A stretch of DNA of 64,000 bases from Cytophagaceae bacterium ABcell3 (GTDB taxonomy: Bacteria > Bacteroidota > Bacteroidia > Cytophagales > Cytophagaceae): NCBI GenBank assembly GCA_030913385.1, contig CP133159.1:2750584-2814583 (forward strand), in the 5' to 3' direction. The first letter of the stretch is position 1. Each line of letters opens with the position of its first letter. Made by a program: the position numbers and the translations under genes. This document shows, one piece after another, positions 1-64,000 of the stretch. Below the pieces are notes generated by a model. The model saw only the letters and a list, made by a program, of their open reading frames with translations, had not been told where the DNA came from and searched no databases.

Positions 1-2259
1 CGTAAGGTTGAAATGGCTTTGAGAAAGGCGTCTTTTGTTATTGTTCAAGATATTTCTTCGGCATCTGCGACAGTTCCTTATGCAGATTTAGTTTTGCCAG
101 CCGCAGGCTTTATGGAAAAAGAAGGGACTATGACTAATTCAGAAAGGCGTATAACTTACCTACCTAAAATTATTGATGCTCCTGGAGAAGCCTTGCCTGA
201 CAGTGAAATATTGTGCCGCTTTGCAAAGAAAATGGGCTTTGAAAAAGCTTTTGATTTTAAATCGGCGAGTGATGTCTATGCAGAACATTGCGCATTGACT
301 AAAGGAACCAATATAGATATCAGTGGCCTTTCTTATGACATCTTGAAAGAACAGAGGTCTGTACAGTGGCCTTTCCCTGAGGGAAATCAAGTCGGTACTG
401 ATAGACTGTTTACTGATCATAAATTTTATACGGAAAATAGTAAGGCCAAACTACATGCGGTCGCTGATGAAAATACTTCTGAAACGGTATCTGAAAGCTA
501 TCCTCTTGTCCTGACTACAGGCCGTATACGTGACCAATGGCATACAATGACAAGGACAGGGAAAGTAGGAAAACTGAACCAGCATATTGATAGACCTTAC
601 CTTGAAATCAACCCTGCTGATGCTGAGCAGAGGGGACTTAGAGAGAATGAGTGCGTTGAAATTTTTAGCAAGCGTGGCAATGTAAAAGTAATAGCCAAGC
701 TAAACCATGGAATCAAGAAAGGCACGGTGTTTATGCCTATGCATTGGGGCAAAGTACTTGATGATGATTCTGGAAGGGCAAATAACCTTACGAACCCTTT
801 GTTGGATCCAGTTTCAAAAGAGCCAGATTTTAAATATTCGGCTGTAGAGGTTCGTAAAATTCGCCACAGCCCAAGAAAAATTGTCATTGCCGGTGCAGGA
901 GCTGCGGCCTTCGGGTTTATAGAGAGCTATAGAAAGCAAAATGCTGCTGACGAAATTCATGTGTTTAGTAAAGAGGATAACCCATTTTATAATAGGGTTT
1001 TACTGCCTGAGTTTATTAGTGGCAAGAAAATGTGGGATAGCTTAGTGAAAATGCCGGACCACATGTTTGAGGAATATAATATTTATGTACATAAAGGTGT
1101 AGGCATTGATAAAGTAGACCCTAAACTTAAATGTATTAAAGATGGAAATGGAAAGTTGCATTCGTACGATATACTGATATTGGGTACAGGTAGCCGACCT
1201 GCTGTTCCGAAGGATGTGCCTAAAGAAATGAGAGGTATATTTACTATGAGACGCAAAGAAGATGCTGATGCTTTCAGGAATTCTCTTAAGCCTGGTAGTA
1301 AAGTTGTGGTGGTTGGCGGTGGCCTTCTTGGGCTTGAATTGGCTGACTCTCTTTATGAGCTTTCAATTCCTGTCAAAGTAGTTCAGCGTTCCTCGAGACT
1401 TATGGACCGGCAGCTGGATAAGTTTGCCAGCAACCTTTTAAATGAAGAGTTGCAGGAACGGGGGATAGAGATATTTTATAATGACGAAGTCTGTAGTCAT
1501 ATCGGAAACGAAAGCATAAAAGGGGTAAGGTTACGAAGTGGACGTCGTGTAGATTGCGATGCCTTGGTATATGCCATTGGTACTATTCCTAATATAGGTA
1601 TAGCCAGAGAGGCAGGACTAAAATGCAATAGGGGAGTGGTAGTAAATGACTACATGCAGACCAGTGACCCTTCTATTTTCGCTTTAGGAGAAATAGCAGA
1701 GCACCGCCAGATGCTATACGGGATCACAGCAGCCGCGGAAGAACAGGCCGGGCTACTTGCTCGGTACCTATCCGGCGATAACTTTGCCACATATTCTGGT
1801 TCGTTGTTTATGAACATCTTAAAAGTTTCTGATCTTAACTTATGTTCTTTAGGTGTGGTAGAAATACCTGACGGTGACCCTGACTACGAAGAAATAACTT
1901 ATGTTGATAAAGCTTCTAGGTATTACAAAAAGTGTATTTTGTACAAGGATAAGCTTGTGGGGGCAATCATGTATGGCGATAAATCCAAGTTCAATGACTT
2001 TAGGGAAATGATCAAAAACCAGATTGAAGTTGGGGCAAAGAGACAAGAGCTTATCCTTGGTGCTTCAGATTCTAAACCTGTTATAGGCAAACTGGTTTGC
2101 TCGTGCAACAATGTGGGTGAAGGAAATATTGAAGAAGCTATTAAGCAAGGCTGTAGTACATTGCAAAGTGTGTGCAGTAAGACTGCAGCTGGCACTGGGT
2201 GTGGAAGTTGCAAACCAGAAATTATTAATATTCTTCAGAAATTGGAGGTGACTGCATGA
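1..2259 (+). CDS. Assimilatory nitrate reductase C-terminus fused to NAD(P)H/FAD oxidoreductase and BFD [2Fe-2S] domain (5' partial)
   Basis: The reading frame is open to the left edge, so the gene starts upstream; the visible part is about 750 residues. Numbered from the Met at base 13, residues about 1-260 are the end of a molybdopterin oxidoreductase, with the dinucleotide-binding domain beginning near residue 163 (TTGRIRDQWHTMTR). Residues about 288-600 are a pyridine-nucleotide/FAD oxidoreductase like the N-terminus of NirB: a first Rossmann motif GAGAAA near 293 and a second GGGLLG near 437. The tail is a BFD-type iron-sulfur domain with C696xC698 and C730xxC733. From family knowledge it should reduce nitrate to nitrite in the cytoplasm, drawing electrons from NAD(P)H through the fused FAD module. 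The next gene overlaps its stop by 4 bases (ATGA), suggesting translational coupling. The fusion order is clear; nitrate as substrate is inferred. Confidence 0.85.
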   Translation, partial: RKVEMALRKASFVIVQDISSASATVPYADLVLPAAGFMEKEGTMTNSERRITYLPKIIDAPGEALPDSEILCRFAKKMGFEKAFDFKSASDVYAEHCALTKGTNIDISGLSYDILKEQRSVQWPFPEGNQVGTDRLFTDHKFYTENSKAKLHAVADENTSETVSESYPLVLTTGRIRDQWHTMTRTGKVGKLNQHIDRPYLEINPADAEQRGLRENECVEIFSKRGNVKVIAKLNHGIKKGTVFMPMHWGKVLDDDSGRANNLTNPLLDPVSKEPDFKYSAVEVRKIRHSPRKIVIAGAGAAAFGFIESYRKQNAADEIHVFSKEDNPFYNRVLLPEFISGKKMWDSLVKMPDHMFEEYNIYVHKGVGIDKVDPKLKCIKDGNGKLHSYDILILGTGSRPAVPKDVPKEMRGIFTMRRKEDADAFRNSLKPGSKVVVVGGGLLGLELADSLYELSIPVKVVQRSSRLMDRQLDKFASNLLNEELQERGIEIFYNDEVCSHIGNESIKGVRLRSGRRVDCDALVYAIGTIPNIGIAREAGLKCNRGVVVNDYMQTSDPSIFALGEIAEHRQMLYGITAAAEEQAGLLARYLSGDNFATYSGSLFMNILKVSDLNLCSLGVVEIPDGDPDYEEITYVDKASRYYKKCILYKDKLVGAIMYGDKSKFNDFREMIKNQIEVGAKRQELILGASDSKPVIGKLVCSCNNVGEGNIEEAIKQGCSTLQSVCSKTAAGTGCGSCKPEIINILQKLEVTA

Positions 2260-3734
2260 AAAAAATGAAGACCATCAAAATATTGACCCGTGGAGGAAAT
2301 GTTTCTGTGGGTGAACTCCGAAGGATTATTATGGCGGCCAATCATTTTGGTGTCTCTGATATCCAAGTGGGAAACAGGCAGGAACTGCTATTTCGTGTTG
2401 ATGAAAAGTACCTGTCCGATTTAAACTCTCGTTTAAGTAATATTATCTATGATAAAGTTGAAGATCCTGGAATTTATCATAACATAATATCATCTTTTCC
2501 TTATGCTGATATTTTGCCTTCCACTCGATGGTTGTCCGAGGGTGCATATCTAGAAATATTAGAGTCTTTCGACTTTAGTCCTGTTTTGAAGGTGTCTCTA
2601 TGTGATCCAGCCCAAGGTATGGTGCCAATTATTAACGGAGACCTTAATTTTATTGCCTCTGAACACGATGAGTATTGGTTTCTGAAAATCAGGATGCCTG
2701 GGTCCAACAAAACAGAAACCTTTCCTGCTTTGGTCGCCAGTACAGATATTGCTGAACTGACGGAAGTTTTGCAAAATATCATATTGACTGGTGAAAAGGT
2801 GCCTTTTTCATCTGTTATCGATCAAGTGTACGCTTATGAAAAATGGCATTTTAGGGTAATTGACCGGGAGCTCGCTTTAGATAGACCTCACTTTTCTTAC
2901 CTTGATGGCTTTCAGTCCTCTGGCGAAAAGTATTGGTTGGGGATCTTTCAGAACAGCAACAAGTACTCTATAAAGTTGCTTGAAGACTTGTGCATCCAAT
3001 GTGTTAGTAATAACATAGGGAGTATATTACTATCAACCAGAAACTCCTTTATTATAAAGAACATAAATAAAAAGTCCGTTCCGGATTGGGAAATTATCTT
3101 AGGCAAGCATGGTATACTTTCTCAACACTCATCACTTGACCTTTGTTGGACTTTGCCTGTGGGAAAAGAGAAGTTTCTTAAGCTGAAAAAAGAAATCATT
3201 TCCAAAGTTAAAGACCAGGGTTTACGTGTCGGTAATTTAAGTTTTGCCATCACAGAGGACTGCCATAGCGCTATGGCTTCAATTATTATTGAAAACAAAT
3301 GCGCCATACCTCAATTGAACCTGTTTAACAGCTACAATATCTGGTATAGGAAAGACTTTAACCCTTTTAGTGAAGAGTTGATCCCTTTCTCAGGAAATAT
3401 ACCGAAAAGAGACATTGCTTCTATTTTATGTTGGCTGGTTGAAAAGCATTATGATGATTTGAGAAAGCCTGTGCAGAAGACCAAGGAAGCAGTTCGGCCA
3501 AAAGAAAAAACATCGAGTGATAAAACAACTGGCAATACCATGTACATGTGCAGTTGCTGTATGACTTTATATGATGAATCTCTTGGAGATGAAAGTGCTT
3601 CTGTTCCGGCTGGGACTTCCTTCAAAGCTTTGCCAGATAATTATGGTTGCAGCGTTTGCGGTTCTGGAAAGGACAAGTTTGTTCCGGCAGATATAAGGAT
3701 TTTATCAGGCAACCATGTTCCCGAGTTAGAATAA
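2256..3734 (+). CDS. Nitrite/sulfite reductase-like protein with C-terminal rubredoxin domain
   Basis: 492 residues, starting inside the stop codon of the nitrate reductase fusion, so it is probably co-translated and works with it. The N-terminus (GELRRIIMAANHFGVSDIQV, about residues 17-36) resembles the ferredoxin-like half-domain of siroheme nitrite and sulfite reductases. The CX5C...CX3C ligands for the [4Fe-4S]-siroheme centre are absent: the cysteines before residue 430 are isolated or in a single CxxC. Residues about 429-480 form a rubredoxin with CSCC (C432/C435) and CSVC (C465/C468), which should bind one iron. My inference is an electron-transfer or assembly partner of the nitrate reductase, not a nitrite reductase. 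Family assignment of the first 400 residues is moderate; the rubredoxin is clear. Confidence 0.75.
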   Translation: MKKMKTIKILTRGGNVSVGELRRIIMAANHFGVSDIQVGNRQELLFRVDEKYLSDLNSRLSNIIYDKVEDPGIYHNIISSFPYADILPSTRWLSEGAYLEILESFDFSPVLKVSLCDPAQGMVPIINGDLNFIASEHDEYWFLKIRMPGSNKTETFPALVASTDIAELTEVLQNIILTGEKVPFSSVIDQVYAYEKWHFRVIDRELALDRPHFSYLDGFQSSGEKYWLGIFQNSNKYSIKLLEDLCIQCVSNNIGSILLSTRNSFIIKNINKKSVPDWEIILGKHGILSQHSSLDLCWTLPVGKEKFLKLKKEIISKVKDQGLRVGNLSFAITEDCHSAMASIIIENKCAIPQLNLFNSYNIWYRKDFNPFSEELIPFSGNIPKRDIASILCWLVEKHYDDLRKPVQKTKEAVRPKEKTSSDKTTGNTMYMCSCCMTLYDESLGDESASVPAGTSFKALPDNYGCSVCGSGKDKFVPADIRILSGNHVPELE

Positions 3735-3793
3735 TAATCGATTGGTTATGGTGGTACGTTAAGTTCTTTCGGGCAACGGGTGCTTTTTAAATA

Positions 3794-3824
3794 GATCAGG
3801 TTTTTAATAACCTGGTCTTTTTTT
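3794..3824 (+). terminator. Rho-independent terminator after the nitrate locus
   Basis: A stem of GATCAGGTT and AACCTGGTC (one G-T pair) around a short AT loop is followed by seven T. It lies 60 bases after the rubredoxin-protein stop and would end the nitrate operon transcript. Confidence 0.8.
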
Positions 3825-4204
3825 GTATGTGAGGGCAAGATCAATGCTCTCTTGTTCTGTTTTTCTACTATAACAAGCTAAAGCATAGTTTGCCTAAAGG
3901 TTATGTCTTGCTTTTTTCCCTCTTTCCCATATGAAAAAAATGTCTTTTTGCTTATTGTTCATTTTTAGAATATTAGTGCATCGTTTTGATTATTTTAGAA
4001 TTAATGATCAAAGAGGCGTTTGTATTTAACCTATTTTTTTTATTACTTCTGATTTTATTAGTGGAAAATGATTGATTGCTGCTTCAATTTGATTTCAATG
4101 GAGGCGAAAAGCGTATTTTTCATAGAGAATTTCTTTTTAGGCAAACATTTTCTTTATAATACTATTTTAATTTAAAGGTTTTTTATTTAAGGTAATTTTT
4201 AATT
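3825..4204. other. AT-rich intergenic region before glycogen synthase
   Basis: About 380 very AT-rich bases. No ORF with coding character, tRNA, inverted repeat of note or copy of the window's repeat families was seen. It should contain the promoter of the following glycogen synthase gene, but I could not pick out a convincing -33/-7 pair. Confidence 0.4.
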
Positions 4205-6022
4205 TTGAACTGGATGAAGTCTTCAAAACAATTTTCGGATGCATTATTGCTGGAAGTAGCTTGGGAGGTATGTAACCAAGTAGGTGGGATCTACACTGTA
4301 ATTAGATCTAAAGTTCCTGCAATGTGTGAAAAGTGGGGGGGTAATTATTGTTTAATAGGTCCATATTTCCATAACAAGGCACAAGCTGAATTTGACCCCA
4401 TAGAGGACTATTCGGATCCTTTTGGGCAGGCTGTGCTGAAAATGCGGGATATGGGTTTTGAAGTCTTTTATGGAAAATGGCTTGTTTCGGGGAGGCCAAG
4501 GGTGGTTCTTATTAACCCATACAGTGCCTTTCATAAATTGAATGAAATAAAATATTACCTGTGGGAGCACCACCAGTTGACTTCTAAAGACCTTGACGAG
4601 CTTTATGATCAGGTAGTTTCTTTTGGATATTTGGTGAAAGTATATCTGGCAGAGTTGTCAAATGCTCAGGCCAATGAAAAGAAAGTGCTTGCACATTTTC
4701 ACGAGTGGATGGTTGGTACTGCTATACCGGGCATCAAGCATGACGGCATCAAAGTATCTACTGTTTTTACTACCCATGCCACCTTGCTTGGGAGGTATCT
4801 GGCCATGAACAACCCATATTTCTATGATCATTTGCCTTGGCTGGACTGGCTAAAAGAAGCACAGTACTTTAACATTGAGCCTCAAGTGCGTATTGAGAGG
4901 GCCGCAGCCCATGGTGCTGATGTGTTTTCTACAGTGAGTGATGTCACTGCAAAAGAGTGTACCCATTTACTTGGCAGGGATGTTGACCTTATTTTGCCAA
5001 ATGGATTAAATATCCAACGGTTTATAGCACTCCATGAGTTTCAGAACCTGCATCTTGAATATAAAGAGCAGATCCATCAATTTGTCATGGGACATTTCTT
5101 CCAGAGCTATTCTTTTGACCTTGATAAAACCTTATATTTTTTCACTTCAGGAAGATATGAATATAGAAATAAAGGGTATGACCTAACACTGGAAGCGCTG
5201 GCCAGGCTGAACTGGCGCATGAGAGAGGCTAATATGGACACCACGGTGGTTATGTTCTTTATTACAAAGCAGCCTTATCACTCTATCAATCCTAGTGCAT
5301 TGCAGTCGCGGGCCATCATGGAGGAAATCCGGGAAACTTGTGAAGCTATAGAAAAGCAAGTAGGTAACCGGCTGTTCTGTGCCGCAGCGGCTTCTAGTGA
5401 TGCCAAAGTACCCGACTTAAATCATTTTGTAGACGATTATTGGAGGTTGCGTCTAAGAAGGACTATACAGTCGTGGAAATCTGCAGGTCTTCCACTTATT
5501 GTTACCCATAACCTTATCAATGACCAGAAAGATGAAATCCTCAATTTCCTTAGAATGGCCAATTTGGTGAACAATGAGCATGATAGGGTTAAAATCGTTT
5601 ACCATCCAGATTTTATTTCTCCTACAAATCCGCTGTTTGGAATGGAATACGGTCAGTTTATTCGTGGCTGTCACCTAGGTGTTTTCCCTAGTTACTACGA
5701 ACCTTGGGGGTATACACCTTTAGAGTCTATTGCTAGTGGAGTGCCTGCTGTTACAAGTGACCTTACAGGATTTGGTGACTATGTGAAGAAGGCTATGCCA
5801 GACCATAATGATAATGGCCTTTATGTAGTGCAACGAAAAGACAGGAGCTTTGACGATGCGGCAAACCAGCTTACAGACATGTTGTTTGAGTTTGTTAAAC
5901 AAACCCGACGTGACAGGATTCAGCAAAGAAATATGGTAGAAGCTGCATCTGAAGGATTTGACTGGAAACACTTAGCTGCGTTTTATGATCAAGCTTATGA
6001 AAAGGCGCTTAGCTTCCAATAA
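4205..6022 (+). CDS. Glycogen synthase, GT3 family (eukaryote-like)
   Basis: 605 residues from a TTG start; an ATG three codons later (4214) is an alternative. The N-terminus reads LLLEVAWEVCNQVGGIYTVI, the signature of the fungal/animal glycogen synthase family GT3 and unlike the KVGGLGDV signature of ordinary bacterial GlgA (GT5). The C-terminal half has the family's acceptor-site segment (YYEPWGYTPLESIASGVPAVTSDLTGFGDY). It should extend alpha-1,4-glucan from UDP-glucose in the cytosol. Other glucan and trehalose enzymes lie at 13.4, 15.6 and 20 kb, so it belongs to a dispersed storage-sugar neighbourhood. Length is typical for bacterial GT3 members, which lack the eukaryotic regulatory tails. 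Confidence 0.9.
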   Translation: MNWMKSSKQFSDALLLEVAWEVCNQVGGIYTVIRSKVPAMCEKWGGNYCLIGPYFHNKAQAEFDPIEDYSDPFGQAVLKMRDMGFEVFYGKWLVSGRPRVVLINPYSAFHKLNEIKYYLWEHHQLTSKDLDELYDQVVSFGYLVKVYLAELSNAQANEKKVLAHFHEWMVGTAIPGIKHDGIKVSTVFTTHATLLGRYLAMNNPYFYDHLPWLDWLKEAQYFNIEPQVRIERAAAHGADVFSTVSDVTAKECTHLLGRDVDLILPNGLNIQRFIALHEFQNLHLEYKEQIHQFVMGHFFQSYSFDLDKTLYFFTSGRYEYRNKGYDLTLEALARLNWRMREANMDTTVVMFFITKQPYHSINPSALQSRAIMEEIRETCEAIEKQVGNRLFCAAAASSDAKVPDLNHFVDDYWRLRLRRTIQSWKSAGLPLIVTHNLINDQKDEILNFLRMANLVNNEHDRVKIVYHPDFISPTNPLFGMEYGQFIRGCHLGVFPSYYEPWGYTPLESIASGVPAVTSDLTGFGDYVKKAMPDHNDNGLYVVQRKDRSFDDAANQLTDMLFEFVKQTRRDRIQQRNMVEAASEGFDWKHLAAFYDQAYEKALSFQ

Positions 6023-6135
6023 AACTCGTTTTTAACGCTGTTGTTTCTATGCGGGAAAATTAGTAGTGAACATTTTGGCTTTTCCTACGCTTTATTAATT
6101 AGAGGTATAAAGGTAGAATGTAAAATTTGTGTGTT

Positions 6136-6615
6136 ATGGCCAAACCAAGTGTTGAACTGATTGATGCGCTTCGTAAAACAGCGAAAAGAGTTTCTGTAAA
6201 ATCCAATTACGAGTGGAAAGATATCGGAGCGTGTAATTGTGGTAATCTTGTCCAGGTTGTAACAGATCTTAATAAAAAAGAGATTTCCAATTACGGTATT
6301 AAGAAGCATGGTGACTGGGAAATGCTGGTAAGACTATATAAGAAAGACAGCGGGTATAAGATAGATGATATCATTACCGAGATGCTTAATATTGGATTTA
6401 TTCTTGATGATCTGGTCCATCTGGAGAACCTTAGCGATCGAAAGATTCTTAGTAGAATCCCTGAAACAAAATTCCTTAAAAGGGATAGAAAGGATGATGT
6501 TGTTTTGTATTTGAACACCTGGGCAGACATGATGGAAGAGGCCCTATACAAAGAAATCGAGATCAGCGAAATTAAAGAAGTTATTGAACAGCCAAACCAA
6601 CCAGTTAAAGTATAA
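6136..6615 (+). CDS. Conserved hypothetical protein, 159 aa
   Basis: The ATG at 6136 (MAKPSVEL) is preferred over an upstream in-frame TTG. The protein is soluble, charged and mostly helical by composition, with a short CNCG motif near residue 35 (GACNCGNLVQVV) that is the only cysteine pair. No signal peptide or membrane segment is visible and I do not recognise the family. It stands alone, between glycogen synthase and a response regulator, with its own strong terminator downstream, so it is probably a single-gene transcript. Confidence 0.7.
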   Translation: MAKPSVELIDALRKTAKRVSVKSNYEWKDIGACNCGNLVQVVTDLNKKEISNYGIKKHGDWEMLVRLYKKDSGYKIDDIITEMLNIGFILDDLVHLENLSDRKILSRIPETKFLKRDRKDDVVLYLNTWADMMEEALYKEIEISEIKEVIEQPNQPVKV

Positions 6616-6652
6616 ACCAGAACGGTAGAGGAAAGTCGGCTGAAAATATTTT

Positions 6653-6701
6653 AAACACCTATCCTGGAAGAATAGATAAATTCCGGGATAGGTGTTTTTT
6701 T
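6653..6701 (+). terminator. Rho-independent terminator
   Basis: AACACCTATCC...GGA pairs with TCC..GGATAGGTGTT around a loop of about 12 bases and is followed by a T-run. It is about 40 bases after the stop of the 159-aa protein. Confidence 0.85.
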
Positions 6702-6792
6702 AACCCATTTCCAGTATGGTAGCTATATTATTGTAGCCTCTTTAATATATGTTTAAGCTACAGCCTTTATTTTTTAAACTATTTGGTAGGGT

Positions 6793-6798
6793 AGGAGG
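6793..6798 (+). promoter_or_regulatory. Shine-Dalgarno sequence for the response regulator
   Basis: A perfect AGGAGG lies 8 bases upstream of ATG 6807. Such clear sites are rare in this window and it favours 6807 over the internal ATG at 6840. Confidence 0.6.
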
Positions 6799-6806
6799 TT
6801 GTATAT

Positions 6807-7229
6807 ATGAAACAGATTGTTTTTCTTATGGGGTTTAGGATGAGAAAGTTAAATGCAATTTTGCTGGTAGATGACGATCAGATAACTAATTTTATCAATA
6901 AGCGGCTTATAAAAAAACTAGAAGTAGCCGACGACATTCAAGTAGCTTTAAATGGCGAAGAGGCGTTGAATTTGATAAAAAAATGCCAGAAGGAAGAGGT
7001 TGAGTGCCCTGATGTTATCTTTCTTGATATTAATATGCCAGTTACAGATGGCTTTGGCTTCTTGAAAGCTTTTGAAGGCATGGATGTTAATAAGGATGTA
7101 AATGTTATTGTCCTCACTACTTCATCTAATCCTAAGGATATTAAAAACCTTGAAAGTTATCAGATAAAAGGTTTTCTTAATAAACCTTTGACTGAAGAAA
7201 AAGTGAAAGAGGTCATAGAAGAACTGTAG
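6807..7229 (+). CDS. Single-domain response regulator (CheY-like receiver)
   Basis: 140 residues, consisting of one receiver domain. It has the acidic pocket (LLVDDDQ), the phospho-acceptor aspartate in VIFLDINMP, the conserved Thr in VLTTSS and the Lys in FLNKPL. There is no output domain, so it should act by protein contact or as a phosphorelay intermediate. An AGGAGG sits 8 bases before the ATG at 6807, which supports that start; an internal ATG at 6840 (MRKLNAILLVDDD) would also give a complete receiver. No kinase gene is adjacent, so the partner is unknown. Confidence 0.9.
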   Translation: MKQIVFLMGFRMRKLNAILLVDDDQITNFINKRLIKKLEVADDIQVALNGEEALNLIKKCQKEEVECPDVIFLDINMPVTDGFGFLKAFEGMDVNKDVNVIVLTTSSNPKDIKNLESYQIKGFLNKPLTEEKVKEVIEEL

Positions 7230-7616
7230 GTTTTCCCATTTGTTGTTGCAAATAGTTTTATGAGTTTCAAGGTTCTGTCTCTTATTTTTTTTGCGATCTG
7301 AATTCTTAAACCTGAAATATGCTTTAGAACTTTCTACTAAGTGGCAAAATAACTTCAAAACAGACCTTTACTCGCATTTGGCTTTTAACCATAGAACAAA
7401 TATGCTTTGCAAATCAAATACGCTGATTTTTTGTTCTTATGCGCCTCATAACGAAATCTAATGCATAATCCAGGTTAAAAAAATCCTCTGACTGTTGAAG
7501 GTTGTCTTTTTTTATAACAGGTAAATCACATTATGGCTTAGGAAAGGGGAGTGTCTGACGCTTACCCTAAGCTGTCTGAAAAAACGGTTTTGTTGACCTA
7601 AATTTTGTACTTCAAC
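7230..7616. other. Non-coding stretch before the family A element
   Basis: About 390 bases after the response regulator. Apart from the family C half-repeat at 7440-7476, I see no gene, RNA or strong hairpin. Confidence 0.4.
7440..7476 (-). repeat. Family C palindromic repeat, half copy
   Basis: Read on the minus strand it begins AACCTGGATTATGCATTAGA and continues TTTCGTTATGAGGCGCA. It closely matches the copy at 10191-10227, and shares its end with those at 18015, 42438 and 63214. It appears to be a solo end of a small element. Confidence 0.6.
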
Positions 7617-7628
7617 AATTATTAAATA

Positions 7629-7994
7629 GGATTACCCATTTAAGTCTCTAGAAGTAATAAGTTTTTTGCATGATAAAATGCTTTAAACGGTCTTCCTTAA
7701 GTGACGGTACGTGCCATAGTTAGACAATAAGATGGCCATTGATGAAATTGCGTTAAGAACTTTATAACCATGGAGCGGCCAAAAAATTTGCTGTCTGAGC
7801 CCGACGCAAGGAGGGTGAGTTTCAAATTTTTTAGCGTAATGGTTATAAAGTTTAGCAAATTTCATCACAGGCCTTGACTTTTTTGCTTACTTTTTTTGTC
7901 CAAGAAAAAAAGTAAGGCCTTGCCGGCGAGGCAAAAAGTAACTTAGCTAGCCTATGTAAGCTAATAAAGCATCAGATATCTAAATGGGTAACCC
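7629..7994 (+). mobile_element. Family A MITE-like element, copy 1 (366 bp)
   Basis: Ends are imperfect inverted repeats, GGATTACCCATTTAA on the left and TAAATGGGTAACCC on the right. Flanking 12-bp direct repeats (7617-7628 and 7995-8006) match at 10 of 12 positions, as expected for a target-site duplication that has drifted. The interior contains an A/T-rich dyad near 7880-7920 (TTTTTTTGTCC..AAGAAAAAAA). A second full copy lies at 62131-62503 in the opposite orientation and a deleted copy at 41114-41226. No transposase is encoded, and the only ORF inside is not conserved between copies. Confidence 0.8.
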
Positions 7995-8071
7995 TATTAT
8001 TAAAAACACATTTCCGGATTCAAACAATTAGACGTGGTTTATGTAATTATTATATAATCCATTTGAAAAAT

Positions 8072-8767
8072 ATGCCTATGAGAAATATTAACTTTGTATT
8101 TATTTTTTGTTTTTTACTTCAAAGTTCATTAAGCATTAATAGTGCATTTGGTCAGGAAGACCATCATCCACCAGATGATTCTGGTGAAATTGGGCAACCT
8201 GGGGCGTTTTCTGAAGTAGATACCATATTTGTTCGCAATCATGAATTTGAACCCGACTCTTTAACAATCAGTGTAGGGGATAGTGTGGTTTTTTATTGGG
8301 AGTCTGGAGATCATACTACCTCTTCCCATGACCAGCCGCCAGGAACAGGACCATGGCATCAGCATATAAATGCTCAACAAACTTCTTGGCTGATGCAATT
8401 GACCACGCCTGGCGAATATCATTACCATTCCATGAACTACCCAGATATAATGACGGGTGTTATCGTGGTGGAGGATGATGAGGAAGTTACGAGTGTCAAT
8501 ACCTCTCAGAACAACCAGAAAAAGTATATTGAGTCGGTTTACCCTAACCCTGCATCTGATGTTGCTCAATTTCGCATAAGCAAAGAAGGGCACGGTGGTA
8601 CACTTAGGGTTACAAACATTATTGGTGAAGAAATGGAATCGGTAGTAGTTAATGACTCTGAAGATACCAAAGTAAATGTTTCTGCTTATCCGGAGGGAAT
8701 ATACATATATACCTTAGAGATCGATAATCAAAGTAAAGTTTCTGGAAAATTTATTGTGAACAGATAA
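8072..8767 (+). CDS. Secreted cupredoxin-like protein with T9SS C-terminal sorting domain
   Basis: About 231 residues. ATG 8072 or 8078 is a likelier start than the TTG at 8063. An N-terminal signal peptide (NFVFIFCFLLQSS...AFG) is followed by a His- and Asp-rich linker, a plastocyanin-like beta domain (about residues 45-140; VGDSVVFYWESGDHTTSSH and GEYHYHSMNYPDIMTG) and a type A T9SS sorting domain (YPNPASD to GKFIVNR at the end). Export would be through Sec and then the type IX system to the cell surface. The canonical copper Cys is His here and the mature protein has no cysteine, so it is not an ordinary blue-copper protein. It is a single gene with its own terminator. Confidence 0.8.
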   Translation: MPMRNINFVFIFCFLLQSSLSINSAFGQEDHHPPDDSGEIGQPGAFSEVDTIFVRNHEFEPDSLTISVGDSVVFYWESGDHTTSSHDQPPGTGPWHQHINAQQTSWLMQLTTPGEYHYHSMNYPDIMTGVIVVEDDEEVTSVNTSQNNQKKYIESVYPNPASDVAQFRISKEGHGGTLRVTNIIGEEMESVVVNDSEDTKVNVSAYPEGIYIYTLEIDNQSKVSGKFIVNR

Positions 8768-8807
8768 AAAAGAGTCGCCAGTGGTTTTCACTGGCGACTC
8801 TTTTTTT
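8768..8807 (+). terminator. Strong bidirectional-type terminator
   Basis: GAGTCGCCAGTG and CACTGGCGACTC form a perfect 12-bp stem around GTTTT, with A-run before and T-run after. It separates the cupredoxin-like gene from the convergent DUF2267 gene and could serve both strands. Confidence 0.9.
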
Positions 8808-8838
8808 ATCATCTATCGAAACTACTTTACATCAGCTA

Positions 8839-9279
8839 TTAAGCATGTTCGTAAAACAGCTCTTTAAGCTCTTTAGGCAACTCAGCAGTTATGTCTTCTA
8901 TTTCACCTTCTGATATATACTTGCGCAGGTAGTTAAGAACTGTTTTTGAAATATCTATAGTTGATTGATCCCAATCAAACCTTGATTCACCAAAGTTGCT
9001 CTGCTCTTTTTCAACCTCTTCAGCAAAATGCTCAAGAGATTTGATTCTTATTGGCTTCTCATGGTATTTCCATTGCTCTACGTATATTCCCTTTAGGAAC
9101 ATAGGCAATTGTGCCAATAAGTTTAGCGACTGTGGTATTGATATATGGTTTCTGAGCGTATGCAAAACAGCACGTAAAACAATACCCGTCCTTTCTTTCT
9201 CCTCAGGATGTCCAAGCTCTACCGATAGCTCGTTTAGAATCCTATGTCCTTCGTTTACGAATTTTTCAAAGTTTATCAT
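8839..9279 (-). CDS. DUF2267 family protein
   Basis: 146 residues from the ATG at 9279, chosen because AAAGGAGG stands a few bases upstream on the minus strand; a further upstream in-frame ATG at 9306 would overlap that site. The sequence (FEKFVNEGHRILNELSVELG, RTGIVLRAVLHTLRNHI and the WDQSTIDI region) fits the all-helical DUF2267 family, soluble bacterial proteins of unknown function often linked with stress genes. No signal peptide or membrane segment is visible. It is convergent with the T9SS gene and divergent from the DnaJ-zinc-finger gene. Function is not inferred further. Confidence 0.8.
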   Translation of the reverse strand: MINFEKFVNEGHRILNELSVELGHPEEKERTGIVLRAVLHTLRNHISIPQSLNLLAQLPMFLKGIYVEQWKYHEKPIRIKSLEHFAEEVEKEQSNFGESRFDWDQSTIDISKTVLNYLRKYISEGEIEDITAELPKELKELFYEHA

Positions 9280-9528
9280 ACCAAACCTCCTTTTATTAAT
9301 CAACAATCCCTATATATAAATGTTCCGTTGGTTGTTATCAGTACGTTTTTCTATTGGTATAACAAAAAATGGTATTGTTTCTGTTTTATCTGTGCATTAT
9401 GTTAATTTTACTTTCATTTTACATTTTTGAGACTTGCAACTGTGGCCAAAGTTTACCAGACATTTTAATATAATGATTTTTGTGCCGGCGTGTCTAAATA
9501 ATACTTGTTGCAAAGCGTTTGATTAGAA

Positions 9529-10191
9529 ATGAAGATTATCTTTTTTATAGTAGTTTTTTTGTGTACATCAGCATGTTTTTGCTTTGAAAGCAGTGCTCAG
9601 GTATCGTCTGACTCTCTTTTGAAGCTTTCTTTGCATGGAGTAAGAGAAAACATTGAAAGAAATGACTATAGGACTGCTATGGGTGAGATCAAAAAAGTTT
9701 TTAAACTTGGGATTACCCTTCCTGATGAAGTAGCCTATTATTATGGCCTTCTTTTGGTAGAACAGGGAAGTCCTGTTAAGGGAAAAGAAGCCCTCGAAAA
9801 GTATGTTGACCTCAAAGGAGAGAAAGGCGAATACTATTACTCTGCCAAGGAGTATATTCAGAAAGCAGAAGCCGCTATTTGTAATAAATGCAACAATACT
9901 AACATAGTATATGAAAACAGTGCATGTTTTGAGTGTGACGGCTCAGGGAAAAATGCTGTTACATGTAAGCACTGTGGCGGGATTGGAAAAAACTATTGCC
10001 GATCTTGCAATGGAAGTGGCATTACAAGAAGTGGCTCCGGGTTTAATGAAAAGTTCCTTTCGTGTACGAAGTGTAACGCTACCGGTATTGCCGAATGTCG
10101 ACACTGTACAGGTACTGGCGAAAGTTCCTCATTGTGCAGGATATGTAGGGGAGAGGGCAAGAAAGTGTTTAGGAACAACTGCACCCACTAA
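9529..10191 (+). CDS. Secreted protein with DnaJ-type cysteine-rich zinc-finger repeats
   Basis: 220 residues. A signal peptide (KIIFFIVVFLCTSACFCF, cleavage probably near SSAQ) is followed by a helical, TPR-like region (about 25-110) and a Cys-rich tail. The tail holds one CxxC and six CxxCxGxG-type motifs (CNKC, CFECDGSG, CKHCGGIG, CRSCNGSG, CTKCNATG, CRHCTGTG, CRICRGEG), as in the zinc-binding domain of DnaJ. There is no J domain. Placement outside the cytoplasm is inferred from the signal peptide and is unusual for this fold. The stop codon coincides with the start of a family C repeat, so the original C-terminus could have been longer. Function is unknown. Confidence 0.75.
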   Translation: MKIIFFIVVFLCTSACFCFESSAQVSSDSLLKLSLHGVRENIERNDYRTAMGEIKKVFKLGITLPDEVAYYYGLLLVEQGSPVKGKEALEKYVDLKGEKGEYYYSAKEYIQKAEAAICNKCNNTNIVYENSACFECDGSGKNAVTCKHCGGIGKNYCRSCNGSGITRSGSGFNEKFLSCTKCNATGIAECRHCTGTGESSSLCRICRGEGKKVFRNNCTH

Positions 10192-10227
10192 ACCTGAATT
10201 ATGCGATATATTTCGTTATGAGGGGCA
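10191..10227 (+). repeat. Family C palindromic repeat, half copy
   Basis: Begins AACCTGAATTATGCGATA and runs to TTTCGTTATGAGGGGCA, matching the complement of 7440-7476. It starts at the last base of the preceding stop codon. Confidence 0.6.
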
Positions 10228-10323
10228 AAATAACAATAAGGTATAGGAAAAAGGCTTTCGAGCGTTTTCTTGCGTTTCAGTACACCATAAATTGAGAAAA
10301 CTGATATCTTATAGGCTATAACT

Positions 10324-10355
10324 AAAAAAGGACGGCGCAAACCGTCCTTTTTTAA
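10324..10355 (+). terminator. Bidirectional-type terminator
   Basis: AAAGGACGG and CCGTCCTTT form a 9-bp stem around CGCAAA, bordered by A- and T-runs. It lies between the convergent DnaJ-zinc-finger gene and the E2 gene. Confidence 0.85.
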
Positions 10356-10386
10356 GTTTAGTGTTTCTAGTTTTATATCTTTTGCA

Positions 10387-11697
10387 TTAAGAGAAAACTT
10401 TCCGGTTAATGTCGAACTTTTCTAGGTAATCGGCTACCCTTCGTACAAACATACCACCTAAAGAACCATCCACCACTCTATGGTCATAAGAGTGTGATAA
10501 AAACATCATATGTCTGATACCGATAGTGTCTCCTAGAGGCGTTTCGACTACGGCAGGTTTTTTGACTACAGCGCCTAAAGCAAGAATTCCAACTTGTGGC
10601 TGCACAATGATTGGAGTGCCCATCATGTTGCCAAAAGAGCCAACATTAGAAACTGTATAAGTGCCGCCTGAGAGTTCGTCGGCACTTAATTTGTTTTCTC
10701 TGGCTTTTTTAGCCAGCTCATTTACTTTTTTAGTAAGGCCGATAATGTTTAACTGGTCTGCATTTTTTATGACCGGAACTATAAGGTTTCCAGAAGGTAG
10801 GGCCACAGCCATACCAACGTTAATATCTTTTTTGACAATAATCTTGTCGCCTTCAACCGAGACGTTAATCATTGGGTAGTCTTTGATGGCCTTTACCACC
10901 GCCTCTATAAAAATCGGGGTATATGTTAATGCTACACTTTCTTTTTCCGCAAATTCACTCTTGGCTCTATTTCTCCAATAAACAATATTGGTAACATCTG
11001 CTTCTACAAACGAGGTTACATGTGGAGAAACTTTTTTAGACTCAAGCATCCTTTCCGCAATCATTTTGCGCATGCGGTCCATTTCTATTATTTCCACATT
11101 TCCGTTAAGAGATGTAGCGGGCTTTATTTGCTCCTGAACATATTCTTTAGGAGCAGCAGTTTGTGTAGAGGTCGAAGCTGGCTTTTCTACTTGTGGCGCT
11201 TTACGGTCTTGCAAGTATTTGAAAATGTCGTTTTTGGTAACCCTTCCTTCTTTACCCGTTCCTGGAATTTTTTCCAGTTCCATCATGCTAATATTTTCCT
11301 GACGTGCAATGTTTAAGACGAGCGGGGAGTAAAATCTTCCACTGGCTTTGACAGGTTCAGCGGCTTTGGTAGGTACATTAGTGCTGGCAGTGGGCTGCTT
11401 TTCTTCTTGAACAATATCTTCAGTGGCTTTTGGCTTAGGAGCAACCTCTTCTTCTCCTTCAGTGGCAATAATGGCTATGGGTGCGCCTACCTGAGCGACT
11501 TGTCCTTTTTCTACAAGAATTTCCTTAAGTACTCCGGCATGAGTGGCAGGGACATCTGTATCTACTTTGTCGGTAGCAACTTCAAGTACTGACTCGTCCT
11601 GCTCAATCCTGTCACCTGGTTTTTTTAGCCAGTTAAGGATGGTGCCCTCCATTATACTTTCGCCCATTTTGGGCATTACCATTTCGATTAATGCCAT
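10387..11697 (-). CDS. Dihydrolipoamide acyltransferase (E2) of a 2-oxoacid dehydrogenase complex
   Basis: 436 residues with the standard order: lipoyl domain (1-80; lipoylated Lys44 in ATDKVDTD), an Ala/Pro/Glu-rich linker, a peripheral-subunit-binding domain (about 122-160; FYSPLVLNIARQE...GKEGRVTKNDI) and the catalytic acyltransferase domain (about 200-436) with the HxxxDG active site near H406-D410 (DHRVVDGSLGG). It transfers acyl groups from the lipoyl arm to CoA. The sequence resembles branched-chain 2-oxoacid dehydrogenase E2, but no E1 or E3 gene is in the window, so the substrate is left open. It is in tail-to-tail arrangement with the DnaJ-zinc-finger gene and 104 bases downstream of cinA on the same strand. 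Confidence 0.9.
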   Translation of the reverse strand: MALIEMVMPKMGESIMEGTILNWLKKPGDRIEQDESVLEVATDKVDTDVPATHAGVLKEILVEKGQVAQVGAPIAIIATEGEEEVAPKPKATEDIVQEEKQPTASTNVPTKAAEPVKASGRFYSPLVLNIARQENISMMELEKIPGTGKEGRVTKNDIFKYLQDRKAPQVEKPASTSTQTAAPKEYVQEQIKPATSLNGNVEIIEMDRMRKMIAERMLESKKVSPHVTSFVEADVTNIVYWRNRAKSEFAEKESVALTYTPIFIEAVVKAIKDYPMINVSVEGDKIIVKKDINVGMAVALPSGNLIVPVIKNADQLNIIGLTKKVNELAKKARENKLSADELSGGTYTVSNVGSFGNMMGTPIIVQPQVGILALGAVVKKPAVVETPLGDTIGIRHMMFLSHSYDHRVVDGSLGGMFVRRVADYLEKFDINRKVFS

Positions 11698-11801
11698 TTT
11701 TTAAAATATTGTCTTTTTATATGATTAGCAAAAATAATGTTTCTTCCTAAAAAAGCCTTATTACTGTTTTGATCTTTTTCAAAGAAACCTATAAAATATG
11801 A

Positions 11802-13052
11802 TTAGGTTATTTTTTTCAAGTTTTCTAAAAGCAAAGTTAAGGCAGCAGTTCCAGAAGCTTCAATATTATAAATTCTATCTGTACCAAGCGTCAACTTTTT
11901 TGAAATAGTTCCTTTGGGGCCGGCTATAGATAGCCAAACAGTTCCGACAGGTTTTTCTATGGTGCCTCCGCCAGGTCCAGCAATGCCACTGCTCGAAATA
12001 CCGATATCTGCATTGGTTATTTTTCGTACCCCTTCGGCCATTTCTTTTACCGTTTGCTCACTAACGGCGCCAAAAATGTTTAAAGTTTTGTTGTCGACGC
12101 TCAAAATAGCATTTTTGATGGTGTTTTCATAAGCAATAACACCGCCTTTGTACCATTCTGAACTCCCGGGTACGCTGGTAATCAAGTGCCCTAGGTAGCC
12201 TCCTGTACAGCTTTCTGCTGTAGCCAGCGATAAGCCCCTTTTTTGTAGGTGTTTTCCTGCAATCAATTCCAGGTTTTCAGAGTCGTAGCTAAAGATATAT
12301 TTTCCTGCTATTTCTCTCAATTTAGCCACTTCTTCTTCTAAATGGTTTTCTAATGCCTGTTTGTCCTCACCTTTTGCTGTCAACCTAAGTTTTACTTGTC
12401 CTGGTGACGGCAGGTAGGCCAGGCTGATATTTGTAGGAAGCGCCTTTTCCCAATCTTTTAGCAGATCCGCAAGCCATGACTCTCCCAAGCCCGCAGTTTT
12501 AATATTTTTATGAATAATATATGGGGTATTGAACTTCTTTTTGATAATAGGGACGAGGTGTTCGTTGAAAATATTCTTCATTTCAATTGGCACCCCTGGG
12601 AGCGCAACTATCAGATGGTGATCTTGAACAAATAGAAGTCCAGGTGCTGTTCCCCAGTGATTGTGAAGTACTTGACTCTTTTCAGGAACTAATGCTTGCT
12701 CTTTGTTTCTTTCTGTTAATACCCTGCCTTTTTTGCTGAAAAATGTTTCTAGGTTTTGAAGTGTTTGGTCATCCGGCTTTAACCGAGTGTCAAAAAAGTC
12801 GCACAAAGCTTTTTTGGTAACATCATCATTTGTAGGGCCTAATCCACCTGTTATAATGATGAGGTTTGACTGTTTTACAGATTCAGTTAAAGTAGAAAGT
12901 ATTTCTTTTAGGCTATCGCCCACTGAAACTTTTTTTCTAACAGATAGCCCCAACTTGCTTAACTCAGAGGCTAGCCATGAAGAATTGGTGTCTATAATTT
13001 CTCCATATAAAATTTCATCACCTATTGTTATTATTTCAGCAGAATAATCCAT
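11802..13052 (-). CDS. cinA: CinA family protein with C-terminal nicotinamide-nucleotide amidase domain
   Basis: 416 residues, the usual full length. The N-terminal COG1058/MoaB-like domain (1-170) begins AEIITIGDEILYGEIIDTNS and contains the TGGLGPTNDD motif. The C-terminal PncC domain (about 255-416) carries LATAESCTGG with the catalytic serine and GIAGPGGG. The family deamidates NMN and hydrolyses ADP-ribose in pyridine-nucleotide salvage; a link to competence, from which the name comes, is not shown here. It is on the minus strand upstream of the E2 gene and has over 350 bases of non-coding DNA before the next gene. Confidence 0.93.
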   Translation of the reverse strand: MDYSAEIITIGDEILYGEIIDTNSSWLASELSKLGLSVRKKVSVGDSLKEILSTLTESVKQSNLIIITGGLGPTNDDVTKKALCDFFDTRLKPDDQTLQNLETFFSKKGRVLTERNKEQALVPEKSQVLHNHWGTAPGLLFVQDHHLIVALPGVPIEMKNIFNEHLVPIIKKKFNTPYIIHKNIKTAGLGESWLADLLKDWEKALPTNISLAYLPSPGQVKLRLTAKGEDKQALENHLEEEVAKLREIAGKYIFSYDSENLELIAGKHLQKRGLSLATAESCTGGYLGHLITSVPGSSEWYKGGVIAYENTIKNAILSVDNKTLNIFGAVSEQTVKEMAEGVRKITNADIGISSSGIAGPGGGTIEKPVGTVWLSIAGPKGTISKKLTLGTDRIYNIEASGTAALTLLLENLKKIT

Positions 13053-13404
13053 TGTTAACCTTTTGAATGCGGAAATATATGTAGAAAAAGTGAAAGTATG
13101 CTATGATGTTAATACTTTTCTTGCTTTTGCCAGAAACTCCATTAATGTTTATATATAGGGCTTTAAAAAAACAAGATCAAACCAATGCTTTCATTTTTGT
13201 CAGAGAATTTACTAATAAACAAATAGGGTAATTACAAGTTGAACATGGAATATGCCACTTTTGTTTTTAATGAAATATATTACCTAGATTTGCTGTAATA
13301 AAAGGAAAATTTAAAAGTTTTTAATTAATTTGCAATTTGACAAACAGAAGCTTTTTTTAGTGGTTTGTATATTAAACTGATTTTTCACATAAATTTTTGA
13401 TGAA
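13053..13404. other. Divergent intergenic region between cinA and the GH15 gene
   Basis: About 350 AT-rich bases that must hold both promoters. I see no ORF, RNA gene, strong hairpin or member of the repeat families. Confidence 0.4.
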
Positions 13405-15192
13405 GTGAGTAAGCATACGTACGATATCGGAATCATCGGTAACTGTGCCTATATGGCCCATATAGATAAGACTGCTAATGTAGTTTGGTGTTGTTGGCCT
13501 CAGTTTGACAGCAGTTTCATTTTTGGTAGCCTTTTAGATAAGGAAAAAGGTGGCGAGTTCTCTATTAGGCCTCATTCTGAAACATACGAGAACAAGCAAT
13601 ATTATGAAGAAAATACAAATATACTTCATACAGAATTTGATTCTGCCGAAGGAAAATTTAGGGTAACAGATTTTGCACCTAGATTTTTTCAGTTTAACAG
13701 AAATTACAAGCCGTTAATGCTTGTAAGAAAAATTGAACCACTGGCTGGAACTCCACGGGTAAAAGTTAACTGTAGCCCTGTAGGTGAATATGGGAGCTTG
13801 AAACCTGAAGTTTACCAAGGAAGCAGTCATATTAGGTATATGGGCCTCAATCAGCAGGTAAGGCTTACAACAAACATTCCATTAAATTTTATAATGGATG
13901 AGCAGTCTTTTGTGCTGAATGAGCCTAAATACATTGTGCTTACCTATGGAATACCTTTAGAAGCTCCTTTGGAAGAGACGGCTGAAGAGTTTTTGCGTAA
14001 AACTACCAGTTACTGGAAAGATTGGGTGAAAAGTACCAGTATCGGCACTTTTTATCAAAATCAGATTATCCGATCAGCTTTATGCTTGAAAATTCATCAA
14101 TTTGAAGATACCGGTGGAATTATTGCGGCAGGAACTACCAGTTTGCCTGAGTACCCAGGTACAGGTAGAAACTGGGATTACAGGTTCTGCTGGTTAAGAG
14201 ATACTTTTTATATACTTACGGCTTTTCATAATGTGGGACATTTTGAAGAGCTAGAGCGGTATTTCCATTATATAGAAAATATTACCATTAACGAGGAAGA
14301 TCGTTATCAGCCACTGTATTCAATAACAGGTAAAAAAGACCTCATTGAAAGAGAGATGGACTTGAAGGGGTATTTGGAGAACAATACACCGGTGAGGGTC
14401 GGTAATGATGCTTATACACATATCCAAAATGATGTTTACGGACAAGTGCTGGTGGCATTGTTACCATTGTATGTGGATACCCGTTTTTCTGATGGAGGCA
14501 AATATTACTCACAACGTCTTGTTCACCATACCTTAAAGAAAATTGAGGATACGATGGACGAACCAGATGCCGGTCTATGGGAGTTCCGTCACTTTGCGCA
14601 ACAGCATTGTTACACATTCTTGTTTCACTGGGCTGGTGCTTGCTCGGCTTTGAAAATTGGTAAATATTTCAAGAATGAAAGAATTATTGAAACAGCTACC
14701 AGGTTAAAAAAAGCGGCTGAGGATAAAATTGAAGCTTGCTATGATGCTGAAAGGGGCGTGTACACCCAGGCAATAGGTACTTCTAATTTAGATGCCAGTT
14801 GCTTGCAGCTCATTACTATGAACTACCTTGACCCTACATCTGAAAAGGCCAAAATGCACCTTAAGAGGATGGAGGAAGAGTTGAGAACCCCTGAAGGCTT
14901 GTTCTATAGGTATAAACATGAAGATGATTTTGGTGCCCCAGAATCAACCTTCTTGATATGTGCTTATTGGTATGTAGAAGCATTGGCATGTGTTGGAAGA
15001 ATAGATGACGCTATGAAGGAATTTGAGAAACTTCTAGCTTATCAAAACCATTTAGGTCTTTTGGCAGAAGATGTGGAAGCTTCTACAGGTAGTCAATGGG
15101 GTAATTTCCCTCAAGCTTATAGTCACGTAGGACAGCTTAACGCTGCTTTCCGTATAGCGAAAAAGCTTGACCGCCCTACATTTTTGTCTTAA
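13405..15192 (+). CDS. GH15 family glycoside hydrolase (glucoamylase/trehalase type)
   Basis: 595 residues from a GTG start; an ATG four bases upstream runs into TGA at once, so GTG is favoured. The N-terminal beta-sandwich (about 1-210; YDIGIIGNCAYMAHIDKTANVVW) and alpha/alpha barrel are those of bacterial GH15 enzymes. The barrel shows NWDYRFCWLRDTFY, GLWEFR with the probable acid glutamate, and the C-terminal GNFPQAYSHVGQLNAAF block. No signal peptide is present, so it should act in the cytosol on alpha-glucan ends or trehalose. It lies upstream of, and convergent with, the trehalose synthase gene, which fits a storage-sugar role; the exact substrate cannot be told. Confidence 0.88.
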   Translation: MSKHTYDIGIIGNCAYMAHIDKTANVVWCCWPQFDSSFIFGSLLDKEKGGEFSIRPHSETYENKQYYEENTNILHTEFDSAEGKFRVTDFAPRFFQFNRNYKPLMLVRKIEPLAGTPRVKVNCSPVGEYGSLKPEVYQGSSHIRYMGLNQQVRLTTNIPLNFIMDEQSFVLNEPKYIVLTYGIPLEAPLEETAEEFLRKTTSYWKDWVKSTSIGTFYQNQIIRSALCLKIHQFEDTGGIIAAGTTSLPEYPGTGRNWDYRFCWLRDTFYILTAFHNVGHFEELERYFHYIENITINEEDRYQPLYSITGKKDLIEREMDLKGYLENNTPVRVGNDAYTHIQNDVYGQVLVALLPLYVDTRFSDGGKYYSQRLVHHTLKKIEDTMDEPDAGLWEFRHFAQQHCYTFLFHWAGACSALKIGKYFKNERIIETATRLKKAAEDKIEACYDAERGVYTQAIGTSNLDASCLQLITMNYLDPTSEKAKMHLKRMEEELRTPEGLFYRYKHEDDFGAPESTFLICAYWYVEALACVGRIDDAMKEFEKLLAYQNHLGLLAEDVEASTGSQWGNFPQAYSHVGQLNAAFRIAKKLDRPTFLS

Positions 15193-15281
15193 AGATTAAT
15201 AATAGCAAAGTTAAACCTGTTGCATATTTCAGGTTAAGATTTCATAGATGGTAGCGGTAAGGTCACCTTGCTGCTAAAAAT

Positions 15282-15319
15282 AAAAAAGCCATAATGTGTA
15301 TACACTATGGCTTTTTTAT
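15282..15319 (+). terminator. Terminator after the GH15 gene
   Basis: AAAAAAGCCATAATGTGTA and TACACTATGGCTTTTTT form a long stem with a single bulge and end in a T-run. Confidence 0.85.
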
Positions 15320-15425
15320 CATACGATGGGACAAAAGATCCCAAAATATCGATTTGTTGATATTAAAAAATTTACAAGGTATAGTTGTGAAAGGTTTTTT
15401 CTATCATTCCTTTATTTCTGTAATT

Positions 15426-15554
15426 TGAGCAGTAAAAGTCACAAGCTATGCCTAACTTTTTGAAGTCTTAAATCTTTAAATAAGACCACAAGTATGTGTA
15501 AAAACAAAACTTGGCTTGTGGCTACACACACACTTGTGGTTTTTCAGCAGGTTC
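15426..15554. repeat. Diverged family B-related repeat
   Basis: The right end reads CTTGTGGTTTTTCAGCAGG and the left end AGTAAAAGTCACAAG, which resemble in inverted form the GGGCCTGCTGAAAAAGTC ends of the full family B elements at 23605 and 33153. The interior differs and contains a long imperfect dyad (ACCACAAGTATGTGTA against TACACACACACTTGTGGT). It occupies most of the gap between the convergent GH15 and OtsAB genes. Confidence 0.5.
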
Positions 15555-15573
15555 ATTAACATGCTCTTATCTT

Positions 15574-17793
15574 CTATTGTTCTTCTACCTCATTCTCCTT
15601 AGGCACACTATCACCTGCGATAATCATTTCTTTAAATAAGTCTCTCATTTCATGGTGAGAGGCAATATTGTTTCTTGCCACGGTAGGGCTGAATCCAACT
15701 TTCAGTGTAAATGAAGACTCCGGCATTGCTTCAAAAGTATCTTCGTCCGTCCAGTCGTCGCCTGCTGCAAATATGAAGTCGTGTCCTTCTTGCAGCCAAC
15801 GTACGGCCGCTTTGCCTTTATTGATGCTTGCGTTCTTGATTTCAATGACTTTGTTGCCTTCGAGGATTCTTATAGGCATATTGGTCGTTATATATTGAAG
15901 GTGATTTACCAGTTCCCTAGACCTTAGTTCACCTAAAGTGTTGTCAGCTTTACGGTAATGCCAAACTAGCGAGTAATCTTTTTCTTCAATAAAAGTACCT
16001 GGGGTTCTGTCGACATATAGTTCTAGTATAGGACGTATTTCATGCTTCCATTCGTCAGTAATGTAGTCAAACAAACTCCAGTACATCCTGTTCTCCTTCA
16101 GCCAAACACCATGCTCTGCGATCATGTCTACATTTAGGTCTCCTAACCACTTTTCTAGCGTATCCTTGTTGCGGCCACTGACGATAACGATTTTATTTTT
16201 CTCATCCTCAGACAGTCGCTTTAGGAGGGCCTTGATTTCCTCATCTGGCTTTACTTTTTCAGGGTTAGAGCTAAATGGCATTAGCGTTCCGTCATAGTCG
16301 AGCAACAAAATACGTTTATCGGCGCTTATGTAATGGTCTATGAGGTTCTTTTGCTTGTCTGCGGTAAGTCTTTTTACCGACATCTCTTTTTGTTTCTCTT
16401 TTACCGTTCTTAAGCTTTTCATGAATAGTTGTACCCAGTTATGGATATCATACCGTTCTATGATGTGCTGCAAATCGTCATTTCTTCTTATTTGCTCTTC
16501 CTTCGGCATTTTTAGGGCTTTGTGAATGGTGTCAGCCATTTCCTGAATGTCATTAGGGTTGATGATCAAAGCTTCGGAAAGCTCCCTGGCAGCCCCAGCC
16601 ATTTCACTGAGTATTAAAACCCCGGTTTTGTCAGTTTTACTGGCAATGTACTCTTTGCACACCAGGTTCATTCCGTCCCTCAATGGTGTTACAAGTGCAA
16701 TGTCAGACATGTTATAGAATGCACATAGGGTGTGGAAAGGGAATGAGCGGTAAAAATAGTGGATAGGTAGCCAGTTGATCCGACCATATTTTCCATTGAT
16801 TCGCCCTACCAGTTCATCAATTTCTATTTTTAATTTTTTATAAAGATCTACCTTGTCTCTTGACGGAACAATTACCTTTAGAAATGATATTTTTCCTCTG
16901 TACTCAGGGTATTTCTCAAAAAATAAGTCAATAGCTTTTAAGCGCTCAGGAATTCCTTTTGAATAGTCCAAGCGGTCTATAGAAATAATCAGTTTTTTAT
17001 CGCCTAAGATCTTTCTATAGTTTTCTACTTCTATTATGGACTCCTCAGATTCTGCAGCTTTGGCAAACTTTTCATAATCTATACCCATAGAAAAAGAGTC
17101 GACTTGGCACACCCGGTCGTTGACCCTGAGTTGCCCCATTTTATTGTCTATCCCTATAATTCGGTTTACAGAACTTAAAAAGTGCCTAACATCATCATAG
17201 GTATGGAACCCAAGAAGGTCAGCGCCAATCATTCCGCGCAAAAGTTCTTTTCTCCAAGGTAGTGCCCTGAAAATTTCGTAAGAAGGAAACGGTATATGGT
17301 TAAAAAAGCCAATAGTTGCATTGGGGAGCTGTTCTCTGATAAGGTTAGGCAATAACAGCAACTGATAGTCGTGTATCCATATCACATCATCGTCATTGGC
17401 ATACTTCAGTACCTCGTTGCAGAAAAGAATATTGACTTTTTTATAGGTATCCCAATAATCGTCACTGAAAATAGTATAAGATGGGAAATAGTGAAAAAGA
17501 GGCCATAATGTACTGTTGCTAAAACCTTCATAAAACTTTTCAATATCGTTTTTGGTAAGGTAAACAGGTGCCATGCTTTCTTTGGCCAACTCCTTGCGTA
17601 CCTCCTCTTTTTCTTCGGTTTTGTTTAAATATATGCCTGGCCATCCAATCCATACATTATCTCCTTCTTTATAAATAGAACCCAAACCAGTTGCAAGACC
17701 TCCCGCACTTGTTGCATAAATCAGCTTGTCGCCTTTTTTCTGAATACTCAGAGGTAATCGGTTTGAAACAATTATGGTTTTTGACATATTCAA
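15574..17793 (-). CDS. otsAB: Bifunctional trehalose-6-phosphate synthase/phosphatase (OtsA-OtsB fusion)
   Basis: 739 residues. Residues about 1-470 are a GT20 synthase: NRLPLS at the start, [15 protein letters not shown], and [12 protein letters not shown] before the sugar-nucleotide site. Residues about 490-735 are a HAD phosphatase of the OtsB type, with [11 protein letters not shown] (nucleophile DxD near 498) and [13 protein letters not shown]. It should make trehalose-6-phosphate from UDP-glucose and glucose-6-phosphate and dephosphorylate it to trehalose in the cytosol. A second Met two codons in (MSKTIIV) is an equal start candidate. It shares UDP-glucose with the GT3 glycogen synthase nearby and converges on the GH15 gene, which may consume the product. 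Confidence 0.93.
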
Positions 17794-18014
17794 GAAAAAT
17801 AATAAATCGGGTAAAAATTATTAATAAACTACTAGGTTATTAATCTTGCTAATAACCCTAAAACTGTAGAATAGTTTTGCTTTGATGAGAATAGTTAGCT
17901 ATTGCAAATATAGCATTTTTTAGAAAATATGAAACCTGTAAAACTATGTCTTTGATTACTAGTGTGTAATGGTGGTAGTGATGTAAAAGACTAAGTTTTG
18001 GGCAATTTCATTAT

Positions 18015-18070
18015 CCTGAATTATGCGATAGTTTCGTCACGTATTAGAAAGTTCTATTGTTTATTTCAGG
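18015..18070 (+). repeat. Family C palindromic repeat, complete short copy
   Basis: Starts CCTGAATTATGCGATAGTTT and ends TTTATTTCAGG, so its outer ends are inverted; the centre has TAGAAAGTTCTA. It lies in the 410-base gap between the otsAB promoter side and the next gene. Nothing else was recognised in that gap. Confidence 0.6.
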
Positions 18071-18203
18071 TTTATGCAGCTATAAATCCTCGCAACTACT
18101 TATTTATATACTCCTATAATGGATATTGGGTTGTGTAAAAAGTATACGGTTTTGATAACAATTTTTCGCAATTTGGATTAATATTAAAAACAATTTTTAT
18201 GAT

Positions 18204-18653
18204 ATGAAATCTGAAGTCATTCGCGACGTGCTTGCAATTTTTATGGAAGGTATATTTGAAGAGCTTTCTGTGCACCATAATGATATAAACTTCAAGATCG
18301 AATGTTCATATCTTGCCAATATTATTGACCCTTGTTTTAAAAACTTTTATGGAACCTTAAAAAATGTCCAGGATATTTATTTTATACCTTGGGACGATGA
18401 AAGCATTGTTTTGACTTCTATGAAAGAAATCGCCAGGGTGAAACCTGATATATTAAGTGTAGAGATTGAAGAAGATGGATACATTAAAATATATGGGAAC
18501 TGTTTGAATGGTTTTACTGGAGGAAGCTTGTTTTTTAAAGCAGACCATATAAAAATTTATACAGAGGAGTTTGAGACGATCTCGCATGAAGCTTTGCTGG
18601 AACTTACAGACCGTTTTTGGTATTCTGGCGATAGGGCCGGACATATTCCTTAG
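18204..18653 (+). CDS. Hypothetical protein, 149 aa
   Basis: An acidic soluble protein with four cysteines spread over the chain and no signal peptide or membrane helix. The N-terminal part is helical (EVIRDVLAIFMEGIFEELSV) and the rest looks mixed alpha/beta. I do not recognise the family. The ATG at 18204 is followed by consistent coding character to the stop. It is divergent from otsAB and stands 320 bases before the AKR-like gene in the same orientation. Confidence 0.6.
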   Translation: MKSEVIRDVLAIFMEGIFEELSVHHNDINFKIECSYLANIIDPCFKNFYGTLKNVQDIYFIPWDDESIVLTSMKEIARVKPDILSVEIEEDGYIKIYGNCLNGFTGGSLFFKADHIKIYTEEFETISHEALLELTDRFWYSGDRAGHIP

Positions 18654-18974
18654 CTTTTTAAAACCTACTTCAGATAATAACTTAGCTGGCTTTTGATTTT
18701 AATTTAGAAGAGCTCATAATCTTAGTCTTGAGTGAAACCTAGTTTTTTTAGGACATTTTCTTTGTGTCTTGTTGTTCTCGCATAGTTTTTCTAACCCTCT
18801 TTTCCATAAAGCTTAAAAATACTCCAACAATAGACTATCCTATAAGTTTAAGATAGTAGTTAACGCCGTTTGCGGATAAACTGTACAAGATTTTTGTTAT
18901 AGATATAAGCGTCTTGTGATTTAAGTTGCAATGGTTTGTGTTTTAGGATTTATCAATTGGGAAATGGAGATAGT
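18654..18974. other. Intergenic region before the AKR-like gene
   Basis: About 320 bases. An in-frame TTG at 18936 would extend the next gene by 13 residues, but no conserved feature supports it. I see no repeat, RNA or clear terminator. Confidence 0.35.
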
Positions 18975-19853
18975 ATGGATGGAAATATTAAAAATTATAC
19001 ATTCGGAACATTGTCTGTGGGCAAGCCGTTGAGCAATCCTGCAAATGACCATAACCTCATAGAAACGGCCTTGGAACATGACTTGTGGATTCATGCTTCC
19101 AGAGACTTTCAGGAGGGTCGGTCTTTCCAAGTGCTAGGAGAGGTGTTCGCTGGGTTGGGAGGCGATATTCCTGGATGTATTGTGCGCATTCGTGCCGACG
19201 ACCCTGAAATTATGGAACAGGACGTTTATGAAGCTCTTAAAGTCCTAAATCTGAAATTTATTAATGTTGCACAGCTTTATACCGAAAGGGAAGATAAATC
19301 CCCATTTGTATTGGACTTTGAACAAAATGGGCCTGTGGCTGAAAAGTTCAATGATCTGCAAAGAGAAGGCTTGATTCGTGAGGCTGCTATGGAGGTTTTT
19401 TCTTCTTTTGCAGAAAGTGGCGTCTATGCAGTTAGGAAGAGGTTGTTTAAAAATTTTGTCTTTTATTATAACCTTGTAGAGCGGCAGGTTGACAATTTGC
19501 TTTTTGATGAAATTGAGCAATATGAAGAGGCCAGCATTTTTGCGCTCCGCCCAATTGGTAGTTTGTTCCCAGAGCCCTATGTAACCAATATGAGAGATGA
19601 TGTTACCTGTACGCATACAGTTACTTATGACCAGAAAGAAGTGACTAAAGTATTAGATAAGTCTGATTGCAAAAACCTCTTGGAGTTAAGTGTTCGTTTT
19701 TTACTTACTCAGCCTAAATGTAAAACTATTATCGGCGGAACTAGCTCTTTGAGTCACTTAGATGACTTTATTATGTACTCGGAACAGTACTTGCCTCTAC
19801 AGCAAAACCTTGTAGATGATATAAAAGCTTTGCACAGAAGATGGTATAAATAA
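18975..19853 (+). CDS. Aldo/keto reductase-like protein, probably without catalytic activity
   Basis: 292 residues from ATG 18975. The chain follows the AKR barrel: the first strand region (TFGTLSVGKPLS), the segment after strand 2 (DLWIHASRDFQEGRSFQVLGE) that matches the family pattern D-T-A-x-x-Y-G-x-S-E-x-x-L-G, and the C-terminal cofactor loop (IIGGTSSLSHLDDF). In that segment the catalytic Asp is His and the catalytic Tyr is Phe, and the usual Lys strand reads VRIRADDPEI. It may therefore bind nucleotide or ligand without reducing it. It precedes the debranching-enzyme gene by about 100 bases on the same strand, so co-transcription is likely. No role can be stated. Confidence 0.7.
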   Translation: MDGNIKNYTFGTLSVGKPLSNPANDHNLIETALEHDLWIHASRDFQEGRSFQVLGEVFAGLGGDIPGCIVRIRADDPEIMEQDVYEALKVLNLKFINVAQLYTEREDKSPFVLDFEQNGPVAEKFNDLQREGLIREAAMEVFSSFAESGVYAVRKRLFKNFVFYYNLVERQVDNLLFDEIEQYEEASIFALRPIGSLFPEPYVTNMRDDVTCTHTVTYDQKEVTKVLDKSDCKNLLELSVRFLLTQPKCKTIIGGTSSLSHLDDFIMYSEQYLPLQQNLVDDIKALHRRWYK

Positions 19854-19960
19854 ACTTATTATTGTTAAAAAAATACCTATTTTCACAGCATTAAAACCAT
19901 TTCGTACGTATAGATGAAGTGGTTTTTTTAGATACGTTTTTTTACGATAGTTTTTTTGAG

Positions 19961-21928
19961 ATGACAATTGAAATAGATAAGCATGTAATTCAGGATTTCG
20001 AGAAATCCTCCTTAATAGAATGGCTAGAAACTAATGGTTTGGGTGGCTTCATGAGCAGCTCTATTACATTAAACAATACCAGGAGTTATCATGGCCTTTT
20101 TACAGTAGCGACCAAGCCTCCGGTTGAAAGAACAGTATTGCTGTCTAAAATAGATGAGTTTATTTCCTTTGGTGGGAAGAAGTATGATTTGAATGTCAAT
20201 CTTTTTTCGGGTAAACTTTGTGACGAAGGGACGCAGTACTTATATAAGTTCAAAAAAGATATTTTCCCAGAGTTCTATTATCGCATAGATAATTTTGAAA
20301 TAAAGAAAACAATAGCTTTCATATATGGAACAAATACGGCTGTTGTTACTTATGAACTGCACAATGCCCCTAAAGATCTAGAATTTGACCTTAAGCCTTA
20401 TGTAGCTTGTCGTGATTACCACAGCTTGGTTCGCGCCAACGACCATATTGACAAACACCCTGTAGTGGGCAATGATACCTTAATGATGAAAGGGTACCAG
20501 GGGTGCCCTCCAACCTATGTTCAACTTAAAAATGCTTATTTCCGATTTGATCCCAGGTGGTTGGTAGATTTTGAGTATAGCCAGGAAAAGGATAGGGGGA
20601 TGCAGTATAATGAAGACCTCTTCAGTTATGGGAATTTTCTGTATAAAACAGATGGGAAAGATAAGTTTTGCATTATTATTTCTACAGAAGAACCCCAAGG
20701 TTTAGACGGTTTTGAGCTTATTGAAAAAGAAAAGAAAAGAAGGTTGGGGCTGCTTGATAAGATGCCAGTACGAGACAGTTTGGCTGATACCTTAGCACTT
20801 GCAGCAGATCAATTCCTTGTTAAAAGAGGGACTGATTTAATGACCATTATGGCTGGTTATCATTGGTTCTCTGACTGGGGGCGCGATACTATGATTTCTT
20901 TACCAGGCTTATGTCTCGTAACAGGGCGGCATGATGACGCTAAAAAGATATTGAAAGCTTTTGCTTCGTTCGTAAACAAGGGCATGATCCCAAACAGGTT
21001 TCCTGACTCAGGAGAAGAGCCGGAGTATAACACTGTTGATGCCACGTTGTGGTTTTTTGTGGCCATTAAAAAGTACCTTGACTATACTGGTGACAAAGAC
21101 TTTGTTTATAATGACCTTCTGCCTGTATTAAAAGATGTTGTACAGTATCATGAAAACGGAACAAGATATAACATTTATGTAGATAAAGACGGTCTTCTTT
21201 ATGCTGGCGAAGACGGCGTGCAATTGACTTGGATGGATGCAAAAATCGGGGGATGGGTAGTTACGCCTCGTATTGGTAAGGCTGTGGAAATAAACGCACT
21301 TTGGTACAATGCACTAAAGATCTTGGAAGAGTTGACTTTAGGGAACGGGGAGTATGAAGAGGCTAAGGTCTTTGAAGAGAAGGCTCATAAAGTTAAAAAT
21401 GCTTTTCTTGATACGTTTGTGTCAGACGAAATACCCTATTTATATGATTATGTAAATGGTGAAGAAAAAGACAAATCTTTAAGGCCTAACCAAATTTTTG
21501 CTTTTAGTCTTCCATATACTTTGTTAGAAGACGACCATGCCAACCAGATATTGACAATTGTTGAAGAACATTTGCTTACCCCTCTTGGGTTGAGAAGTCT
21601 TTCGCCAGAAGATATACAATACAAAGGGTTATACACAGGTGATTTGCTTGCTAGAGATGGCGCCTACCATCAGGGGACAGTGTGGTCATGGCTATTGGGG
21701 CCTTATATGACCGCTAAGGTCAGGTTGCAAGGGGAAGAAGGCAAAGAATATGTTAAGGACTTGCTAAAGGTTTTTGCTGCACACCTTTCTGATGCTGGCG
21801 TAGGCAATGTTTCTGAGATTTTTGATGGCGAATATCCTTATCAACCAAAAGGCTGTATTGCCCAAGCATGGGGCGTGGCAGAGGTTTTGAGGGCGTATAT
21901 AGAAGACGTTAAGCCTGAACAAGGGTAG
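19961..21928 (+). CDS. Glycogen debranching enzyme, GH133 amylo-alpha-1,6-glucosidase
   Basis: 655 residues from ATG 19961, preferred over an upstream in-frame start at 19919 because family homology begins at EIDKHVIQDFEKSSLIEWLE. The N-terminal glycogen-binding domain (about 1-270; ETNGLGGFMSSSI, TRSYHGLF) is followed by an alpha/alpha barrel with GYHWFSDWGRDTMISLPGL, NRFPDSGEEPEYNTVDATLW and DGAYHQGTVWSWLLGPY. It should hydrolyse alpha-1,6 stubs in glycogen in the cytosol. With the GT3 synthase at 4.2 kb and the GH15 enzyme at 13.4 kb it forms a glycogen-turnover set. The next gene begins 64 bases downstream. Confidence 0.92.
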   Translation: MTIEIDKHVIQDFEKSSLIEWLETNGLGGFMSSSITLNNTRSYHGLFTVATKPPVERTVLLSKIDEFISFGGKKYDLNVNLFSGKLCDEGTQYLYKFKKDIFPEFYYRIDNFEIKKTIAFIYGTNTAVVTYELHNAPKDLEFDLKPYVACRDYHSLVRANDHIDKHPVVGNDTLMMKGYQGCPPTYVQLKNAYFRFDPRWLVDFEYSQEKDRGMQYNEDLFSYGNFLYKTDGKDKFCIIISTEEPQGLDGFELIEKEKKRRLGLLDKMPVRDSLADTLALAADQFLVKRGTDLMTIMAGYHWFSDWGRDTMISLPGLCLVTGRHDDAKKILKAFASFVNKGMIPNRFPDSGEEPEYNTVDATLWFFVAIKKYLDYTGDKDFVYNDLLPVLKDVVQYHENGTRYNIYVDKDGLLYAGEDGVQLTWMDAKIGGWVVTPRIGKAVEINALWYNALKILEELTLGNGEYEEAKVFEEKAHKVKNAFLDTFVSDEIPYLYDYVNGEEKDKSLRPNQIFAFSLPYTLLEDDHANQILTIVEEHLLTPLGLRSLSPEDIQYKGLYTGDLLARDGAYHQGTVWSWLLGPYMTAKVRLQGEEGKEYVKDLLKVFAAHLSDAGVGNVSEIFDGEYPYQPKGCIAQAWGVAEVLRAYIEDVKPEQG

Positions 21929-21992
21929 TAATGGTTTGAGTTGCTATTCCCAACTTTTAATATTTGTTTAGTTAGATTTTTATACACAGTAA

Positions 21993-23528
21993 ATGAGTAA
22001 GCAGAAAGAGTCAGAACACAAATTACATCTCCGCAATATTACTATTGATGATTATGATCAAATACGAGAGATCATGGAAGTGGTATATTCCAATGCAGGC
22101 GGAGCATGGACTAAAAGAGAGTTGAAATCTCAATTAAAATACTTTCCAGAAGGTCAGATTTGTATTGAAGACAATGGGAAGCTGGTAGCGGCAGCCTTTA
22201 GTCTTATTGTCAATTATGCTGACTATGGAGATAAGCATACATATAAAGAAATTACGGCCAATGGTACCTTGAAAAACCATGACCCAGAAGGCGATACTTT
22301 GTATGGTATAGATGTGTTTGTGCATCCTGCCTACCAAGGTATGCGTCTTGGCAGGAGGCTGTATGATGCACGAAAAGAGTTGTGTGAAAACTTGAATTTA
22401 CGTGCTATCATTGCAGGAGGGAGAATTCCGGGGTATAAAGAGCATGCCCATGAATATACCCCTAAGCAATACATAGAAAAAGTAAAGAACAAAGAGGTTT
22501 TTGACCCGATCTTAACTTTTCAGTTGGCAAATGACTTTCACGTTAGAAAGGTTTTGACCAATTACCTTCCAGATGACAAAGAATCAAAATCTTATGCTAC
22601 ACTGCTAGAGTGGATCAATGTTTACTATGAAGAAGGTGAAAAGCTGATAGGTGGGGAGAAATCTGTAGTTAGGGTAGGAGTCGTGCAGTGGAAAATGCGC
22701 CGCGTAAATTCTGTGGAAGAGCTTATGCAGCAAATTGAGTTTTTTGTGGATACAGTTTCTGGATATAAAGCCGACTTTGTTATTTTTCCTGAGTTTTTCA
22801 ACGCACCTCTTATGGCTGAGTTTAATCAGGAGGTAGCTTCTGATGCGGTGCGTGCCTTGGCCGAATATACTGAGCAAATTAGGGAGGAAATGATTAACCT
22901 CGCTTTGTCCTACAATATTAATATTATTTCAGGTAGTATGCCTTCTTATGATGAAGATGGACTATACAACGTATCATACCTTTGCCGTAGAGACGGTACT
23001 TGGGACGTTCAGTACAAGCTTCATGTTACTCCTGATGAACAAAGTTATTGGGGGCTGCAAGGTGGAACTAACTTGAAGATATTTGATACAGATTCTGGCA
23101 AAATCGCCATACTTATCTGTTATGATATTGAATTTCCAGAACTCGCCAGAGTGCTTGCAGAGCAAGGTGTCCAAATAATCTTTGTCCCTTACTGGACAGA
23201 TACCAAAAATTCTTATCTCCGTGTCAGGTACTGTGCACAAGCCCGGGCTATTGAAAACGAGTGCTATGTTTGTGTCTCTGGAAGTGTAGGCAATTTGCCA
23301 GGTGTTGAAAATATGGATATTCAGTATTCTCAATCTGCTGTTTTTTCTCCTTCAGACTTCTCATTTCCTCACGACGCCATAGTGGCAGAGTCTACACCTA
23401 ATGCAGAAACCACATTGGTGGTGGACTTGGATTATGACCTTTTGAAAAAACTAAGGACGCAGGGTACGGTTACTAACCACCAAAGCAGGAGAACAGACTT
23501 GTATAAAATTACCTGGTTGAAAAAGTGA
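21993..23528 (+). CDS. GNAT N-acetyltransferase-nitrilase (carbon-nitrogen hydrolase) fusion
   Basis: 511 residues. Residues about 10-180 are a GNAT domain (LRNITIDDYDQIREIMEVVY; acetyl-CoA loop near YQGMRLGRRLYDARK). Residues about 225-505 are a carbon-nitrogen hydrolase with the full triad: Glu in FPEFF (near 267), Lys in YKLHVTP (near 342) and Cys in ICYDIEFPE (near 378). The same two-domain architecture is known in many bacteria, but the substrates are not established. The hydrolase part would cleave an amide or nitrile and the GNAT part would acetylate an amine, possibly on the same metabolite. It follows the debranching gene on the same strand; a functional link is not evident. Confidence 0.88.
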   Translation: MSKQKESEHKLHLRNITIDDYDQIREIMEVVYSNAGGAWTKRELKSQLKYFPEGQICIEDNGKLVAAAFSLIVNYADYGDKHTYKEITANGTLKNHDPEGDTLYGIDVFVHPAYQGMRLGRRLYDARKELCENLNLRAIIAGGRIPGYKEHAHEYTPKQYIEKVKNKEVFDPILTFQLANDFHVRKVLTNYLPDDKESKSYATLLEWINVYYEEGEKLIGGEKSVVRVGVVQWKMRRVNSVEELMQQIEFFVDTVSGYKADFVIFPEFFNAPLMAEFNQEVASDAVRALAEYTEQIREEMINLALSYNINIISGSMPSYDEDGLYNVSYLCRRDGTWDVQYKLHVTPDEQSYWGLQGGTNLKIFDTDSGKIAILICYDIEFPELARVLAEQGVQIIFVPYWTDTKNSYLRVRYCAQARAIENECYVCVSGSVGNLPGVENMDIQYSQSAVFSPSDFSFPHDAIVAESTPNAETTLVVDLDYDLLKKLRTQGTVTNHQSRRTDLYKITWLKK

Positions 23529-23540
23529 TTAGCTGATTAG

Positions 23541-23604
23541 GACCGGCTAAAAAAGTCACAACTATGTGTAGCCATAGGTATGACTTGTGGCTACGCATAA
23601 TTTA
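23541..23604. repeat. Partial family B-related repeat
   Basis: GGACCGGCTAAAAAAGTCAC followed by AACTATGTGTAGCC and an inverted GACTTGTGGCTACGCATAA resembles the ends at 15426-15554 and 25739-25796. It abuts the full family B copy. Confidence 0.4.
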
Positions 23605-23858
23605 GGGCCTGCTGAAAAAGTCACAAGTGTGTTAGATAGGCATGGCCTTACATAAAGACGTATTGGAATACTTTGAATGTAAGGCCATAAAGCAGATTGT
23701 GCGCTTGTGGCTAGCCCCAAAAAAATATTGGGTTAAAAGCTTCTGAATTTACTATACACAGAAAAACAGGAAATAACCGAAAAACCCTTGCACAAATACC
23801 TCTTGTTTTTTATGCAAATATAAACAGATCAATATTTTGGGCGTTTTTCAGCGCGCCC
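23605..23858 (+). mobile_element. Family B MITE-like element, copy 1 (254 bp)
   Basis: Inverted ends GGGCCTGCTGAAAAA and TTTTTCAGCGCGCCC. It is flanked by the 7-bp direct repeat TAATTTA on both sides. The interior has a further dyad (TGGCCTTACAT with ATGTAAGGCCA). The copy at 33153-33406 has exactly the same length and differs at scattered positions. It encodes no protein and ends 12 bases from the stop of the SLC13 transporter gene. Confidence 0.8.
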
Positions 23859-23870
23859 TAATTTATAGAT

Positions 23871-25673
23871 TTACATGTTGTAGAGCAATGGGATAACAAT
23901 GGTTGCTAGTATCCAAAACATTAAGTTGAGCCCAATGCCAACTTTGGTAAAGTCTGAAAACTTGTAACCACCCACCCCATAAATCATGGTATTGGTTTGA
24001 TACCCTACCGGTGTCATAAAACTCGCCGAAGCAGCCAGCGTCACAGCTATTAGAAAAGGCATGGCAGACATTTCTAAATGGTGTGCTGTTGAAATGGCTA
24101 TTGGAGCTATCAGTGCGGCACTGGCGTTGTTGGACATGATTTCAGTGAGCAGTGACGTAAGGAGGTAGAGGGCGGATAGTATGGCAATGGGGCCTAAAAA
24201 GCCTACCGATTCTACTACCGTACCTGCAACTATCGTTGACAGACCCGTTTTTTCCATGGCTAGCCCCAAGCTTAAAGCCCCTGCTAAAAGTACGATTACC
24301 TTCCAGTCTACCACATCATAAATCTCCTTCACGGGAATACATCCTGTTATTACAATAATGGCGGCTGCTATTAAGGTGCCTCCTAGAACATGCATAATAT
24401 TGAAGCTAGAAAGAAGGACTATGCCTAGTAAACAGCCAGCAATGATGGAAAAGTTTTTCCAGTTTACTGAGTTTGTTTTATGTTCCGTCAGCAACAGGAA
24501 TGGTTGGTTTTGCTGAAACTCTTCCTCTTTTAATTTGTCAAGCCTATTGTTTTTGATTTCTACCAGTACAATATCACCAGCCCTGAGCTTGGTATCCATT
24601 AGCCGATCGTGAAGAATATCCTCTCTATGCTTTATAGCCAAAGGAATAGCCCGGTACCGCTGCCTAAAGTTAACCTCCTGCATCGTTTTGCTTTCAAACC
24701 TGGAGTTGGAAGTGATGATCAGTTCAACCAGGGATGTATCTTTTGAAGCAAAATGGTAGTTGCTTACTTTGATAGGAGGGTGCAGTTTGATTTTTAATTT
24801 ATCTTTTAGTTTTTGAAGCCTTTCCACATTGCTTCTCACCTTTAAAATGTCGCCAGACTTTAAGATAAAGTCTCCAGACGGGAGGGAGAATACATCTTCT
24901 CCGCGTATTACCTCCAAAATGTCCATTTCATACTCAGTCACAAGAGGTGCCTCTCTGATCCTTTTGTTGGACGAGCGGGCGTCTTCAAAAAGCTCTATTT
25001 CGATAATGTAGTCCCGTAAGTGGTAGTTGTTGCTGTCAGAATCTTTTCTGTCCGGTAAAAGCTTTCTGCCGGCAAACATCATATAGAGCATGCCTGCAAA
25101 TAGTAAAGTGACACCGGCAGGTGCTAAAGTAAACATTGTAAAGCCCTCTTCGCCATGTTGCCTGGCAACGCCATCTACTAAAATATTGGTAGATGAACCT
25201 ATCAAGGTGCACATGCCTCCAAAAATAGAGGCAAAAGACAAAGGTATCAGCAGTTTGCTCGATGAAATTTTAGCTTCTTTGGCGGTTTGGATTAATATAG
25301 GGATAAATAAAGCAACGACAGGCGTATTGTTAATGAAAGCCGAAACCCCAGCTATAAACAACATCATAGTCATAAGGCCAATGGTATAGTTTTTTTTGAA
25401 CATGCGGGCAAAAAAAACGCCTACTTGAGTGAGCGCACCTGTTTTCAATAAGGCTGCACTCAAAATAAACATAAACAAAACTGTTACTGTTGCCCTATTG
25501 CTAAAGCCTTCAATAGCCTCTGCTGGTGATAAAACCCCTGTAGCTACCAGTGAAGACATAATAAGAAGGGCTATTACATCGACACGAATGATTTCGCTGA
25601 TAAAAAGTATTAAAGCTCCTGCTATAATGACCGCAAGAATAATGGCATCCATAAAACCTAGGTTATTTGGCAA
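23871..25673 (-). CDS. SLC13/DASS-type anion transporter with two RCK_C (TrkA-C) domains
   Basis: 600 residues. Membrane segments fill about 1-210 and 405-600, with conserved NNTPVVALFIPI and SNNASAALIAPIA motifs of the divalent anion/sodium symporter family. Between them (about 215-390) are two cytosolic TrkA-C-like domains, one containing GDILKVRSNVE and the other AGDIVLVEIKN. This layout is typical of bacterial SLC13 proteins annotated as sulfate, phosphate or dicarboxylate carriers. The substrate cannot be told from sequence. It is a single gene with mobile repeats at both ends. Confidence 0.88.
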   Translation of the reverse strand: MPNNLGFMDAIILAVIIAGALILFISEIIRVDVIALLIMSSLVATGVLSPAEAIEGFSNRATVTVLFMFILSAALLKTGALTQVGVFFARMFKKNYTIGLMTMMLFIAGVSAFINNTPVVALFIPILIQTAKEAKISSSKLLIPLSFASIFGGMCTLIGSSTNILVDGVARQHGEEGFTMFTLAPAGVTLLFAGMLYMMFAGRKLLPDRKDSDSNNYHLRDYIIEIELFEDARSSNKRIREAPLVTEYEMDILEVIRGEDVFSLPSGDFILKSGDILKVRSNVERLQKLKDKLKIKLHPPIKVSNYHFASKDTSLVELIITSNSRFESKTMQEVNFRQRYRAIPLAIKHREDILHDRLMDTKLRAGDIVLVEIKNNRLDKLKEEEFQQNQPFLLLTEHKTNSVNWKNFSIIAGCLLGIVLLSSFNIMHVLGGTLIAAAIIVITGCIPVKEIYDVVDWKVIVLLAGALSLGLAMEKTGLSTIVAGTVVESVGFLGPIAILSALYLLTSLLTEIMSNNASAALIAPIAISTAHHLEMSAMPFLIAVTLAASASFMTPVGYQTNTMIYGVGGYKFSDFTKVGIGLNLMFWILATIVIPLLYNM

Positions 25674-25738
25674 ATATCATGAACGTGACTAATATATTAA
25701 AATGATAGAGTAAATATATTTTATAAAAATGTTAGATA

Positions 25739-25796
25739 TGGCCTGCTGAAAAAGTCATAAGTGTGTGTAGCTACAAGCCATGCTTTGTGGAGGAGA
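25739..25796. repeat. Partial family B-related repeat
   Basis: GGCCTGCTGAAAAAGTCATA followed by AGTGTGTGTAGCTACAAGCC matches the left end of family B and the complement of 15500-15552. It is a solo end in the gap upstream of the SLC13 gene. Confidence 0.5.
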
Positions 25797-25815
25797 GGGG
25801 GAAAACACTGATAAA

Positions 25816-25853
25816 ACAAAAAAGCCTAACAAATTAACTTTGCTAGGCTTTTT
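25816..25853 (-). terminator. Terminator of the tRNA-Asp transcript
   Basis: On the minus strand AAAAGCCTAGCA pairs with TGTTAGGCTTTT, followed by a T-rich run. It lies immediately after the second tRNA-Asp. Confidence 0.75.
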
Positions 25854-25854
25854 G

Positions 25855-25928
25855 CGGTCCGGACGGGACTCGAACCCGCGACCCCATGCGTGACAGGCAT
25901 GTATTCTAACCAACTGAACTACCGGACC
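25855..25928 (-). tRNA. tRNA-Asp (GTC), second gene of the pair
   Basis: 74 bases folding as a standard cloverleaf: acceptor GGTCCGG/CCGGACC with discriminator G, D-arm AGTTCAGTTGGTT, anticodon arm CATGCCTGTCACGCATG with GTC, and T-arm GCGGGTTCGAGTCCCGT. It is identical to the gene at 26007-26080. CCA is not encoded. Confidence 0.97.
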
Positions 25929-26006
25929 AATAAGTATAATATTTATGAATATTTTTTACCATCAGACGTTTTCTGAAAGTGTATTTTTCTCTTTTCGAGA
26001 TGTTGG

Positions 26007-26080
26007 CGGTCCGGACGGGACTCGAACCCGCGACCCCATGCGTGACAGGCATGTATTCTAACCAACTGAACTACCGGACC
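26007..26080 (-). tRNA. tRNA-Asp (GTC), first gene of the pair
   Basis: 74 bases, identical in every position to the copy at 25855-25928, with which it is separated by a 78-base spacer. A -33/-7 promoter lies upstream at 26200-26231, so the two are probably one transcript. Confidence 0.97.
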
Positions 26081-26199
26081 AACTTTTTTATTAGCAACTT
26101 GAAATACGACTCTTGATTTTACTCAAGATATCATGTTAAATCAAGCTATTAAATACTTCTTAGAACTGTTTTCGGATACTTTTGTTCCGAATTGCTCTG

Positions 26200-26231
26200 C
26201 AAAAGTAGACGGGTTTTTTATTATTTGCAAA
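26200..26231 (-). promoter_or_regulatory. Bacteroidetes-type promoter for the tRNA-Asp pair
   Basis: On the minus strand TTTG (26231-26228) is followed after 20 bases by TACTTTTG (26207-26200). This matches the Bacteroidetes primary sigma consensus TTTG-N19/20-TAnnTTTG. Transcription would start near 26193, giving a leader of roughly 110 bases. Confidence 0.6.
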
Positions 26232-26412
26232 TACTAATAAGTATTTTTTTTGTGTATTTTTCTAACCATTTGCAAAACATGTGGTTAGTTATGGTCAGAC
26301 TGGTGTTTTTTACTACTTTCGATAGATTTATTTGAGGATTTATTGGATTTTTATTTTATGAAAATTTTTAATTCATAAATTTGTGGTGAAAGAGCATATT
26401 CAATCTGGTAAA

Positions 26413-27363
26413 ATGATATATCTTGATTTCGAAAAACCAATTGCTGAGTTAGAAGCAAAATTGTTTGATATGAAGCAGCTTGCTGAAGATAACAATGTAG
26501 ATGTAGAAAGTGCAGTTAAATCGCTTGAAGAAAAAATAAATAGCTTGAAAAAGGACACTTATGAGAATTTGACCCGTTGGCAAAGGGTACAACTTTCTAG
26601 ACATCCTGACCGCCCTTATACCTTAGATTATATCTATGACATCACTGATAAGTTTATTGAGTTACATGGCGATAGGTGTGTCAAAGATGACAAAGCCATG
26701 GTTGGCGGTATAGGTGAAGTAGGTGGACAAACAGTGATGTTGATCGGTCAGCAAAAAGGAAGGAATACCAAACAAAGGCAAATGCGTAATTTTGGTATGG
26801 CTAACCCTGATGGATATAGGAAAGCCCTTCGTTTGATGAAGATTGCAGAAAAGTTTCAGATCCCCATTGTTACTTTTATTGATACCCCAGGCGCATTTCC
26901 AGGATTGGAAGCTGAAGAACGCGGTCAAGGTGAGGCTATTGCCAGAAACCTGAAAGAGATGTTTATGCTGACGGTGCCTGTTATTTGCATCATTATTGGT
27001 GAAGGCGCTTCTGGAGGTGCTTTAGGCATTGCTATCGGTGACAAAGTGCTTATGTTGGAAAATACATGGTACTCTGTTATTTCGCCGGAGTCTTGCTCAT
27101 CTATTTTGTGGAGAAGTTGGGACTATAAAGAGCAGGCAGCAGAGGCTTTAAAACTTACTGCAAACGATATGCTGAAAGCCGGCCTTATCGATGGGATTAT
27201 CAAAGAGCCATTAGGTGGTGCCCATACCGATGTTGCAGGTATGTCACATAAGATGAGGCAAGTTGTCTTGGATAATATTAAAGAGTTAAGCGCTCTTTCC
27301 CCTGAAGAAAGAATCAATAACCGTATTGAGAAGTTTGGCTCAATGGGAGTATTTGTAGAATAG
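26413..27363 (+). CDS. accA: Acetyl-CoA carboxylase carboxyltransferase subunit alpha
   Basis: 316 residues from ATG 26413, where the family consensus ([17 protein letters not shown]) begins and which gives the usual length. An in-frame GTG at 26383 would add ten residues, but it overlaps a TAAATTTG that resembles a -7 box. The carboxyltransferase core carries [21 protein letters not shown] split over two conserved blocks, and [11 protein letters not shown]. With AccD it transfers CO2 from carboxybiotin to acetyl-CoA in the first step of fatty-acid synthesis. AccD is not in the window. The next gene follows after 6 bases. Confidence 0.95.
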
Positions 27364-27369
27364 TATTGA

Positions 27370-28209
27370 GTGGAGCTGTTTGTCATAAATACCGGTTTCT
27401 TTAAACTTGATGGTGGTGCCATGTTTGGTGTGGTGCCCAAATCTTTGTGGAATCGGTTTAACCCGGCAGACGAAAATAACTTGTGTACATGGGCCATGCG
27501 TTGCCTTCTTCTTAAAGAGGGCAACAGGCTTATGCTGATAGATACTGGTCTTGGAGATAAACAAGACGAAAAATTTTTTAGCCATTATTATATTTCTGGT
27601 GATTCACTAGAAACCTCCCTAGGCAATGCTGGCTTTCATCCTGACGACATAACGGATGTTTTTTTAACCCATCTCCACTTTGACCATGTGGGCGGTGCTA
27701 CCATGTACGATAAAGATAAAACTTCAATCGTGCCTAGGTTTAAAAATGCTACCTATTGGTCTAATGAAGCACATTGGAATTGGGCCAAATACCCGAATGC
27801 CCGTGAAAAAGCAAGTTTTCTAAAAGAAAACCTGGAACCATTAGAGAAAAGTGGACAATTAAAGTTTTTGAAGAAAGGGGAAACTCCTTGGGAAGGTATG
27901 GAGATTCTTTATGTTGATGGACATACAGAACAGCAAATGCTTCCTATTATCCACTATAAAGGAAAAGTTTTGGCCTATGTAGCTGACCTATTACCTTCAT
28001 TAGGTCATATACCGCTTCCGTGGATAATGAGTTATGATGTCAGGCCGCTTGAAACTTTGAAAGAGAAAAAAACGTTTTTAGATATAGCTGTAGAAAACAA
28101 TTACATTGTTTTTTTCGAACACGACCCGGTACATGAATGCTGTACATTAAAAGTTACAGAAAAAGGTGTAAGGGCTGATAAGACATTTTCGCTTAAAGAA
28201 ATTCTCTAA
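27370..28209 (+). CDS. MBL-fold metallo-hydrolase
   Basis: 279 residues from GTG 27370, six bases after the accA stop. It carries the zinc-binding signature THLHFDHVGG, the later His and Asp ligands (DGHTEQQM, and YVADLLPSLGH), and a C-terminal FFEHDP. The fold is that of lactonase or glyoxalase-II-like hydrolases; the substrate is unknown. Its stop codon shares one base with the start of the patatin gene (TAATG), so translation is likely coupled. Together the two enzymes may act on acyl or lactone compounds, but that is inference from position only. Confidence 0.88.
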   Translation: MELFVINTGFFKLDGGAMFGVVPKSLWNRFNPADENNLCTWAMRCLLLKEGNRLMLIDTGLGDKQDEKFFSHYYISGDSLETSLGNAGFHPDDITDVFLTHLHFDHVGGATMYDKDKTSIVPRFKNATYWSNEAHWNWAKYPNAREKASFLKENLEPLEKSGQLKFLKKGETPWEGMEILYVDGHTEQQMLPIIHYKGKVLAYVADLLPSLGHIPLPWIMSYDVRPLETLKEKKTFLDIAVENNYIVFFEHDPVHECCTLKVTEKGVRADKTFSLKEIL

Positions 28210-28982
28210 TGACAAGAACAGGACTAGGTCTTTCTGGTGGGGGAGCACGTGGTGTTGCTCACCTAGGGGTTATTCAGGCACTTGAAGAGGTAGGTGTCAA
28301 GCCCACCCTCATATCAGGGGTTAGTTCCGGTGCTATTATAGGGACACTTTACGCCTGTGGGATGTCTCCTAAAGAAATTTTTGACACCTTAGTTAAAACC
28401 AACCTTTTTAGATATTTACGTCCAGCGTGGAGCAAGTTCGGTTTTCTTAACATGGAAAGGTTTATCAATATTTATGAAAAATATTTGCCTTGCACGGACT
28501 TTTCCCAATTAAAGACCAAACTAGTAATTTCTGCAACCGATATAGTAGAAGGAAAAACCGTTTTCTTCTCCGAAGGCCCTATACTAGAGCCGCTTTTGGC
28601 ATCTACATGTATGCCCGTCCTTTTTGCGCCTATGCAATACAAAGGGCAATTGCTTATTGATGGTGGTGTGTTGAACAACTTGCCAGTAGAACCCTTGCTA
28701 GGGTACTGTGACTTTATTGTAGGTTCCCATTGCAATCCGACCAACCGCGATTTTCAAACGATGTCTATGAAGTCTATGGTGGAGCGCACTTTTCATCTGG
28801 CAGTTAAAATGAATGTTATTGACCGCATCAAGTACTGCGACCTCTTTATAGAACCTCTTGACTTGATCAATTATGGTATTTTTGAGATTTCAAAGGCTGA
28901 GGAAATCTATAAGATTGGATATGACTACACCATTAACATGCTGCGCTCTTCTAAAGATATACTTCAGAAATACAATTTTTAG
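28209..28982 (+). CDS. Patatin-like phospholipase/acyl hydrolase
   Basis: 257 residues. The oxyanion-hole motif GLSGGGARGVAHLG (7-20), the nucleophile elbow G37-V-S39-S-G41 and the Asp of the catalytic dyad in IDGGVLNN (near 151) are all present, so it should be an active Ser-Asp lipid acyl hydrolase. No signal peptide or membrane segment is visible, pointing to the cytosol or inner membrane face, like RssA/YchK-type members. It overlaps the MBL-hydrolase gene by one base and lies downstream of accA, which suggests a lipid-related operon. Confidence 0.9.
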   Translation: MTRTGLGLSGGGARGVAHLGVIQALEEVGVKPTLISGVSSGAIIGTLYACGMSPKEIFDTLVKTNLFRYLRPAWSKFGFLNMERFINIYEKYLPCTDFSQLKTKLVISATDIVEGKTVFFSEGPILEPLLASTCMPVLFAPMQYKGQLLIDGGVLNNLPVEPLLGYCDFIVGSHCNPTNRDFQTMSMKSMVERTFHLAVKMNVIDRIKYCDLFIEPLDLINYGIFEISKAEEIYKIGYDYTINMLRSSKDILQKYNF

Positions 28983-29040
28983 ACTGCTGCGACTTAAACC
29001 TTTTATGTGATATGAAGTTTTAGAGAAAAACTTTAGCACA

Positions 29041-29679
29041 ATGAAGTCCGCATTCCTTTCTTTTTTATTTATAGTCACCTTTTATGAATTTGCCTGTGCC
29101 CAACGTGTTGCATTGGGCTTTCGGATAGGAGCTGCTTATAACATGTACCGCGGAAGCGATTGGATTGCTTTTCGGGATTTCGAAGGCGAAGGAGTCACTT
29201 CTACTAAAATAGGGCCTGCGGCAGGAATTTTTGTTAATAGCATGCTTTCCGAATTCTTCTGGATTAAGACTGATTTTATGTATATCAACAGAGGGTTCAT
29301 TCATACAGTAGATCATATTCGGCTTCAGCAAAACGAACATTATATAGACGCATACCCTTTGAGCCCTACGTTTCACTTTCGTGGCTTTCAGTTTTTTGCA
29401 GGTCCTTCCATAAGTGCTTTTTTCTTCAACTCATACCAGAAATATGATAGCGATGCTGAAAAAGTAAAGACCGATAGAAGGCGAGATCCTCACAGAAGGC
29501 TATTAGAGTTTGGGTTAATGACTGGAATAGAGTATGAGACTGATTTCGGGCTGAATTTTGGACTGAGATATGTCCACCCGTTTACTTCTATGTATAACCG
29601 CATAAACGATATTTCAATACACTGGTATAACCAAAGCTTAATTTTGTCTGCAGGGTTTAGCATTGGTAGGGATAAGTGA
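29041..29679 (+). CDS. Outer-membrane beta-barrel protein (porin-like family)
   Basis: 212 residues. A signal peptide (SAFLSFLFIVTFYEFACAQ) precedes alternating beta-strand sequence with aromatic girdle residues (VALGFRIGAAYNMYRG, WIKTDFMYINRGF, FGLRYVHPF, LILSAGFSIG). This is the pattern of the small outer-membrane beta-barrel proteins common in Bacteroidetes. It has no identified ligand. It follows the patatin gene by 58 bases and could be in the same transcript. Molecular role unknown. Confidence 0.75.
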   Translation: MKSAFLSFLFIVTFYEFACAQRVALGFRIGAAYNMYRGSDWIAFRDFEGEGVTSTKIGPAAGIFVNSMLSEFFWIKTDFMYINRGFIHTVDHIRLQQNEHYIDAYPLSPTFHFRGFQFFAGPSISAFFFNSYQKYDSDAEKVKTDRRRDPHRRLLEFGLMTGIEYETDFGLNFGLRYVHPFTSMYNRINDISIHWYNQSLILSAGFSIGRDK

Positions 29680-29756
29680 TGCTCAATGTTTATGAAAGGT
29701 GCTTGACGTTCAGTTTTTCAGTAGATAGGGGAGACCGAGGGGGTTGTTTAAAGTCA

Positions 29757-30407
29757 TTAAAGCAATTCTATTTCTCTTTTTAAGTTCTGTATTGCTTGGG
29801 TTTCAAAGGTGTTGTAAAAATAGTCAGTTTTAAAAATTCTGTCTATTGTTAAAAAATGGTTTAATACTTTTTTGCGCGCAGAGTTGTAAACGAAATCTGG
29901 GAAAATGGAATATTCTTTTCTTACATTTTTGAAATACTGTGTGTATGTTTCCCAACTTTGTCCCAATATAGAAAGGTCGGCATCTGTAAAATAGTTTGTA
30001 TCGCTATCAGTTGACTTGATGTGTGATTTAGATGCTAATATTTGCTTCTTACAAAGCTCTATGTTGATGTTAGGGACTGAAACTTGTCTCATCCTTTTTT
30101 CAGCGAGTGTAGCACTTTTTTCTTCATTATCTGATTTAAGTGCGTTATAAACTATGTCGTGGTAGTAGAGCGTAAATAGGATAGTTTCCCAATTTTGTAT
30201 TTCTCTTTTAACTTTTGTCAATTGCTCTAAAAGGTTGCCAAGGTGATTTAAAGTGTGGTAATATCTTTTTTTGCTTGAGTGTTTTTCCTCGATTTCTACC
30301 CATAGTTTATCCACCAGACGGGTGTTGTCTGTATAGTTTGTTAAAAGTTCTATAAATGTTTCTTTTAGCACTGTCCGTTTTATGTCAATGTGTTGAATGT
30401 ATTCCAT
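29757..30407 (-). CDS. Predicted metal-dependent HD-superfamily hydrolase
   Basis: About 216 residues from ATG 30407; an in-frame ATG six codons further upstream (30425) is possible. The chain has a YHTLNHL motif, then LFTLYYHDIVY with the HD pair and a later DADLSILG, which match the COG4339-type HD proteins. These are thought to bind divalent metal and hydrolyse phosphoesters; no substrate is known. It is the first gene of a block in which everything to 38.7 kb is on the minus strand. Confidence 0.75.
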   Translation of the reverse strand: MEYIQHIDIKRTVLKETFIELLTNYTDNTRLVDKLWVEIEEKHSSKKRYYHTLNHLGNLLEQLTKVKREIQNWETILFTLYYHDIVYNALKSDNEEKSATLAEKRMRQVSVPNINIELCKKQILASKSHIKSTDSDTNYFTDADLSILGQSWETYTQYFKNVRKEYSIFPDFVYNSARKKVLNHFLTIDRIFKTDYFYNTFETQAIQNLKREIELL

Positions 30408-30425
30408 CGTGCCTCTATGACCCAT

Positions 30426-30597
30426 TAGGTAGGAGCTTTCAAGTCATAAGTTCAGACGGTCAACTGTTAAAATACTATATACTTTAGTACGCCGTCAGGT
30501 CCTCCGACGTTGACGGGTACAAACTTTAGTGAACGCAGGCAGGCCTACCTACGGAAGGTAAACCTACCTACGGCAGACATGGGTGCATTCTTCCATT
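30426..30597. repeat. Short-repeat patch in intergenic DNA
   Basis: Contains a dyad CCGTCA...TGACGG (about 30490-30515) and a direct repeat of CCTACCTACGG (about 30547-30582). No gene is visible. The pattern looks like remnants of small mobile or palindromic repeats at an island boundary. Confidence 0.35.
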
Positions 30598-30600
30598 TCT

Positions 30601-30615
30601 AGCTGGCAGAGCCGT
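30601..30615. repeat. Island repeat core AGCTGGCAGAGCCGT, copy 1
   Basis: A 15-base sequence that recurs at 32300 and 35738 and, with two changes, at 34118. Each copy lies just beyond the 3' end of a minus-strand gene. Confidence 0.6.
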
Positions 30616-30623
30616 CAACTTCA

Positions 30624-31484
30624 TTACGTCTTGTTGTTCTTGATCTTTTCTATTTGTTCTTTTGTCAAGCCGGTAATTTTCATAATTACATCCAAAGACA
30701 AGCCTTCTTTAATTGCATTTTTTGCAACAACAATTTTTCCTTCCTCAATACCTTCTTCCTTAGCAGTATCCAAAGAGTTCTTTAGGTCACGATAATATTT
30801 TAAGCTGTCTTCATATGACTGTATTTGGGCAGGAGTGAATTTTGCTATCTCTGCTGTTTCAAAGAGCTTTTCAAAAATATGTTCCCGCAGCTTGTCTGGT
30901 ATCCTGTCAAGTTTGTTCAGGTTCCTTAATACGAATAGCCATTTGTCAAATCTTGTTTCAAGTTCATCAATGGTTTTGTTGAACTTTGGCATTTCAAGGT
31001 ATATGAAGGTCAGCTTATCGTAAAATATTTTTTTTGTTTCAATATCAGATAACTTTATGTCATAACGATATTTAGTAGGCTCATGCTTGTCTTCGTCAAA
31101 TACAAAATCGAGAATGGCTATTGTGTAAACAGCTTTTAATTCATAATTCCAATCTGCTCTTTTTGCCTGCTCACGTATAGGGAAAGTTGAGTAATAGATA
31201 GTTCTGTCCTTGAAAAAATTCTGCTTGGTTTTTTGAAGCTCTACGATAAACTTTTCACCTCTTTCATTTTCGCAGTAAAGATCAAAGATGGCTTTCCTGT
31301 CCACCTCATTTGTTCCTAATTGTTCTCCTTTTAAATAGGTTAAGTCTTAAATTTCCCCTTGTTCTTCTTGCAAAAGCACATTTAAAAAGTCAAGAAGCAA
31401 GTCTTTGTTGGGTTCTTCCCCAAACAAACGCTTAAATCCATAATCGGTAAAAGGGTTTATATATTTTTCTGCAAAATCAGCCAT
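30624..31484 (-). pseudogene. Rpn/PD-(D/E)XK-family nuclease (transposase-like), interrupted by an in-frame stop
   Basis: The original start is ATG 31484: translation gives FAEKYINPFTDYGFKRLFGE and then DLLLDFLNVLLQEEQGEI, the usual N-terminus of this family. Codon 46 is TAA (31349-31347), after which the same frame continues DLTYLKGEQLGTNEV and the nuclease core (DRKAIFDLYCENERGEKFIVELQ) through to 30624. The likely change is AAA to TAA at a conserved Lys. A shorter product from GTG 31304 (226 aa) would keep the catalytic D and E-x-Q but lose the N-terminal 60 residues. The family includes recombination-promoting nucleases. The AGCTGGCAGAGCCGT repeat lies just past its 3' end. Confidence 0.8.
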
Positions 31485-31763
31485 TTTAACTAACTTTTTA
31501 TAAAGATACTATTTTTTGAGGTCGACTGTTTCTTTTTCTTCTATAATGAGACGTAAGTTTGTGTATATGGAGTTTGTCAAGTCCTTTTCATGCGATAGCA
31601 AATAAAAGTAAAAAGGGTAAATGGTTGAACTAAACCCTGTTAAGGCTTAGGGAAGAGGGTATGAATCAATGCATGACTATTGAAATACCGCCCCTCAGAT
31701 CTGTCAATTTTAGCAAGCAGATCCGTCTACTCATTGTTTTACAGTAGTATTTTATTTTCTAAA

Positions 31764-32210
31764 TTAGTTATTGTCTGGAAACTCTTTGTTATACTGCTCA
31801 ATCTGGGATTTTACAAACTCAATCCATCTTTGATCTTTAAACTCAAACCATTTTTGTCTGTATTGACCTGAGTTATCAATCTCCCATTTGAAGTTCCGAA
31901 ATGGCTTGGGTTTATTCAGTGCATTAAAAAGTCTTTCCTGCAAATCTTGGTTTTCAACTGTCTCTACGAAATCGGCCATTATTTCGAAACTTTCGTGTGA
32001 GGTCATTTTCTCAAATTCGAAATAGTAACCCCAATTTTCCTCTACCTTGTCCATTTTCTCCTGCCATAGTTCCATGTCACAACCATACCAGCTACTATCG
32101 TCAAAATCCGGGATTGCTTCTATTTCACCAGTTTTCAGATGGTACAAACAACGCATTCCCATATTAAGATCTCCCGCTATTTCTTGTATTTGTATTTCCG
32201 ATAATTTCAT
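31764..32210 (-). CDS. UPF0158 family protein
   Basis: 148 residues. The start (KLSEIQIQEIAGDLNMGM) and the CYLHLKTGEIEAIPD-like stretch, here CLYHLKTGEIEAIPDF, are typical of UPF0158, a family of small soluble proteins of unknown function. Rich in Trp and acidic residues; no signal peptide. It is a single-gene unit in the minus-strand island. Confidence 0.75.
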   Translation of the reverse strand: MKLSEIQIQEIAGDLNMGMRCLYHLKTGEIEAIPDFDDSSWYGCDMELWQEKMDKVEENWGYYFEFEKMTSHESFEIMADFVETVENQDLQERLFNALNKPKPFRNFKWEIDNSGQYRQKWFEFKDQRWIEFVKSQIEQYNKEFPDNN

Positions 32211-32299
32211 GTATTGTTGTCTTTTGTATAATGTTAATGGGTTTTAAGCCAGTGTCGGTTTGCTTTGTGCCATCAAAGGAGCACTCTGCAAGTTTTTTT

Positions 32300-32314
32300 A
32301 GCTGGCAGAGCCGT
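32300..32314. repeat. Island repeat core AGCTGGCAGAGCCGT, copy 2
   Basis: Exact copy of the core at 30601, 22 bases beyond the 3' end of the TPR lipoprotein gene. Confidence 0.6.
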
Positions 32315-32335
32315 TTGCTAGATTAGTCCCAGTTT

Positions 32336-33130
32336 TTAATAGCATTTTACCCACTTTTCCAAGTCGCTATTAGGGTTAATTTTTTTTGCCACAGTAAAAT
32401 CTTTACATGCTTCTTCTGTCTTTCCAATTTTATATAAAGCATGAGATCTATTGTAATAAGCTGCTTCATTCATTGAATCAATACTTATTACATAATTTAA
32501 ATCGTTTATACAGCTATCGAAGTCCTTTAGCATTGCATAGTAAGTTGACCTCTCGACAAAGTATTCTAGTCTCTTGTCAATTTTAATTGCTTTATTTATA
32601 TAAATTAAAGAAGAATCATATTCTCCAGCTGCACTATAAACAGTTGCAAGTAAATCATAAACATCATTATCCTCAGAATTGAGGAGTTCAGCTTTCTTTA
32701 AATAGTGGTAAGCATAATCATACTCTTCTAAATCATAGTAGAACAATCCTAAATTGAAACATGATTGAAATAAGTTAGGGTCTTTTTTATAAGCTAATAA
32801 GCCAACGGATACAGCAGAGTCAAACTTTTCATCCTTATAGTATGAGTCGGATAAATTAATTAATAGCTCTACGTTAGGGTCACAATTAGTTTTTGCGGAT
32901 TCAAAATGAATAATTGCATTTTTATAATTTCCTAAGTTTTGATAACTTGCTCCAAGAAAAGCATTCCTGTTACAGTGTTCATAAACTGAATCTACTTTTT
33001 TGAAAAATACTAAAGCATTTAGGTAATCCTTATTGTTAAAGTGGTACAACCCTAATTTATAGTATTTTTTGTTATCGCTATTTATGCAGGATGTAAATAA
33101 TATTAAAATTATTATAACTAAGTTTTTCAT
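32336..33130 (-). CDS. TPR-repeat lipoprotein
   Basis: 264 residues. A short signal ends in a lipobox (LILFTSC, Cys at about 15), so it should be lipid-anchored in the periplasm or outer membrane. The rest is about six tetratricopeptide repeats, for example LNALVFFKKVDSVYEHCNRN, AIIHFESAKTN and YDYAYHYLKKAELLNSEDND. TPRs mediate protein contacts; the partner is unknown. A full family B element lies directly upstream, 23 bases from the start, and may supply or disturb its promoter. Confidence 0.8.
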   Translation of the reverse strand: MKNLVIIILILFTSCINSDNKKYYKLGLYHFNNKDYLNALVFFKKVDSVYEHCNRNAFLGASYQNLGNYKNAIIHFESAKTNCDPNVELLINLSDSYYKDEKFDSAVSVGLLAYKKDPNLFQSCFNLGLFYYDLEEYDYAYHYLKKAELLNSEDNDVYDLLATVYSAAGEYDSSLIYINKAIKIDKRLEYFVERSTYYAMLKDFDSCINDLNYVISIDSMNEAAYYNRSHALYKIGKTEEACKDFTVAKKINPNSDLEKWVKCY

Positions 33131-33152
33131 TGACTTCCTGAAAGTTTATCTA

Positions 33153-33406
33153 GGGCCTGCTGAAAAAGTCACAAGTGTGCAAGATACGCATGGCCTTACA
33201 TGAAGACGTATTGGAATACTTCGAATGTAAGGCCATAAAGTAGATTGTGCGCTTGTGGCTAGCCCAAAAAAAGTATTGGGTTAAAAGCTTGTCACTTTAA
33301 TGTGCACGGAAAAACAAGAAATAACCGAAAAAACCTTGCACCTATACCTCCTAATTTTTATACAAATATCAACAGATCAATGTTTTGGGCGTTTTTCAGC
33401 GCGCCC
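33153..33406 (+). mobile_element. Family B MITE-like element, copy 2 (254 bp)
   Basis: Same length and end sequences as 23605-23858 (GGGCCTGCTGAAAAA to TTTTTCAGCGCGCCC), with scattered substitutions. Flanked by the 6-bp direct repeat TATCTA (33147-33152 and 33407-33412). It lies between the TPR lipoprotein and the next lipoprotein gene. Confidence 0.8.
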
Positions 33407-33433
33407 TATCTATTGATAACCAGATGTTTTTTT

Positions 33434-33874
33434 TTATTCATCCTTTTCTTCTTTAGAAATTAATTTTCGATAATTTAGCAAATTATTTATCATTGTTGCT
33501 TCTATTCCACTACAAAAACTATGATGATAATCAACAGAATAAAAAAATGAGCCAACTCTTATATATTCACTTGAAGTACAACCTCCGTATTCATCTTTTC
33601 CGATTTTTGCTTCCAAATAATTTTTCAGTGAGTCCATTTTAGCTTGTGATATTAAATGACTTTTTCCTGTTTCCTTTGACTTTAAAATGTATTCGTTATT
33701 CTTCTTTTTTACCGTAAAATAATCTGCAGTCCCGCCAAAACACCCCCAATTCTGGATTTCAATATCAAATTCAGACATACTGAATACTTTTTCAAAAGTT
33801 TCTGTATCATTTTTTATTCTCGGCTCACAAGAATAAAGAAAAGCAAGTAATATTATCAGGAACAGCTTTTTCAT
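33434..33874 (-). CDS. Putative lipoprotein, 146 aa
   Basis: Signal and lipobox KKLFLIILLAFLYSC at the N-terminus, giving a mature protein starting at Cys16. The body is small and mixed alpha/beta with further cysteines (NWGCFGGTADYF, YGGCTSSEY, HHSFCSG). No family is recognised. It stands alone in the island, with the family B element downstream. Confidence 0.7.
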   Translation of the reverse strand: MKKLFLIILLAFLYSCEPRIKNDTETFEKVFSMSEFDIEIQNWGCFGGTADYFTVKKKNNEYILKSKETGKSHLISQAKMDSLKNYLEAKIGKDEYGGCTSSEYIRVGSFFYSVDYHHSFCSGIEATMINNLLNYRKLISKEEKDE

Positions 33875-33904
33875 ATGTGCTACAACTATCTGTTAAACCC
33901 ATCC

Positions 33905-33955
33905 CCCTTCATTTTTCCCCCTTTTTCTTTTCAATTTACAGCAAAATCTGATAGG
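33905..33955. repeat. Island repeat block (TTTACAGCAAAATCTGATAG), copy 1
   Basis: A pyrimidine-rich stretch followed by TCAATTTACAGCAAAATCTG and ATAG. It recurs at about 35621-35670, where the 82-base repeat follows at once; here a segment of about 95 bases separates the two. Confidence 0.5.
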
Positions 33956-34025
33956 TTCAAATACTTTGCAGGGCTTTGGATAGCTTTTATATATCGAAGG
34001 CTTACACCTGATGTATTGCGTTAAG

Positions 34026-34047
34026 AAAATCTCCGGTGGAGATTTTT
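34026..34047. terminator. Hairpin with flanking A/T runs
   Basis: AAAATCTCC and GGAGATTTT form a perfect 9-bp stem around GGT. It is a plausible terminator for the minus-strand gene that ends at 34180. Confidence 0.5.
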
Positions 34048-34050
34048 AGC

Positions 34051-34132
34051 GATGAACTGGCATGTCGGGGAGGACATGACGCTCTTATATCATCTGAGGC
34101 GGACGCTACCAGCCTCTATCTGGCAGAGCCGT
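34051..34132. repeat. Island 82-base repeat, copy 1
   Basis: Begins GATGAACTGGCATGTC and ends CTGGCAGAGCCGT, aligned along its length with 35670-35752, sharing the block CTTATATCATCTGAG. The end forms a hairpin (CTACCAG...CTGGCAG). It lies beyond the 3' end of the gene at 34180. Confidence 0.7.
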
Positions 34133-34179
34133 TTAGATTATATGCTGTGCTTCTTGTCATTCTTTTAATATTTTGTCCG

Positions 34180-34944
34180 CTAAATATTGTTTCCACTTTG
34201 TTCCGGGACACTCACAATTTCCACTGTTAATTTAGCGTTAGGTAAGTCTGAAAGAATCAGTGTTAAATCGTCCCAAACATTTTTCAACTCTCCATCTTTG
34301 TTTTCAAAATGCAGACTCAGTTTCTCGTTTTCTAATTTTAGATGCTTTAGAAAAATGCCTTCCTGTGTTGAGTTTATTCTGTCTACAAGTTGTATGTAGT
34401 AACCTTCATAGCCAGGATACGGAACTTGTTCTGGTTGTCTTTCGCTACCTGCGTAATAGCGAAACAATACTTGGTGACCATACTTGCTTAATTCCTCTTT
34501 CCAAAATTCAGGTCTTGGAATTTCCGAAAGGTTAGTTGTCAAATGCATTTCTGTTTCGCTTGCCCAAGGCTTAAAAGTCGTTTTTATTATATCTTGTTCT
34601 TCAATTACAATATTGTCCGCTACAAGTCGAATAATCGCAGGAGTGGAGAACTCCAAGCAAATTCCACTTTCAACCTTGATTGCTTCAATATATTCTATGT
34701 AGTTGTTGTCCCCGATATTTACCACTTCTTTGTTAAAATGCCATTCAATAATTTTAGATGGTATTATTTTAAAAGGTAGAATATGTCTTTCTGAATTTGC
34801 TCTATAATTTGCTTTTACGTTATAACCAACAATAATTTCAAACGGATTTTCCTTGATAGCCAAAACGTGTCCGTCTTCAAAATGAAAGTTATCTGACAAC
34901 CATTTATCAAGGTCTTTGAATGTATGTATGGTCTTTTTTAGCAT
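34180..34944 (-). CDS. Hypothetical protein, 254 aa
   Basis: A soluble protein without signal peptide or membrane helix, mostly beta by composition (for example HVLAIKENPFEIIVGYNVKA). I recognise no catalytic motif or family. It begins 15 bases after the stop of the small membrane-protein gene upstream and is probably in one transcript with it. Confidence 0.65.
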   Translation of the reverse strand: MLKKTIHTFKDLDKWLSDNFHFEDGHVLAIKENPFEIIVGYNVKANYRANSERHILPFKIIPSKIIEWHFNKEVVNIGDNNYIEYIEAIKVESGICLEFSTPAIIRLVADNIVIEEQDIIKTTFKPWASETEMHLTTNLSEIPRPEFWKEELSKYGHQVLFRYYAGSERQPEQVPYPGYEGYYIQLVDRINSTQEGIFLKHLKLENEKLSLHFENKDGELKNVWDDLTLILSDLPNAKLTVEIVSVPEQSGNNI

Positions 34945-34959
34945 GGCATATATTAGGTA

Positions 34960-35247
34960 TTAAACACAGCATTTCCTTTTAATCAGAGTATATACGCCAG
35001 TCACAGTAATCCATATGCTTAAGCAGTTATAAAATAAATGTTTTAGATTCCAGCCAGAATTCGGAATTTCATTTCCTCTCAACCAAAATTGGGAATAATA
35101 TGCATATGGAAATCCTATATCTAATCTATAAAGTTCATTTTTTGGGTAATAATGCAAAGGGTTAATCTGAAACAATACGGTTAAAAATGATATTGAAAAA
35201 AATATCAAGATTGAAAGACCTGTTCCTATGATTATCTTTTTTATCAT
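34960..35247 (-). CDS. Small membrane protein, 95 aa
   Basis: Two hydrophobic helices: about residues 4-27 (IIIGTGLSILIFFSISFLTV) and about 70-88 (CLSIWITVTGVYTLI). The loop between is aromatic-rich (FPYAYYSQFW) and probably exposed. No family is recognised. It starts three bases after the end of the (frameshifted) lipoprotein reading frame upstream. Confidence 0.6.
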   Translation of the reverse strand: MIKKIIIGTGLSILIFFSISFLTVLFQINPLHYYPKNELYRLDIGFPYAYYSQFWLRGNEIPNSGWNLKHLFYNCLSIWITVTGVYTLIKRKCCV

Positions 35248-35250
35248 TAC

Positions 35251-35590
35251 TTAGTATTTACCGTAAACTTTTGTCCATTTCCCTTGATTAGGTTCTTCAT
35301 GACTTATTATAAAGTTATTAAATTTTAAATCCACGTAAGAACTATCTTTTTCTGTTGTATATATCCACACCATTAAAGTCACTGTTAAAGCTGTTAACCA
35401 CGAATAGAAATTTCTTTTCTATGTTTATGATATGCTCTGCATTTGACTTCCTTAATAGAATTGAATCTATTTTACGGCTCTCGTTAAATTTTTTAATTAC
35501 TAATTCTGCCTTTTTAATATCAAGCTCTTTTTTAAGCCCATAATCACATCCTGTTAAAAATAATGTCAATATGAGTAATACTTTCTTCAT
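35251..35590 (-). pseudogene. Small lipoprotein gene with probable frameshift
   Basis: From ATG 35590 the frame encodes a lipoprotein (KKVLLILTLFLTGCDYG, lipobox Cys at about 14) and stops at 35342 after 82 residues. Shifting the frame near 35350 gives a sensible continuation, TTEKDSSYVDLKFNNFIISH then EEPNQGKWTKVYGKY and a stop at 35251, three bases before the next gene. The total span is not divisible by three, consistent with a single-base indel or sequencing error. An intact version would be about 112 residues. If the first frame is really the whole gene, the coordinates are 35342-35590. Confidence 0.5.
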
Positions 35591-35669
35591 TTCAATTGTT
35601 GGCAACTATGTGTTGTACTCAGCCCCCTGCATTACCCCTTTCCTTCTCAATTTACAGCAAAACCTGATA

Positions 35670-35752
35670 GATGAGCCGGCTTGTAGGGCAGGACAAGACG
35701 CGCTTATATCATCTGAGACGCACGCTGCCAGTTCTCTAGCTGGCAGAGCCGT
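35670..35752. repeat. Island 82-base repeat, copy 2
   Basis: Begins GATGAGCCGGCTTGTAGG and ends AGCTGGCAGAGCCGT, with the hairpin GCTGCCAG/CTGGCAG. Its left part can also fold (CTTGT...ACAAG). It lies beyond the 3' end of the restriction endonuclease gene. Confidence 0.7.
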
Positions 35753-35848
35753 CTGCTCGATTGTGCAATCGTGCTTTCCTTTTCTGACCTTGCGTTGACT
35801 TGAAAGCTCTTTGCAACTGCACGAACGAGGATTGCAATGTGCTTGAAC

Positions 35849-37159
35849 TTAAGGCTGGCATACGTCTACTATTTCATTTTTCTTGTACAAGTCAGGCAGA
35901 AACTTTGATTTAATTCTGAACTGACTTCTTTTCTTTATTTTAGGCTTAGTCGACATGTTTTCGAGTTTAATGCCTGGGTCATAGTAGATGTTTCCTTTCG
36001 CCAATTCTGCAAGGAAAAGTTGAAAGTCCGTGCCTGTTCCTAATACCACATTATTTCCGTATTTATACTTCCTGTTCCCTGTTGTCTCTGAAAGTGAGGG
36101 GACATAACAAGCTTTGTCATGTTTACGATTCCATTGAAGTAGCATTGAAGCAAAACTCCATGAAGCAGTTTCATTTCCTTTTGTATCTAAAAGTGCTATT
36201 CGCCCATTGGAATTTCTGATTTTTCCTGATTCAATGTCAAAGCCCAAAAGCGTCATTTCGAGGCTTGTGGTTTTATGAACTTCTCCCACTTTATGAACAC
36301 CACCAAAGTTCATTCTGTCAGATCTACCTCTTTTATCGGGATAGCCATAGTTTCTGATAAAAAATTCAGTTCCTTTGGTTTTGTATAGTCCGTCTGTAGG
36401 CTCAGGAGTCATAAGGGTAATAACCGAAGCATCAATTTTGTCAAACCTGTTTACTCCAAACTGTTTAATCTCCCAACCCATAAAGTCAGGTTCAGAATAC
36501 CCATTTGGAGTTACTCCAAGTTCAGCTTCTAGAGTATAACCACCACAATTAGAAGATTTACAAGGAAGAATATTACTTGCTGAATCAAGCCTTTTTGAAT
36601 CAATCCAACCAAGACCATGAATTCTGCAAAGTTCATTCAAGAGAATACTTCTGTTATTTTCAACTTGGGGGAGTTCAATTACTTGGAAAACTCCATGTTC
36701 TCCTAGTTTCTTTAATTTATTGAACTCATTCGCAATGTCTGAATCTGGGGCAGCGACATAACCTAAGACCCTGCCACTTTTGTCGACTGAAATGAACAGA
36801 AGTCTATCTGCGATTCTGTTTGCCATCAAGTCAGATGGAGCGTTTTGACAACTTAGAAGAAACCCTGAAAATCGAACTTCTGGATATTTAGGGTATAGAA
36901 TTAATTGAGCATGAGGAGCAATCGATTTTTGGCCTTCATCATTAAGCCAAGCAAAGTCTAATTTGGCTTTGAACCTTTCTCTTTTCCAATCTCCTGCTTC
37001 AACAGTCTCGATACTTAAAATAGGCAGAACATTGACTATTTCAAAATTTCCACCAAAATAAACTTGGTTTTTAGAATTATCATTAGCCGCAAGCGACTTT
37101 ACGTAAATTTCAGTGCAGCCATTATCAGCAAAAAGCGACTTTAGATTGTTCAGGTTCAT
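35849..37159 (-). CDS. Type II restriction endonuclease, MvaI/BcnI family
   Basis: 436 residues. The C-terminal two-thirds contain the family's region around CGGYTLEAELGVTPNGYSEP and DFMGWEIKQFG, in which the acidic residues and E-x-K of the PD-(D/E)XK-like site can be seen; this is the MvaI/BcnI-type nuclease domain. Family members cleave CCWGG or CCSGG, but specificity here is not known. The start overlaps the end of the methyltransferase gene by 35 bases, so the nuclease is translated after the protecting enzyme. Together with the controller upstream it forms a complete type II system. Confidence 0.8.
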   Translation of the reverse strand: MNLNNLKSLFADNGCTEIYVKSLAANDNSKNQVYFGGNFEIVNVLPILSIETVEAGDWKRERFKAKLDFAWLNDEGQKSIAPHAQLILYPKYPEVRFSGFLLSCQNAPSDLMANRIADRLLFISVDKSGRVLGYVAAPDSDIANEFNKLKKLGEHGVFQVIELPQVENNRSILLNELCRIHGLGWIDSKRLDSASNILPCKSSNCGGYTLEAELGVTPNGYSEPDFMGWEIKQFGVNRFDKIDASVITLMTPEPTDGLYKTKGTEFFIRNYGYPDKRGRSDRMNFGGVHKVGEVHKTTSLEMTLLGFDIESGKIRNSNGRIALLDTKGNETASWSFASMLLQWNRKHDKACYVPSLSETTGNRKYKYGNNVVLGTGTDFQLFLAELAKGNIYYDPGIKLENMSTKPKIKKRSQFRIKSKFLPDLYKKNEIVDVCQP

Positions 37160-38357
37160 TTATTCTCTGTAATTCCTTTATAACATTTTTTCCTACCGCT
37201 TGGATTAATGGAACAGCCACTGAGTTTCCGAATTGTTTGTACCCTTGGTTATCAGAGACAGGTATTTGGAAAGTATCAGGGAAACCTTGAAGTCTAGCAC
37301 ATTCTCTTGGTGTTAGCCTTCTTGGATTTTTTCCTTCTTGAGGGATTAAAATTTCAGCGCCATCCTTATAGTAACGAGCGCTTAAAGTTCTTGAAACACC
37401 ATTTAAATCAGTTAGTCCAAAACCAAAACCGTTTCCTTTGGCTTGATGTTTTTTCTTATAGTCTTGAAGGTAGTGCCAAAGTTTATCCGAAAGTGTATAT
37501 TTGTCATCTACATAAGGTTCTAAAATATCTTTAATTCTTAATTTAACATCTTTAGGTTCAGGAAACTTGAATTGCTCTTGCTCTTTAAATATTTCTTTGG
37601 CGAAACCAACTATAATGATTCTTTCTCTATGTTGAGGAACGTAATATTTTGCATCTAACACTTTGTAGTGAACCGTATAGCCCAATTCTGTCAGAGCTTC
37701 GGTTATTACTTTAAATGTATTTTTCTTATCATGAGAAACAAGATTTTTTACGTTTTCAAGCATAAACGTTTTTGGCCGTTTATGCCCTATAATCCTAGCT
37801 ATGTCAAAGAATAATGTCCCTTGAGTTTTGTCTAAAAAACCATGCTGCCTGCCAAGTGAATTCTTTTTAGAAACTCCTGCTATTGAGAATGGCTGGCATG
37901 GAAATCCGCCAAGCAAAATATCGTGGTCAGGAATTTCAGTTTCTGAAATTTTAGAAATATCTCCAAAAGGTACTTCTCCAAAATTTGCCTCATAAGTTTT
38001 CTTTGCAAATGAGTCCCACTCACTAGAAAAGACGCATTTGCCACCAATGTTTTGGTAGGCTAAGCGGATTCCGCCAATACCTGCGAATAAGTCAATAAAT
38101 TTGAACTTTGGGTTTTTAGGTGTTGGAAACGGAATATCCCATTCAAAAGGCAGATAGGATTGGAAATTAGGTTCTTCAACAATACCAAGTTCCTCGTGTA
38201 GGTGAGACAAATATTTTTCAGCAGAAGATTTAAAATACTGTGAAATCCCATTTTTATGATTATGGAAATAATGGGTCAAATGAGCCATTTCATCTGTTGT
38301 TTTTTTATCAATGATAAAATTCAGCTTTTCCCGTATCTCAGAATATTTCCGTTTCAT
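37125..38357 (-). CDS. DNA (cytosine-5-)-methyltransferase of the restriction-modification system
   Basis: 410 residues with all the main m5C motifs in order: I (FIDLFAGIGGIRLAY), IV with the catalytic Cys (GGFPCQPFSIAG), VI (FMLENVKNL), VIII (QHRERIIIVG), IX (RRLTPRECARLQGFPD) and X (YKQFGNSVAVPLI). An N-terminal extension of about 85 residues precedes motif I. The target-recognition region between VIII and IX is of ordinary length, as in single-specificity enzymes. It methylates the site cut by the adjacent endonuclease. It overlaps the controller gene by 20 bases and the endonuclease gene by 35. Confidence 0.93.
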   Translation of the reverse strand: MKRKYSEIREKLNFIIDKKTTDEMAHLTHYFHNHKNGISQYFKSSAEKYLSHLHEELGIVEEPNFQSYLPFEWDIPFPTPKNPKFKFIDLFAGIGGIRLAYQNIGGKCVFSSEWDSFAKKTYEANFGEVPFGDISKISETEIPDHDILLGGFPCQPFSIAGVSKKNSLGRQHGFLDKTQGTLFFDIARIIGHKRPKTFMLENVKNLVSHDKKNTFKVITEALTELGYTVHYKVLDAKYYVPQHRERIIIVGFAKEIFKEQEQFKFPEPKDVKLRIKDILEPYVDDKYTLSDKLWHYLQDYKKKHQAKGNGFGFGLTDLNGVSRTLSARYYKDGAEILIPQEGKNPRRLTPRECARLQGFPDTFQIPVSDNQGYKQFGNSVAVPLIQAVGKNVIKELQRINEPEQSKVAFC

Positions 38358-38679
38358 TTGAATTCGATTTGACCTTGAGTTTCCTTTTTTGTTTAATGTA
38401 CTTCACGTTTTGCTCCGCTACAGTGAAAATTGTTTCAGAACAACGGTACTGAAAGGCTTCTCTTGCAAATTTATCAGCGAAATACAAGTCCTTAATGAAT
38501 TGCTCATCAATATTAAATAGGTCACTTAAGGCTTTTAGTTTTGATTTTGAGAACCTTTGCGAATCATTTTCAATTCTACTAACAGCACTTATGTTGAGTC
38601 CGATTTTTTCTCCAAACTCAGACTGTGTCCATTTACGTTTTTCCCTCTCTGCTCTTAAAAACTGTCCAAAACTTGACAT
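38338..38679 (-). CDS. XRE-family regulator, probable R-M controller protein
   Basis: 113 residues from ATG 38679; in-frame codons further upstream lack coding character. An XRE helix-turn-helix fills about residues 4-62 (FGQFLRAEREKRKWTQSEFG, then KIGLNISAVSRIEND). A C-terminal tail of about 45 residues is Lys-rich. Its position first in the R-M operon, overlapping the methyltransferase gene, suggests a C-protein that sets the timing of the system. No C-box could be identified upstream with confidence. Confidence 0.8.
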   Translation of the reverse strand: MSSFGQFLRAEREKRKWTQSEFGEKIGLNISAVSRIENDSQRFSKSKLKALSDLFNIDEQFIKDLYFADKFAREAFQYRCSETIFTVAEQNVKYIKQKRKLKVKSNSNETEIF

Positions 38680-39042
38680 AGTTAACTTGACCTGTTTATA
38701 GCAAAAATAATTATAATTTGCGAACTTACCGTCAATATTTGCAACTAATTTTGGGGTAGGAAAAAAGTAGTGTGTTTGATAGCGTGAACAAGAATTCCTC
38801 CTACCAGACAAAATTTCACTTACAATTCTCTAGACATAACTACCATAACTCGCAAAACATAAAACCCCAAAAACTTCCCCCGTTCTGGCATATGCAAATC
38901 CTTGTTCAACTCCCAGAATATACCACAAAAGCAGATAACTTAAGGCGTTATGTATGCGAGCTTAACCAACCTTTATGGAGAAAGAGGTTTTCCCATAAAG
39001 GTTTAGGATTTAGCGTCAGTAGCTTTTCATACAACACTCAGG
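38680..39042. other. Intergenic region between R-M operon and metY
   Basis: About 360 bases. It holds a perfect 11-bp hairpin (38968-39003; AACCTTTATGG with CCATAAAGGTT) downstream of metY without a T-run. The segment next to the controller gene must hold the R-M promoter. No gene was found. Confidence 0.4.
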
Positions 39043-40350
<1,308 letters not shown>

Positions 40351-40602
40351 TTATTGTTGCACAAAAATAGCAATTCTGTAGACCTTCTTCTTTTCCTTTT
40401 TATTAATTAATGTATAACGGATTCTTTTAGCGGCTTCTAATATTTATAGTTAATGTTTATTTAAGTATTGCCAAAAAATATTCTGTCAAATATATATGTT
40501 GTTCGTTTATGTAGAAAATAATTTTGCAAAATATTAAATATCGAAATATAATTTTGTATATTTGTTCTATACAAGTTGCTCCACTTTATAAATATTATCA
40601 CT

Positions 40603-41043
40603 ATGCAAGCAGTAATAAATAAAACCGATGTAAAGCCAACAGGTTTAGGTCAAGTAAATAAACGGTTTGTACTTAGCTTTATAAAAGAATGTAATCTAGT
40701 AACAGAGGTGGAAGAGGTTGTTTCTGGTTATGATCAACAGGGGCAACAAGAGCAAATGTTTATTCGCTTTAAGCTTTGGGATAATCATTTTAGTTATGCC
40801 TTGCTCAAAGGGCTTTTTGCGCTTGGCGGCAGACCGGATGGCTTTGTGATATTTGTGAACAATAGAACAAAAGACTTCTTTTTTAGCTATAATGAAGAAA
40901 AAGCGGACGAAGCGGTAAACTATCTTCAGTCCCTCTTTGGTCAGCTTAACAATGAAATGGTTTACAGACTCTATCTGACTAGAAAACTAAAACTGGAATC
41001 TGAGTTTTCAGAAACCCTGGAAAAACTAAAAGGGAAAATATAA
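40603..41043 (+). CDS. Hypothetical protein, 146 aa
   Basis: Start ATG 40603 is preferred over an in-frame codon at 40576. The protein is soluble and mixed alpha/beta, with a central aromatic stretch (FIRFKLWDNHFSYALLKGLF) and a charged helical C-terminus (RKLKLESEFSETLEKLKG). I do not recognise the family. A hairpin follows the gene. The very AT-rich upstream region has TATATTTG at 40557-40564 as a possible -7 box, without a convincing -33 partner. Confidence 0.6.
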   Translation: MQAVINKTDVKPTGLGQVNKRFVLSFIKECNLVTEVEEVVSGYDQQGQQEQMFIRFKLWDNHFSYALLKGLFALGGRPDGFVIFVNNRTKDFFFSYNEEKADEAVNYLQSLFGQLNNEMVYRLYLTRKLKLESEFSETLEKLKGKI

Positions 41044-41060
41044 TAAGTGTTTTTCATGCC

Positions 41061-41112
41061 AAAGTTACAGATATACTAGCGCTGCATTGGCTGTGTATCT
41101 GTAACTATTTTT
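41061..41112 (+). terminator. Stem-loop after the 146-aa gene
   Basis: GTTACAGATA and TATCTGTAAC form a perfect 10-bp stem with a long loop, followed by a short T-run. The long loop makes it a weaker terminator candidate. Confidence 0.5.
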
Positions 41113-41113
41113 A

Positions 41114-41226
41114 TGATTACCCATTTAAGCCTCTAGCGAAGTATAAGTTTTTTACTTGTCTAGCAATATTTTTTAAGTTGTCGTCTTTAAATGGCTGTAT
41201 GTGCCAATATCTAAATGGGTCACTCC
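41114..41226 (+). mobile_element. Family A MITE-like element, internally deleted copy (113 bp)
   Basis: Left end GATTACCCATTTAAG and right end CTAAATGGGT, with the same terminal segments as copy 1 (AAGTTTTTTAC, GTGCCA) but lacking about 250 interior bases. Flanking 12-base segments 41102-41113 and 41227-41238 match at 10 of 12 positions. It sits directly beyond the 3' end of the EEP-family gene. Confidence 0.7.
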
Positions 41227-41240
41227 CTACTATTTTTATG

Positions 41241-42329
41241 TTACCGCTCCTTTATCAAATATTCAGATTCTATTGGGTAATGGTCTGAATGCTTGTTGTC
41301 TTTATATACTTTGAAACCTATCGGTTTAAAATACTTTTTACTGTAAAATTGATGGTCTATCCTTATTAGCCATGGAAACTTATTATAAGTAAAGCCAAAT
41401 CCTTTTCCTGCTTGTTCAAAGGCGTTGTTATAAGACTTTTTAAGGCGCTTGTAAGTGTATGAATAAGGCGTATCATTCAGGTCGCAACAGATGATGATTG
41501 GATACGGTGATTTCGCTGCAAAATCCGCTATCTTATTGATTTGCTTTTCTCTGGTAATGAATCCTTTTTTTAGTTTCTTATAAATGTCCTTTTGGTTTTC
41601 AAGGATGGTTTTGGGCTTATGTATGGAAATGTCTGGGTTCAATCTTATTGACATGGATTCAAGGTGCATGTTAATTACCCGGATGGTGTCAGTGTCAATC
41701 TTGATATCGCTATATAATCCTCTGTTGAGGCTTTTTTTGCCTGAGAATTCAATAGAGCCTCCATTTACGATAGGATGTTTGCTAAAGGTTATCAAGCCAA
41801 AAAAGCCCTCGTAGTTGCTTAGTTTGACAGGGGAGGTGTGGTAGTAGCTGTACCCTGCATTTTTTATTTTTTCAAGAGATGATTCAGCGGATAATGCATC
41901 ATTATTGTAAAATTCTTGAATGCACAGTATGTCAGAGTCTATCTTTTGCGCAATCCATCGTATGCTTTTCTTTGAAGTTGAGGTGTCTTGTTTGTTTTCC
42001 CATCTATAGTAGTAAAAGGTGCCAGCATTATAGCTAGTCACTTTGAGGGTTTCTTCTTCTGGGTTGGTTTTTTTGAATGAGGTTCCTATGGTTTCTGTTA
42101 TCTGTGGGTATGATACCAGAAGGCTAATGACTGGAACTACAGACATTACCGATCTCTTTAAAAAGAGAAAGAGGCAGGTAATGAGGTTGGTCAGTAATAA
42201 AACCGGTGTCAGAAGGTAGGCAAAACCTATGGCCCAATGGCTTGAAAGCAAGAAAAGCTGGTGGATTGAGACTAGTAACGTTATTAAAGGAATAACAAAG
42301 CAGAAAAACACCCTCACACAACCTTTCAT
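41241..42329 (-). CDS. Membrane-anchored endonuclease/exonuclease/phosphatase-family protein
   Basis: 362 residues from ATG 42329, which has AAGGAG six bases upstream; the ATG just before it (42332) is equally possible. Three hydrophobic segments fill residues about 5-85 (VFFCFVIPLITLLVSI, FAYLLTPVLLLTNLITCLFL and a third ending near TET). They are followed by an EEP domain with CIQEFYNN, IIICCDLNDTPYSYTY and the C-terminal SDHYPIESE. The fold hydrolyses phosphodiesters, in nucleic acids or lipids. The substrate side of the membrane and the target are unknown. Confidence 0.85.
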   Translation of the reverse strand: MKGCVRVFFCFVIPLITLLVSIHQLFLLSSHWAIGFAYLLTPVLLLTNLITCLFLFLKRSVMSVVPVISLLVSYPQITETIGTSFKKTNPEEETLKVTSYNAGTFYYYRWENKQDTSTSKKSIRWIAQKIDSDILCIQEFYNNDALSAESSLEKIKNAGYSYYHTSPVKLSNYEGFFGLITFSKHPIVNGGSIEFSGKKSLNRGLYSDIKIDTDTIRVINMHLESMSIRLNPDISIHKPKTILENQKDIYKKLKKGFITREKQINKIADFAAKSPYPIIICCDLNDTPYSYTYKRLKKSYNNAFEQAGKGFGFTYNKFPWLIRIDHQFYSKKYFKPIGFKVYKDNKHSDHYPIESEYLIKER

Positions 42330-42437
42330 CATACACTCCTTGTTCTGGTTTTGTTTTACCCCTGTTGACTGCATTGTTTATGCTTGCAGGGCTTTATATA
42401 TATAACAGGAAAGTATGCCAACCTTCTAAAATTTGAA

Positions 42438-42600
42438 GCTGAATTATGCGATAGGTTTCGTCATGAGGAGCATAGCCCCAATAAATCAACACTTTTGGTC
42501 GCAAGCATAGCAGCCTATGGTTAAGATACAAACGTGAACGAAGGGACTGACTTGGAGTTATTTTGCTACGTAATAGAAAGTTCTATTACATATTTCAGGT
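42438..42600 (+). repeat. Family C repeat, long copy
   Basis: Left end CTGAATTATGCGATAGGTTTCG and right end TAATAGAAAGTTCTATTACATATTTCAGG are the two halves of the 56-base copy at 18015, here separated by about 90 bases of other sequence (42463-42565). It may be a fuller element of which the short copies are deletion forms. Confidence 0.55.
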
Positions 42601-42645
42601 CTAACCTAGATTGTGTCGAAAAGGAGGTAAAGCCTGGGTTTCTAG

Positions 42646-43101
42646 CTATTGGTCCAGGTCTTTCTGCTGTCGCTTGATCAGTTTTTCTTCTTTTTGTATC
42701 ACATCGGCCAGGGAGTTGTTTTTAAGTAGCTTTACAGTTTCTTCCCTGACTTCGCTAATGACGTTTCTGATACCGCAGGTTTCTTCATCAACACATTCTT
42801 CGCACTTTTCATAATATTTGTAGCTGACGCAGGGAAGTAGCGCTATGGGGCCGTCAAATAGCCGGATGACATTGGCTAGGTTTACTGTTTCTGGAGATTT
42901 AAGCAGGTAATAACCTCCACCTTTGCCTTTTTTACTGTTTAATATTCCAGCTTTTTTTAGGTCTAACAGTATAGCTTCCAGAAACTTTTTAGGTATGCGT
43001 TCTTTTTTTGCTATGTCTCCTATAAGAATAGGGCCTTGGTTATATTCTCTTGCGAGCATGACCAAGGCTTTAATAGCATATTTTGTTTTTTTGGAAAGCA
43101 T
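42646..43101 (-). CDS. Rrf2-family transcriptional regulator
   Basis: 151 residues. The N-terminal winged helix (LSKKTKYAIKALVMLAREYN, IPKKFLEAILLDLKKAGIL, GKGGGYYLLK) and the three clustered cysteines near residue 105-115 (EKCEECVDEETCGI) match Rrf2 proteins of the IscR/NsrR/CymR type. The cysteines could bind an iron-sulfur cluster. Target genes cannot be told; metY and sulfur metabolism are a guess from distance. It is a single gene 50 bases after the exonuclease gene. Confidence 0.88.
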   Translation of the reverse strand: MLSKKTKYAIKALVMLAREYNQGPILIGDIAKKERIPKKFLEAILLDLKKAGILNSKKGKGGGYYLLKSPETVNLANVIRLFDGPIALLPCVSYKYYEKCEECVDEETCGIRNVISEVREETVKLLKNNSLADVIQKEEKLIKRQQKDLDQ

Positions 43102-43151
43102 CTGTTTTTCACTTTGCCTAGTGCTACAGTATATTTTTTACTTGAAGGTTG

Positions 43152-43976
43152 TTATTTGAGATTAAAACCTCTAAGTTTTATTTCTGTAAGCTTTTTCTTC
43201 GTGTTTAAGGAGAAGTCTCCTTTCATCATCCAGTCATAGTAGGAAGGATCCCTTTGAAGGACATCGCAAACACGTTGGTTTTTATATTTTCCAAAATTGA
43301 AAATCTCTTCGCCTTTGTCGTTAAAAGCTATTCTTCCTGCAAGGTCTGCAAATTGAGAAGCGGTCAGGTTGTGCAGTTCATCAATGTCATTGGTAATAGG
43401 GACATATTCTTTGCCCTTTCCGTCTTTTATTTTGCAGTTTTGATATCTTTCAATTTGCGCATACAATACATCAACCGTCGCTTTTGTATCAGCTTCTGCG
43501 CCGTGCGCTCCTTCTAGTTCTTTGTTGCAATAGAACTTATAAGCTGCGGTCAAGGTCCTCGGCTCCATAAGGTGGAATATCCTTTGCGCATCCACTATTT
43601 TGCGGTTGCAGATATCAAACTCAACCCCAGCTCTCAAAAACTCTTCAACCAATACTGGAATGTCAAACCTTATGACATTAAAACCTGCAAGGTCACAACC
43701 TTCTAAAAACTTGTTTAGAGAAGCTGCAATGCTTTTAAAAGTAGGTTTGTCCTGTACATCTTCATCATAAATGCCATGGATCAAACTTGATTCCAATGGT
43801 ATAGGAATGGTAGGGTTGATCCTGGATGTTTTGGTAATGCGCTCCCCATTGGGCATAACCTTGATAAAAGAAAGTTCCACTATCCTGTCATTGGTAATAT
43901 TGGTACCAGTGGTTTCCAGGTCGAAAAACACCAATGGCTTTTTTAGTTTCAGGGTATCGGGAACAGATGGTGTCAT
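43152..43976 (-). CDS. DEDDh 3'-5' exonuclease (DnaQ-like)
   Basis: 274 residues. Exo I (VFFDLETTGTN; D19 and E21), Exo II (NVIRFDIPVL) and Exo III epsilon-type HxAxxD (GAHGAEADTKATVD, near 157-162) are all present, so it should be an active exonuclease of the DNA polymerase III epsilon family. Residues about 185-270 form an extra C-terminal domain with FGKYKNQRVCDVLQRDPSYY, seen in Bacteroidetes homologues. It starts 18 bases after mpl, with which it is probably transcribed. Repair or proofreading role is inferred. Confidence 0.88.
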   Translation of the reverse strand: MTPSVPDTLKLKKPLVFFDLETTGTNITNDRIVELSFIKVMPNGERITKTSRINPTIPIPLESSLIHGIYDEDVQDKPTFKSIAASLNKFLEGCDLAGFNVIRFDIPVLVEEFLRAGVEFDICNRKIVDAQRIFHLMEPRTLTAAYKFYCNKELEGAHGAEADTKATVDVLYAQIERYQNCKIKDGKGKEYVPITNDIDELHNLTASQFADLAGRIAFNDKGEEIFNFGKYKNQRVCDVLQRDPSYYDWMMKGDFSLNTKKKLTEIKLRGFNLK

Positions 43977-43994
43977 GATGAGAAAGTTTAACTT

Positions 43995-45329
43995 TTATAA
44001 AATTGATTGTGCTAAGGTTTTAGAGTTTATTCCGCCAAAATCAGAAGGGCTCATTAGTAACAGAGACTTCTGTTTCCAATTTAGGCTTGCTAAATATTCT
44101 TTTAAAGCATTGGCTTCATTGAAAACTTTTAACTCCTGTTTGTTAAAAACTTTTTTCAATTCATCCGAAGATGTAGCTGCTTTTTTAGAAATGAAAATTA
44201 CAGGCAAATCAGTTCCCTTCAAGCAATCTTTATATTGTTTGAAATACTCACTGTTCTGCTTGTCTTCAGGATTTAGTTCGTACACAGCCACATGCTGGTA
44301 TTCAGGATACTGTTTGTTTACAGCCGTGGTTGATGCCTTCAAGGTGGCAGGGGAGTGTGCCACATCTTTCACTACTACAGTTTCAGAAGTTTTCCCCAGA
44401 ACCTCCAACCTGTCTTTTACACCTTTAAAGCTGCCAATCGCTTGGTTGAACATCTCTTCGGTAATGCCCATTTTAGCGCACAAAGCCCTTGCTCCGCTTA
44501 GGTTCTTTATGTTTAACTTTCCAAAAATGTTAAGAGCGATTTTCTCTTTGCCGTTAATCAAGGTAGTTTGGTTGTTGTTTATTTCGAAGTCCGCAGTTTT
44601 ATACTCTACCCTTTGTACATCCTCCCTTTCTTTGCGTCCTATTAAAGTAGCAACATCGTCATTTTCGTTAAAGACAAGTATACCAGCTTTAGGTGTAGCA
44701 TCCGCAAATTTTTCAAATTGCTTTACATACTCATCAAAAGTGCCATAAATATCTGCATATCTCCATTCCACACCACTGATCAGGCCAATGTGGTGGTTGT
44801 AATAAAGGAACTCCGGAGTTGGGTCTATCGGAGTAGCAGGGCATTCACTTCCTTCAATGATAATGATTGGGGCAGACTTGGTCAATTTTGCGTGGCTCTC
44901 AAACCCTTCTGGAAGCGAGCCTACCAAATAATCAAAGTCTTTGTTAAAATGCTTTAATACATGCATAATCATGGCAGTGGTCGTGGTCTTGCCATGGGTA
45001 CCGGTAATGACTATGCGTTGTTTATTAATGGATTTTTGAAATATAAATTCAGGAACGGAGCATATCGTTAGACCTAACTTCTGTGCTTCTTGAAGCTCGG
45101 GGTTATCAGCACCTAACTTTTGGTCAGGAATAACCATGTCCAGTTCTTTAGATATTCTTTTGGTATTCCAGTCGTTATGTATAGTCAACCCTTTATGGTC
45201 AACTGTTTCGTTAAGAGAATTATCAGACACGGATACGCTATAGCCTATTTGTTGCAGGTTCAAGGCCAAATCATGGACTATACTGCTGCCATTAGCTATA
45301 AAATGTACTTTAGGTGATTTGTCAGACAT
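43995..45329 (-). CDS. mpl: UDP-N-acetylmuramate:L-alanyl-gamma-D-glutamyl-meso-diaminopimelate ligase
   Basis: 444 residues with Mur-ligase architecture: N-terminal Rossmann-like domain (VHFIANGSSIVHDLALNLQQ), ATP site ITGTHGKTTTTAM, and the C-terminal domain. It resembles Mpl, which recycles the murein tripeptide onto UDP-MurNAc, more than MurC; it is about the length of known Mpl. It is followed by the exonuclease gene at 18 bases. The separation of Mpl from MurC is by resemblance alone. Confidence 0.85.
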   Translation of the reverse strand: MSDKSPKVHFIANGSSIVHDLALNLQQIGYSVSVSDNSLNETVDHKGLTIHNDWNTKRISKELDMVIPDQKLGADNPELQEAQKLGLTICSVPEFIFQKSINKQRIVITGTHGKTTTTAMIMHVLKHFNKDFDYLVGSLPEGFESHAKLTKSAPIIIIEGSECPATPIDPTPEFLYYNHHIGLISGVEWRYADIYGTFDEYVKQFEKFADATPKAGILVFNENDDVATLIGRKEREDVQRVEYKTADFEINNNQTTLINGKEKIALNIFGKLNIKNLSGARALCAKMGITEEMFNQAIGSFKGVKDRLEVLGKTSETVVVKDVAHSPATLKASTTAVNKQYPEYQHVAVYELNPEDKQNSEYFKQYKDCLKGTDLPVIFISKKAATSSDELKKVFNKQELKVFNEANALKEYLASLNWKQKSLLLMSPSDFGGINSKTLAQSIL

Positions 45330-45515
45330 TTTTACACATTTTAGCCATGCAAAAATATAACAATTATTGTCAGCAGCAAATAAAGGATGGCAACTAGCAC
45401 GTATCTTGTTGATTTTAATGATTTTTATGTGGTGTTAATAAAGAGTGAATAAATAAACCTAGAATATTCTCTGCCTCGGGTATATCGGACTTTAACTTTT
45501 TTCGTAAATTTGGGT

Positions 45516-47087
45516 ATGGATAATGAGAAATCGCCTACTAGGAAACCTAATAATACCCGTAGTAGAAATACCTTCTATGAGTTGAACCAACAAATGGGGA
45601 AACTGCCTCCTCAGGCCACTGATGTTGAAGAAGCTGTTCTAGGAGCACTGATGCTTGAAAAGGACTCTCTGAACATCGTGCTTGAAATATTAAAGCCAGA
45701 AAGTTTTTATAAAGAAGCCCATCAGCTTATTTACAAAGCCATTGTTGACTTATTTGACCGTTCGGAACCTGTAGACATCATTACAGTTAGTCAGGAACTG
45801 AGGGCTATGGGTGCTTTGGAAAAAGCTGGAGGACCATATTATGTAACAGAACTAACAAACCGGGTCAACTCGGCTGCTAACATAGAGTTTCACTCGCGTA
45901 TTATCGCACAGCAGTCCATCAAGCGTGACCTGATCAATATCGCTACTGAAATCCATCGTGAAGCTTATGAAGAGACTTCCGATGTATTTGACTTACTGAA
46001 TAAGACGGAGCAATCTATATATAAGGTATCAGAGGCCAATATCCGTAAAAATTACGCCGATATGCGCAGTATTATGCATCAGGCGCTTAAAGAGCTTCAG
46101 GATAAGAAAGATACCGACGGTATGCTTACTGGTGTGCCAAGTGGTTTTAGTAACTTGGACCGGGTAACTTCGGGTTGGCAAAAAAGTGACCTTGTTATCC
46201 TGGCAGCTCGTCCAGGTATGGGTAAAACAGCATTTGTTGTATCTGCCATGAGAAACGCTGCTGTTAACTTTGATATACCTGTTGCTATTTTCTCACTGGA
46301 AATGTCTTCAGTACAGCTTGCTACCAGGTTAATTTCGGCTGAAGCCGAACTGGAAAGTGAAAAGCTTAGAAAAGGTAACCTTGAAGAATATGAGTGGCAG
46401 CAACTTCACCACAGGATTCCTAAGCTTACAGATGCCCCTATATACATTGATGATACGGCAGCGCTTTCTATTAGGGAACTTCGGACCAAGTGCCGTAGGC
46501 TGAAAGCAAAGCATGATATTCAAATGATTATCATTGACTACCTTCAGTTGATGTCTGGAGATGGTGGCGGCAAAGGAGGCAACCGTGAACAGGAGATTGC
46601 AGGAATTTCCAGGTCATTGAAGAATTTGGCAAAAGAACTTGAAGTGCCTGTAATCGCACTTTCCCAGTTGAGCCGGGCGGTGGAATCTAGACCAGATAAG
46701 CGTCCTCAACTTTCTGACCTTAGGGAATCGGGTGCTATTGAGCAGGATGCTGATATGGTGGTTTTCTTGTACAGACCTGATTATTATGGTATAGAAGAGG
46801 ATGAAATGGGTAACTCATTGAAAGGGGTAGGTGAGGTTATTATAGCTAAACACAGAAATGGTAGTCTTGAAGATGTTAGGTTGAGGTTCCTTGGTAAGTA
46901 TACCAAGTTTACAGACCTTGACGACCCTGAGTATTCAGGTGGTGGAAACTTTGCCTTCGATGCAGGAATGAGTAGTTTCTCAACAGATGTACCAGGAGGG
47001 GGAGGCGCCCAGACTTTCAGCAGTAGGATCAATGATCTAGGAAAATCTGACAGTGGCGGAAAAGAAGACCTTGATCCTCCATTTTAA
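45516..47087 (+). CDS. dnaB: Replicative DNA helicase
   Basis: 523 residues from ATG 45516; a TTG two codons earlier is not needed. The N-terminal DnaB domain starts near residue 30 (PPQATDVEEAVLGALMLE). The RecA-like motor has Walker A (LAARPGMGKTAF, near 230), Walker B (IIIDYLQLM), and SQLSRAVESRPDKRPQLSDLRESGAIEQDAD. No intein is present. The C-terminal 40 residues are low-complexity, Gly/Ser-rich. It unwinds DNA at the replication fork. It is divergent from mpl by about 180 bases. Confidence 0.96.
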   Translation: MDNEKSPTRKPNNTRSRNTFYELNQQMGKLPPQATDVEEAVLGALMLEKDSLNIVLEILKPESFYKEAHQLIYKAIVDLFDRSEPVDIITVSQELRAMGALEKAGGPYYVTELTNRVNSAANIEFHSRIIAQQSIKRDLINIATEIHREAYEETSDVFDLLNKTEQSIYKVSEANIRKNYADMRSIMHQALKELQDKKDTDGMLTGVPSGFSNLDRVTSGWQKSDLVILAARPGMGKTAFVVSAMRNAAVNFDIPVAIFSLEMSSVQLATRLISAEAELESEKLRKGNLEEYEWQQLHHRIPKLTDAPIYIDDTAALSIRELRTKCRRLKAKHDIQMIIIDYLQLMSGDGGGKGGNREQEIAGISRSLKNLAKELEVPVIALSQLSRAVESRPDKRPQLSDLRESGAIEQDADMVVFLYRPDYYGIEEDEMGNSLKGVGEVIIAKHRNGSLEDVRLRFLGKYTKFTDLDDPEYSGGGNFAFDAGMSSFSTDVPGGGGAQTFSSRINDLGKSDSGGKEDLDPPF

Positions 47088-47098
47088 CTCATCTGTTT

Positions 47099-47172
47099 TA
47101 GCGGGACAGTAGGGGTTCCGCTAAAAGGTTGACCTTACTATGAGTAGCAAAACTTAAGATTCTGCTACTCAT
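47099..47172 (+). terminator. Tandem hairpins after dnaB
   Basis: TAGCGG...CCGCTA (47099-47123) is followed by a perfect 10-bp stem ATGAGTAGCA...TGCTACTCAT (47140-47172) and ATATTTT. They lie between convergent dnaB and the small TPR gene. Confidence 0.65.
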
Positions 47173-47187
47173 ATTTTCTAGGTTTGG

Positions 47188-47523
47188 TCAAAAATCTTCG
47201 TCATTTTCAAAAAGAAGTTCATTAAGGGCATTCTGAAGCTCTGATGCGGTTTTTAAGTTGTTTTGTTGCCGTGCTTTTAAAATACCTTTATTAAAAGCCG
47301 CTTTTGCCTCTGTTATTTGTCCGGTTTTTTCATAATATTTGCCGGCATGGTAGTAAGTGCCTAAATAGTCTTCATGTTCTTTAAGTAATTGTTCAAAATA
47401 GTTGCCGGCTGTATCTAATTCACCGGTTTTTTCGTATTCAAGAGCAAGGGCATATATTGTAAAAGGGTCGTTAGGATCTTCTTTTAAAAATTCCAGAAGC
47501 TGGTTTATTCTTGAATGATGCAT
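47188..47523 (-). CDS. Small TPR protein
   Basis: 111 residues from ATG 47523 (MHHSRINQLLEFL), preferred over an upstream in-frame ATG at 47559. It consists of about two and a half tetratricopeptide repeats (FTIYALALEYEKTGELDTAG, LGTYYHAGKYYEKTGQITEA) with an acidic end (ENDEDF). Soluble, with no signal peptide. It should be a scaffold or adaptor. Divergent from etfB. Confidence 0.75.
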   Translation of the reverse strand: MHHSRINQLLEFLKEDPNDPFTIYALALEYEKTGELDTAGNYFEQLLKEHEDYLGTYYHAGKYYEKTGQITEAKAAFNKGILKARQQNNLKTASELQNALNELLFENDEDF

Positions 47524-47598
47524 CTTATTTTGATTTTTTAGTGAAATATGTAACTTCACAGCAAATTTACAGTTTATAAAGAAAAAATTTTTTTATAT

Positions 47599-48336
47599 AT
47601 GAAAATACTTGTTTGTATAAGCCATGTGCCAGATACCACCTCGAAGATTTCTTTCACCGATAATGATACCAAGTTAAATACTTCGGGAGTTCAATTTATT
47701 ATAGGCCCCTATGATGAATATGCTTTGTCTAGGGCCATTGAACTAAAAGAAGGATCAGGAGGAACGGTAACTGTATTAAATGTTGGAGAGGCAGACACAG
47801 AGCCTACAATAAGAAAAGCACTTGCCATTGGCGCTGACGATGCCATTAGGGTAAATGCTGCTCCTAAAGACGGGTACTTTGTGGCACAGCAAATCGCTGC
47901 TGTCGCAAAAGATGGCAACTACGACATGATACTCATGGGACGTGAATCTATTGATTATAATGGAGGAATGGTTCATGCCATCGTAGGGGAGCTGTTAAAC
48001 CTTCCGTCTGTTTCACCTGTTATGAAACTTGATGTAGAGGGCAATAAGGCTGTGATGAATAGAGAGATTGAAGGTGGTAAAGAGACTGTAGAAGTTGAGA
48101 TGCCTTTTATTGCAGGTTGTCAAGAGCCAATAGCTGAATGGAAGATTCCTAACATGAGAGGGATTATGTCTGCCAGAACGAAGCCTCTAAATGTTGTAGA
48201 TCCAGTAGGGACGGACGATGTGGTTTCTTTTACTTCTTATGAGCTTCCTCCGACAAAAGGTGAGTGTAAGATGATAGATGCTTCAGAACCAGAAAAACTT
48301 GTAGAGCTTCTAAAAAATGAAGCAAAGGTTCTTTAG
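47599..48336 (+). CDS. etfB: Electron transfer flavoprotein subunit beta
   Basis: 245 residues, the normal length. The chain has the ETF-beta start (KILVCISHVPDTTSKISF), the AMP-binding region around DMILMGRESIDYNGGMVHAI and the family segment ITVEVEMPFIAGCQEP-like, here KETVEVEMPFIAGCQEP. With EtfA it binds FAD and AMP and carries electrons from acyl-CoA and other dehydrogenases to the quinone pool. EtfA follows after 45 bases on the same strand. Confidence 0.95.
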   Translation: MKILVCISHVPDTTSKISFTDNDTKLNTSGVQFIIGPYDEYALSRAIELKEGSGGTVTVLNVGEADTEPTIRKALAIGADDAIRVNAAPKDGYFVAQQIAAVAKDGNYDMILMGRESIDYNGGMVHAIVGELLNLPSVSPVMKLDVEGNKAVMNREIEGGKETVEVEMPFIAGCQEPIAEWKIPNMRGIMSARTKPLNVVDPVGTDDVVSFTSYELPPTKGECKMIDASEPEKLVELLKNEAKVL

Positions 48337-48381
48337 TATCATATTTGTTTTTAATAATTTCAATTTTTAAATCTTACTTTT

Positions 48382-49347
48382 ATGGCAATATTAGTATATG
48401 TAGAAGGATCGGAAGGGGAAATTAAAAAGTCTTCGCTGGAAGCAGTTTCTTATGCTGCTGCTTTGGCAAAAAATTTGAACACAGACGTAACAGCTTTAGT
48501 AATGGGTAGCCTACCTGCTGACCAGGTTGAATTGGCTGGTAAGTATGGCGCTTCGGTTGTATTGCATGCATCAGATGCTAAACTCGACCAGGCTCAGGGT
48601 GAACCGTATGCTTCTGTTATAACAGCGGCTGCTGAAAAAGCTGGTGCTGATATAGTTTTAATGGCCAAGTCTTCTTTGGCTGACTCTATGGCCGGAAGAG
48701 TCGCTGCTAAACTTAAAGCAGGTTTGGTGACTAATGTGGTAGATTTACCTTCTACCGATGGTGGTTTCAAGGTGAAGAAATCAATTTTTACAGGTAAGGC
48801 TTTTGTGCATGCAGAGGTCAAGTCTGACAAAAAAGTACTTACTGTTAGTAAAAATGCTTTCCCTGCTTCAGAAACTGGTGGACAAGCAAATGTAGAAACT
48901 TTTGAACCACAGCTTGACGATTCTGTTTTTAGGGTAAAGGTAACCAATACTGAAAAAGCATCAGGTGATATATTGTTGACAGAGGCAGATATAGTGGTTT
49001 CTGGAGGTAGAGGACTTAAAGGGCCAGAAAACTGGAACCTTGTGGAAGATTTGGCAAAAGCACTAGGCGCTGCCACAGGTTGCTCTAAGCCTGTATCAGA
49101 CCTTGACTGGAGGCCGCACCATGAGCACGTTGGTCAAACTGGTGTAAAAGTTGCCCCAAATCTTTACATTGCATTAGGAATTTCTGGCGCCATTCAGCAT
49201 CTTGCAGGCGTAAACTCTTCAAAGGTCATTGTAGTTATCAATAAAGACCCTGAAGCCCCGTTTTTCAAAGCTGCTGATTATGGTATTGTGGGGGATGTTT
49301 TTGATGTTGTACCTAAATTGACAGAAGCTGTAAAGGCCTTAAGATAA
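48382..49347 (+). CDS. etfA: Electron transfer flavoprotein subunit alpha
   Basis: 321 residues. The C-terminal FAD domain (about 195-321) carries VVSGGRGLKGPENW, VSDLDWRPHHEHVGQTGVKV, YIALGISGAIQHLAGV and VVINKDPEAPFF, the standard ETF-alpha blocks. It forms the heterodimer with EtfB. The next gene begins 13 bases downstream, so etfB-etfA-bifunctional nuclease may be one transcript ended by the terminator at 49968. Confidence 0.95.
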   Translation: MAILVYVEGSEGEIKKSSLEAVSYAAALAKNLNTDVTALVMGSLPADQVELAGKYGASVVLHASDAKLDQAQGEPYASVITAAAEKAGADIVLMAKSSLADSMAGRVAAKLKAGLVTNVVDLPSTDGGFKVKKSIFTGKAFVHAEVKSDKKVLTVSKNAFPASETGGQANVETFEPQLDDSVFRVKVTNTEKASGDILLTEADIVVSGGRGLKGPENWNLVEDLAKALGAATGCSKPVSDLDWRPHHEHVGQTGVKVAPNLYIALGISGAIQHLAGVNSSKVIVVINKDPEAPFFKAADYGIVGDVFDVVPKLTEAVKALR

Positions 49348-49360
49348 ATAGATTAACAGC

Positions 49361-49963
49361 GTGGATAAAATTAAATTAGAAATATTAGGATTATCTTCTA
49401 GTCAGTCGCAGTCTGGATCTTTCGCTCTTGTTTTGGGCGAAGAAAGTGGAAATAGACGATTGCCTATTATTATTGGAATGTTCGAAGCTCAGGCTATTGC
49501 CATAGAAATTGAAAAGATTATCCCAAACCGTCCTATGACTCATGATCTTTTTAAATCGTTTGCTTCTGGATTTAATTTTACGGTAGAGGAAATTGTTATT
49601 TCGGATCTTAAAGAAGGTGTCTTCTTTGCTAAAATCGTATGCTCTGACGGCATTAAGCAGATAGAAGTTGACTCTCGACCTTCTGATGCTATTGCTATTG
49701 GATTGAGATTTGATGTGCCAATTTACACATATGAATCATTGCTTTCTGAAGCTGGTATAGACTTGAGCGATTTGGGAGAAGAAGAACAAGAAGCTGCTGG
49801 TGGTGCTCCTAAAAAACAAACAGAAGAAAAAACAGCCTCGTTTGGCGAATCTGTGAAAAACAGCTCTTCTGAACAGTTGAAAACGATGCTTCAGCAGGCG
49901 TTAGAGAACGAAGATTACGAAAAAGCGGCTAGAATTAGGGATGAGCTTAATAAAAGGAATTAA
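49361..49963 (+). CDS. Bifunctional nuclease (DUF151) with C-terminal UVR motif
   Basis: 200 residues from GTG 49361. The BFN/DUF151 domain spans about 1-135 (GNRRLPIIIGMFEAQAIAIE, VDSRPSDAIAIGLRFDVPIY). A linker leads to a UvrB/UvrC-type UVR helix pair at the end (LQQALENEDYEKAARIRDEL). Plant and bacterial members have been reported to have DNase and RNase activity. The UVR tail suggests contact with repair proteins. Combination of both domains is known in Bacteroidetes and others. Confidence 0.88.
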   Translation: MDKIKLEILGLSSSQSQSGSFALVLGEESGNRRLPIIIGMFEAQAIAIEIEKIIPNRPMTHDLFKSFASGFNFTVEEIVISDLKEGVFFAKIVCSDGIKQIEVDSRPSDAIAIGLRFDVPIYTYESLLSEAGIDLSDLGEEEQEAAGGAPKKQTEEKTASFGESVKNSSSEQLKTMLQQALENEDYEKAARIRDELNKRN

Positions 49964-49967
49964 CTTT

Positions 49968-49996
49968 AAAAAAAGCCTTCGAAAGAAGGTTTTTTT
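49968..49996 (+). terminator. Terminator after the etfBA-nuclease genes
   Basis: AAAAGCCTTC GAAA GAAGGTTTTTTT: a stem with a stable GAAA tetraloop and T-run, five bases after the nuclease stop codon. Confidence 0.85.
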
Positions 49997-50018
49997 GTTT
50001 TAACTATATTGTTTTACA

Positions 50019-50396
50019 ATGACTGAAACGAAAAGACTGGCTATTATAGCCCACGACGGCAAAAAAGCTGATATGGTGGGTTTTATAAAAGACCGGAAAG
50101 AAATGTTTGGTGATATGGAGCTGGTAGCCACAGGGACTACAGGTTCTTATCTGACACAGGCAGGGTTGGAGGTAGATGCAAAACTTTCCGGCCCTATGGG
50201 TGGTGACGCCCAAATTGCTGCCATGGTAGCGGAAGGAAAACTTAATGGCGTAATCTTTTTTAGGGATCCTTTAGGAAAACATCCGCACGAGCCAGATGTG
50301 TTGATGCTTATGCGTTTGTGCGATGTGCACAATGTGCCATTGGCTACTAATCGCGCTACCGCTGAACTTTTACTTAAAGGGATGAAGGAGGGTTAA
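50019..50396 (+). CDS. mgsA: Methylglyoxal synthase
   Basis: 125 residues, slightly shorter than E. coli MgsA. It has the phosphate-binding TGTTGSYL, the catalytic Asp in SGPMGGDAQIAA, and FFRDPLGKHPHEPDV. It converts dihydroxyacetone phosphate to methylglyoxal in the cytosol, a bypass of lower glycolysis when sugar phosphate accumulates. It stands between two terminators, as a single-gene unit. Confidence 0.95.
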   Translation: MTETKRLAIIAHDGKKADMVGFIKDRKEMFGDMELVATGTTGSYLTQAGLEVDAKLSGPMGGDAQIAAMVAEGKLNGVIFFRDPLGKHPHEPDVLMLMRLCDVHNVPLATNRATAELLLKGMKEG

Positions 50397-50412
50397 GAAG
50401 CTCTTGTCTTTT

Positions 50413-50449
50413 AGTGCAGTAAAACAGTTTTGGCTTTACTGCACTTTTC
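50413..50449 (+). terminator. Terminator between mgsA and the sensor kinase
   Basis: AGTGCAGTAAA and TTTACTGCACT form a perfect 11-bp stem followed by TTTT. The genes on either side converge. Confidence 0.8.
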
Positions 50450-50478
50450 TATAAAAGCCAACTTTTTAACATGGGCGC

Positions 50479-52479
50479 TTATACAGTTTCAGCAGGAATG
50501 CTCACAGTTACTTCTGTTCCAGCCCCAAACGCACTATCTACTTTAAGCTTTCCCTGAAGCTTTTGGATAGCATTTTCTACCAGGTATAATCCCATTCCAG
50601 AACCTTTGCTATGCATGTTTCCCCTGTAAAATAGATCAAAAATTTTAGGGAGTTTCTCTTCCTCAATCCCTGAGCCATTATCTTTCACCCTTACTTTAAG
50701 CAAGTCATTCTCTATTTTCGCTTCAATGACCACTTCAGGTTTTGGTAAGTTTCTATTTCTAAAGACTATGGCATTTTCTATTATATTTCCAAAGACTATT
50801 TGAAGTACATTGATGTCTTGAACCACTTTTAAGGTGTCATCTACATTAACCGTGATCTTTACATTTTCGGCATTTTCCTTGTCCTTGATATGTTCAGCCA
50901 GGTCAATAAAAAACTCTGGGACTTGTATTTCTACCGGGTTAGATTTAGTAGTACGTACAGTAGTTAGATCCTTTAGATCTGTCAGTATTGTGTCCAGCTT
51001 GTCGGCTAGTGTACTCATCATTGAAAAATAACTAGAAGCAACAGGGTCTTCTACCTCCTCTTTTGCTAAGTTGACCAAGCCCATCATAGACATTAGTGGC
51101 CCTTTCATGTCATGAGAAACTTTATACAGGAACTGGTTGATTTCGTTTTTCTTGCCTTCCAGTTCTTTTTCGGTGTATTTCTTTTCTGTAATATCAGTAA
51201 AAGTGTATAGGCTACCGTTTACTTTCTCATCATTATTTGTTATAGGTACTGCACTCGCCAATACATTTTTTTCATCCGCTCCCTTTGTCTTCAATACGGT
51301 TTCAAAAGCTGCTCTTCTGCCATTAACCTGTATGTCTTGTTCTGGTAAAAGCGCTGAAACATGCGTGTTGATGAGCTCTTCTAAGTCATAGTTGCTCATC
51401 TCAGAAAAGCGTTTGTTGCAAAAGACGATTTTGTCTGAGGTGTCTGTATATAAAACACCATCGTTCAGTGTCTGGAGCAGTGTTAAATAGCGTTTTTCCC
51501 CTGCCTTTATATTTTCTTCGGCTAGCCTTTTTTCTGTAATGTCTCTACCATGTACAATGTAGGCTTCACTATTGAAATACCAACCTTTTCTAATATATAA
51601 TTCTTGAAGGAAAGACTCCCCCGATTTCTTGCGTCCCCACCATTCAAACGGCTTTCCATCGTTTTTCCAAGCTTTTTCTAAATAGCCGCTCAATGCATTT
51701 TCTTGCTGTTTGTCTGTGTCTGTCAGAAAATTGACGGTATTGCCTATAATCTCCTCTTTAGAAAACCCGTGCAAGTTTAAAGCTGTTTCATTAATGTCTG
51801 TGAAGTAGCCTTTTTCGTCAATTATGTAAATCATCTCGGAGCTTTTATTGAAAAGCTCTTTATAGTGATTCTCCGATTGCTTTAGTGCTTCTTCTGATTT
51901 CTTTTTTATAATGGCAGCAGACAATAAATTACAAATGGACTCTGCAAATGAAGTAACCTCTGGGTTTTCTTCCACAGGGTTTGTCCAGCAGATACACAAA
52001 ACACCATAGGGTTCTGGCTTTCCTGGAACCTGTACTGTCAATACACTTTTTACCTTTAGGGTGTCGAGTTTTTCAGGATAAACAAAAGCTTCGTTATCAT
52101 GGAAATCTTTAGTGAAAACACTCGTGCCGGTTTGGAAGGTATAATTTGCTTGTCCAAAAGCAGGTTTAGGTACTAAGTCCTCTCCGCTAAAAGAGCTGAA
52201 GCTTCCTTGTTCGGCAATAATTTTGAATTTGTCATCACGCATATTGCAGAAAAAGCCAGCAAAGCTTATATCGAAGTACAGTTTCAGGTTGATGACAACT
52301 TGTCTAAGTATGGTGTCAATATCACTGCTGGTAAAGTTTTCTTGACAAATAAGAGAATATAAATCGTTTTTATGCTGGGATTTTTTTTCTTCGGTATCAG
52401 TTGATACAAACTGATTATTAGAAAAATTTGAACCCTGCTTATGGAAATTTGAATTAGATTCGTTTTCTTTAAAAGACAT
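50479..52479 (-). CDS. Sensor histidine kinase with GAF and two PAS domains
   Basis: 666 residues from ATG 52479; a start further upstream would overlap the divergent dacB gene. Order: GAF-like domain (about 45-190), PAS 1 (about 205-315; IDEKGYFTDINETALNLHGFSKEEIIG), PAS 2 (about 335-440), HisKA-type phosphoacceptor (FLYKVSHDMKGPLMSMMG) and HATPase (NIIENAIVFRN, VKDNGSGIEEEKL, GSGMGLYLVENA). No membrane segment is visible, so it senses something in the cytosol. No response regulator is adjacent; an orphan receiver is at 6807. The ligand is unknown. Confidence 0.88.
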   Translation of the reverse strand: MSFKENESNSNFHKQGSNFSNNQFVSTDTEEKKSQHKNDLYSLICQENFTSSDIDTILRQVVINLKLYFDISFAGFFCNMRDDKFKIIAEQGSFSSFSGEDLVPKPAFGQANYTFQTGTSVFTKDFHDNEAFVYPEKLDTLKVKSVLTVQVPGKPEPYGVLCICWTNPVEENPEVTSFAESICNLLSAAIIKKKSEEALKQSENHYKELFNKSSEMIYIIDEKGYFTDINETALNLHGFSKEEIIGNTVNFLTDTDKQQENALSGYLEKAWKNDGKPFEWWGRKKSGESFLQELYIRKGWYFNSEAYIVHGRDITEKRLAEENIKAGEKRYLTLLQTLNDGVLYTDTSDKIVFCNKRFSEMSNYDLEELINTHVSALLPEQDIQVNGRRAAFETVLKTKGADEKNVLASAVPITNNDEKVNGSLYTFTDITEKKYTEKELEGKKNEINQFLYKVSHDMKGPLMSMMGLVNLAKEEVEDPVASSYFSMMSTLADKLDTILTDLKDLTTVRTTKSNPVEIQVPEFFIDLAEHIKDKENAENVKITVNVDDTLKVVQDINVLQIVFGNIIENAIVFRNRNLPKPEVVIEAKIENDLLKVRVKDNGSGIEEEKLPKIFDLFYRGNMHSKGSGMGLYLVENAIQKLQGKLKVDSAFGAGTEVTVSIPAETV

Positions 52480-52538
52480 ACAGAAGGGATTAAATGAAAA
52501 AAAATCCTGTATTACAATATAATCCATATTATCTGAAA

Positions 52539-54014
52539 ATGTTTAGAAAAACAAACAAATGGACAGCATTCCTAGCTTTAAGTATCTTTTTTAGCGTTAT
52601 CCAGTCTTTACCGCTCCAATGCCAAGAAGTCTTAACAAGGATCCAAACAAAGCTTGCAGCCCTTGAGAATGACCCAGTGCTTCAAGATGGAAGGGTAGGC
52701 TTTTGTCTGTCTAGTGCAAAAACCGGTGAGGTTTTGATTGAGTTGAACAGCCAAAAAGGAATGACACCCGCCTCCAACATGAAGTTGTCTACCACAGCGG
52801 CGGCCTTAAAATACCTCGGTGCTGATTACAAGTTTGAAACCCGATTAGAATACGATGGAAGCATCAAAGACGGGGTTCTTCATGGCAACCTATATATCAC
52901 AGGAAGCGGCGATCCCACGCTGGGCAGTCACCGTTTTTCTGATGCTGACTGGGAAAAAATAGCCAGTTCATGGATAGAGGTTTTAAAAAGCAATAAAATA
53001 AAAAAAATCAACGGGAATATTATCGGCGACGGTACCAGTTTTGATAACAACCCTTTGCCCGATGGGTGGGTATGGTCTGATATTGGCAATTATTATGGCG
53101 CTGGCACTTTTGGGTTGAATGTTTTTGATAATACATATACCATAACTTTCAAACCCGGTAAAGTCGGTAGTAAAGCTGAAATATTAAGAATAGAGCCAAC
53201 ACTTCCTATTGAGTTTATAAATGAAGTTACCACTGCCCCTGCTGGAACGGGTGATAATGCTTATATTTATGGCTCACCTTATACCAATATCCGTCAAATC
53301 AGTGGAACCATTCCAGCGGGAAAAAAAGAGTTTACCATCAAAGGTTCTATTCCAGACCCACCCGGATACTGCGCAAGATCGTTTGGAGGGTTTTTAAAAG
53401 ATGCGGGAATTGAGTTTACAGGCAAAGCTGACAATATACTTTTTGTGAAAGAAAAAAAAGAAAGACGTACCAAGCTGACAAGCTATCTTTCTCCTCCGCT
53501 TAAAGACATTGTATACCAAACCAATATGTATAGCATTAACCTTTATGCAGAAGCATTGCTCAAGTCCATCGGCAATAAGGTACACCAAGAAGGGAGCGTT
53601 AGTGCAGGACTTCAGGCCGTTAATGAATACTGGGGGATGAATAAAGTAGTGGGCTGTATAAAATCTGCCGATGGTAGCGGTTTGGCAGTTACTAATATTG
53701 CTTCACCAGCCTTTTTGGCAAATGCTATGGCATCCATATCCTCAGAAACCTACTTCCCTGATTTGTTAGAATCACTTCCAGTTGCGGGCGTTTCAGGTAC
53801 ATTGTGGAATGTCTGCAAAGGCACACCATCAGAGAAAAAGCTACGGGCAAAAAGTGGCACATTAAAAGGCGTTATCTGTTATACCGGCTATGTTCCTGAT
53901 AAATCCGGCAATATGATGGCTTTTTCTTTTATGGTAAACAATTACTCCGGCATTACCTATACCGTAATGCGTAAAAAGATGGAAGAAATCATGGGCTTAT
54001 TGGCAGAGTTGTAA
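52539..54014 (+). CDS. dacB: D-alanyl-D-alanine carboxypeptidase/endopeptidase (PBP4, S13 family)
   Basis: 491 residues from ATG 52539 (MFRKTNKW), giving a good signal peptide (FLALSIFFSVIQSLPLQCQ); an upstream in-frame ATG at 52494 would add a polar extension. The active-site motifs are SxxK (S79-N-M-K82 in TPASNMKLS), SxN (YSINLYAEAL) and KSGT (near 438), with the usual long insert between the first two. It hydrolyses D-Ala-D-Ala and cross-link peptides in the periplasm. It is divergent from the sensor kinase and convergent with yhhQ across a repeat array. Confidence 0.92.
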   Translation: MFRKTNKWTAFLALSIFFSVIQSLPLQCQEVLTRIQTKLAALENDPVLQDGRVGFCLSSAKTGEVLIELNSQKGMTPASNMKLSTTAAALKYLGADYKFETRLEYDGSIKDGVLHGNLYITGSGDPTLGSHRFSDADWEKIASSWIEVLKSNKIKKINGNIIGDGTSFDNNPLPDGWVWSDIGNYYGAGTFGLNVFDNTYTITFKPGKVGSKAEILRIEPTLPIEFINEVTTAPAGTGDNAYIYGSPYTNIRQISGTIPAGKKEFTIKGSIPDPPGYCARSFGGFLKDAGIEFTGKADNILFVKEKKERRTKLTSYLSPPLKDIVYQTNMYSINLYAEALLKSIGNKVHQEGSVSAGLQAVNEYWGMNKVVGCIKSADGSGLAVTNIASPAFLANAMASISSETYFPDLLESLPVAGVSGTLWNVCKGTPSEKKLRAKSGTLKGVICYTGYVPDKSGNMMAFSFMVNNYSGITYTVMRKKMEEIMGLLAEL

Positions 54015-54020
54015 GGTGTT

Positions 54021-55785
54021 AATACTAGACCTGACGATGAGATTGCTTCGTCGTTACCTCCTCGCAATGACGGTGGAGGGATAATATGTTGGTTACCTGT
54101 CAGCGTCCCTTGGACCTGACAGCGTAAGTGATAGCAAGGTGTGCCGATAAAAAATCGGCACTACATTTTTCGCTCCTCGGTGTGACAGGCTATTATGAAG
54201 GATGTAATTAGCAGAAACCCAAAGCTTAACCGTCATTGCGAGGCACAAGATAGTGGTCTGTTAAGCTCTTGGTTAAAAACCTAAGCCTTTAGTTTCTATT
54301 AAAAAATGCCGCGGCAATCTGTTAGGGGTAAGCTGTGCTGTTTGGCTTTGTTTGTGGGAGAATAATATTAGACCTTACGATTAGATTGCTTCGTCGTTTC
54401 CTCCTCGCAATGCGGTGGGGAGGGATAATATGTTGGTTACCTGTCAGCGTCCCTTGGACCTGACAGCGTAAGTGATAGCAAGGTGTGCCGATAAAAAATC
54501 GGCATTACATTTTTCGCTCCTCGGTGTGACAGGCTATTATGAAGGATGTAATTAGCAGAAACCCAAAACTTAACCGTCATTGCGAGGCACAAGATAGTGG
54601 TCGGTTAAGTTTCTTGGTTTAAAACCTAAGCCTTTCGTTTCAATGAAAAAATGCCGCGGCAATCTGTGTTGGTTGATTTGTAGAGTGTATATTAGACCTG
54701 GTGATTAGATTGCTTCGTCGTTACCTCCTTATAATGAATTGGTTGAGTGAGTTGTAATTAGGTTGTTGTTATCTGGTAGGTTGTAAAAACATCTTCCCTT
54801 TAATCCTGTCTATCCTTTAATCCTGCGAATCCCGGTTCAGACAGTATAATACTAGACCTGACGATGAGATTGCTTCGTCGTCCCTCCTCGCAATGACGAT
54901 GGGGGATAATATGTTGGTTACCTGTCAGCGTCCTTTGGACCTGACAGCGTAAGTAAAAAGAAGCAGTGCCGATAAAAAATCGGCACTACATTTATAACGG
55001 TTGTAATTAGCAGAAAACCAAAACTTTAACCGTCATTGCGAGGCACAAGATAGTGGTCGGTTAAGTTCTTGGTTTAAAATTTAAGCCTTTCGATTCTAAG
55101 AAAAAATGCCGCGGCAATCTGTTGGCGGTAAGCTGTAATGGTTTATTTTTAGGGTGTTAATACTAGACTTGACGATGAGATTGCTTCGTTGTTACCTACT
55201 CACAATGAAGTGGTTGAGTGAGTTGTAATTAGGTTGTTGTTATCTGGTAGGTTGTAAAAACATCTTCCCTTTAATCCTGTCTATCCTTTAATCCTGCGAA
55301 TCCCGGTTCAGACAGTATAATACTAGACCTGACGATGAGATTGCTTCGTCGTTCTTCCTCGCAATGACGGTGGGGAGGGATAATATGTTGGTTACCTGTC
55401 AGCGTCCTTTGGACCTGACAGCGTAAGTAAAAAGAAGCAGTGCCGATAAAAAATCGGCACTACATTTATAACGGTTGTAATTAGCAGAAAACCAAAACTT
55501 TAACCGTCATTGCGAGGCACAAGATAGTGGTCGGTTAAGTTCTTGGTTTAAAACCTAAGCCTTTCGTTTCTATGAAAAAATGCCGCGGCAATCTGTTAGG
55601 GGTAAGCTGTGCTGTTTGGCTTTGTTTGTGGGAGAATAATATTAGACCTTACGATTAGATTGCTTCGTCGTTACCTCCTCGCAATGCGGTGGGGAGGGAT
55701 AATATGTTGGTTACCTGTCAGCGTCCCTTGGACCTGACAGCGTAAGTGATAGCAAGCCGTGCCGATAAAAAATCGGCACTACATA
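54021..55785. repeat. Tandem array of REP-like repeat units (about seven units)
   Basis: Units begin with AATACTAGACCTGACGATGA or a variant at 54021, 54364, 54689, 54848, 55159, 55319 and 55638. Long units are 310-345 bases and short ones about 160; the last is cut at the yhhQ stop. Long units hold GATTGCTTCGTCGT...CTCGCAATGACGG near the left and its inverted form CCGTCATTGCGAGGCAC...GCGGCAATCTG near the right, plus the hairpin TGCCGATAAAAAATCGGCA. The pair 54689-55158 is repeated as 55159-55637, a higher-order duplication. No coding sequence is evident. Confidence 0.9.
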
Positions 55786-55786
55786 A

Positions 55787-56611
55787 TTACCCTTCAGCGT
55801 CCACCGGGTTTGATGGCGTAGTGTTTAAAATTTCCTTCTTGCTTCTGGTAGCTTCTTCACCCAGGTAACGGTCTATTAAAAAATGGGCAATGTAAAGTAG
55901 TGGCGACAGGAGTATAGCCATAAATATTTTGAATAAATAGTTGTTGGTACCTACTGATAGGATCATGTCCATACTCCAGGGATTTGTTCTGCTAAACAAA
56001 TTGAAAGCAATATATAGAACAACAAAACTATCCACCAGTTGAGAAACGAGCGTAGACCCTGTAGCTCTGAGCCACAGGTATTTTTTGCCCGTTGCAGACC
56101 TTATCATATCAAAAACATAAATGTCTAGTAATTGCCCCAGTAAAAAAGCGGTAATGGATCCTACAATAATACCTAGCCCCTGTGTGAAAATTATATTGTA
56201 CCAATAATCAATGTTATATTGGCTTGATTCGCCTTCTGGTGCGTTTACATCCAGCCAGAATTGGGCAGGAGGGAGGTAAGTGGCAAACCATATGATCAGA
56301 AAGGAGTAGGCAATGAAAAATGCGGTAATCCAGCTTATTTTTCGAACTCCTGGCTTTCCAAAATATTCATTGATAATGTCTGTAGTAATAAAAACGATAG
56401 GCCATATTACCGCACCTGCTGTTAGGGTAAACTTGAGGTAGAAACCTTGCCAAAGCTCTATGCCTTCAGGGTCAGCGCCCACTAGTGGTTCTGCCGAAAA
56501 GATCTTGACTCCAATGATTTCTGCTATAATGGCATTGGTAAGGAATATTCCACTTAAAATAATAAATAGGTTTGTTGCTTTTTTACCTTGCGGGTTAATA
56601 AGTCGCCCCAT
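55787..56611 (-). CDS. yhhQ: Queuosine precursor transporter (YhhQ/VUT family)
   Basis: 274 residues with about six to seven membrane helices (for example NLFIILSGIFLTNAIIAEII, IIWPIVFITTDIINEYF-like here VIWPIVFITTDIINEYFGK, ITAFFIAYSFLIIWFATYL). The motif FITTDIINEYFG and the later QLLDIYVFDMIR and LVSQLVDSFVVLYIAF match the YhhQ family, which imports 7-deazaguanine precursors of queuosine. The last residues lie at the edge of the repeat array; the C-terminus looks intact. It starts 17 bases after the end of rnz. Confidence 0.88.
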   Translation of the reverse strand: MGRLINPQGKKATNLFIILSGIFLTNAIIAEIIGVKIFSAEPLVGADPEGIELWQGFYLKFTLTAGAVIWPIVFITTDIINEYFGKPGVRKISWITAFFIAYSFLIIWFATYLPPAQFWLDVNAPEGESSQYNIDYWYNIIFTQGLGIIVGSITAFLLGQLLDIYVFDMIRSATGKKYLWLRATGSTLVSQLVDSFVVLYIAFNLFSRTNPWSMDMILSVGTNNYLFKIFMAILLSPLLYIAHFLIDRYLGEEATRSKKEILNTTPSNPVDAEG

Positions 56612-56628
56612 TTTTATAAGATTTAAGC

Positions 56629-57543
56629 CTATTCCTCAATATAATGAGATTCTCCTTCTATAGAAAGGTAAGACTTAGGAAAAACAGTCCTTGCTTCTTC
56701 TTGGAAAGGCCTGAGGTCTTTGTATCTGGCAGAGTAATGCCCTAAGAGCAGTTTGCCTACCTTTGCTTTTTGGGCAATCGTAGCTGCCTGCAGCGCAGTG
56801 GTATGATAAGTAGCTTCTGCCCTTTGTAACATGTCATGCAGAAAAGTGCTTTCGTGGTACAGGACATCCACGCCTTGGATTAGCGGTATTATGCTTTCAT
56901 TGTATATAGTATCAGAACAATAGGCATAAGACCTGCTTTTTTTAGGGGGAAGAGTAACTTCTTCATTTTTGATCGTTGAGCCATCTTCAAGCTGGAGGTC
57001 TAAGCCTTTTTTTAAGTTGGCTATATTGAGCAAAGAGAGGTTTTCTGGCAGCTTTTCTTTATCAATCCTCCTTTTCTTAGGCTTTTCTTGGAACAGAAAG
57101 CCACAGCAGTGAACCCTGTGTTGCAGTGGGATCGTACTGACAGTAAGCTTGTCCAGATCCAAAACAGTATCAGGAGTAGCTGGATCAAGGACTTGAAAAA
57201 TGATTTTGTAGTTAAGGTTGGACTCAGAGTATTTTAGCTGCAATGTGATGATTTCATCAAGACCGGCAGGACCAAAGATGTATAAGTCTTTAGTCCTGCC
57301 GTGCAGGTGCAAAGTACTTAAAAGGCCTATAAGGCCAAAAAAGTGGTCGCCATGAAGGTGGCTTATGAATATATAGTTAATCTTTCCGGACTTAATGCGG
57401 AACTTCATTAACTGAACTTGGGTAGATTCTCCGCAATCGATTAGGAAATGTTCACCGTTAATAGTGACTATTTGTGCAGTTTGGTTGCGGTTGTAAACTG
57501 GCGTTGCAGAACTTGACCCTAAAATTTTTATTTCAAAAGACAA
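56629..57543 (-). CDS. rnz: Ribonuclease Z
   Basis: 304 residues, the short RNase Z form. It has the start EIKILGSSSATPVYNRNQTAQ, the zinc motif SHLHGDHFFGLIGLL, the exosite arm in the middle (around RIDKEKLPENLSLLNIANL) and the later HESTFLHD and LGHYSARYKD. It removes 3' trailers from tRNA precursors; none of the tRNAs in this window encodes CCA, consistent with the need for such processing. It follows the STAS gene with a 2-base gap and precedes yhhQ by 17, so the three are likely an operon. Confidence 0.93.
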   Translation of the reverse strand: MSFEIKILGSSSATPVYNRNQTAQIVTINGEHFLIDCGESTQVQLMKFRIKSGKINYIFISHLHGDHFFGLIGLLSTLHLHGRTKDLYIFGPAGLDEIITLQLKYSESNLNYKIIFQVLDPATPDTVLDLDKLTVSTIPLQHRVHCCGFLFQEKPKKRRIDKEKLPENLSLLNIANLKKGLDLQLEDGSTIKNEEVTLPPKKSRSYAYCSDTIYNESIIPLIQGVDVLYHESTFLHDMLQRAEATYHTTALQAATIAQKAKVGKLLLGHYSARYKDLRPFQEEARTVFPKSYLSIEGESHYIEE

Positions 57544-57545
57544 TC

Positions 57546-57929
57546 TTACTCCTCTTTATCTTCAGCTCTAAGATTTCTTTCTAGTTCATTCATGAAAATG
57601 GCGTCTACACCTTCTTCTACTGTTGGCAGTAGGTTAAGAATGGAGTCCAACTGTGAAATTTTGATCATCTTCATTACGTGGTCTGATGTTTTAGCTAGCA
57701 CAAACATCCCTTCTTCATTTTCACACAACCTATTTCCAACTAAGATGGAGCTTAGACCTGAAGAATCTACATATTTCACATCTTCCATATCCAGAATGAT
57801 GTTCTTACAACCTTCTGCATTAAGTTTTACAATTTCTGACTTAAGATCTGGTGCAATCACAGATGTCAGTTTATCTTCTTTTAACTTAATGAGACAATAC
57901 TTTTCGTTTTTTTCTACTGAAGACTGCAT
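57546..57929 (-). CDS. STAS-domain protein (anti-sigma factor antagonist-like)
   Basis: 127 residues, one STAS domain. The phosphorylation motif VKYVDSSGLSSIL is present, with Ser57 in the position of the regulated serine of SpoIIAA. The N-terminal strand region (KYCLIKLKEDKLTSVIAPDL) and C-terminal helix fit the family. It probably binds an anti-sigma-type kinase, none of which is adjacent. It is directly upstream of rnz. Confidence 0.85.
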   Translation of the reverse strand: MQSSVEKNEKYCLIKLKEDKLTSVIAPDLKSEIVKLNAEGCKNIILDMEDVKYVDSSGLSSILVGNRLCENEEGMFVLAKTSDHVMKMIKISQLDSILNLLPTVEEGVDAIFMNELERNLRAEDKEE

Positions 57930-57968
57930 TGATATAAATATTGATAATAGTTTATTAAATATAAAATT

Positions 57969-58913
57969 TTATTTCAACTCTGGCAAAAAGGCTGTAATAT
58001 TTTTGTTAATTCTTGAAAGCGGTTCACTGCTTTCGTCTTTTTTGAAGGTTTCCCCCGTTACTTTTTCATACAGCTCAATATACCTTTCAGAAATCATTTG
58101 TACCCGTTCATCGGTCATTTCTGGCACTTGCTGCCCTTCTTTTCCTTGAAAATTATTTTCAATCAACCACTCCCGGACAAATTCTTTGGAAAGCTGCTTT
58201 TGTTTTTCACCTTTACTTTGACGTTCTTCATAACCTTCGGTATAGAAGTACCTGGAAGAGTCTGGGGTGTGTACTTCATCTATCAAGTAGATTCTCCCGT
58301 TTTTCTTTCCAAACTCATATTTGGTGTCTACCAATATAAGCCCCTGTGCTGCGGCCATTTCTGTGCCTCTTTTAAATAAAGCTCGGGTATATTCTTCCAT
58401 CAGCACGTAATCTTCTTCAGGAACCAGCCCTTTTTCTAGGATTTCTTCTCTGGAAATATCCTCATCATGTCCTTCTTTTGCTTTTGTAGTAGGCGTAATG
58501 ATTGGTTCGGGAAGTCTGTCATTTTCTTTTAAACCTTCTGGCAGAGATACACCACACAAAGTCCTTTTGCCAGCTTTATATTCACGCCATGCATGACCTG
58601 CCAGATAACCTCTGATGACCATTTCAACGGGTTGGCCTTCGCAGTTGTGACCTATGGTTACACATGGGTCTGGTGCGCCGGTTACCCAATTGGGCACTAT
58701 ATCGGCAGTGGCTTTTAAAAACTTTAATGCAATTTGGTTAAGTACCTGTCCTTTGTAGGGGATAGCACGGGGAAGTACCACATCGAATGCAGATATACGA
58801 TCGGTTACTACTACAGCGATTTTATCGTTAAAAAAGTAGACATCTCTGACTTTGCCCTTATAAAATCCTGTTTGGCCTGGAAAACTAAAGCTGGTTTCCT
58901 TTACTGCATCCAT
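57969..58913 (-). CDS. purC: Phosphoribosylaminoimidazole-succinocarboxamide synthase
   Basis: 314 residues, the longer form like that of yeast Ade1 rather than the 237-residue E. coli type. The ATP region near the start ([20 protein letters not shown], then [20 protein letters not shown]) and [30 protein letters not shown] are characteristic. It joins aspartate to CAIR in purine synthesis. It lies 39 bases upstream of the STAS gene in the same orientation. Confidence 0.95.
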
Positions 58914-59057
58914 ATTTTTTTCTTTAGAATCGACAAAATTAACAATTATTGAGAAGCTCCAAAGCTAATTGGTGCAAACATAATTATTAATTATGTAAGG
59001 ATATAAGAAAATGATGGGTGTTTTTTTATTAATAACTATCTTCTGAAAAGCAGATGG

Positions 59058-60596
59058 TTAATTTTCAGCAGATTCTTCTATTGTTTTTTCTGAGATTTTT
59101 TCTCCGTTTTTATATACTTCTTTCTTGATCAGATCTCCATTTTCTGAATAATGGTTCCACTTTCCTGACTCTTTCCCATTGATATATTGCCCTTCTATGG
59201 CCAGTGTTCCATTGCTGTGAAACTTTTTATAGTTTCCATAGGGGGTATTGTTTTTGTAATTGGTTTCTGTTTTCACTGTTCCGTCCGGATAGTATTTTTT
59301 CCAAATACCCGTTTTTATTCCGTGAGAATAGCTTTGGGTTTCTGTTAAATAACCATCTTCATGATATACCTCCTTTTCTTCGTGCAATTTATCTTTTATA
59401 TAAAAAGCTTTCTCCTTGATGTTTTTATTTTCATGATAAGATATCCACTCTCCATTTTTCTTACCGTCTTCAAAATGTTGGACTTCCTTTAGGTTGCCAC
59501 TTTCATAATAGCTTTTTATGGTTAGCCTTTTTTCTTTGCCAAAATCTTGAAGTTCCTTAACCTTTCCGTTGGGGAAGTATGTGTAATTCTTGCCGGATTT
59601 TTTACCATGTTCATAATTAAGTTTATGTTTTATGGTGCCATCGTCATACCAGCCTGTGTTGGGGCCGTGTAGCTTTCCATTTACTTGATGGCCTTCAAGA
59701 ACCAATGTTCCTTCGCGGTTATAGTTTCTAAACCGACCTGTTTTTTTGCCTTCTACTATGGAAGATTCTGTTTCTATTCCTCCATCTTCGTAGTAGGTTT
59801 TGAAGTACTCATGAAGTACACCTTTTTTGTATTTCTCTTCTGTTTTTATATTCCCATTTTTGTAAAAAGTACGTGTTATCCCGTTGGGCTTGTTGTTTTT
59901 GTATTCAGCCTCCGATTTCAACGTTCCGTCTTTGAAAAATTCTTTCATAGCTCCTTCCACATTTCCATCTATATAATTGGCTATTACTTTTTCTTTCCCA
60001 TTAGGGAAATAGGTTGTTATTTCACCTATCAGCTCACCTTCCTCATAGTTAGCTTTTTGCAAAAGGTTGCCATTTTGGTCATAAACAAGCACGGCTCCAT
60101 CACGGACGCCGTCATTGTAGGTGTATTCCGCTTTTGTGTTGCCATTGGGATAGTACTCTTTATAGGTGCCGTCAAGATTTCCTTCCTTGAGGGTTCCTTC
60201 GGCAGCCAATTGCCCGTCTGCATAAAACTTGGTAAACTTATTTTTGTGCTTATGGTCGAAATGCTCACGGTGCAGTAAATTGCCAGAGATGTCAAAGTAT
60301 TTAAACTCCCCAGTTTGAACACCGTTTTTGTATGCGCCTTCTGTCTTTACCTGCCCGTTTTCGAAATATTCGGTATATTCTCCTTCTAACTGTCCGTTTT
60401 CATACCAAGCTAAGACAACGGTTGTTCCTTCTGCAGAAAACTTACGGTACTCTCCATGCATAATGGGGTTTCCTTGAGAAAGGATAGAATACTCCTCTTT
60501 TACCTGCTCGGTTCCTTCGAAATAAGTACGGACCACCTCTTGTGAAAAGCCTATGGTGGATATAAAAATAAAATATATTGACAGTAGAAACTTCAT
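59058..60596 (-). CDS. Secreted MORN-like repeat protein (YwqK-type)
   Basis: 512 residues. A signal peptide (KFLLSIYFIFISTIGFS) is followed by roughly twenty repeats of about 23 residues on the pattern Y-x-x-G-x-x-x-G-x-x-x-x-Y-x-x-N-G-x-x-K-x-E (for example YEEGELIGEITTYFPNG, YKNGVQTGEF), running to the C-terminus (ESAEN). The family is often labelled YwqK antitoxin; with a signal peptide and no toxin nearby that label does not fit here. It should be periplasmic or surface-exposed, binding a partner or cell-wall component. Single gene; recombination among repeats may change its length between strains. Confidence 0.85.
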   Translation of the reverse strand: MKFLLSIYFIFISTIGFSQEVVRTYFEGTEQVKEEYSILSQGNPIMHGEYRKFSAEGTTVVLAWYENGQLEGEYTEYFENGQVKTEGAYKNGVQTGEFKYFDISGNLLHREHFDHKHKNKFTKFYADGQLAAEGTLKEGNLDGTYKEYYPNGNTKAEYTYNDGVRDGAVLVYDQNGNLLQKANYEEGELIGEITTYFPNGKEKVIANYIDGNVEGAMKEFFKDGTLKSEAEYKNNKPNGITRTFYKNGNIKTEEKYKKGVLHEYFKTYYEDGGIETESSIVEGKKTGRFRNYNREGTLVLEGHQVNGKLHGPNTGWYDDGTIKHKLNYEHGKKSGKNYTYFPNGKVKELQDFGKEKRLTIKSYYESGNLKEVQHFEDGKKNGEWISYHENKNIKEKAFYIKDKLHEEKEVYHEDGYLTETQSYSHGIKTGIWKKYYPDGTVKTETNYKNNTPYGNYKKFHSNGTLAIEGQYINGKESGKWNHYSENGDLIKKEVYKNGEKISEKTIEESAEN

Positions 60597-60788
60597 AAAC
60601 TGAATTTTCTGATTAACGATAAAAAAATGATCTTTAGTTTATAAATAGGGGTGTAACTGACATTTTGCAAGAAAAACCCCTATTTGTCTATTGGTTTGCA
60701 TTGCCAGCACTTCCCTAATTTGCCAGCAATGCAGTGAGTGTAATGGTCACTTAAACAGTTAATTATGTGCTTTTCAGGAGAATAAAAA

Positions 60789-61964
60789 CTAAACCTTTTC
60801 AAAAACAAGGGCTGATGCGCCGCCTCCGCCATTGCATATGCCTGAAACGCCTATAGCTCCCTTGTTACTTTCCAGTACATTGAGCAAAGTAGTGATTATT
60901 CTTGCCCCTGAGCAACCTATTGGATGGCCTAAAGCCACTGCTCCTCCCCAAATATTGACTTGGTCTGGTTGTAAGTCAAGAAGCTGGTTATTGGCAAGGG
61001 AAACTACAGAAAAAGCCTCGTTTATTTCAAAATAGTCTACATCGCTTTTATCTAATCCTGCTACTTTAAGGGCCTTGGGAATGGCCAGGGCAGGGGTGGT
61101 GGTGAACTTTTCAGGGCTTTGTTCGGCATCTGCAAAACCAATGATTTTAGCAATAGGTTTTAAACCAAGCTGTTCAGCTTTTTCTTTGCTGACCAGCAAT
61201 ACAGCTGACGCACCATCATTCAGAGAAGAAGCATTGGCAGCGGTTACTGTTCCTTCTTTTTCAAATACTGGCTTTAGGGCTGGAATTTTATCAAAGTTTA
61301 CTTTAGAAATTTCTTCGTCTTCTTCAACAGTATTGGTCTTGCCACGTGAAGTGATTTCTACAGGGACGATCTCATTTTTGAACTTTCCTTCCAAGGAAGC
61401 ACTTGTTGCTCTTTTGTAAGACTCTATGGCAAAATTATCCTGCATTTCACGGGTAATACTCATTTCTTTGGCAGTAATTTCTGCTGCATTTCCCATATGG
61501 AAATCTTTATAAACATCCCAAAGCCCATCTTTTATGATGCCGTCTATAACTTGTCCGTGTCCTAACTTTTGCCCAAACCTGGTTTTGTCAAGGTAGTAGG
61601 GTACATTTGACATGCTTTCCATGCCTCCTGCTATAACTACCTCCGCTTGGCCTGTCATAATAGATTGTGCGGCCATCATTACTGCTTTAGAACCAGATGC
61701 ACAGACTTTGTTTACGGTAGTGCATTGTACACTTGGGTTAAGGCCTGCAAATATGGCCGCTTGTCTTGCTGGTGCCTGGCCTAAGTTAGCTGACAGCACA
61801 TTGCCCATAATTACTTCCTCTATTTCCGATTGGTCTATTCCTGCTTTGGTTAATAGACCTTTTATGGCAACAGCGCCTAGTTGAGTGGCAGATAAAGCAG
61901 CTAGTGTGCCCCCAAAGCTTCCGATAGGGGTACGGACGGCTGAAACTACATATACTTCTTTCAT
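60789..61964 (-). CDS. Acetyl-CoA C-acyltransferase (thiolase)
   Basis: 391 residues. The catalytic residues are in place: Cys88 in NKVCASGSK, His347 in GHPIGCSGAR and Cys377 in CNGGGGASA. It condenses or cleaves acyl-CoA/acetyl-CoA; length and motifs fit both biosynthetic acetoacetyl-CoA thiolase and the beta-oxidation enzyme, and I cannot decide between them. It stands alone, with no hydratase/dehydrogenase gene adjacent; etfBA at 47.6 kb are compatible with beta-oxidation. Confidence 0.92.
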   Translation of the reverse strand: MKEVYVVSAVRTPIGSFGGTLAALSATQLGAVAIKGLLTKAGIDQSEIEEVIMGNVLSANLGQAPARQAAIFAGLNPSVQCTTVNKVCASGSKAVMMAAQSIMTGQAEVVIAGGMESMSNVPYYLDKTRFGQKLGHGQVIDGIIKDGLWDVYKDFHMGNAAEITAKEMSITREMQDNFAIESYKRATSASLEGKFKNEIVPVEITSRGKTNTVEEDEEISKVNFDKIPALKPVFEKEGTVTAANASSLNDGASAVLLVSKEKAEQLGLKPIAKIIGFADAEQSPEKFTTTPALAIPKALKVAGLDKSDVDYFEINEAFSVVSLANNQLLDLQPDQVNIWGGAVALGHPIGCSGARIITTLLNVLESNKGAIGVSGICNGGGGASALVFEKV

Positions 61965-62130
61965 AAATGTCTTTTTTAAAAGTGAACGATAGGACAGACC
62001 CTTTGAAGCAGGTGATAATCCATTGGAAACAAACCTCTATATGTTGGCTTGTTTTTCATTAACAACTTTTCGCTTTGAAATATAGTTGCCTTCTTTTGTT
62101 TTTACTAACAATTATCTATAAAGAATAATT

Positions 62131-62503
62131 GAGGCGCCGATTTAGTTATCTTAAATGTTATTAGCTGACCAAGGTTCGCTTAGTTACTTTTTGCCTCGCC
62201 GGCAGGGCCTTACTTTTTTTCTTAGACAAAAAAAGTAAGCAAAAAAGTCAAGGCCTGTGATGAAATTTGCTAAACTTTATAACCATTACGCTATCCCGAT
62301 AGCTATCGGGATGAAACTCACCCTCCTTGCGTCGGGCTCAAACAGCAAATTTTTTGGCCGCTTCATGCTTAGAAAGTTCTTAACGCAATTTCATCAATGG
62401 CCGCCTTATTTTCTAACAATTGCACATACCGCCATTTAAAGAAGACAGCTTAAAGGCATAATATCATACAAGTAAAAAACTAATAGGCTCAAATGGGTAA
62501 TCC
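62131..62503 (-). mobile_element. Family A MITE-like element, copy 3 (373 bp)
   Basis: Inverted relative to copy 1. The interior matches closely (for example GCCTCGCCGGCA, TTTGCTAAACTTTATAACCA, TTCTTAACGCAATTTCATCA). It is flanked by perfect 12-bp direct repeats TAAAGAATAATT (62119-62130 and 62504-62515). It carries an inserted 18-base palindrome around CCCGATAGCTATCGGG (about 62295-62310) that copy 1 lacks. The left inverted end has drifted more than the right (AAATGGGTAATCC). Confidence 0.85.
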
Positions 62504-62693
62504 TAAAGAATAATTTTTTGAAACTAGTAAGTAATATACGTTTTTGCTGACACGCGGTTAATGGCTGACAACTGAGACGGTTACATTTGGTGTGCGATTG
62601 GACAATGGTCCTTTTAGCTTTATTGGAGAATATTTTTTAGAATTTTTTTTAAAAAGGGCTTGTTTCGTAAAAATAAATAATGCTATCTTTGCA

Positions 62694-62701
62694 GCACTTT
62701 T
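62694..62701 (+). promoter_or_regulatory. -7 box for tRNA-Ser
   Basis: TATCTTTG 33 bases upstream of the tRNA matches the Bacteroidetes -7 consensus TAnnTTTG. No TTTG was found at the expected distance upstream, so it is a partial match. Confidence 0.4.
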
Positions 62702-62733
62702 TCGGGGAAACGAAAAGGGAATGTTCTAAAAAA

Positions 62734-62822
<89 letters not shown>

Positions 62823-62899
62823 CACAATTTTCATAATTTATTGATTTTAAAAGCTCTAAAAAAAAGTAAAAAAAGAGTAGCAAGTTTAAAAATAATCAC

Positions 62900-62907
62900 T
62901 ACCTTTG
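62900..62907 (+). promoter_or_regulatory. -7 box for tRNA-Pro and downstream tRNA-Arg
   Basis: TACCTTTG, 58 bases before tRNA-Pro, matches TAnnTTTG. The -33 element is not evident. Confidence 0.4.
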
Positions 62908-62964
62908 CACAACAATTTTCAAAAGGGCTTTTAAAGACTCTAAAAAGAGAAAAAAATAGTAGTT

Positions 62965-63039
62965 CGGGGTGTAGCGTAGCCCGGTTATCGCGCCACATTT
63001 GGGATGTGGAGGTCGCAGGTTCGAATCCTGCCACCCCGA
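62965..63039 (+). tRNA. tRNA-Pro (TGG)
   Basis: 75 bases. Acceptor CGGGGTG/CACCCCG with discriminator A; anticodon stem CCACA/TGTGG with loop TTTGGGA, anticodon TGG; T-arm GCAGGTTCGAATCCTGC. CCA is not encoded. Confidence 0.96.
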
Positions 63040-63063
63040 CTAATTTTACAGCTTAGCTGTAAT

Positions 63064-63137
63064 GGACCCGTAGCTCAGCTGGATAGAGCAACTGCCTTCT
63101 AAGCAGTAGGTCTCTGGTTCGAATCCAGACGGGTTCA
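63064..63137 (+). tRNA. tRNA-Arg (TCT)
   Basis: 74 bases. Acceptor GGACCCG/CGGGTTC with discriminator A; anticodon stem ACTGC/GCAGT with loop CTTCTAA, anticodon TCT; T-arm TCTGGTTCGAATCCAGA. It is 24 bases after tRNA-Pro and shares its terminator. Confidence 0.96.
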
Positions 63138-63151
63138 CGATTAAAAACATT

Positions 63152-63186
63152 GAAACCACTTATTCTTTAATAAGTGGTTTTTTTAT
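63152..63186 (+). terminator. Terminator after the tRNA cluster
   Basis: AAACCACTTATT and AATAAGTGGTTT form a 12-bp stem around CTTT, followed by a T-run. Confidence 0.88.
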
Positions 63187-63213
63187 TTAGCTTCAACTAA
63201 AAAAACACTTTCT

Positions 63214-63262
63214 TTAACCTAGATTATGCAATAGAAAGTTCTAATGCATAATCTAGGTTAAA
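63214..63262. repeat. Family C repeat, near-perfect 49-base palindrome
   Basis: TTAACCTAGATTATGCA and TGCATAATCTAGGTTAA are perfect inverted 17-mers; the centre adds TAGAA...TTCTA. It is the most symmetrical copy of the family and lies between the tRNA terminator and prfC. Confidence 0.75.
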
Positions 63263-63404
63263 ACCCCTATTTGTCATGATTGGCAAACATACTTAAACAT
63301 AGCCTTTAACTCGGCTTAATGTCGCTTTGATTTATGCTTTTGCCTGAATTACTATTTAGGTTTATTATATTAAATTATTCTCTTGTTCTTTCTGTTACAC
63401 CTAC

Positions 63405-64000
63405 ATGAGTACTTTATCTGAAATTGAAAAAAGGAAAACCTTTGCAATTATTAGTCACCCTGATGCTGGAAAAACTACCCTTACGGAAAAGTTTCTTTTG
63501 TTTGGAGGCGCCATTCAAACAGCCGGTGCGGTAAAATCCAATAAAATTACCAAAGGGGCAACCTCTGACTTTATGGAAATAGAAAGACAGAGAGGTATAT
63601 CTGTGGCGACTTCTGTAATGGGTTTTGAGTATAACGGGTCTAAAATTAACTTGTTGGATACGCCAGGTCACAAAGATTTTGCAGAAGATACCTACCGTAC
63701 ATTGACTGCGGTGGACAGTGTAATTCTTGTCATAGACTGTGTAAAGGGTGTGGAGGAGCAGACTGAACGCTTGATGGAGGTGTGTAGGATGAGAAATACA
63801 CCTGTTATCATTTTTATCAATAAAATGGACCGTGAAGGACGCGACCCTTATGACCTTTTAGATGAGCTAGAAGAAAAGCTGAATATTAAGACCAGACCGC
63901 TAAGCTGGCCGGTAAGCATGGGCAGCACTTTTAAAGGGGTCTACAATTTGTACAATCAAAGCCTTTACTTGTTCAACCCAAATAAAACGAATATAGAGAA
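63405..64000 (+). CDS. prfC: Peptide chain release factor 3 (3' partial)
   Basis: The first 198 codons of a GTPase, open to the right edge. From ATG 63405 the sequence shows the G1 motif in [15 protein letters not shown], the RF3-typical [19 protein letters not shown] and [12 protein letters not shown] (G2), the G3 motif [10 protein letters not shown] and the G4 motif INKMD. RF3 recycles RF1 and RF2 from the ribosome after termination. The usual protein is about 530 residues, so about 60 percent lies beyond the window. Confidence 0.96.

Follow-up and report, generated by a model that had tools for sequence, protein, structure and literature searches.

What is the sequence that recurs three times in a 64,000-nucleotide stretch of the Cytophagaceae bacterium ABcell3 chromosome (the window), what moved it, and what does it carry? 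An initial annotation had read it as a non-autonomous element mobilised in trans by an IS4-type transposase, with 12-bp target duplications. We put at roughly 70% the probability that the copies are instead MITEs of the IS1595 family, carrying a selected, structure-dependent, protein-read cargo module that unrelated MITEs have spread.

Three copies of a MITE in the window

The features placed in the window are the following.

7619..7626, no strand: left target duplication of copy 1, TTATTAAA, read from the sequence, with the 8-bp frame backed by flank scoring
7627..7996, + strand: MITE copy 1, 370 bp, TAGGATTACCC...GGGTAACCCTA, from sequence reading, BLAST and end scoring
7733..7936, - strand: conserved core of copy 1 (model match at 7735-7881 on the minus strand; weak match of the reverse complement at 7726-7872)
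7997..8004, no strand: right target duplication of copy 1, TTATTAAA, read from the sequence
41105..41112, no strand: left target duplication of copy 2, CTATTTTT, read from the sequence
41113..41229, + strand: MITE copy 2, 117 bp, core removed by an internal deletion; sequence reading, with no model match there
41230..41237, no strand: right target duplication of copy 2, CTATTTTT, read from the sequence
62121..62128, no strand: left target duplication of copy 3, AAGAATAA, from sequence reading and flank scoring
62129..62505, + strand: MITE copy 3, 377 bp, with a degenerate left TIR; sequence reading, BLAST and end scoring
62189..62403, + strand: conserved core of copy 3 (model match at 62244-62401), with the variable palindrome TCCCGATAGCTATCGGGA inside
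62506..62513, no strand: right target duplication of copy 3, AAGAATAA, read from the sequence

Three related copies do lie where the initial annotation had placed them, with true boundaries that by eye fall about 2 bases further out than first stated and with 8-bp flanking repeats. Their ends, TAGG(A/G)TTACCC...GGGTAA(T/C)CCTA, are shared far above chance: the window contains five matches to a 16-mer at ≤3 mismatches where 1.03 are expected (none of 100 shuffles reached five), and across the genome a 13-mer at ≤1 mismatch matches 64 times, its reversed control 11 times. The genome BLAST that the annotation had proposed, run with copy 3 against the single contig of 5.115 Mb, returned 41 matches corresponding to 40 places, a lower bound, while a 25-mer from the core was found at 38 places (34 of them exact; 0 for the reversed control). 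Our census of at least 40 core-bearing copies comes from scoring 40 of 102 first-look candidates and does not count copy 2, which is one of two core-less derivatives with both ends that we saw, the other lying near 1549106 of the same chromosome.

The repeat is a MITE with an ordinary backbone of a known kind. Like other bacterial MITEs it is short, has TIRs and target duplications, lacks a long ORF (no ORF of at least 100 aa overlaps the 370- and 377-bp window copies) and is dispersed in intergenic regions, 39 of the 40 copies in the source genome overlapping no predicted gene. It differs from them in an interior that is more conserved than the TIRs and is common to MITEs with other ends in other genera. 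The proposal that copy 3 is the youngest was not borne out: 6 of 20 positions in its left TIR are mismatched, and its identity to the consensus, 92.8%, is below the 97% or more of 10 of the 38 aligned copies. Along the chromosome, the 40 copies found by BLAST form long same-strand runs, for example all minus from 621833 to 2548287.

The target duplication is 8 bp long

We scored the flanks of 42 elements (the 40 MITE copies, copy 2 and the insertion sequence described below) in the frame N8-TA·GG...CC·TA-N8, and both ends could be placed in 36. A complete 8/8 duplication borders 19 of these (18 MITE copies and the insertion sequence), against a mean of 0.56 and a maximum of 5 in 10,000 for shuffled flanks, whereas a 12/12 match was seen in only two, copy 3 and one other. 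Across all 36 elements the flanks are identical in 72-92% at positions 3-10 and in 50-58% at positions 1, 2, 11 and 12; in the 25 elements with at least 6/8, these values are 88-100% and 48-72%. Among the 19 elements with 8/8, the element side carries TA in 18 on the right and 17 on the left, but the genomic dinucleotide opposite is TA in only 8 (left) and 4 (right), and therefore the TA belongs to the element. The 8-mers themselves are 91% A+T. For copy 2 the script chose a wrong register (3/8), and by eye the duplication is 8/8 with CTATTTTT on both sides, also readable over 12 bases. The target duplication is thus 8 bp and not, as the initial annotation had it, 12 bp.

These data bear directly on the proposed IS4-family origin. 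A subgroup of that family has direct repeats of 10-13 bp, according to PMC2266710, and the 12-base matches of copy 3 and the other element would suit it. Such matches are confined to 2 of 36 elements, however, and the fall in identity outside the inner eight positions, the TA that is fixed on one side and variable on the other, and the IS1595-type transposase of the insertion sequence with matching ends all speak against it. The flank position profile led us to reject an IS4 origin, to which we leave hardly any probability.

An IS1595-family element shares the ends of the MITE

Two loci with a pair of exact ends at about 1 kb from each other were examined. One was an interrupted MITE copy; the other was an insertion sequence with matching termini in the same chromosome, of the sort that the initial annotation had advised looking for.

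G000:3283374-3284370 (L061:375-1371): insertion sequence with the MITE ends, 997 bp, TAGGATTACCC...GGGTAATCCTA, with the repeat TAAAGTTT on both sides (8/8)

Its transposase matches PF12762 (47.4 bits, cut-off 27; 2.7e-12), the sole such match in the genome, and NF033547 (105.5, cut-off 75; 3.5e-30), and has a zinc-ribbon region matching PF12760 at 9.2e-05, just under the cut-off; a search of solved structures gave none at E≤0.1. In its transposase and in its A/T-rich 8-bp duplications the element thus resembles the IS1595 family, which is related to eukaryotic Merlin elements and whose members are usually bordered by 8-bp duplications (PMC8101967; also PMC12561309). It departs from the family in ends that begin with TAGG in the 8-bp frame, against the 5'-GG reported for the related Merlin elements (PMC8101967), and in a transposase frame with one stop (TAA). 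The source of mobilisation is likely the IS1595 family, not IS4. The 997-bp element may not itself be the parent of the MITE, because of this stop and because, by eye, the two have little in common beyond their ends; transposition in trans could have been driven by its transposase or by that of a relative since lost.

Empty sites gave a further line of evidence. The genome sample has no member of the same genus, and this evidence accordingly concerns a related element from another genus of the family, g6, rather than the window copies. There the core lies inside an element with TAGGATTA ends, bordered by eye by perfect 8-bp repeats at two loci (TTTATTAA; ATAAATTA). One locus of this element, occupied in G005, is empty in two sister species, G011 and G018, where a single target copy, diverged, remains; a third sister genome, G015, has a different sequence on the right side and is uninformative. 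Because of the target duplications, the insertion sequence with the same ends in the genome and the empty site of the related element, the claim of a non-autonomous element mobilised in trans is supported.

Two inserts within MITE copies and one protein were noted as well. The interrupted MITE copy (L062:309-1353; G000:C1 about 2738906-2739948) has its core split by an insert that by eye has the ends GGTCTATATG/CATAGAGCCC and lies between 8-bp AAAAATTG repeats; we take this insert to be ISL3-like, and its ORF had no match in Pfam. Another copy (L067; G000:C1:3376267-3377980) is split by an insert with, by eye, CAGGGCTGACGCATTTAA ends and a 10-bp repeat ACTTATCGCC. Finally, L078:61-1926 (G000:C1:915933-917798) encodes a 621-aa protein with 7TMR-DISM membrane domains, the C-terminal part of which had no match in Pfam but is similar (39% identity, E 6.7e-21) to the zinc-ribbon region at the N-terminus of the IS1595 transposase; the protein may thus combine a membrane receptor with the DNA-binding domain of a transposase.

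The interior is the conserved part of the MITE

The first reading had not recognised that the interior is the conserved part of the element. We aligned 38 of the 40 copies, dropping those at 2738912 (interrupted) and 4851881 (both ends lost). Substitutions per site fall from 0.118 at positions 41-60 to 0.008 at positions 61-80, a step at position 60/61 that makes the left boundary sharp and not centred; on the right side they rise from 0.036 (261-280) to 0.072 and then 0.171, and interior bins near the variable palindrome and near 221-240 have 0.045-0.058. Over the 36 copies whose end sequence sufficed, the distance from the consensus is 1.3% in the core (positions 61-165 and 186-275, palindrome excluded), 9.0% in the outer parts (1-60 and 286-384) and 7.4% in the outermost 20+20 bases. 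The core, about 200 bp long, is therefore roughly sevenfold less variable than what lies outside it, the TIRs included. Remnants with a broken core look more diverged by eye.

Core and end distances show no significant correlation (Mantel r 0.12, p 0.23), and the palindrome state is shared by nearest end-neighbours in 24 of 36 cases, near chance. Exchange between copies may therefore contribute to the uniformity of the core, and the lack of correlation fits such exchange as well as it fits selection.

The core is a covarying hairpin

We built a model of the core (R1, 147 positions) on 18 cores, among which two-sided changes occur in 6 of 34 pairs. On the modelled strand, the first half consists of a side hairpin, an A-tract followed by TCAAGGC, stem 1, GCTAAA, stem 2, a loop near TTACGC and stem 3; the second half runs through AAACTCG-hairpin-CTCAAACA, stem 3', ACGGCTTCA, stem 2', TTCTTAACGC, stem 1' and AAGGCC. 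Variants exist, and the cores of the G007 group are without the AAACTCG loop. In an alignment of 126 matches (111 distinct rows, 98 loci), which leans towards structure because the model guided its construction and because 26 of the matches are weak antisense ones to copies of the source genome, 92.6% of the paired cells are complementary against 35-44% with slid partners, and two-sided changes occur in 31 of the 34 model pairs.

Wobble pairs are rare in the stems. Stems 1 and 2 together contain 1924 Watson-Crick pairs, 3 G-U, 14 A-C, 157 other and 66 gaps in 123 of 128 extracted cores, namely those with at least 70% Watson-Crick pairs in stem 1 (stem 2 was counted under the same filter). Another count, over 100 of the 126 rows and 26 genomes, found 19 G-U and 9 A-C among 588 distinct cells, with 8 of the G-U at one end pair. 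On the active strand the two counts disagree. Structured RNAs usually retain more G-U pairs, and the rarity of wobble therefore favours pairing that has its role at the DNA level or is restored by template-switch repair.

Some cores have small palindromes in or between the stems (L030, L068, L075), of the form CCTGCC...GGCAGGCAGG. The palindrome TCCCGATAGCTATCGGGA, at 62295-62314 of the window, also occurs in some other cores and has a paired variant, TTCCGAT...ATCGGAA. Sequences like CCCGATAGCTATCGGG have matches elsewhere in the order too.

The core is spread across Bacteroidota in different vehicles

At E≤0.001, R1 matches were found in 26 of 194 genomes of the order (the source genome included), 16 of 93 genera and eight families, with a maximum of at least 16 per genome. 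At least 120 stretches of named genomes matched an exact pattern written for the initial part of the core. Among the matches listed, cores were recognisable by eye in Flammeovirga, Edaphocola, Chryseobacterium, Elizabethkingia, Capnocytophaga, Bergeyella, Vaginella, Faecalibacter, Pedobacter, Sphingobacterium, Filimonas and Bacteroides luti, and in some MAGs labelled Ignavibacteria, Calditrichaeota, Thermotoga or Williamsia; several other matches to the pattern are chance coding matches. The end motif of the core was also present in 84 cores at 81 of the 120 loci scanned. When the phylum was sampled evenly, the exact pattern was present in 12 of 395 genomes (the source genome counted) and 9 of 171 genera, against 1 for the reversed control; this exact-pattern prevalence is a lower bound.

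The vehicle is not always the same. In two genomes of another family (G063 and G114, family f15), the core lies in a MITE with TTTGAAACCGTACAC ends. An exact 9-bp duplication borders 8 of the 16 elements whose right end was found (17 were tried), and the frame is the best of those scanned. In G007, TGTCGTTTAGTTAA-like ends flank 3 of 11 copies on either side, whereas 2 copies have one or degenerate ends and 6 have none. Since both the ends and the lengths of the duplications around the core differ, at least two backbones carry it. A MITE family defined by the TGTCGTTTAGTTAA ends was rejected, as end matches numbered 14 against 11 for the control in G007 and 3 against 11 in G012; G016 had 21 against 12, many at contig ends, and no partner element for these ends was found. 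For the MITE with the 9-bp duplication, two end loci have long ORFs, presumably IS110-like, and we claim no autonomous partner. When TIRs and TSDs were sought automatically around single copies in other genomes, few of the frames were convincing, and we make no claim for the possible ends noticed in G079, G142, Flammeovirga and one G114 locus. Nothing indicating movement was found for cores without ends.

What the core may be

The core is apparently a structurally conserved, undescribed module with a putative function; a literature search on core strings, Bacteroidetes repeats and MITEs found no description of it. In the reading that we favour, an IS1595-family insertion sequence gave rise to the MITE, and the cargo module inside it, about 200 bp long, is made of a side hairpin, an A-tract and a long hairpin whose variable stems are parted by conserved internal loops. 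This module could act as a structure-dependent nucleic-acid signal, probably read at the conserved loops by a protein of the host or of the element, although this analysis found no partner protein. Selection would keep the module, exchange between copies may add to its uniformity within a genome, and unrelated MITEs would spread it. We advance only tentatively, and with some doubt, the narrower proposal that Bacteroidota have in the core an undescribed kind of structured module: a layered hairpin with conserved internal loops that a putative protein recognises when the DNA is folded, and that repeatedly switches between unrelated MITE vehicles and persists under selection after a vehicle has decayed.

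Alternatively, the core could be a transcribed structured RNA or a 3'-end signal on the anti-model strand, merely spread by MITEs, which seems to us rather unlikely. The anti-model strand is co-directional with both neighbouring genes in 18 tandem settings against 2 among the 40 copies of the source genome (11 are convergent, 7 divergent and 2 undetermined), it folds more stably in 24 of 27 representatives, and the excess of A-C over G-U in stems 1 and 2 is what wobble on that strand would give. The strand bias is weak elsewhere, however: in named genomes, among the 50 of 84 cores that have a neighbour no more than 600 bp away on each side, it is 17 to 9, with 16 convergent and 8 divergent, and it is 24 to 18 over all cores (a predicted ORF is overlapped by 9 of the 84). 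Moreover, wobble is rare on either strand and its second count leans the opposite way, and the one terminator-like site of each full window copy lies on the modelled strand. Rfam release 15 has no family for the window at the gathering score, and four loci searched against it at E≤1 gave four weak matches, none on the core; we thus discarded a known RNA family. A core with no function, homogenised by gene conversion and kept paired by template switching that repairs imperfect palindromes, would account for core haplotypes that are independent of end similarity and for the near absence of wobble. It would not be expected to leave unpaired loop motifs common to genera and to the phylum while the ends cannot be aligned, or a conservation boundary that is sharp and off-centre on the left, and we regard it as unlikely.

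The interest of the element lies in a covarying hairpin module that is multicopy in many of the Bacteroidota genomes that carry it and resides in MITEs with differing ends and duplications; with core-bearing MITEs one could test cleanly whether such elements persist in genomes on account of useful cargo. Were a protein to bind or process the core, the module would be a phylum-level counterpart of REP/BIME elements, which are likewise intergenic hairpins dispersed in many copies. It differs from them in size, REPs measuring 21-65 nt (PMC6006769) and the core about 200 bp, and in lying inside MITEs with TIRs. The best published lead to a partner is the description, in PMC6006769, of the RAYT transposases of subclass 2.6, which have atypical secondary structures on their flanks, further copies of these structures occurring at other places in the genome. 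That the core is such an atypical REP structure processed by Bacteroidetes RAYTs is nonetheless very improbable and was set aside: in a partial sample, none of 50 loci around Y1-transposase genes had a model match at E≤1. A looser motif scan also gave 0, though it recognises only 19 of 40 known core loci. Matches to PF01797 occur in 37 of 37 genomes searched, and their presence does not discriminate for that reason. Four of the six in the source genome were inspected, and the two that were read have other palindromes beside them. The palindromes beside these two Y1-transposase (RAYT-like) genes, at L310:1690-1880 and L311:1700-2650, are short, of the GCAAGCTTTTAGCTTGC type and the GTAGCTTGAAGCTAC type, and unrelated to the core.
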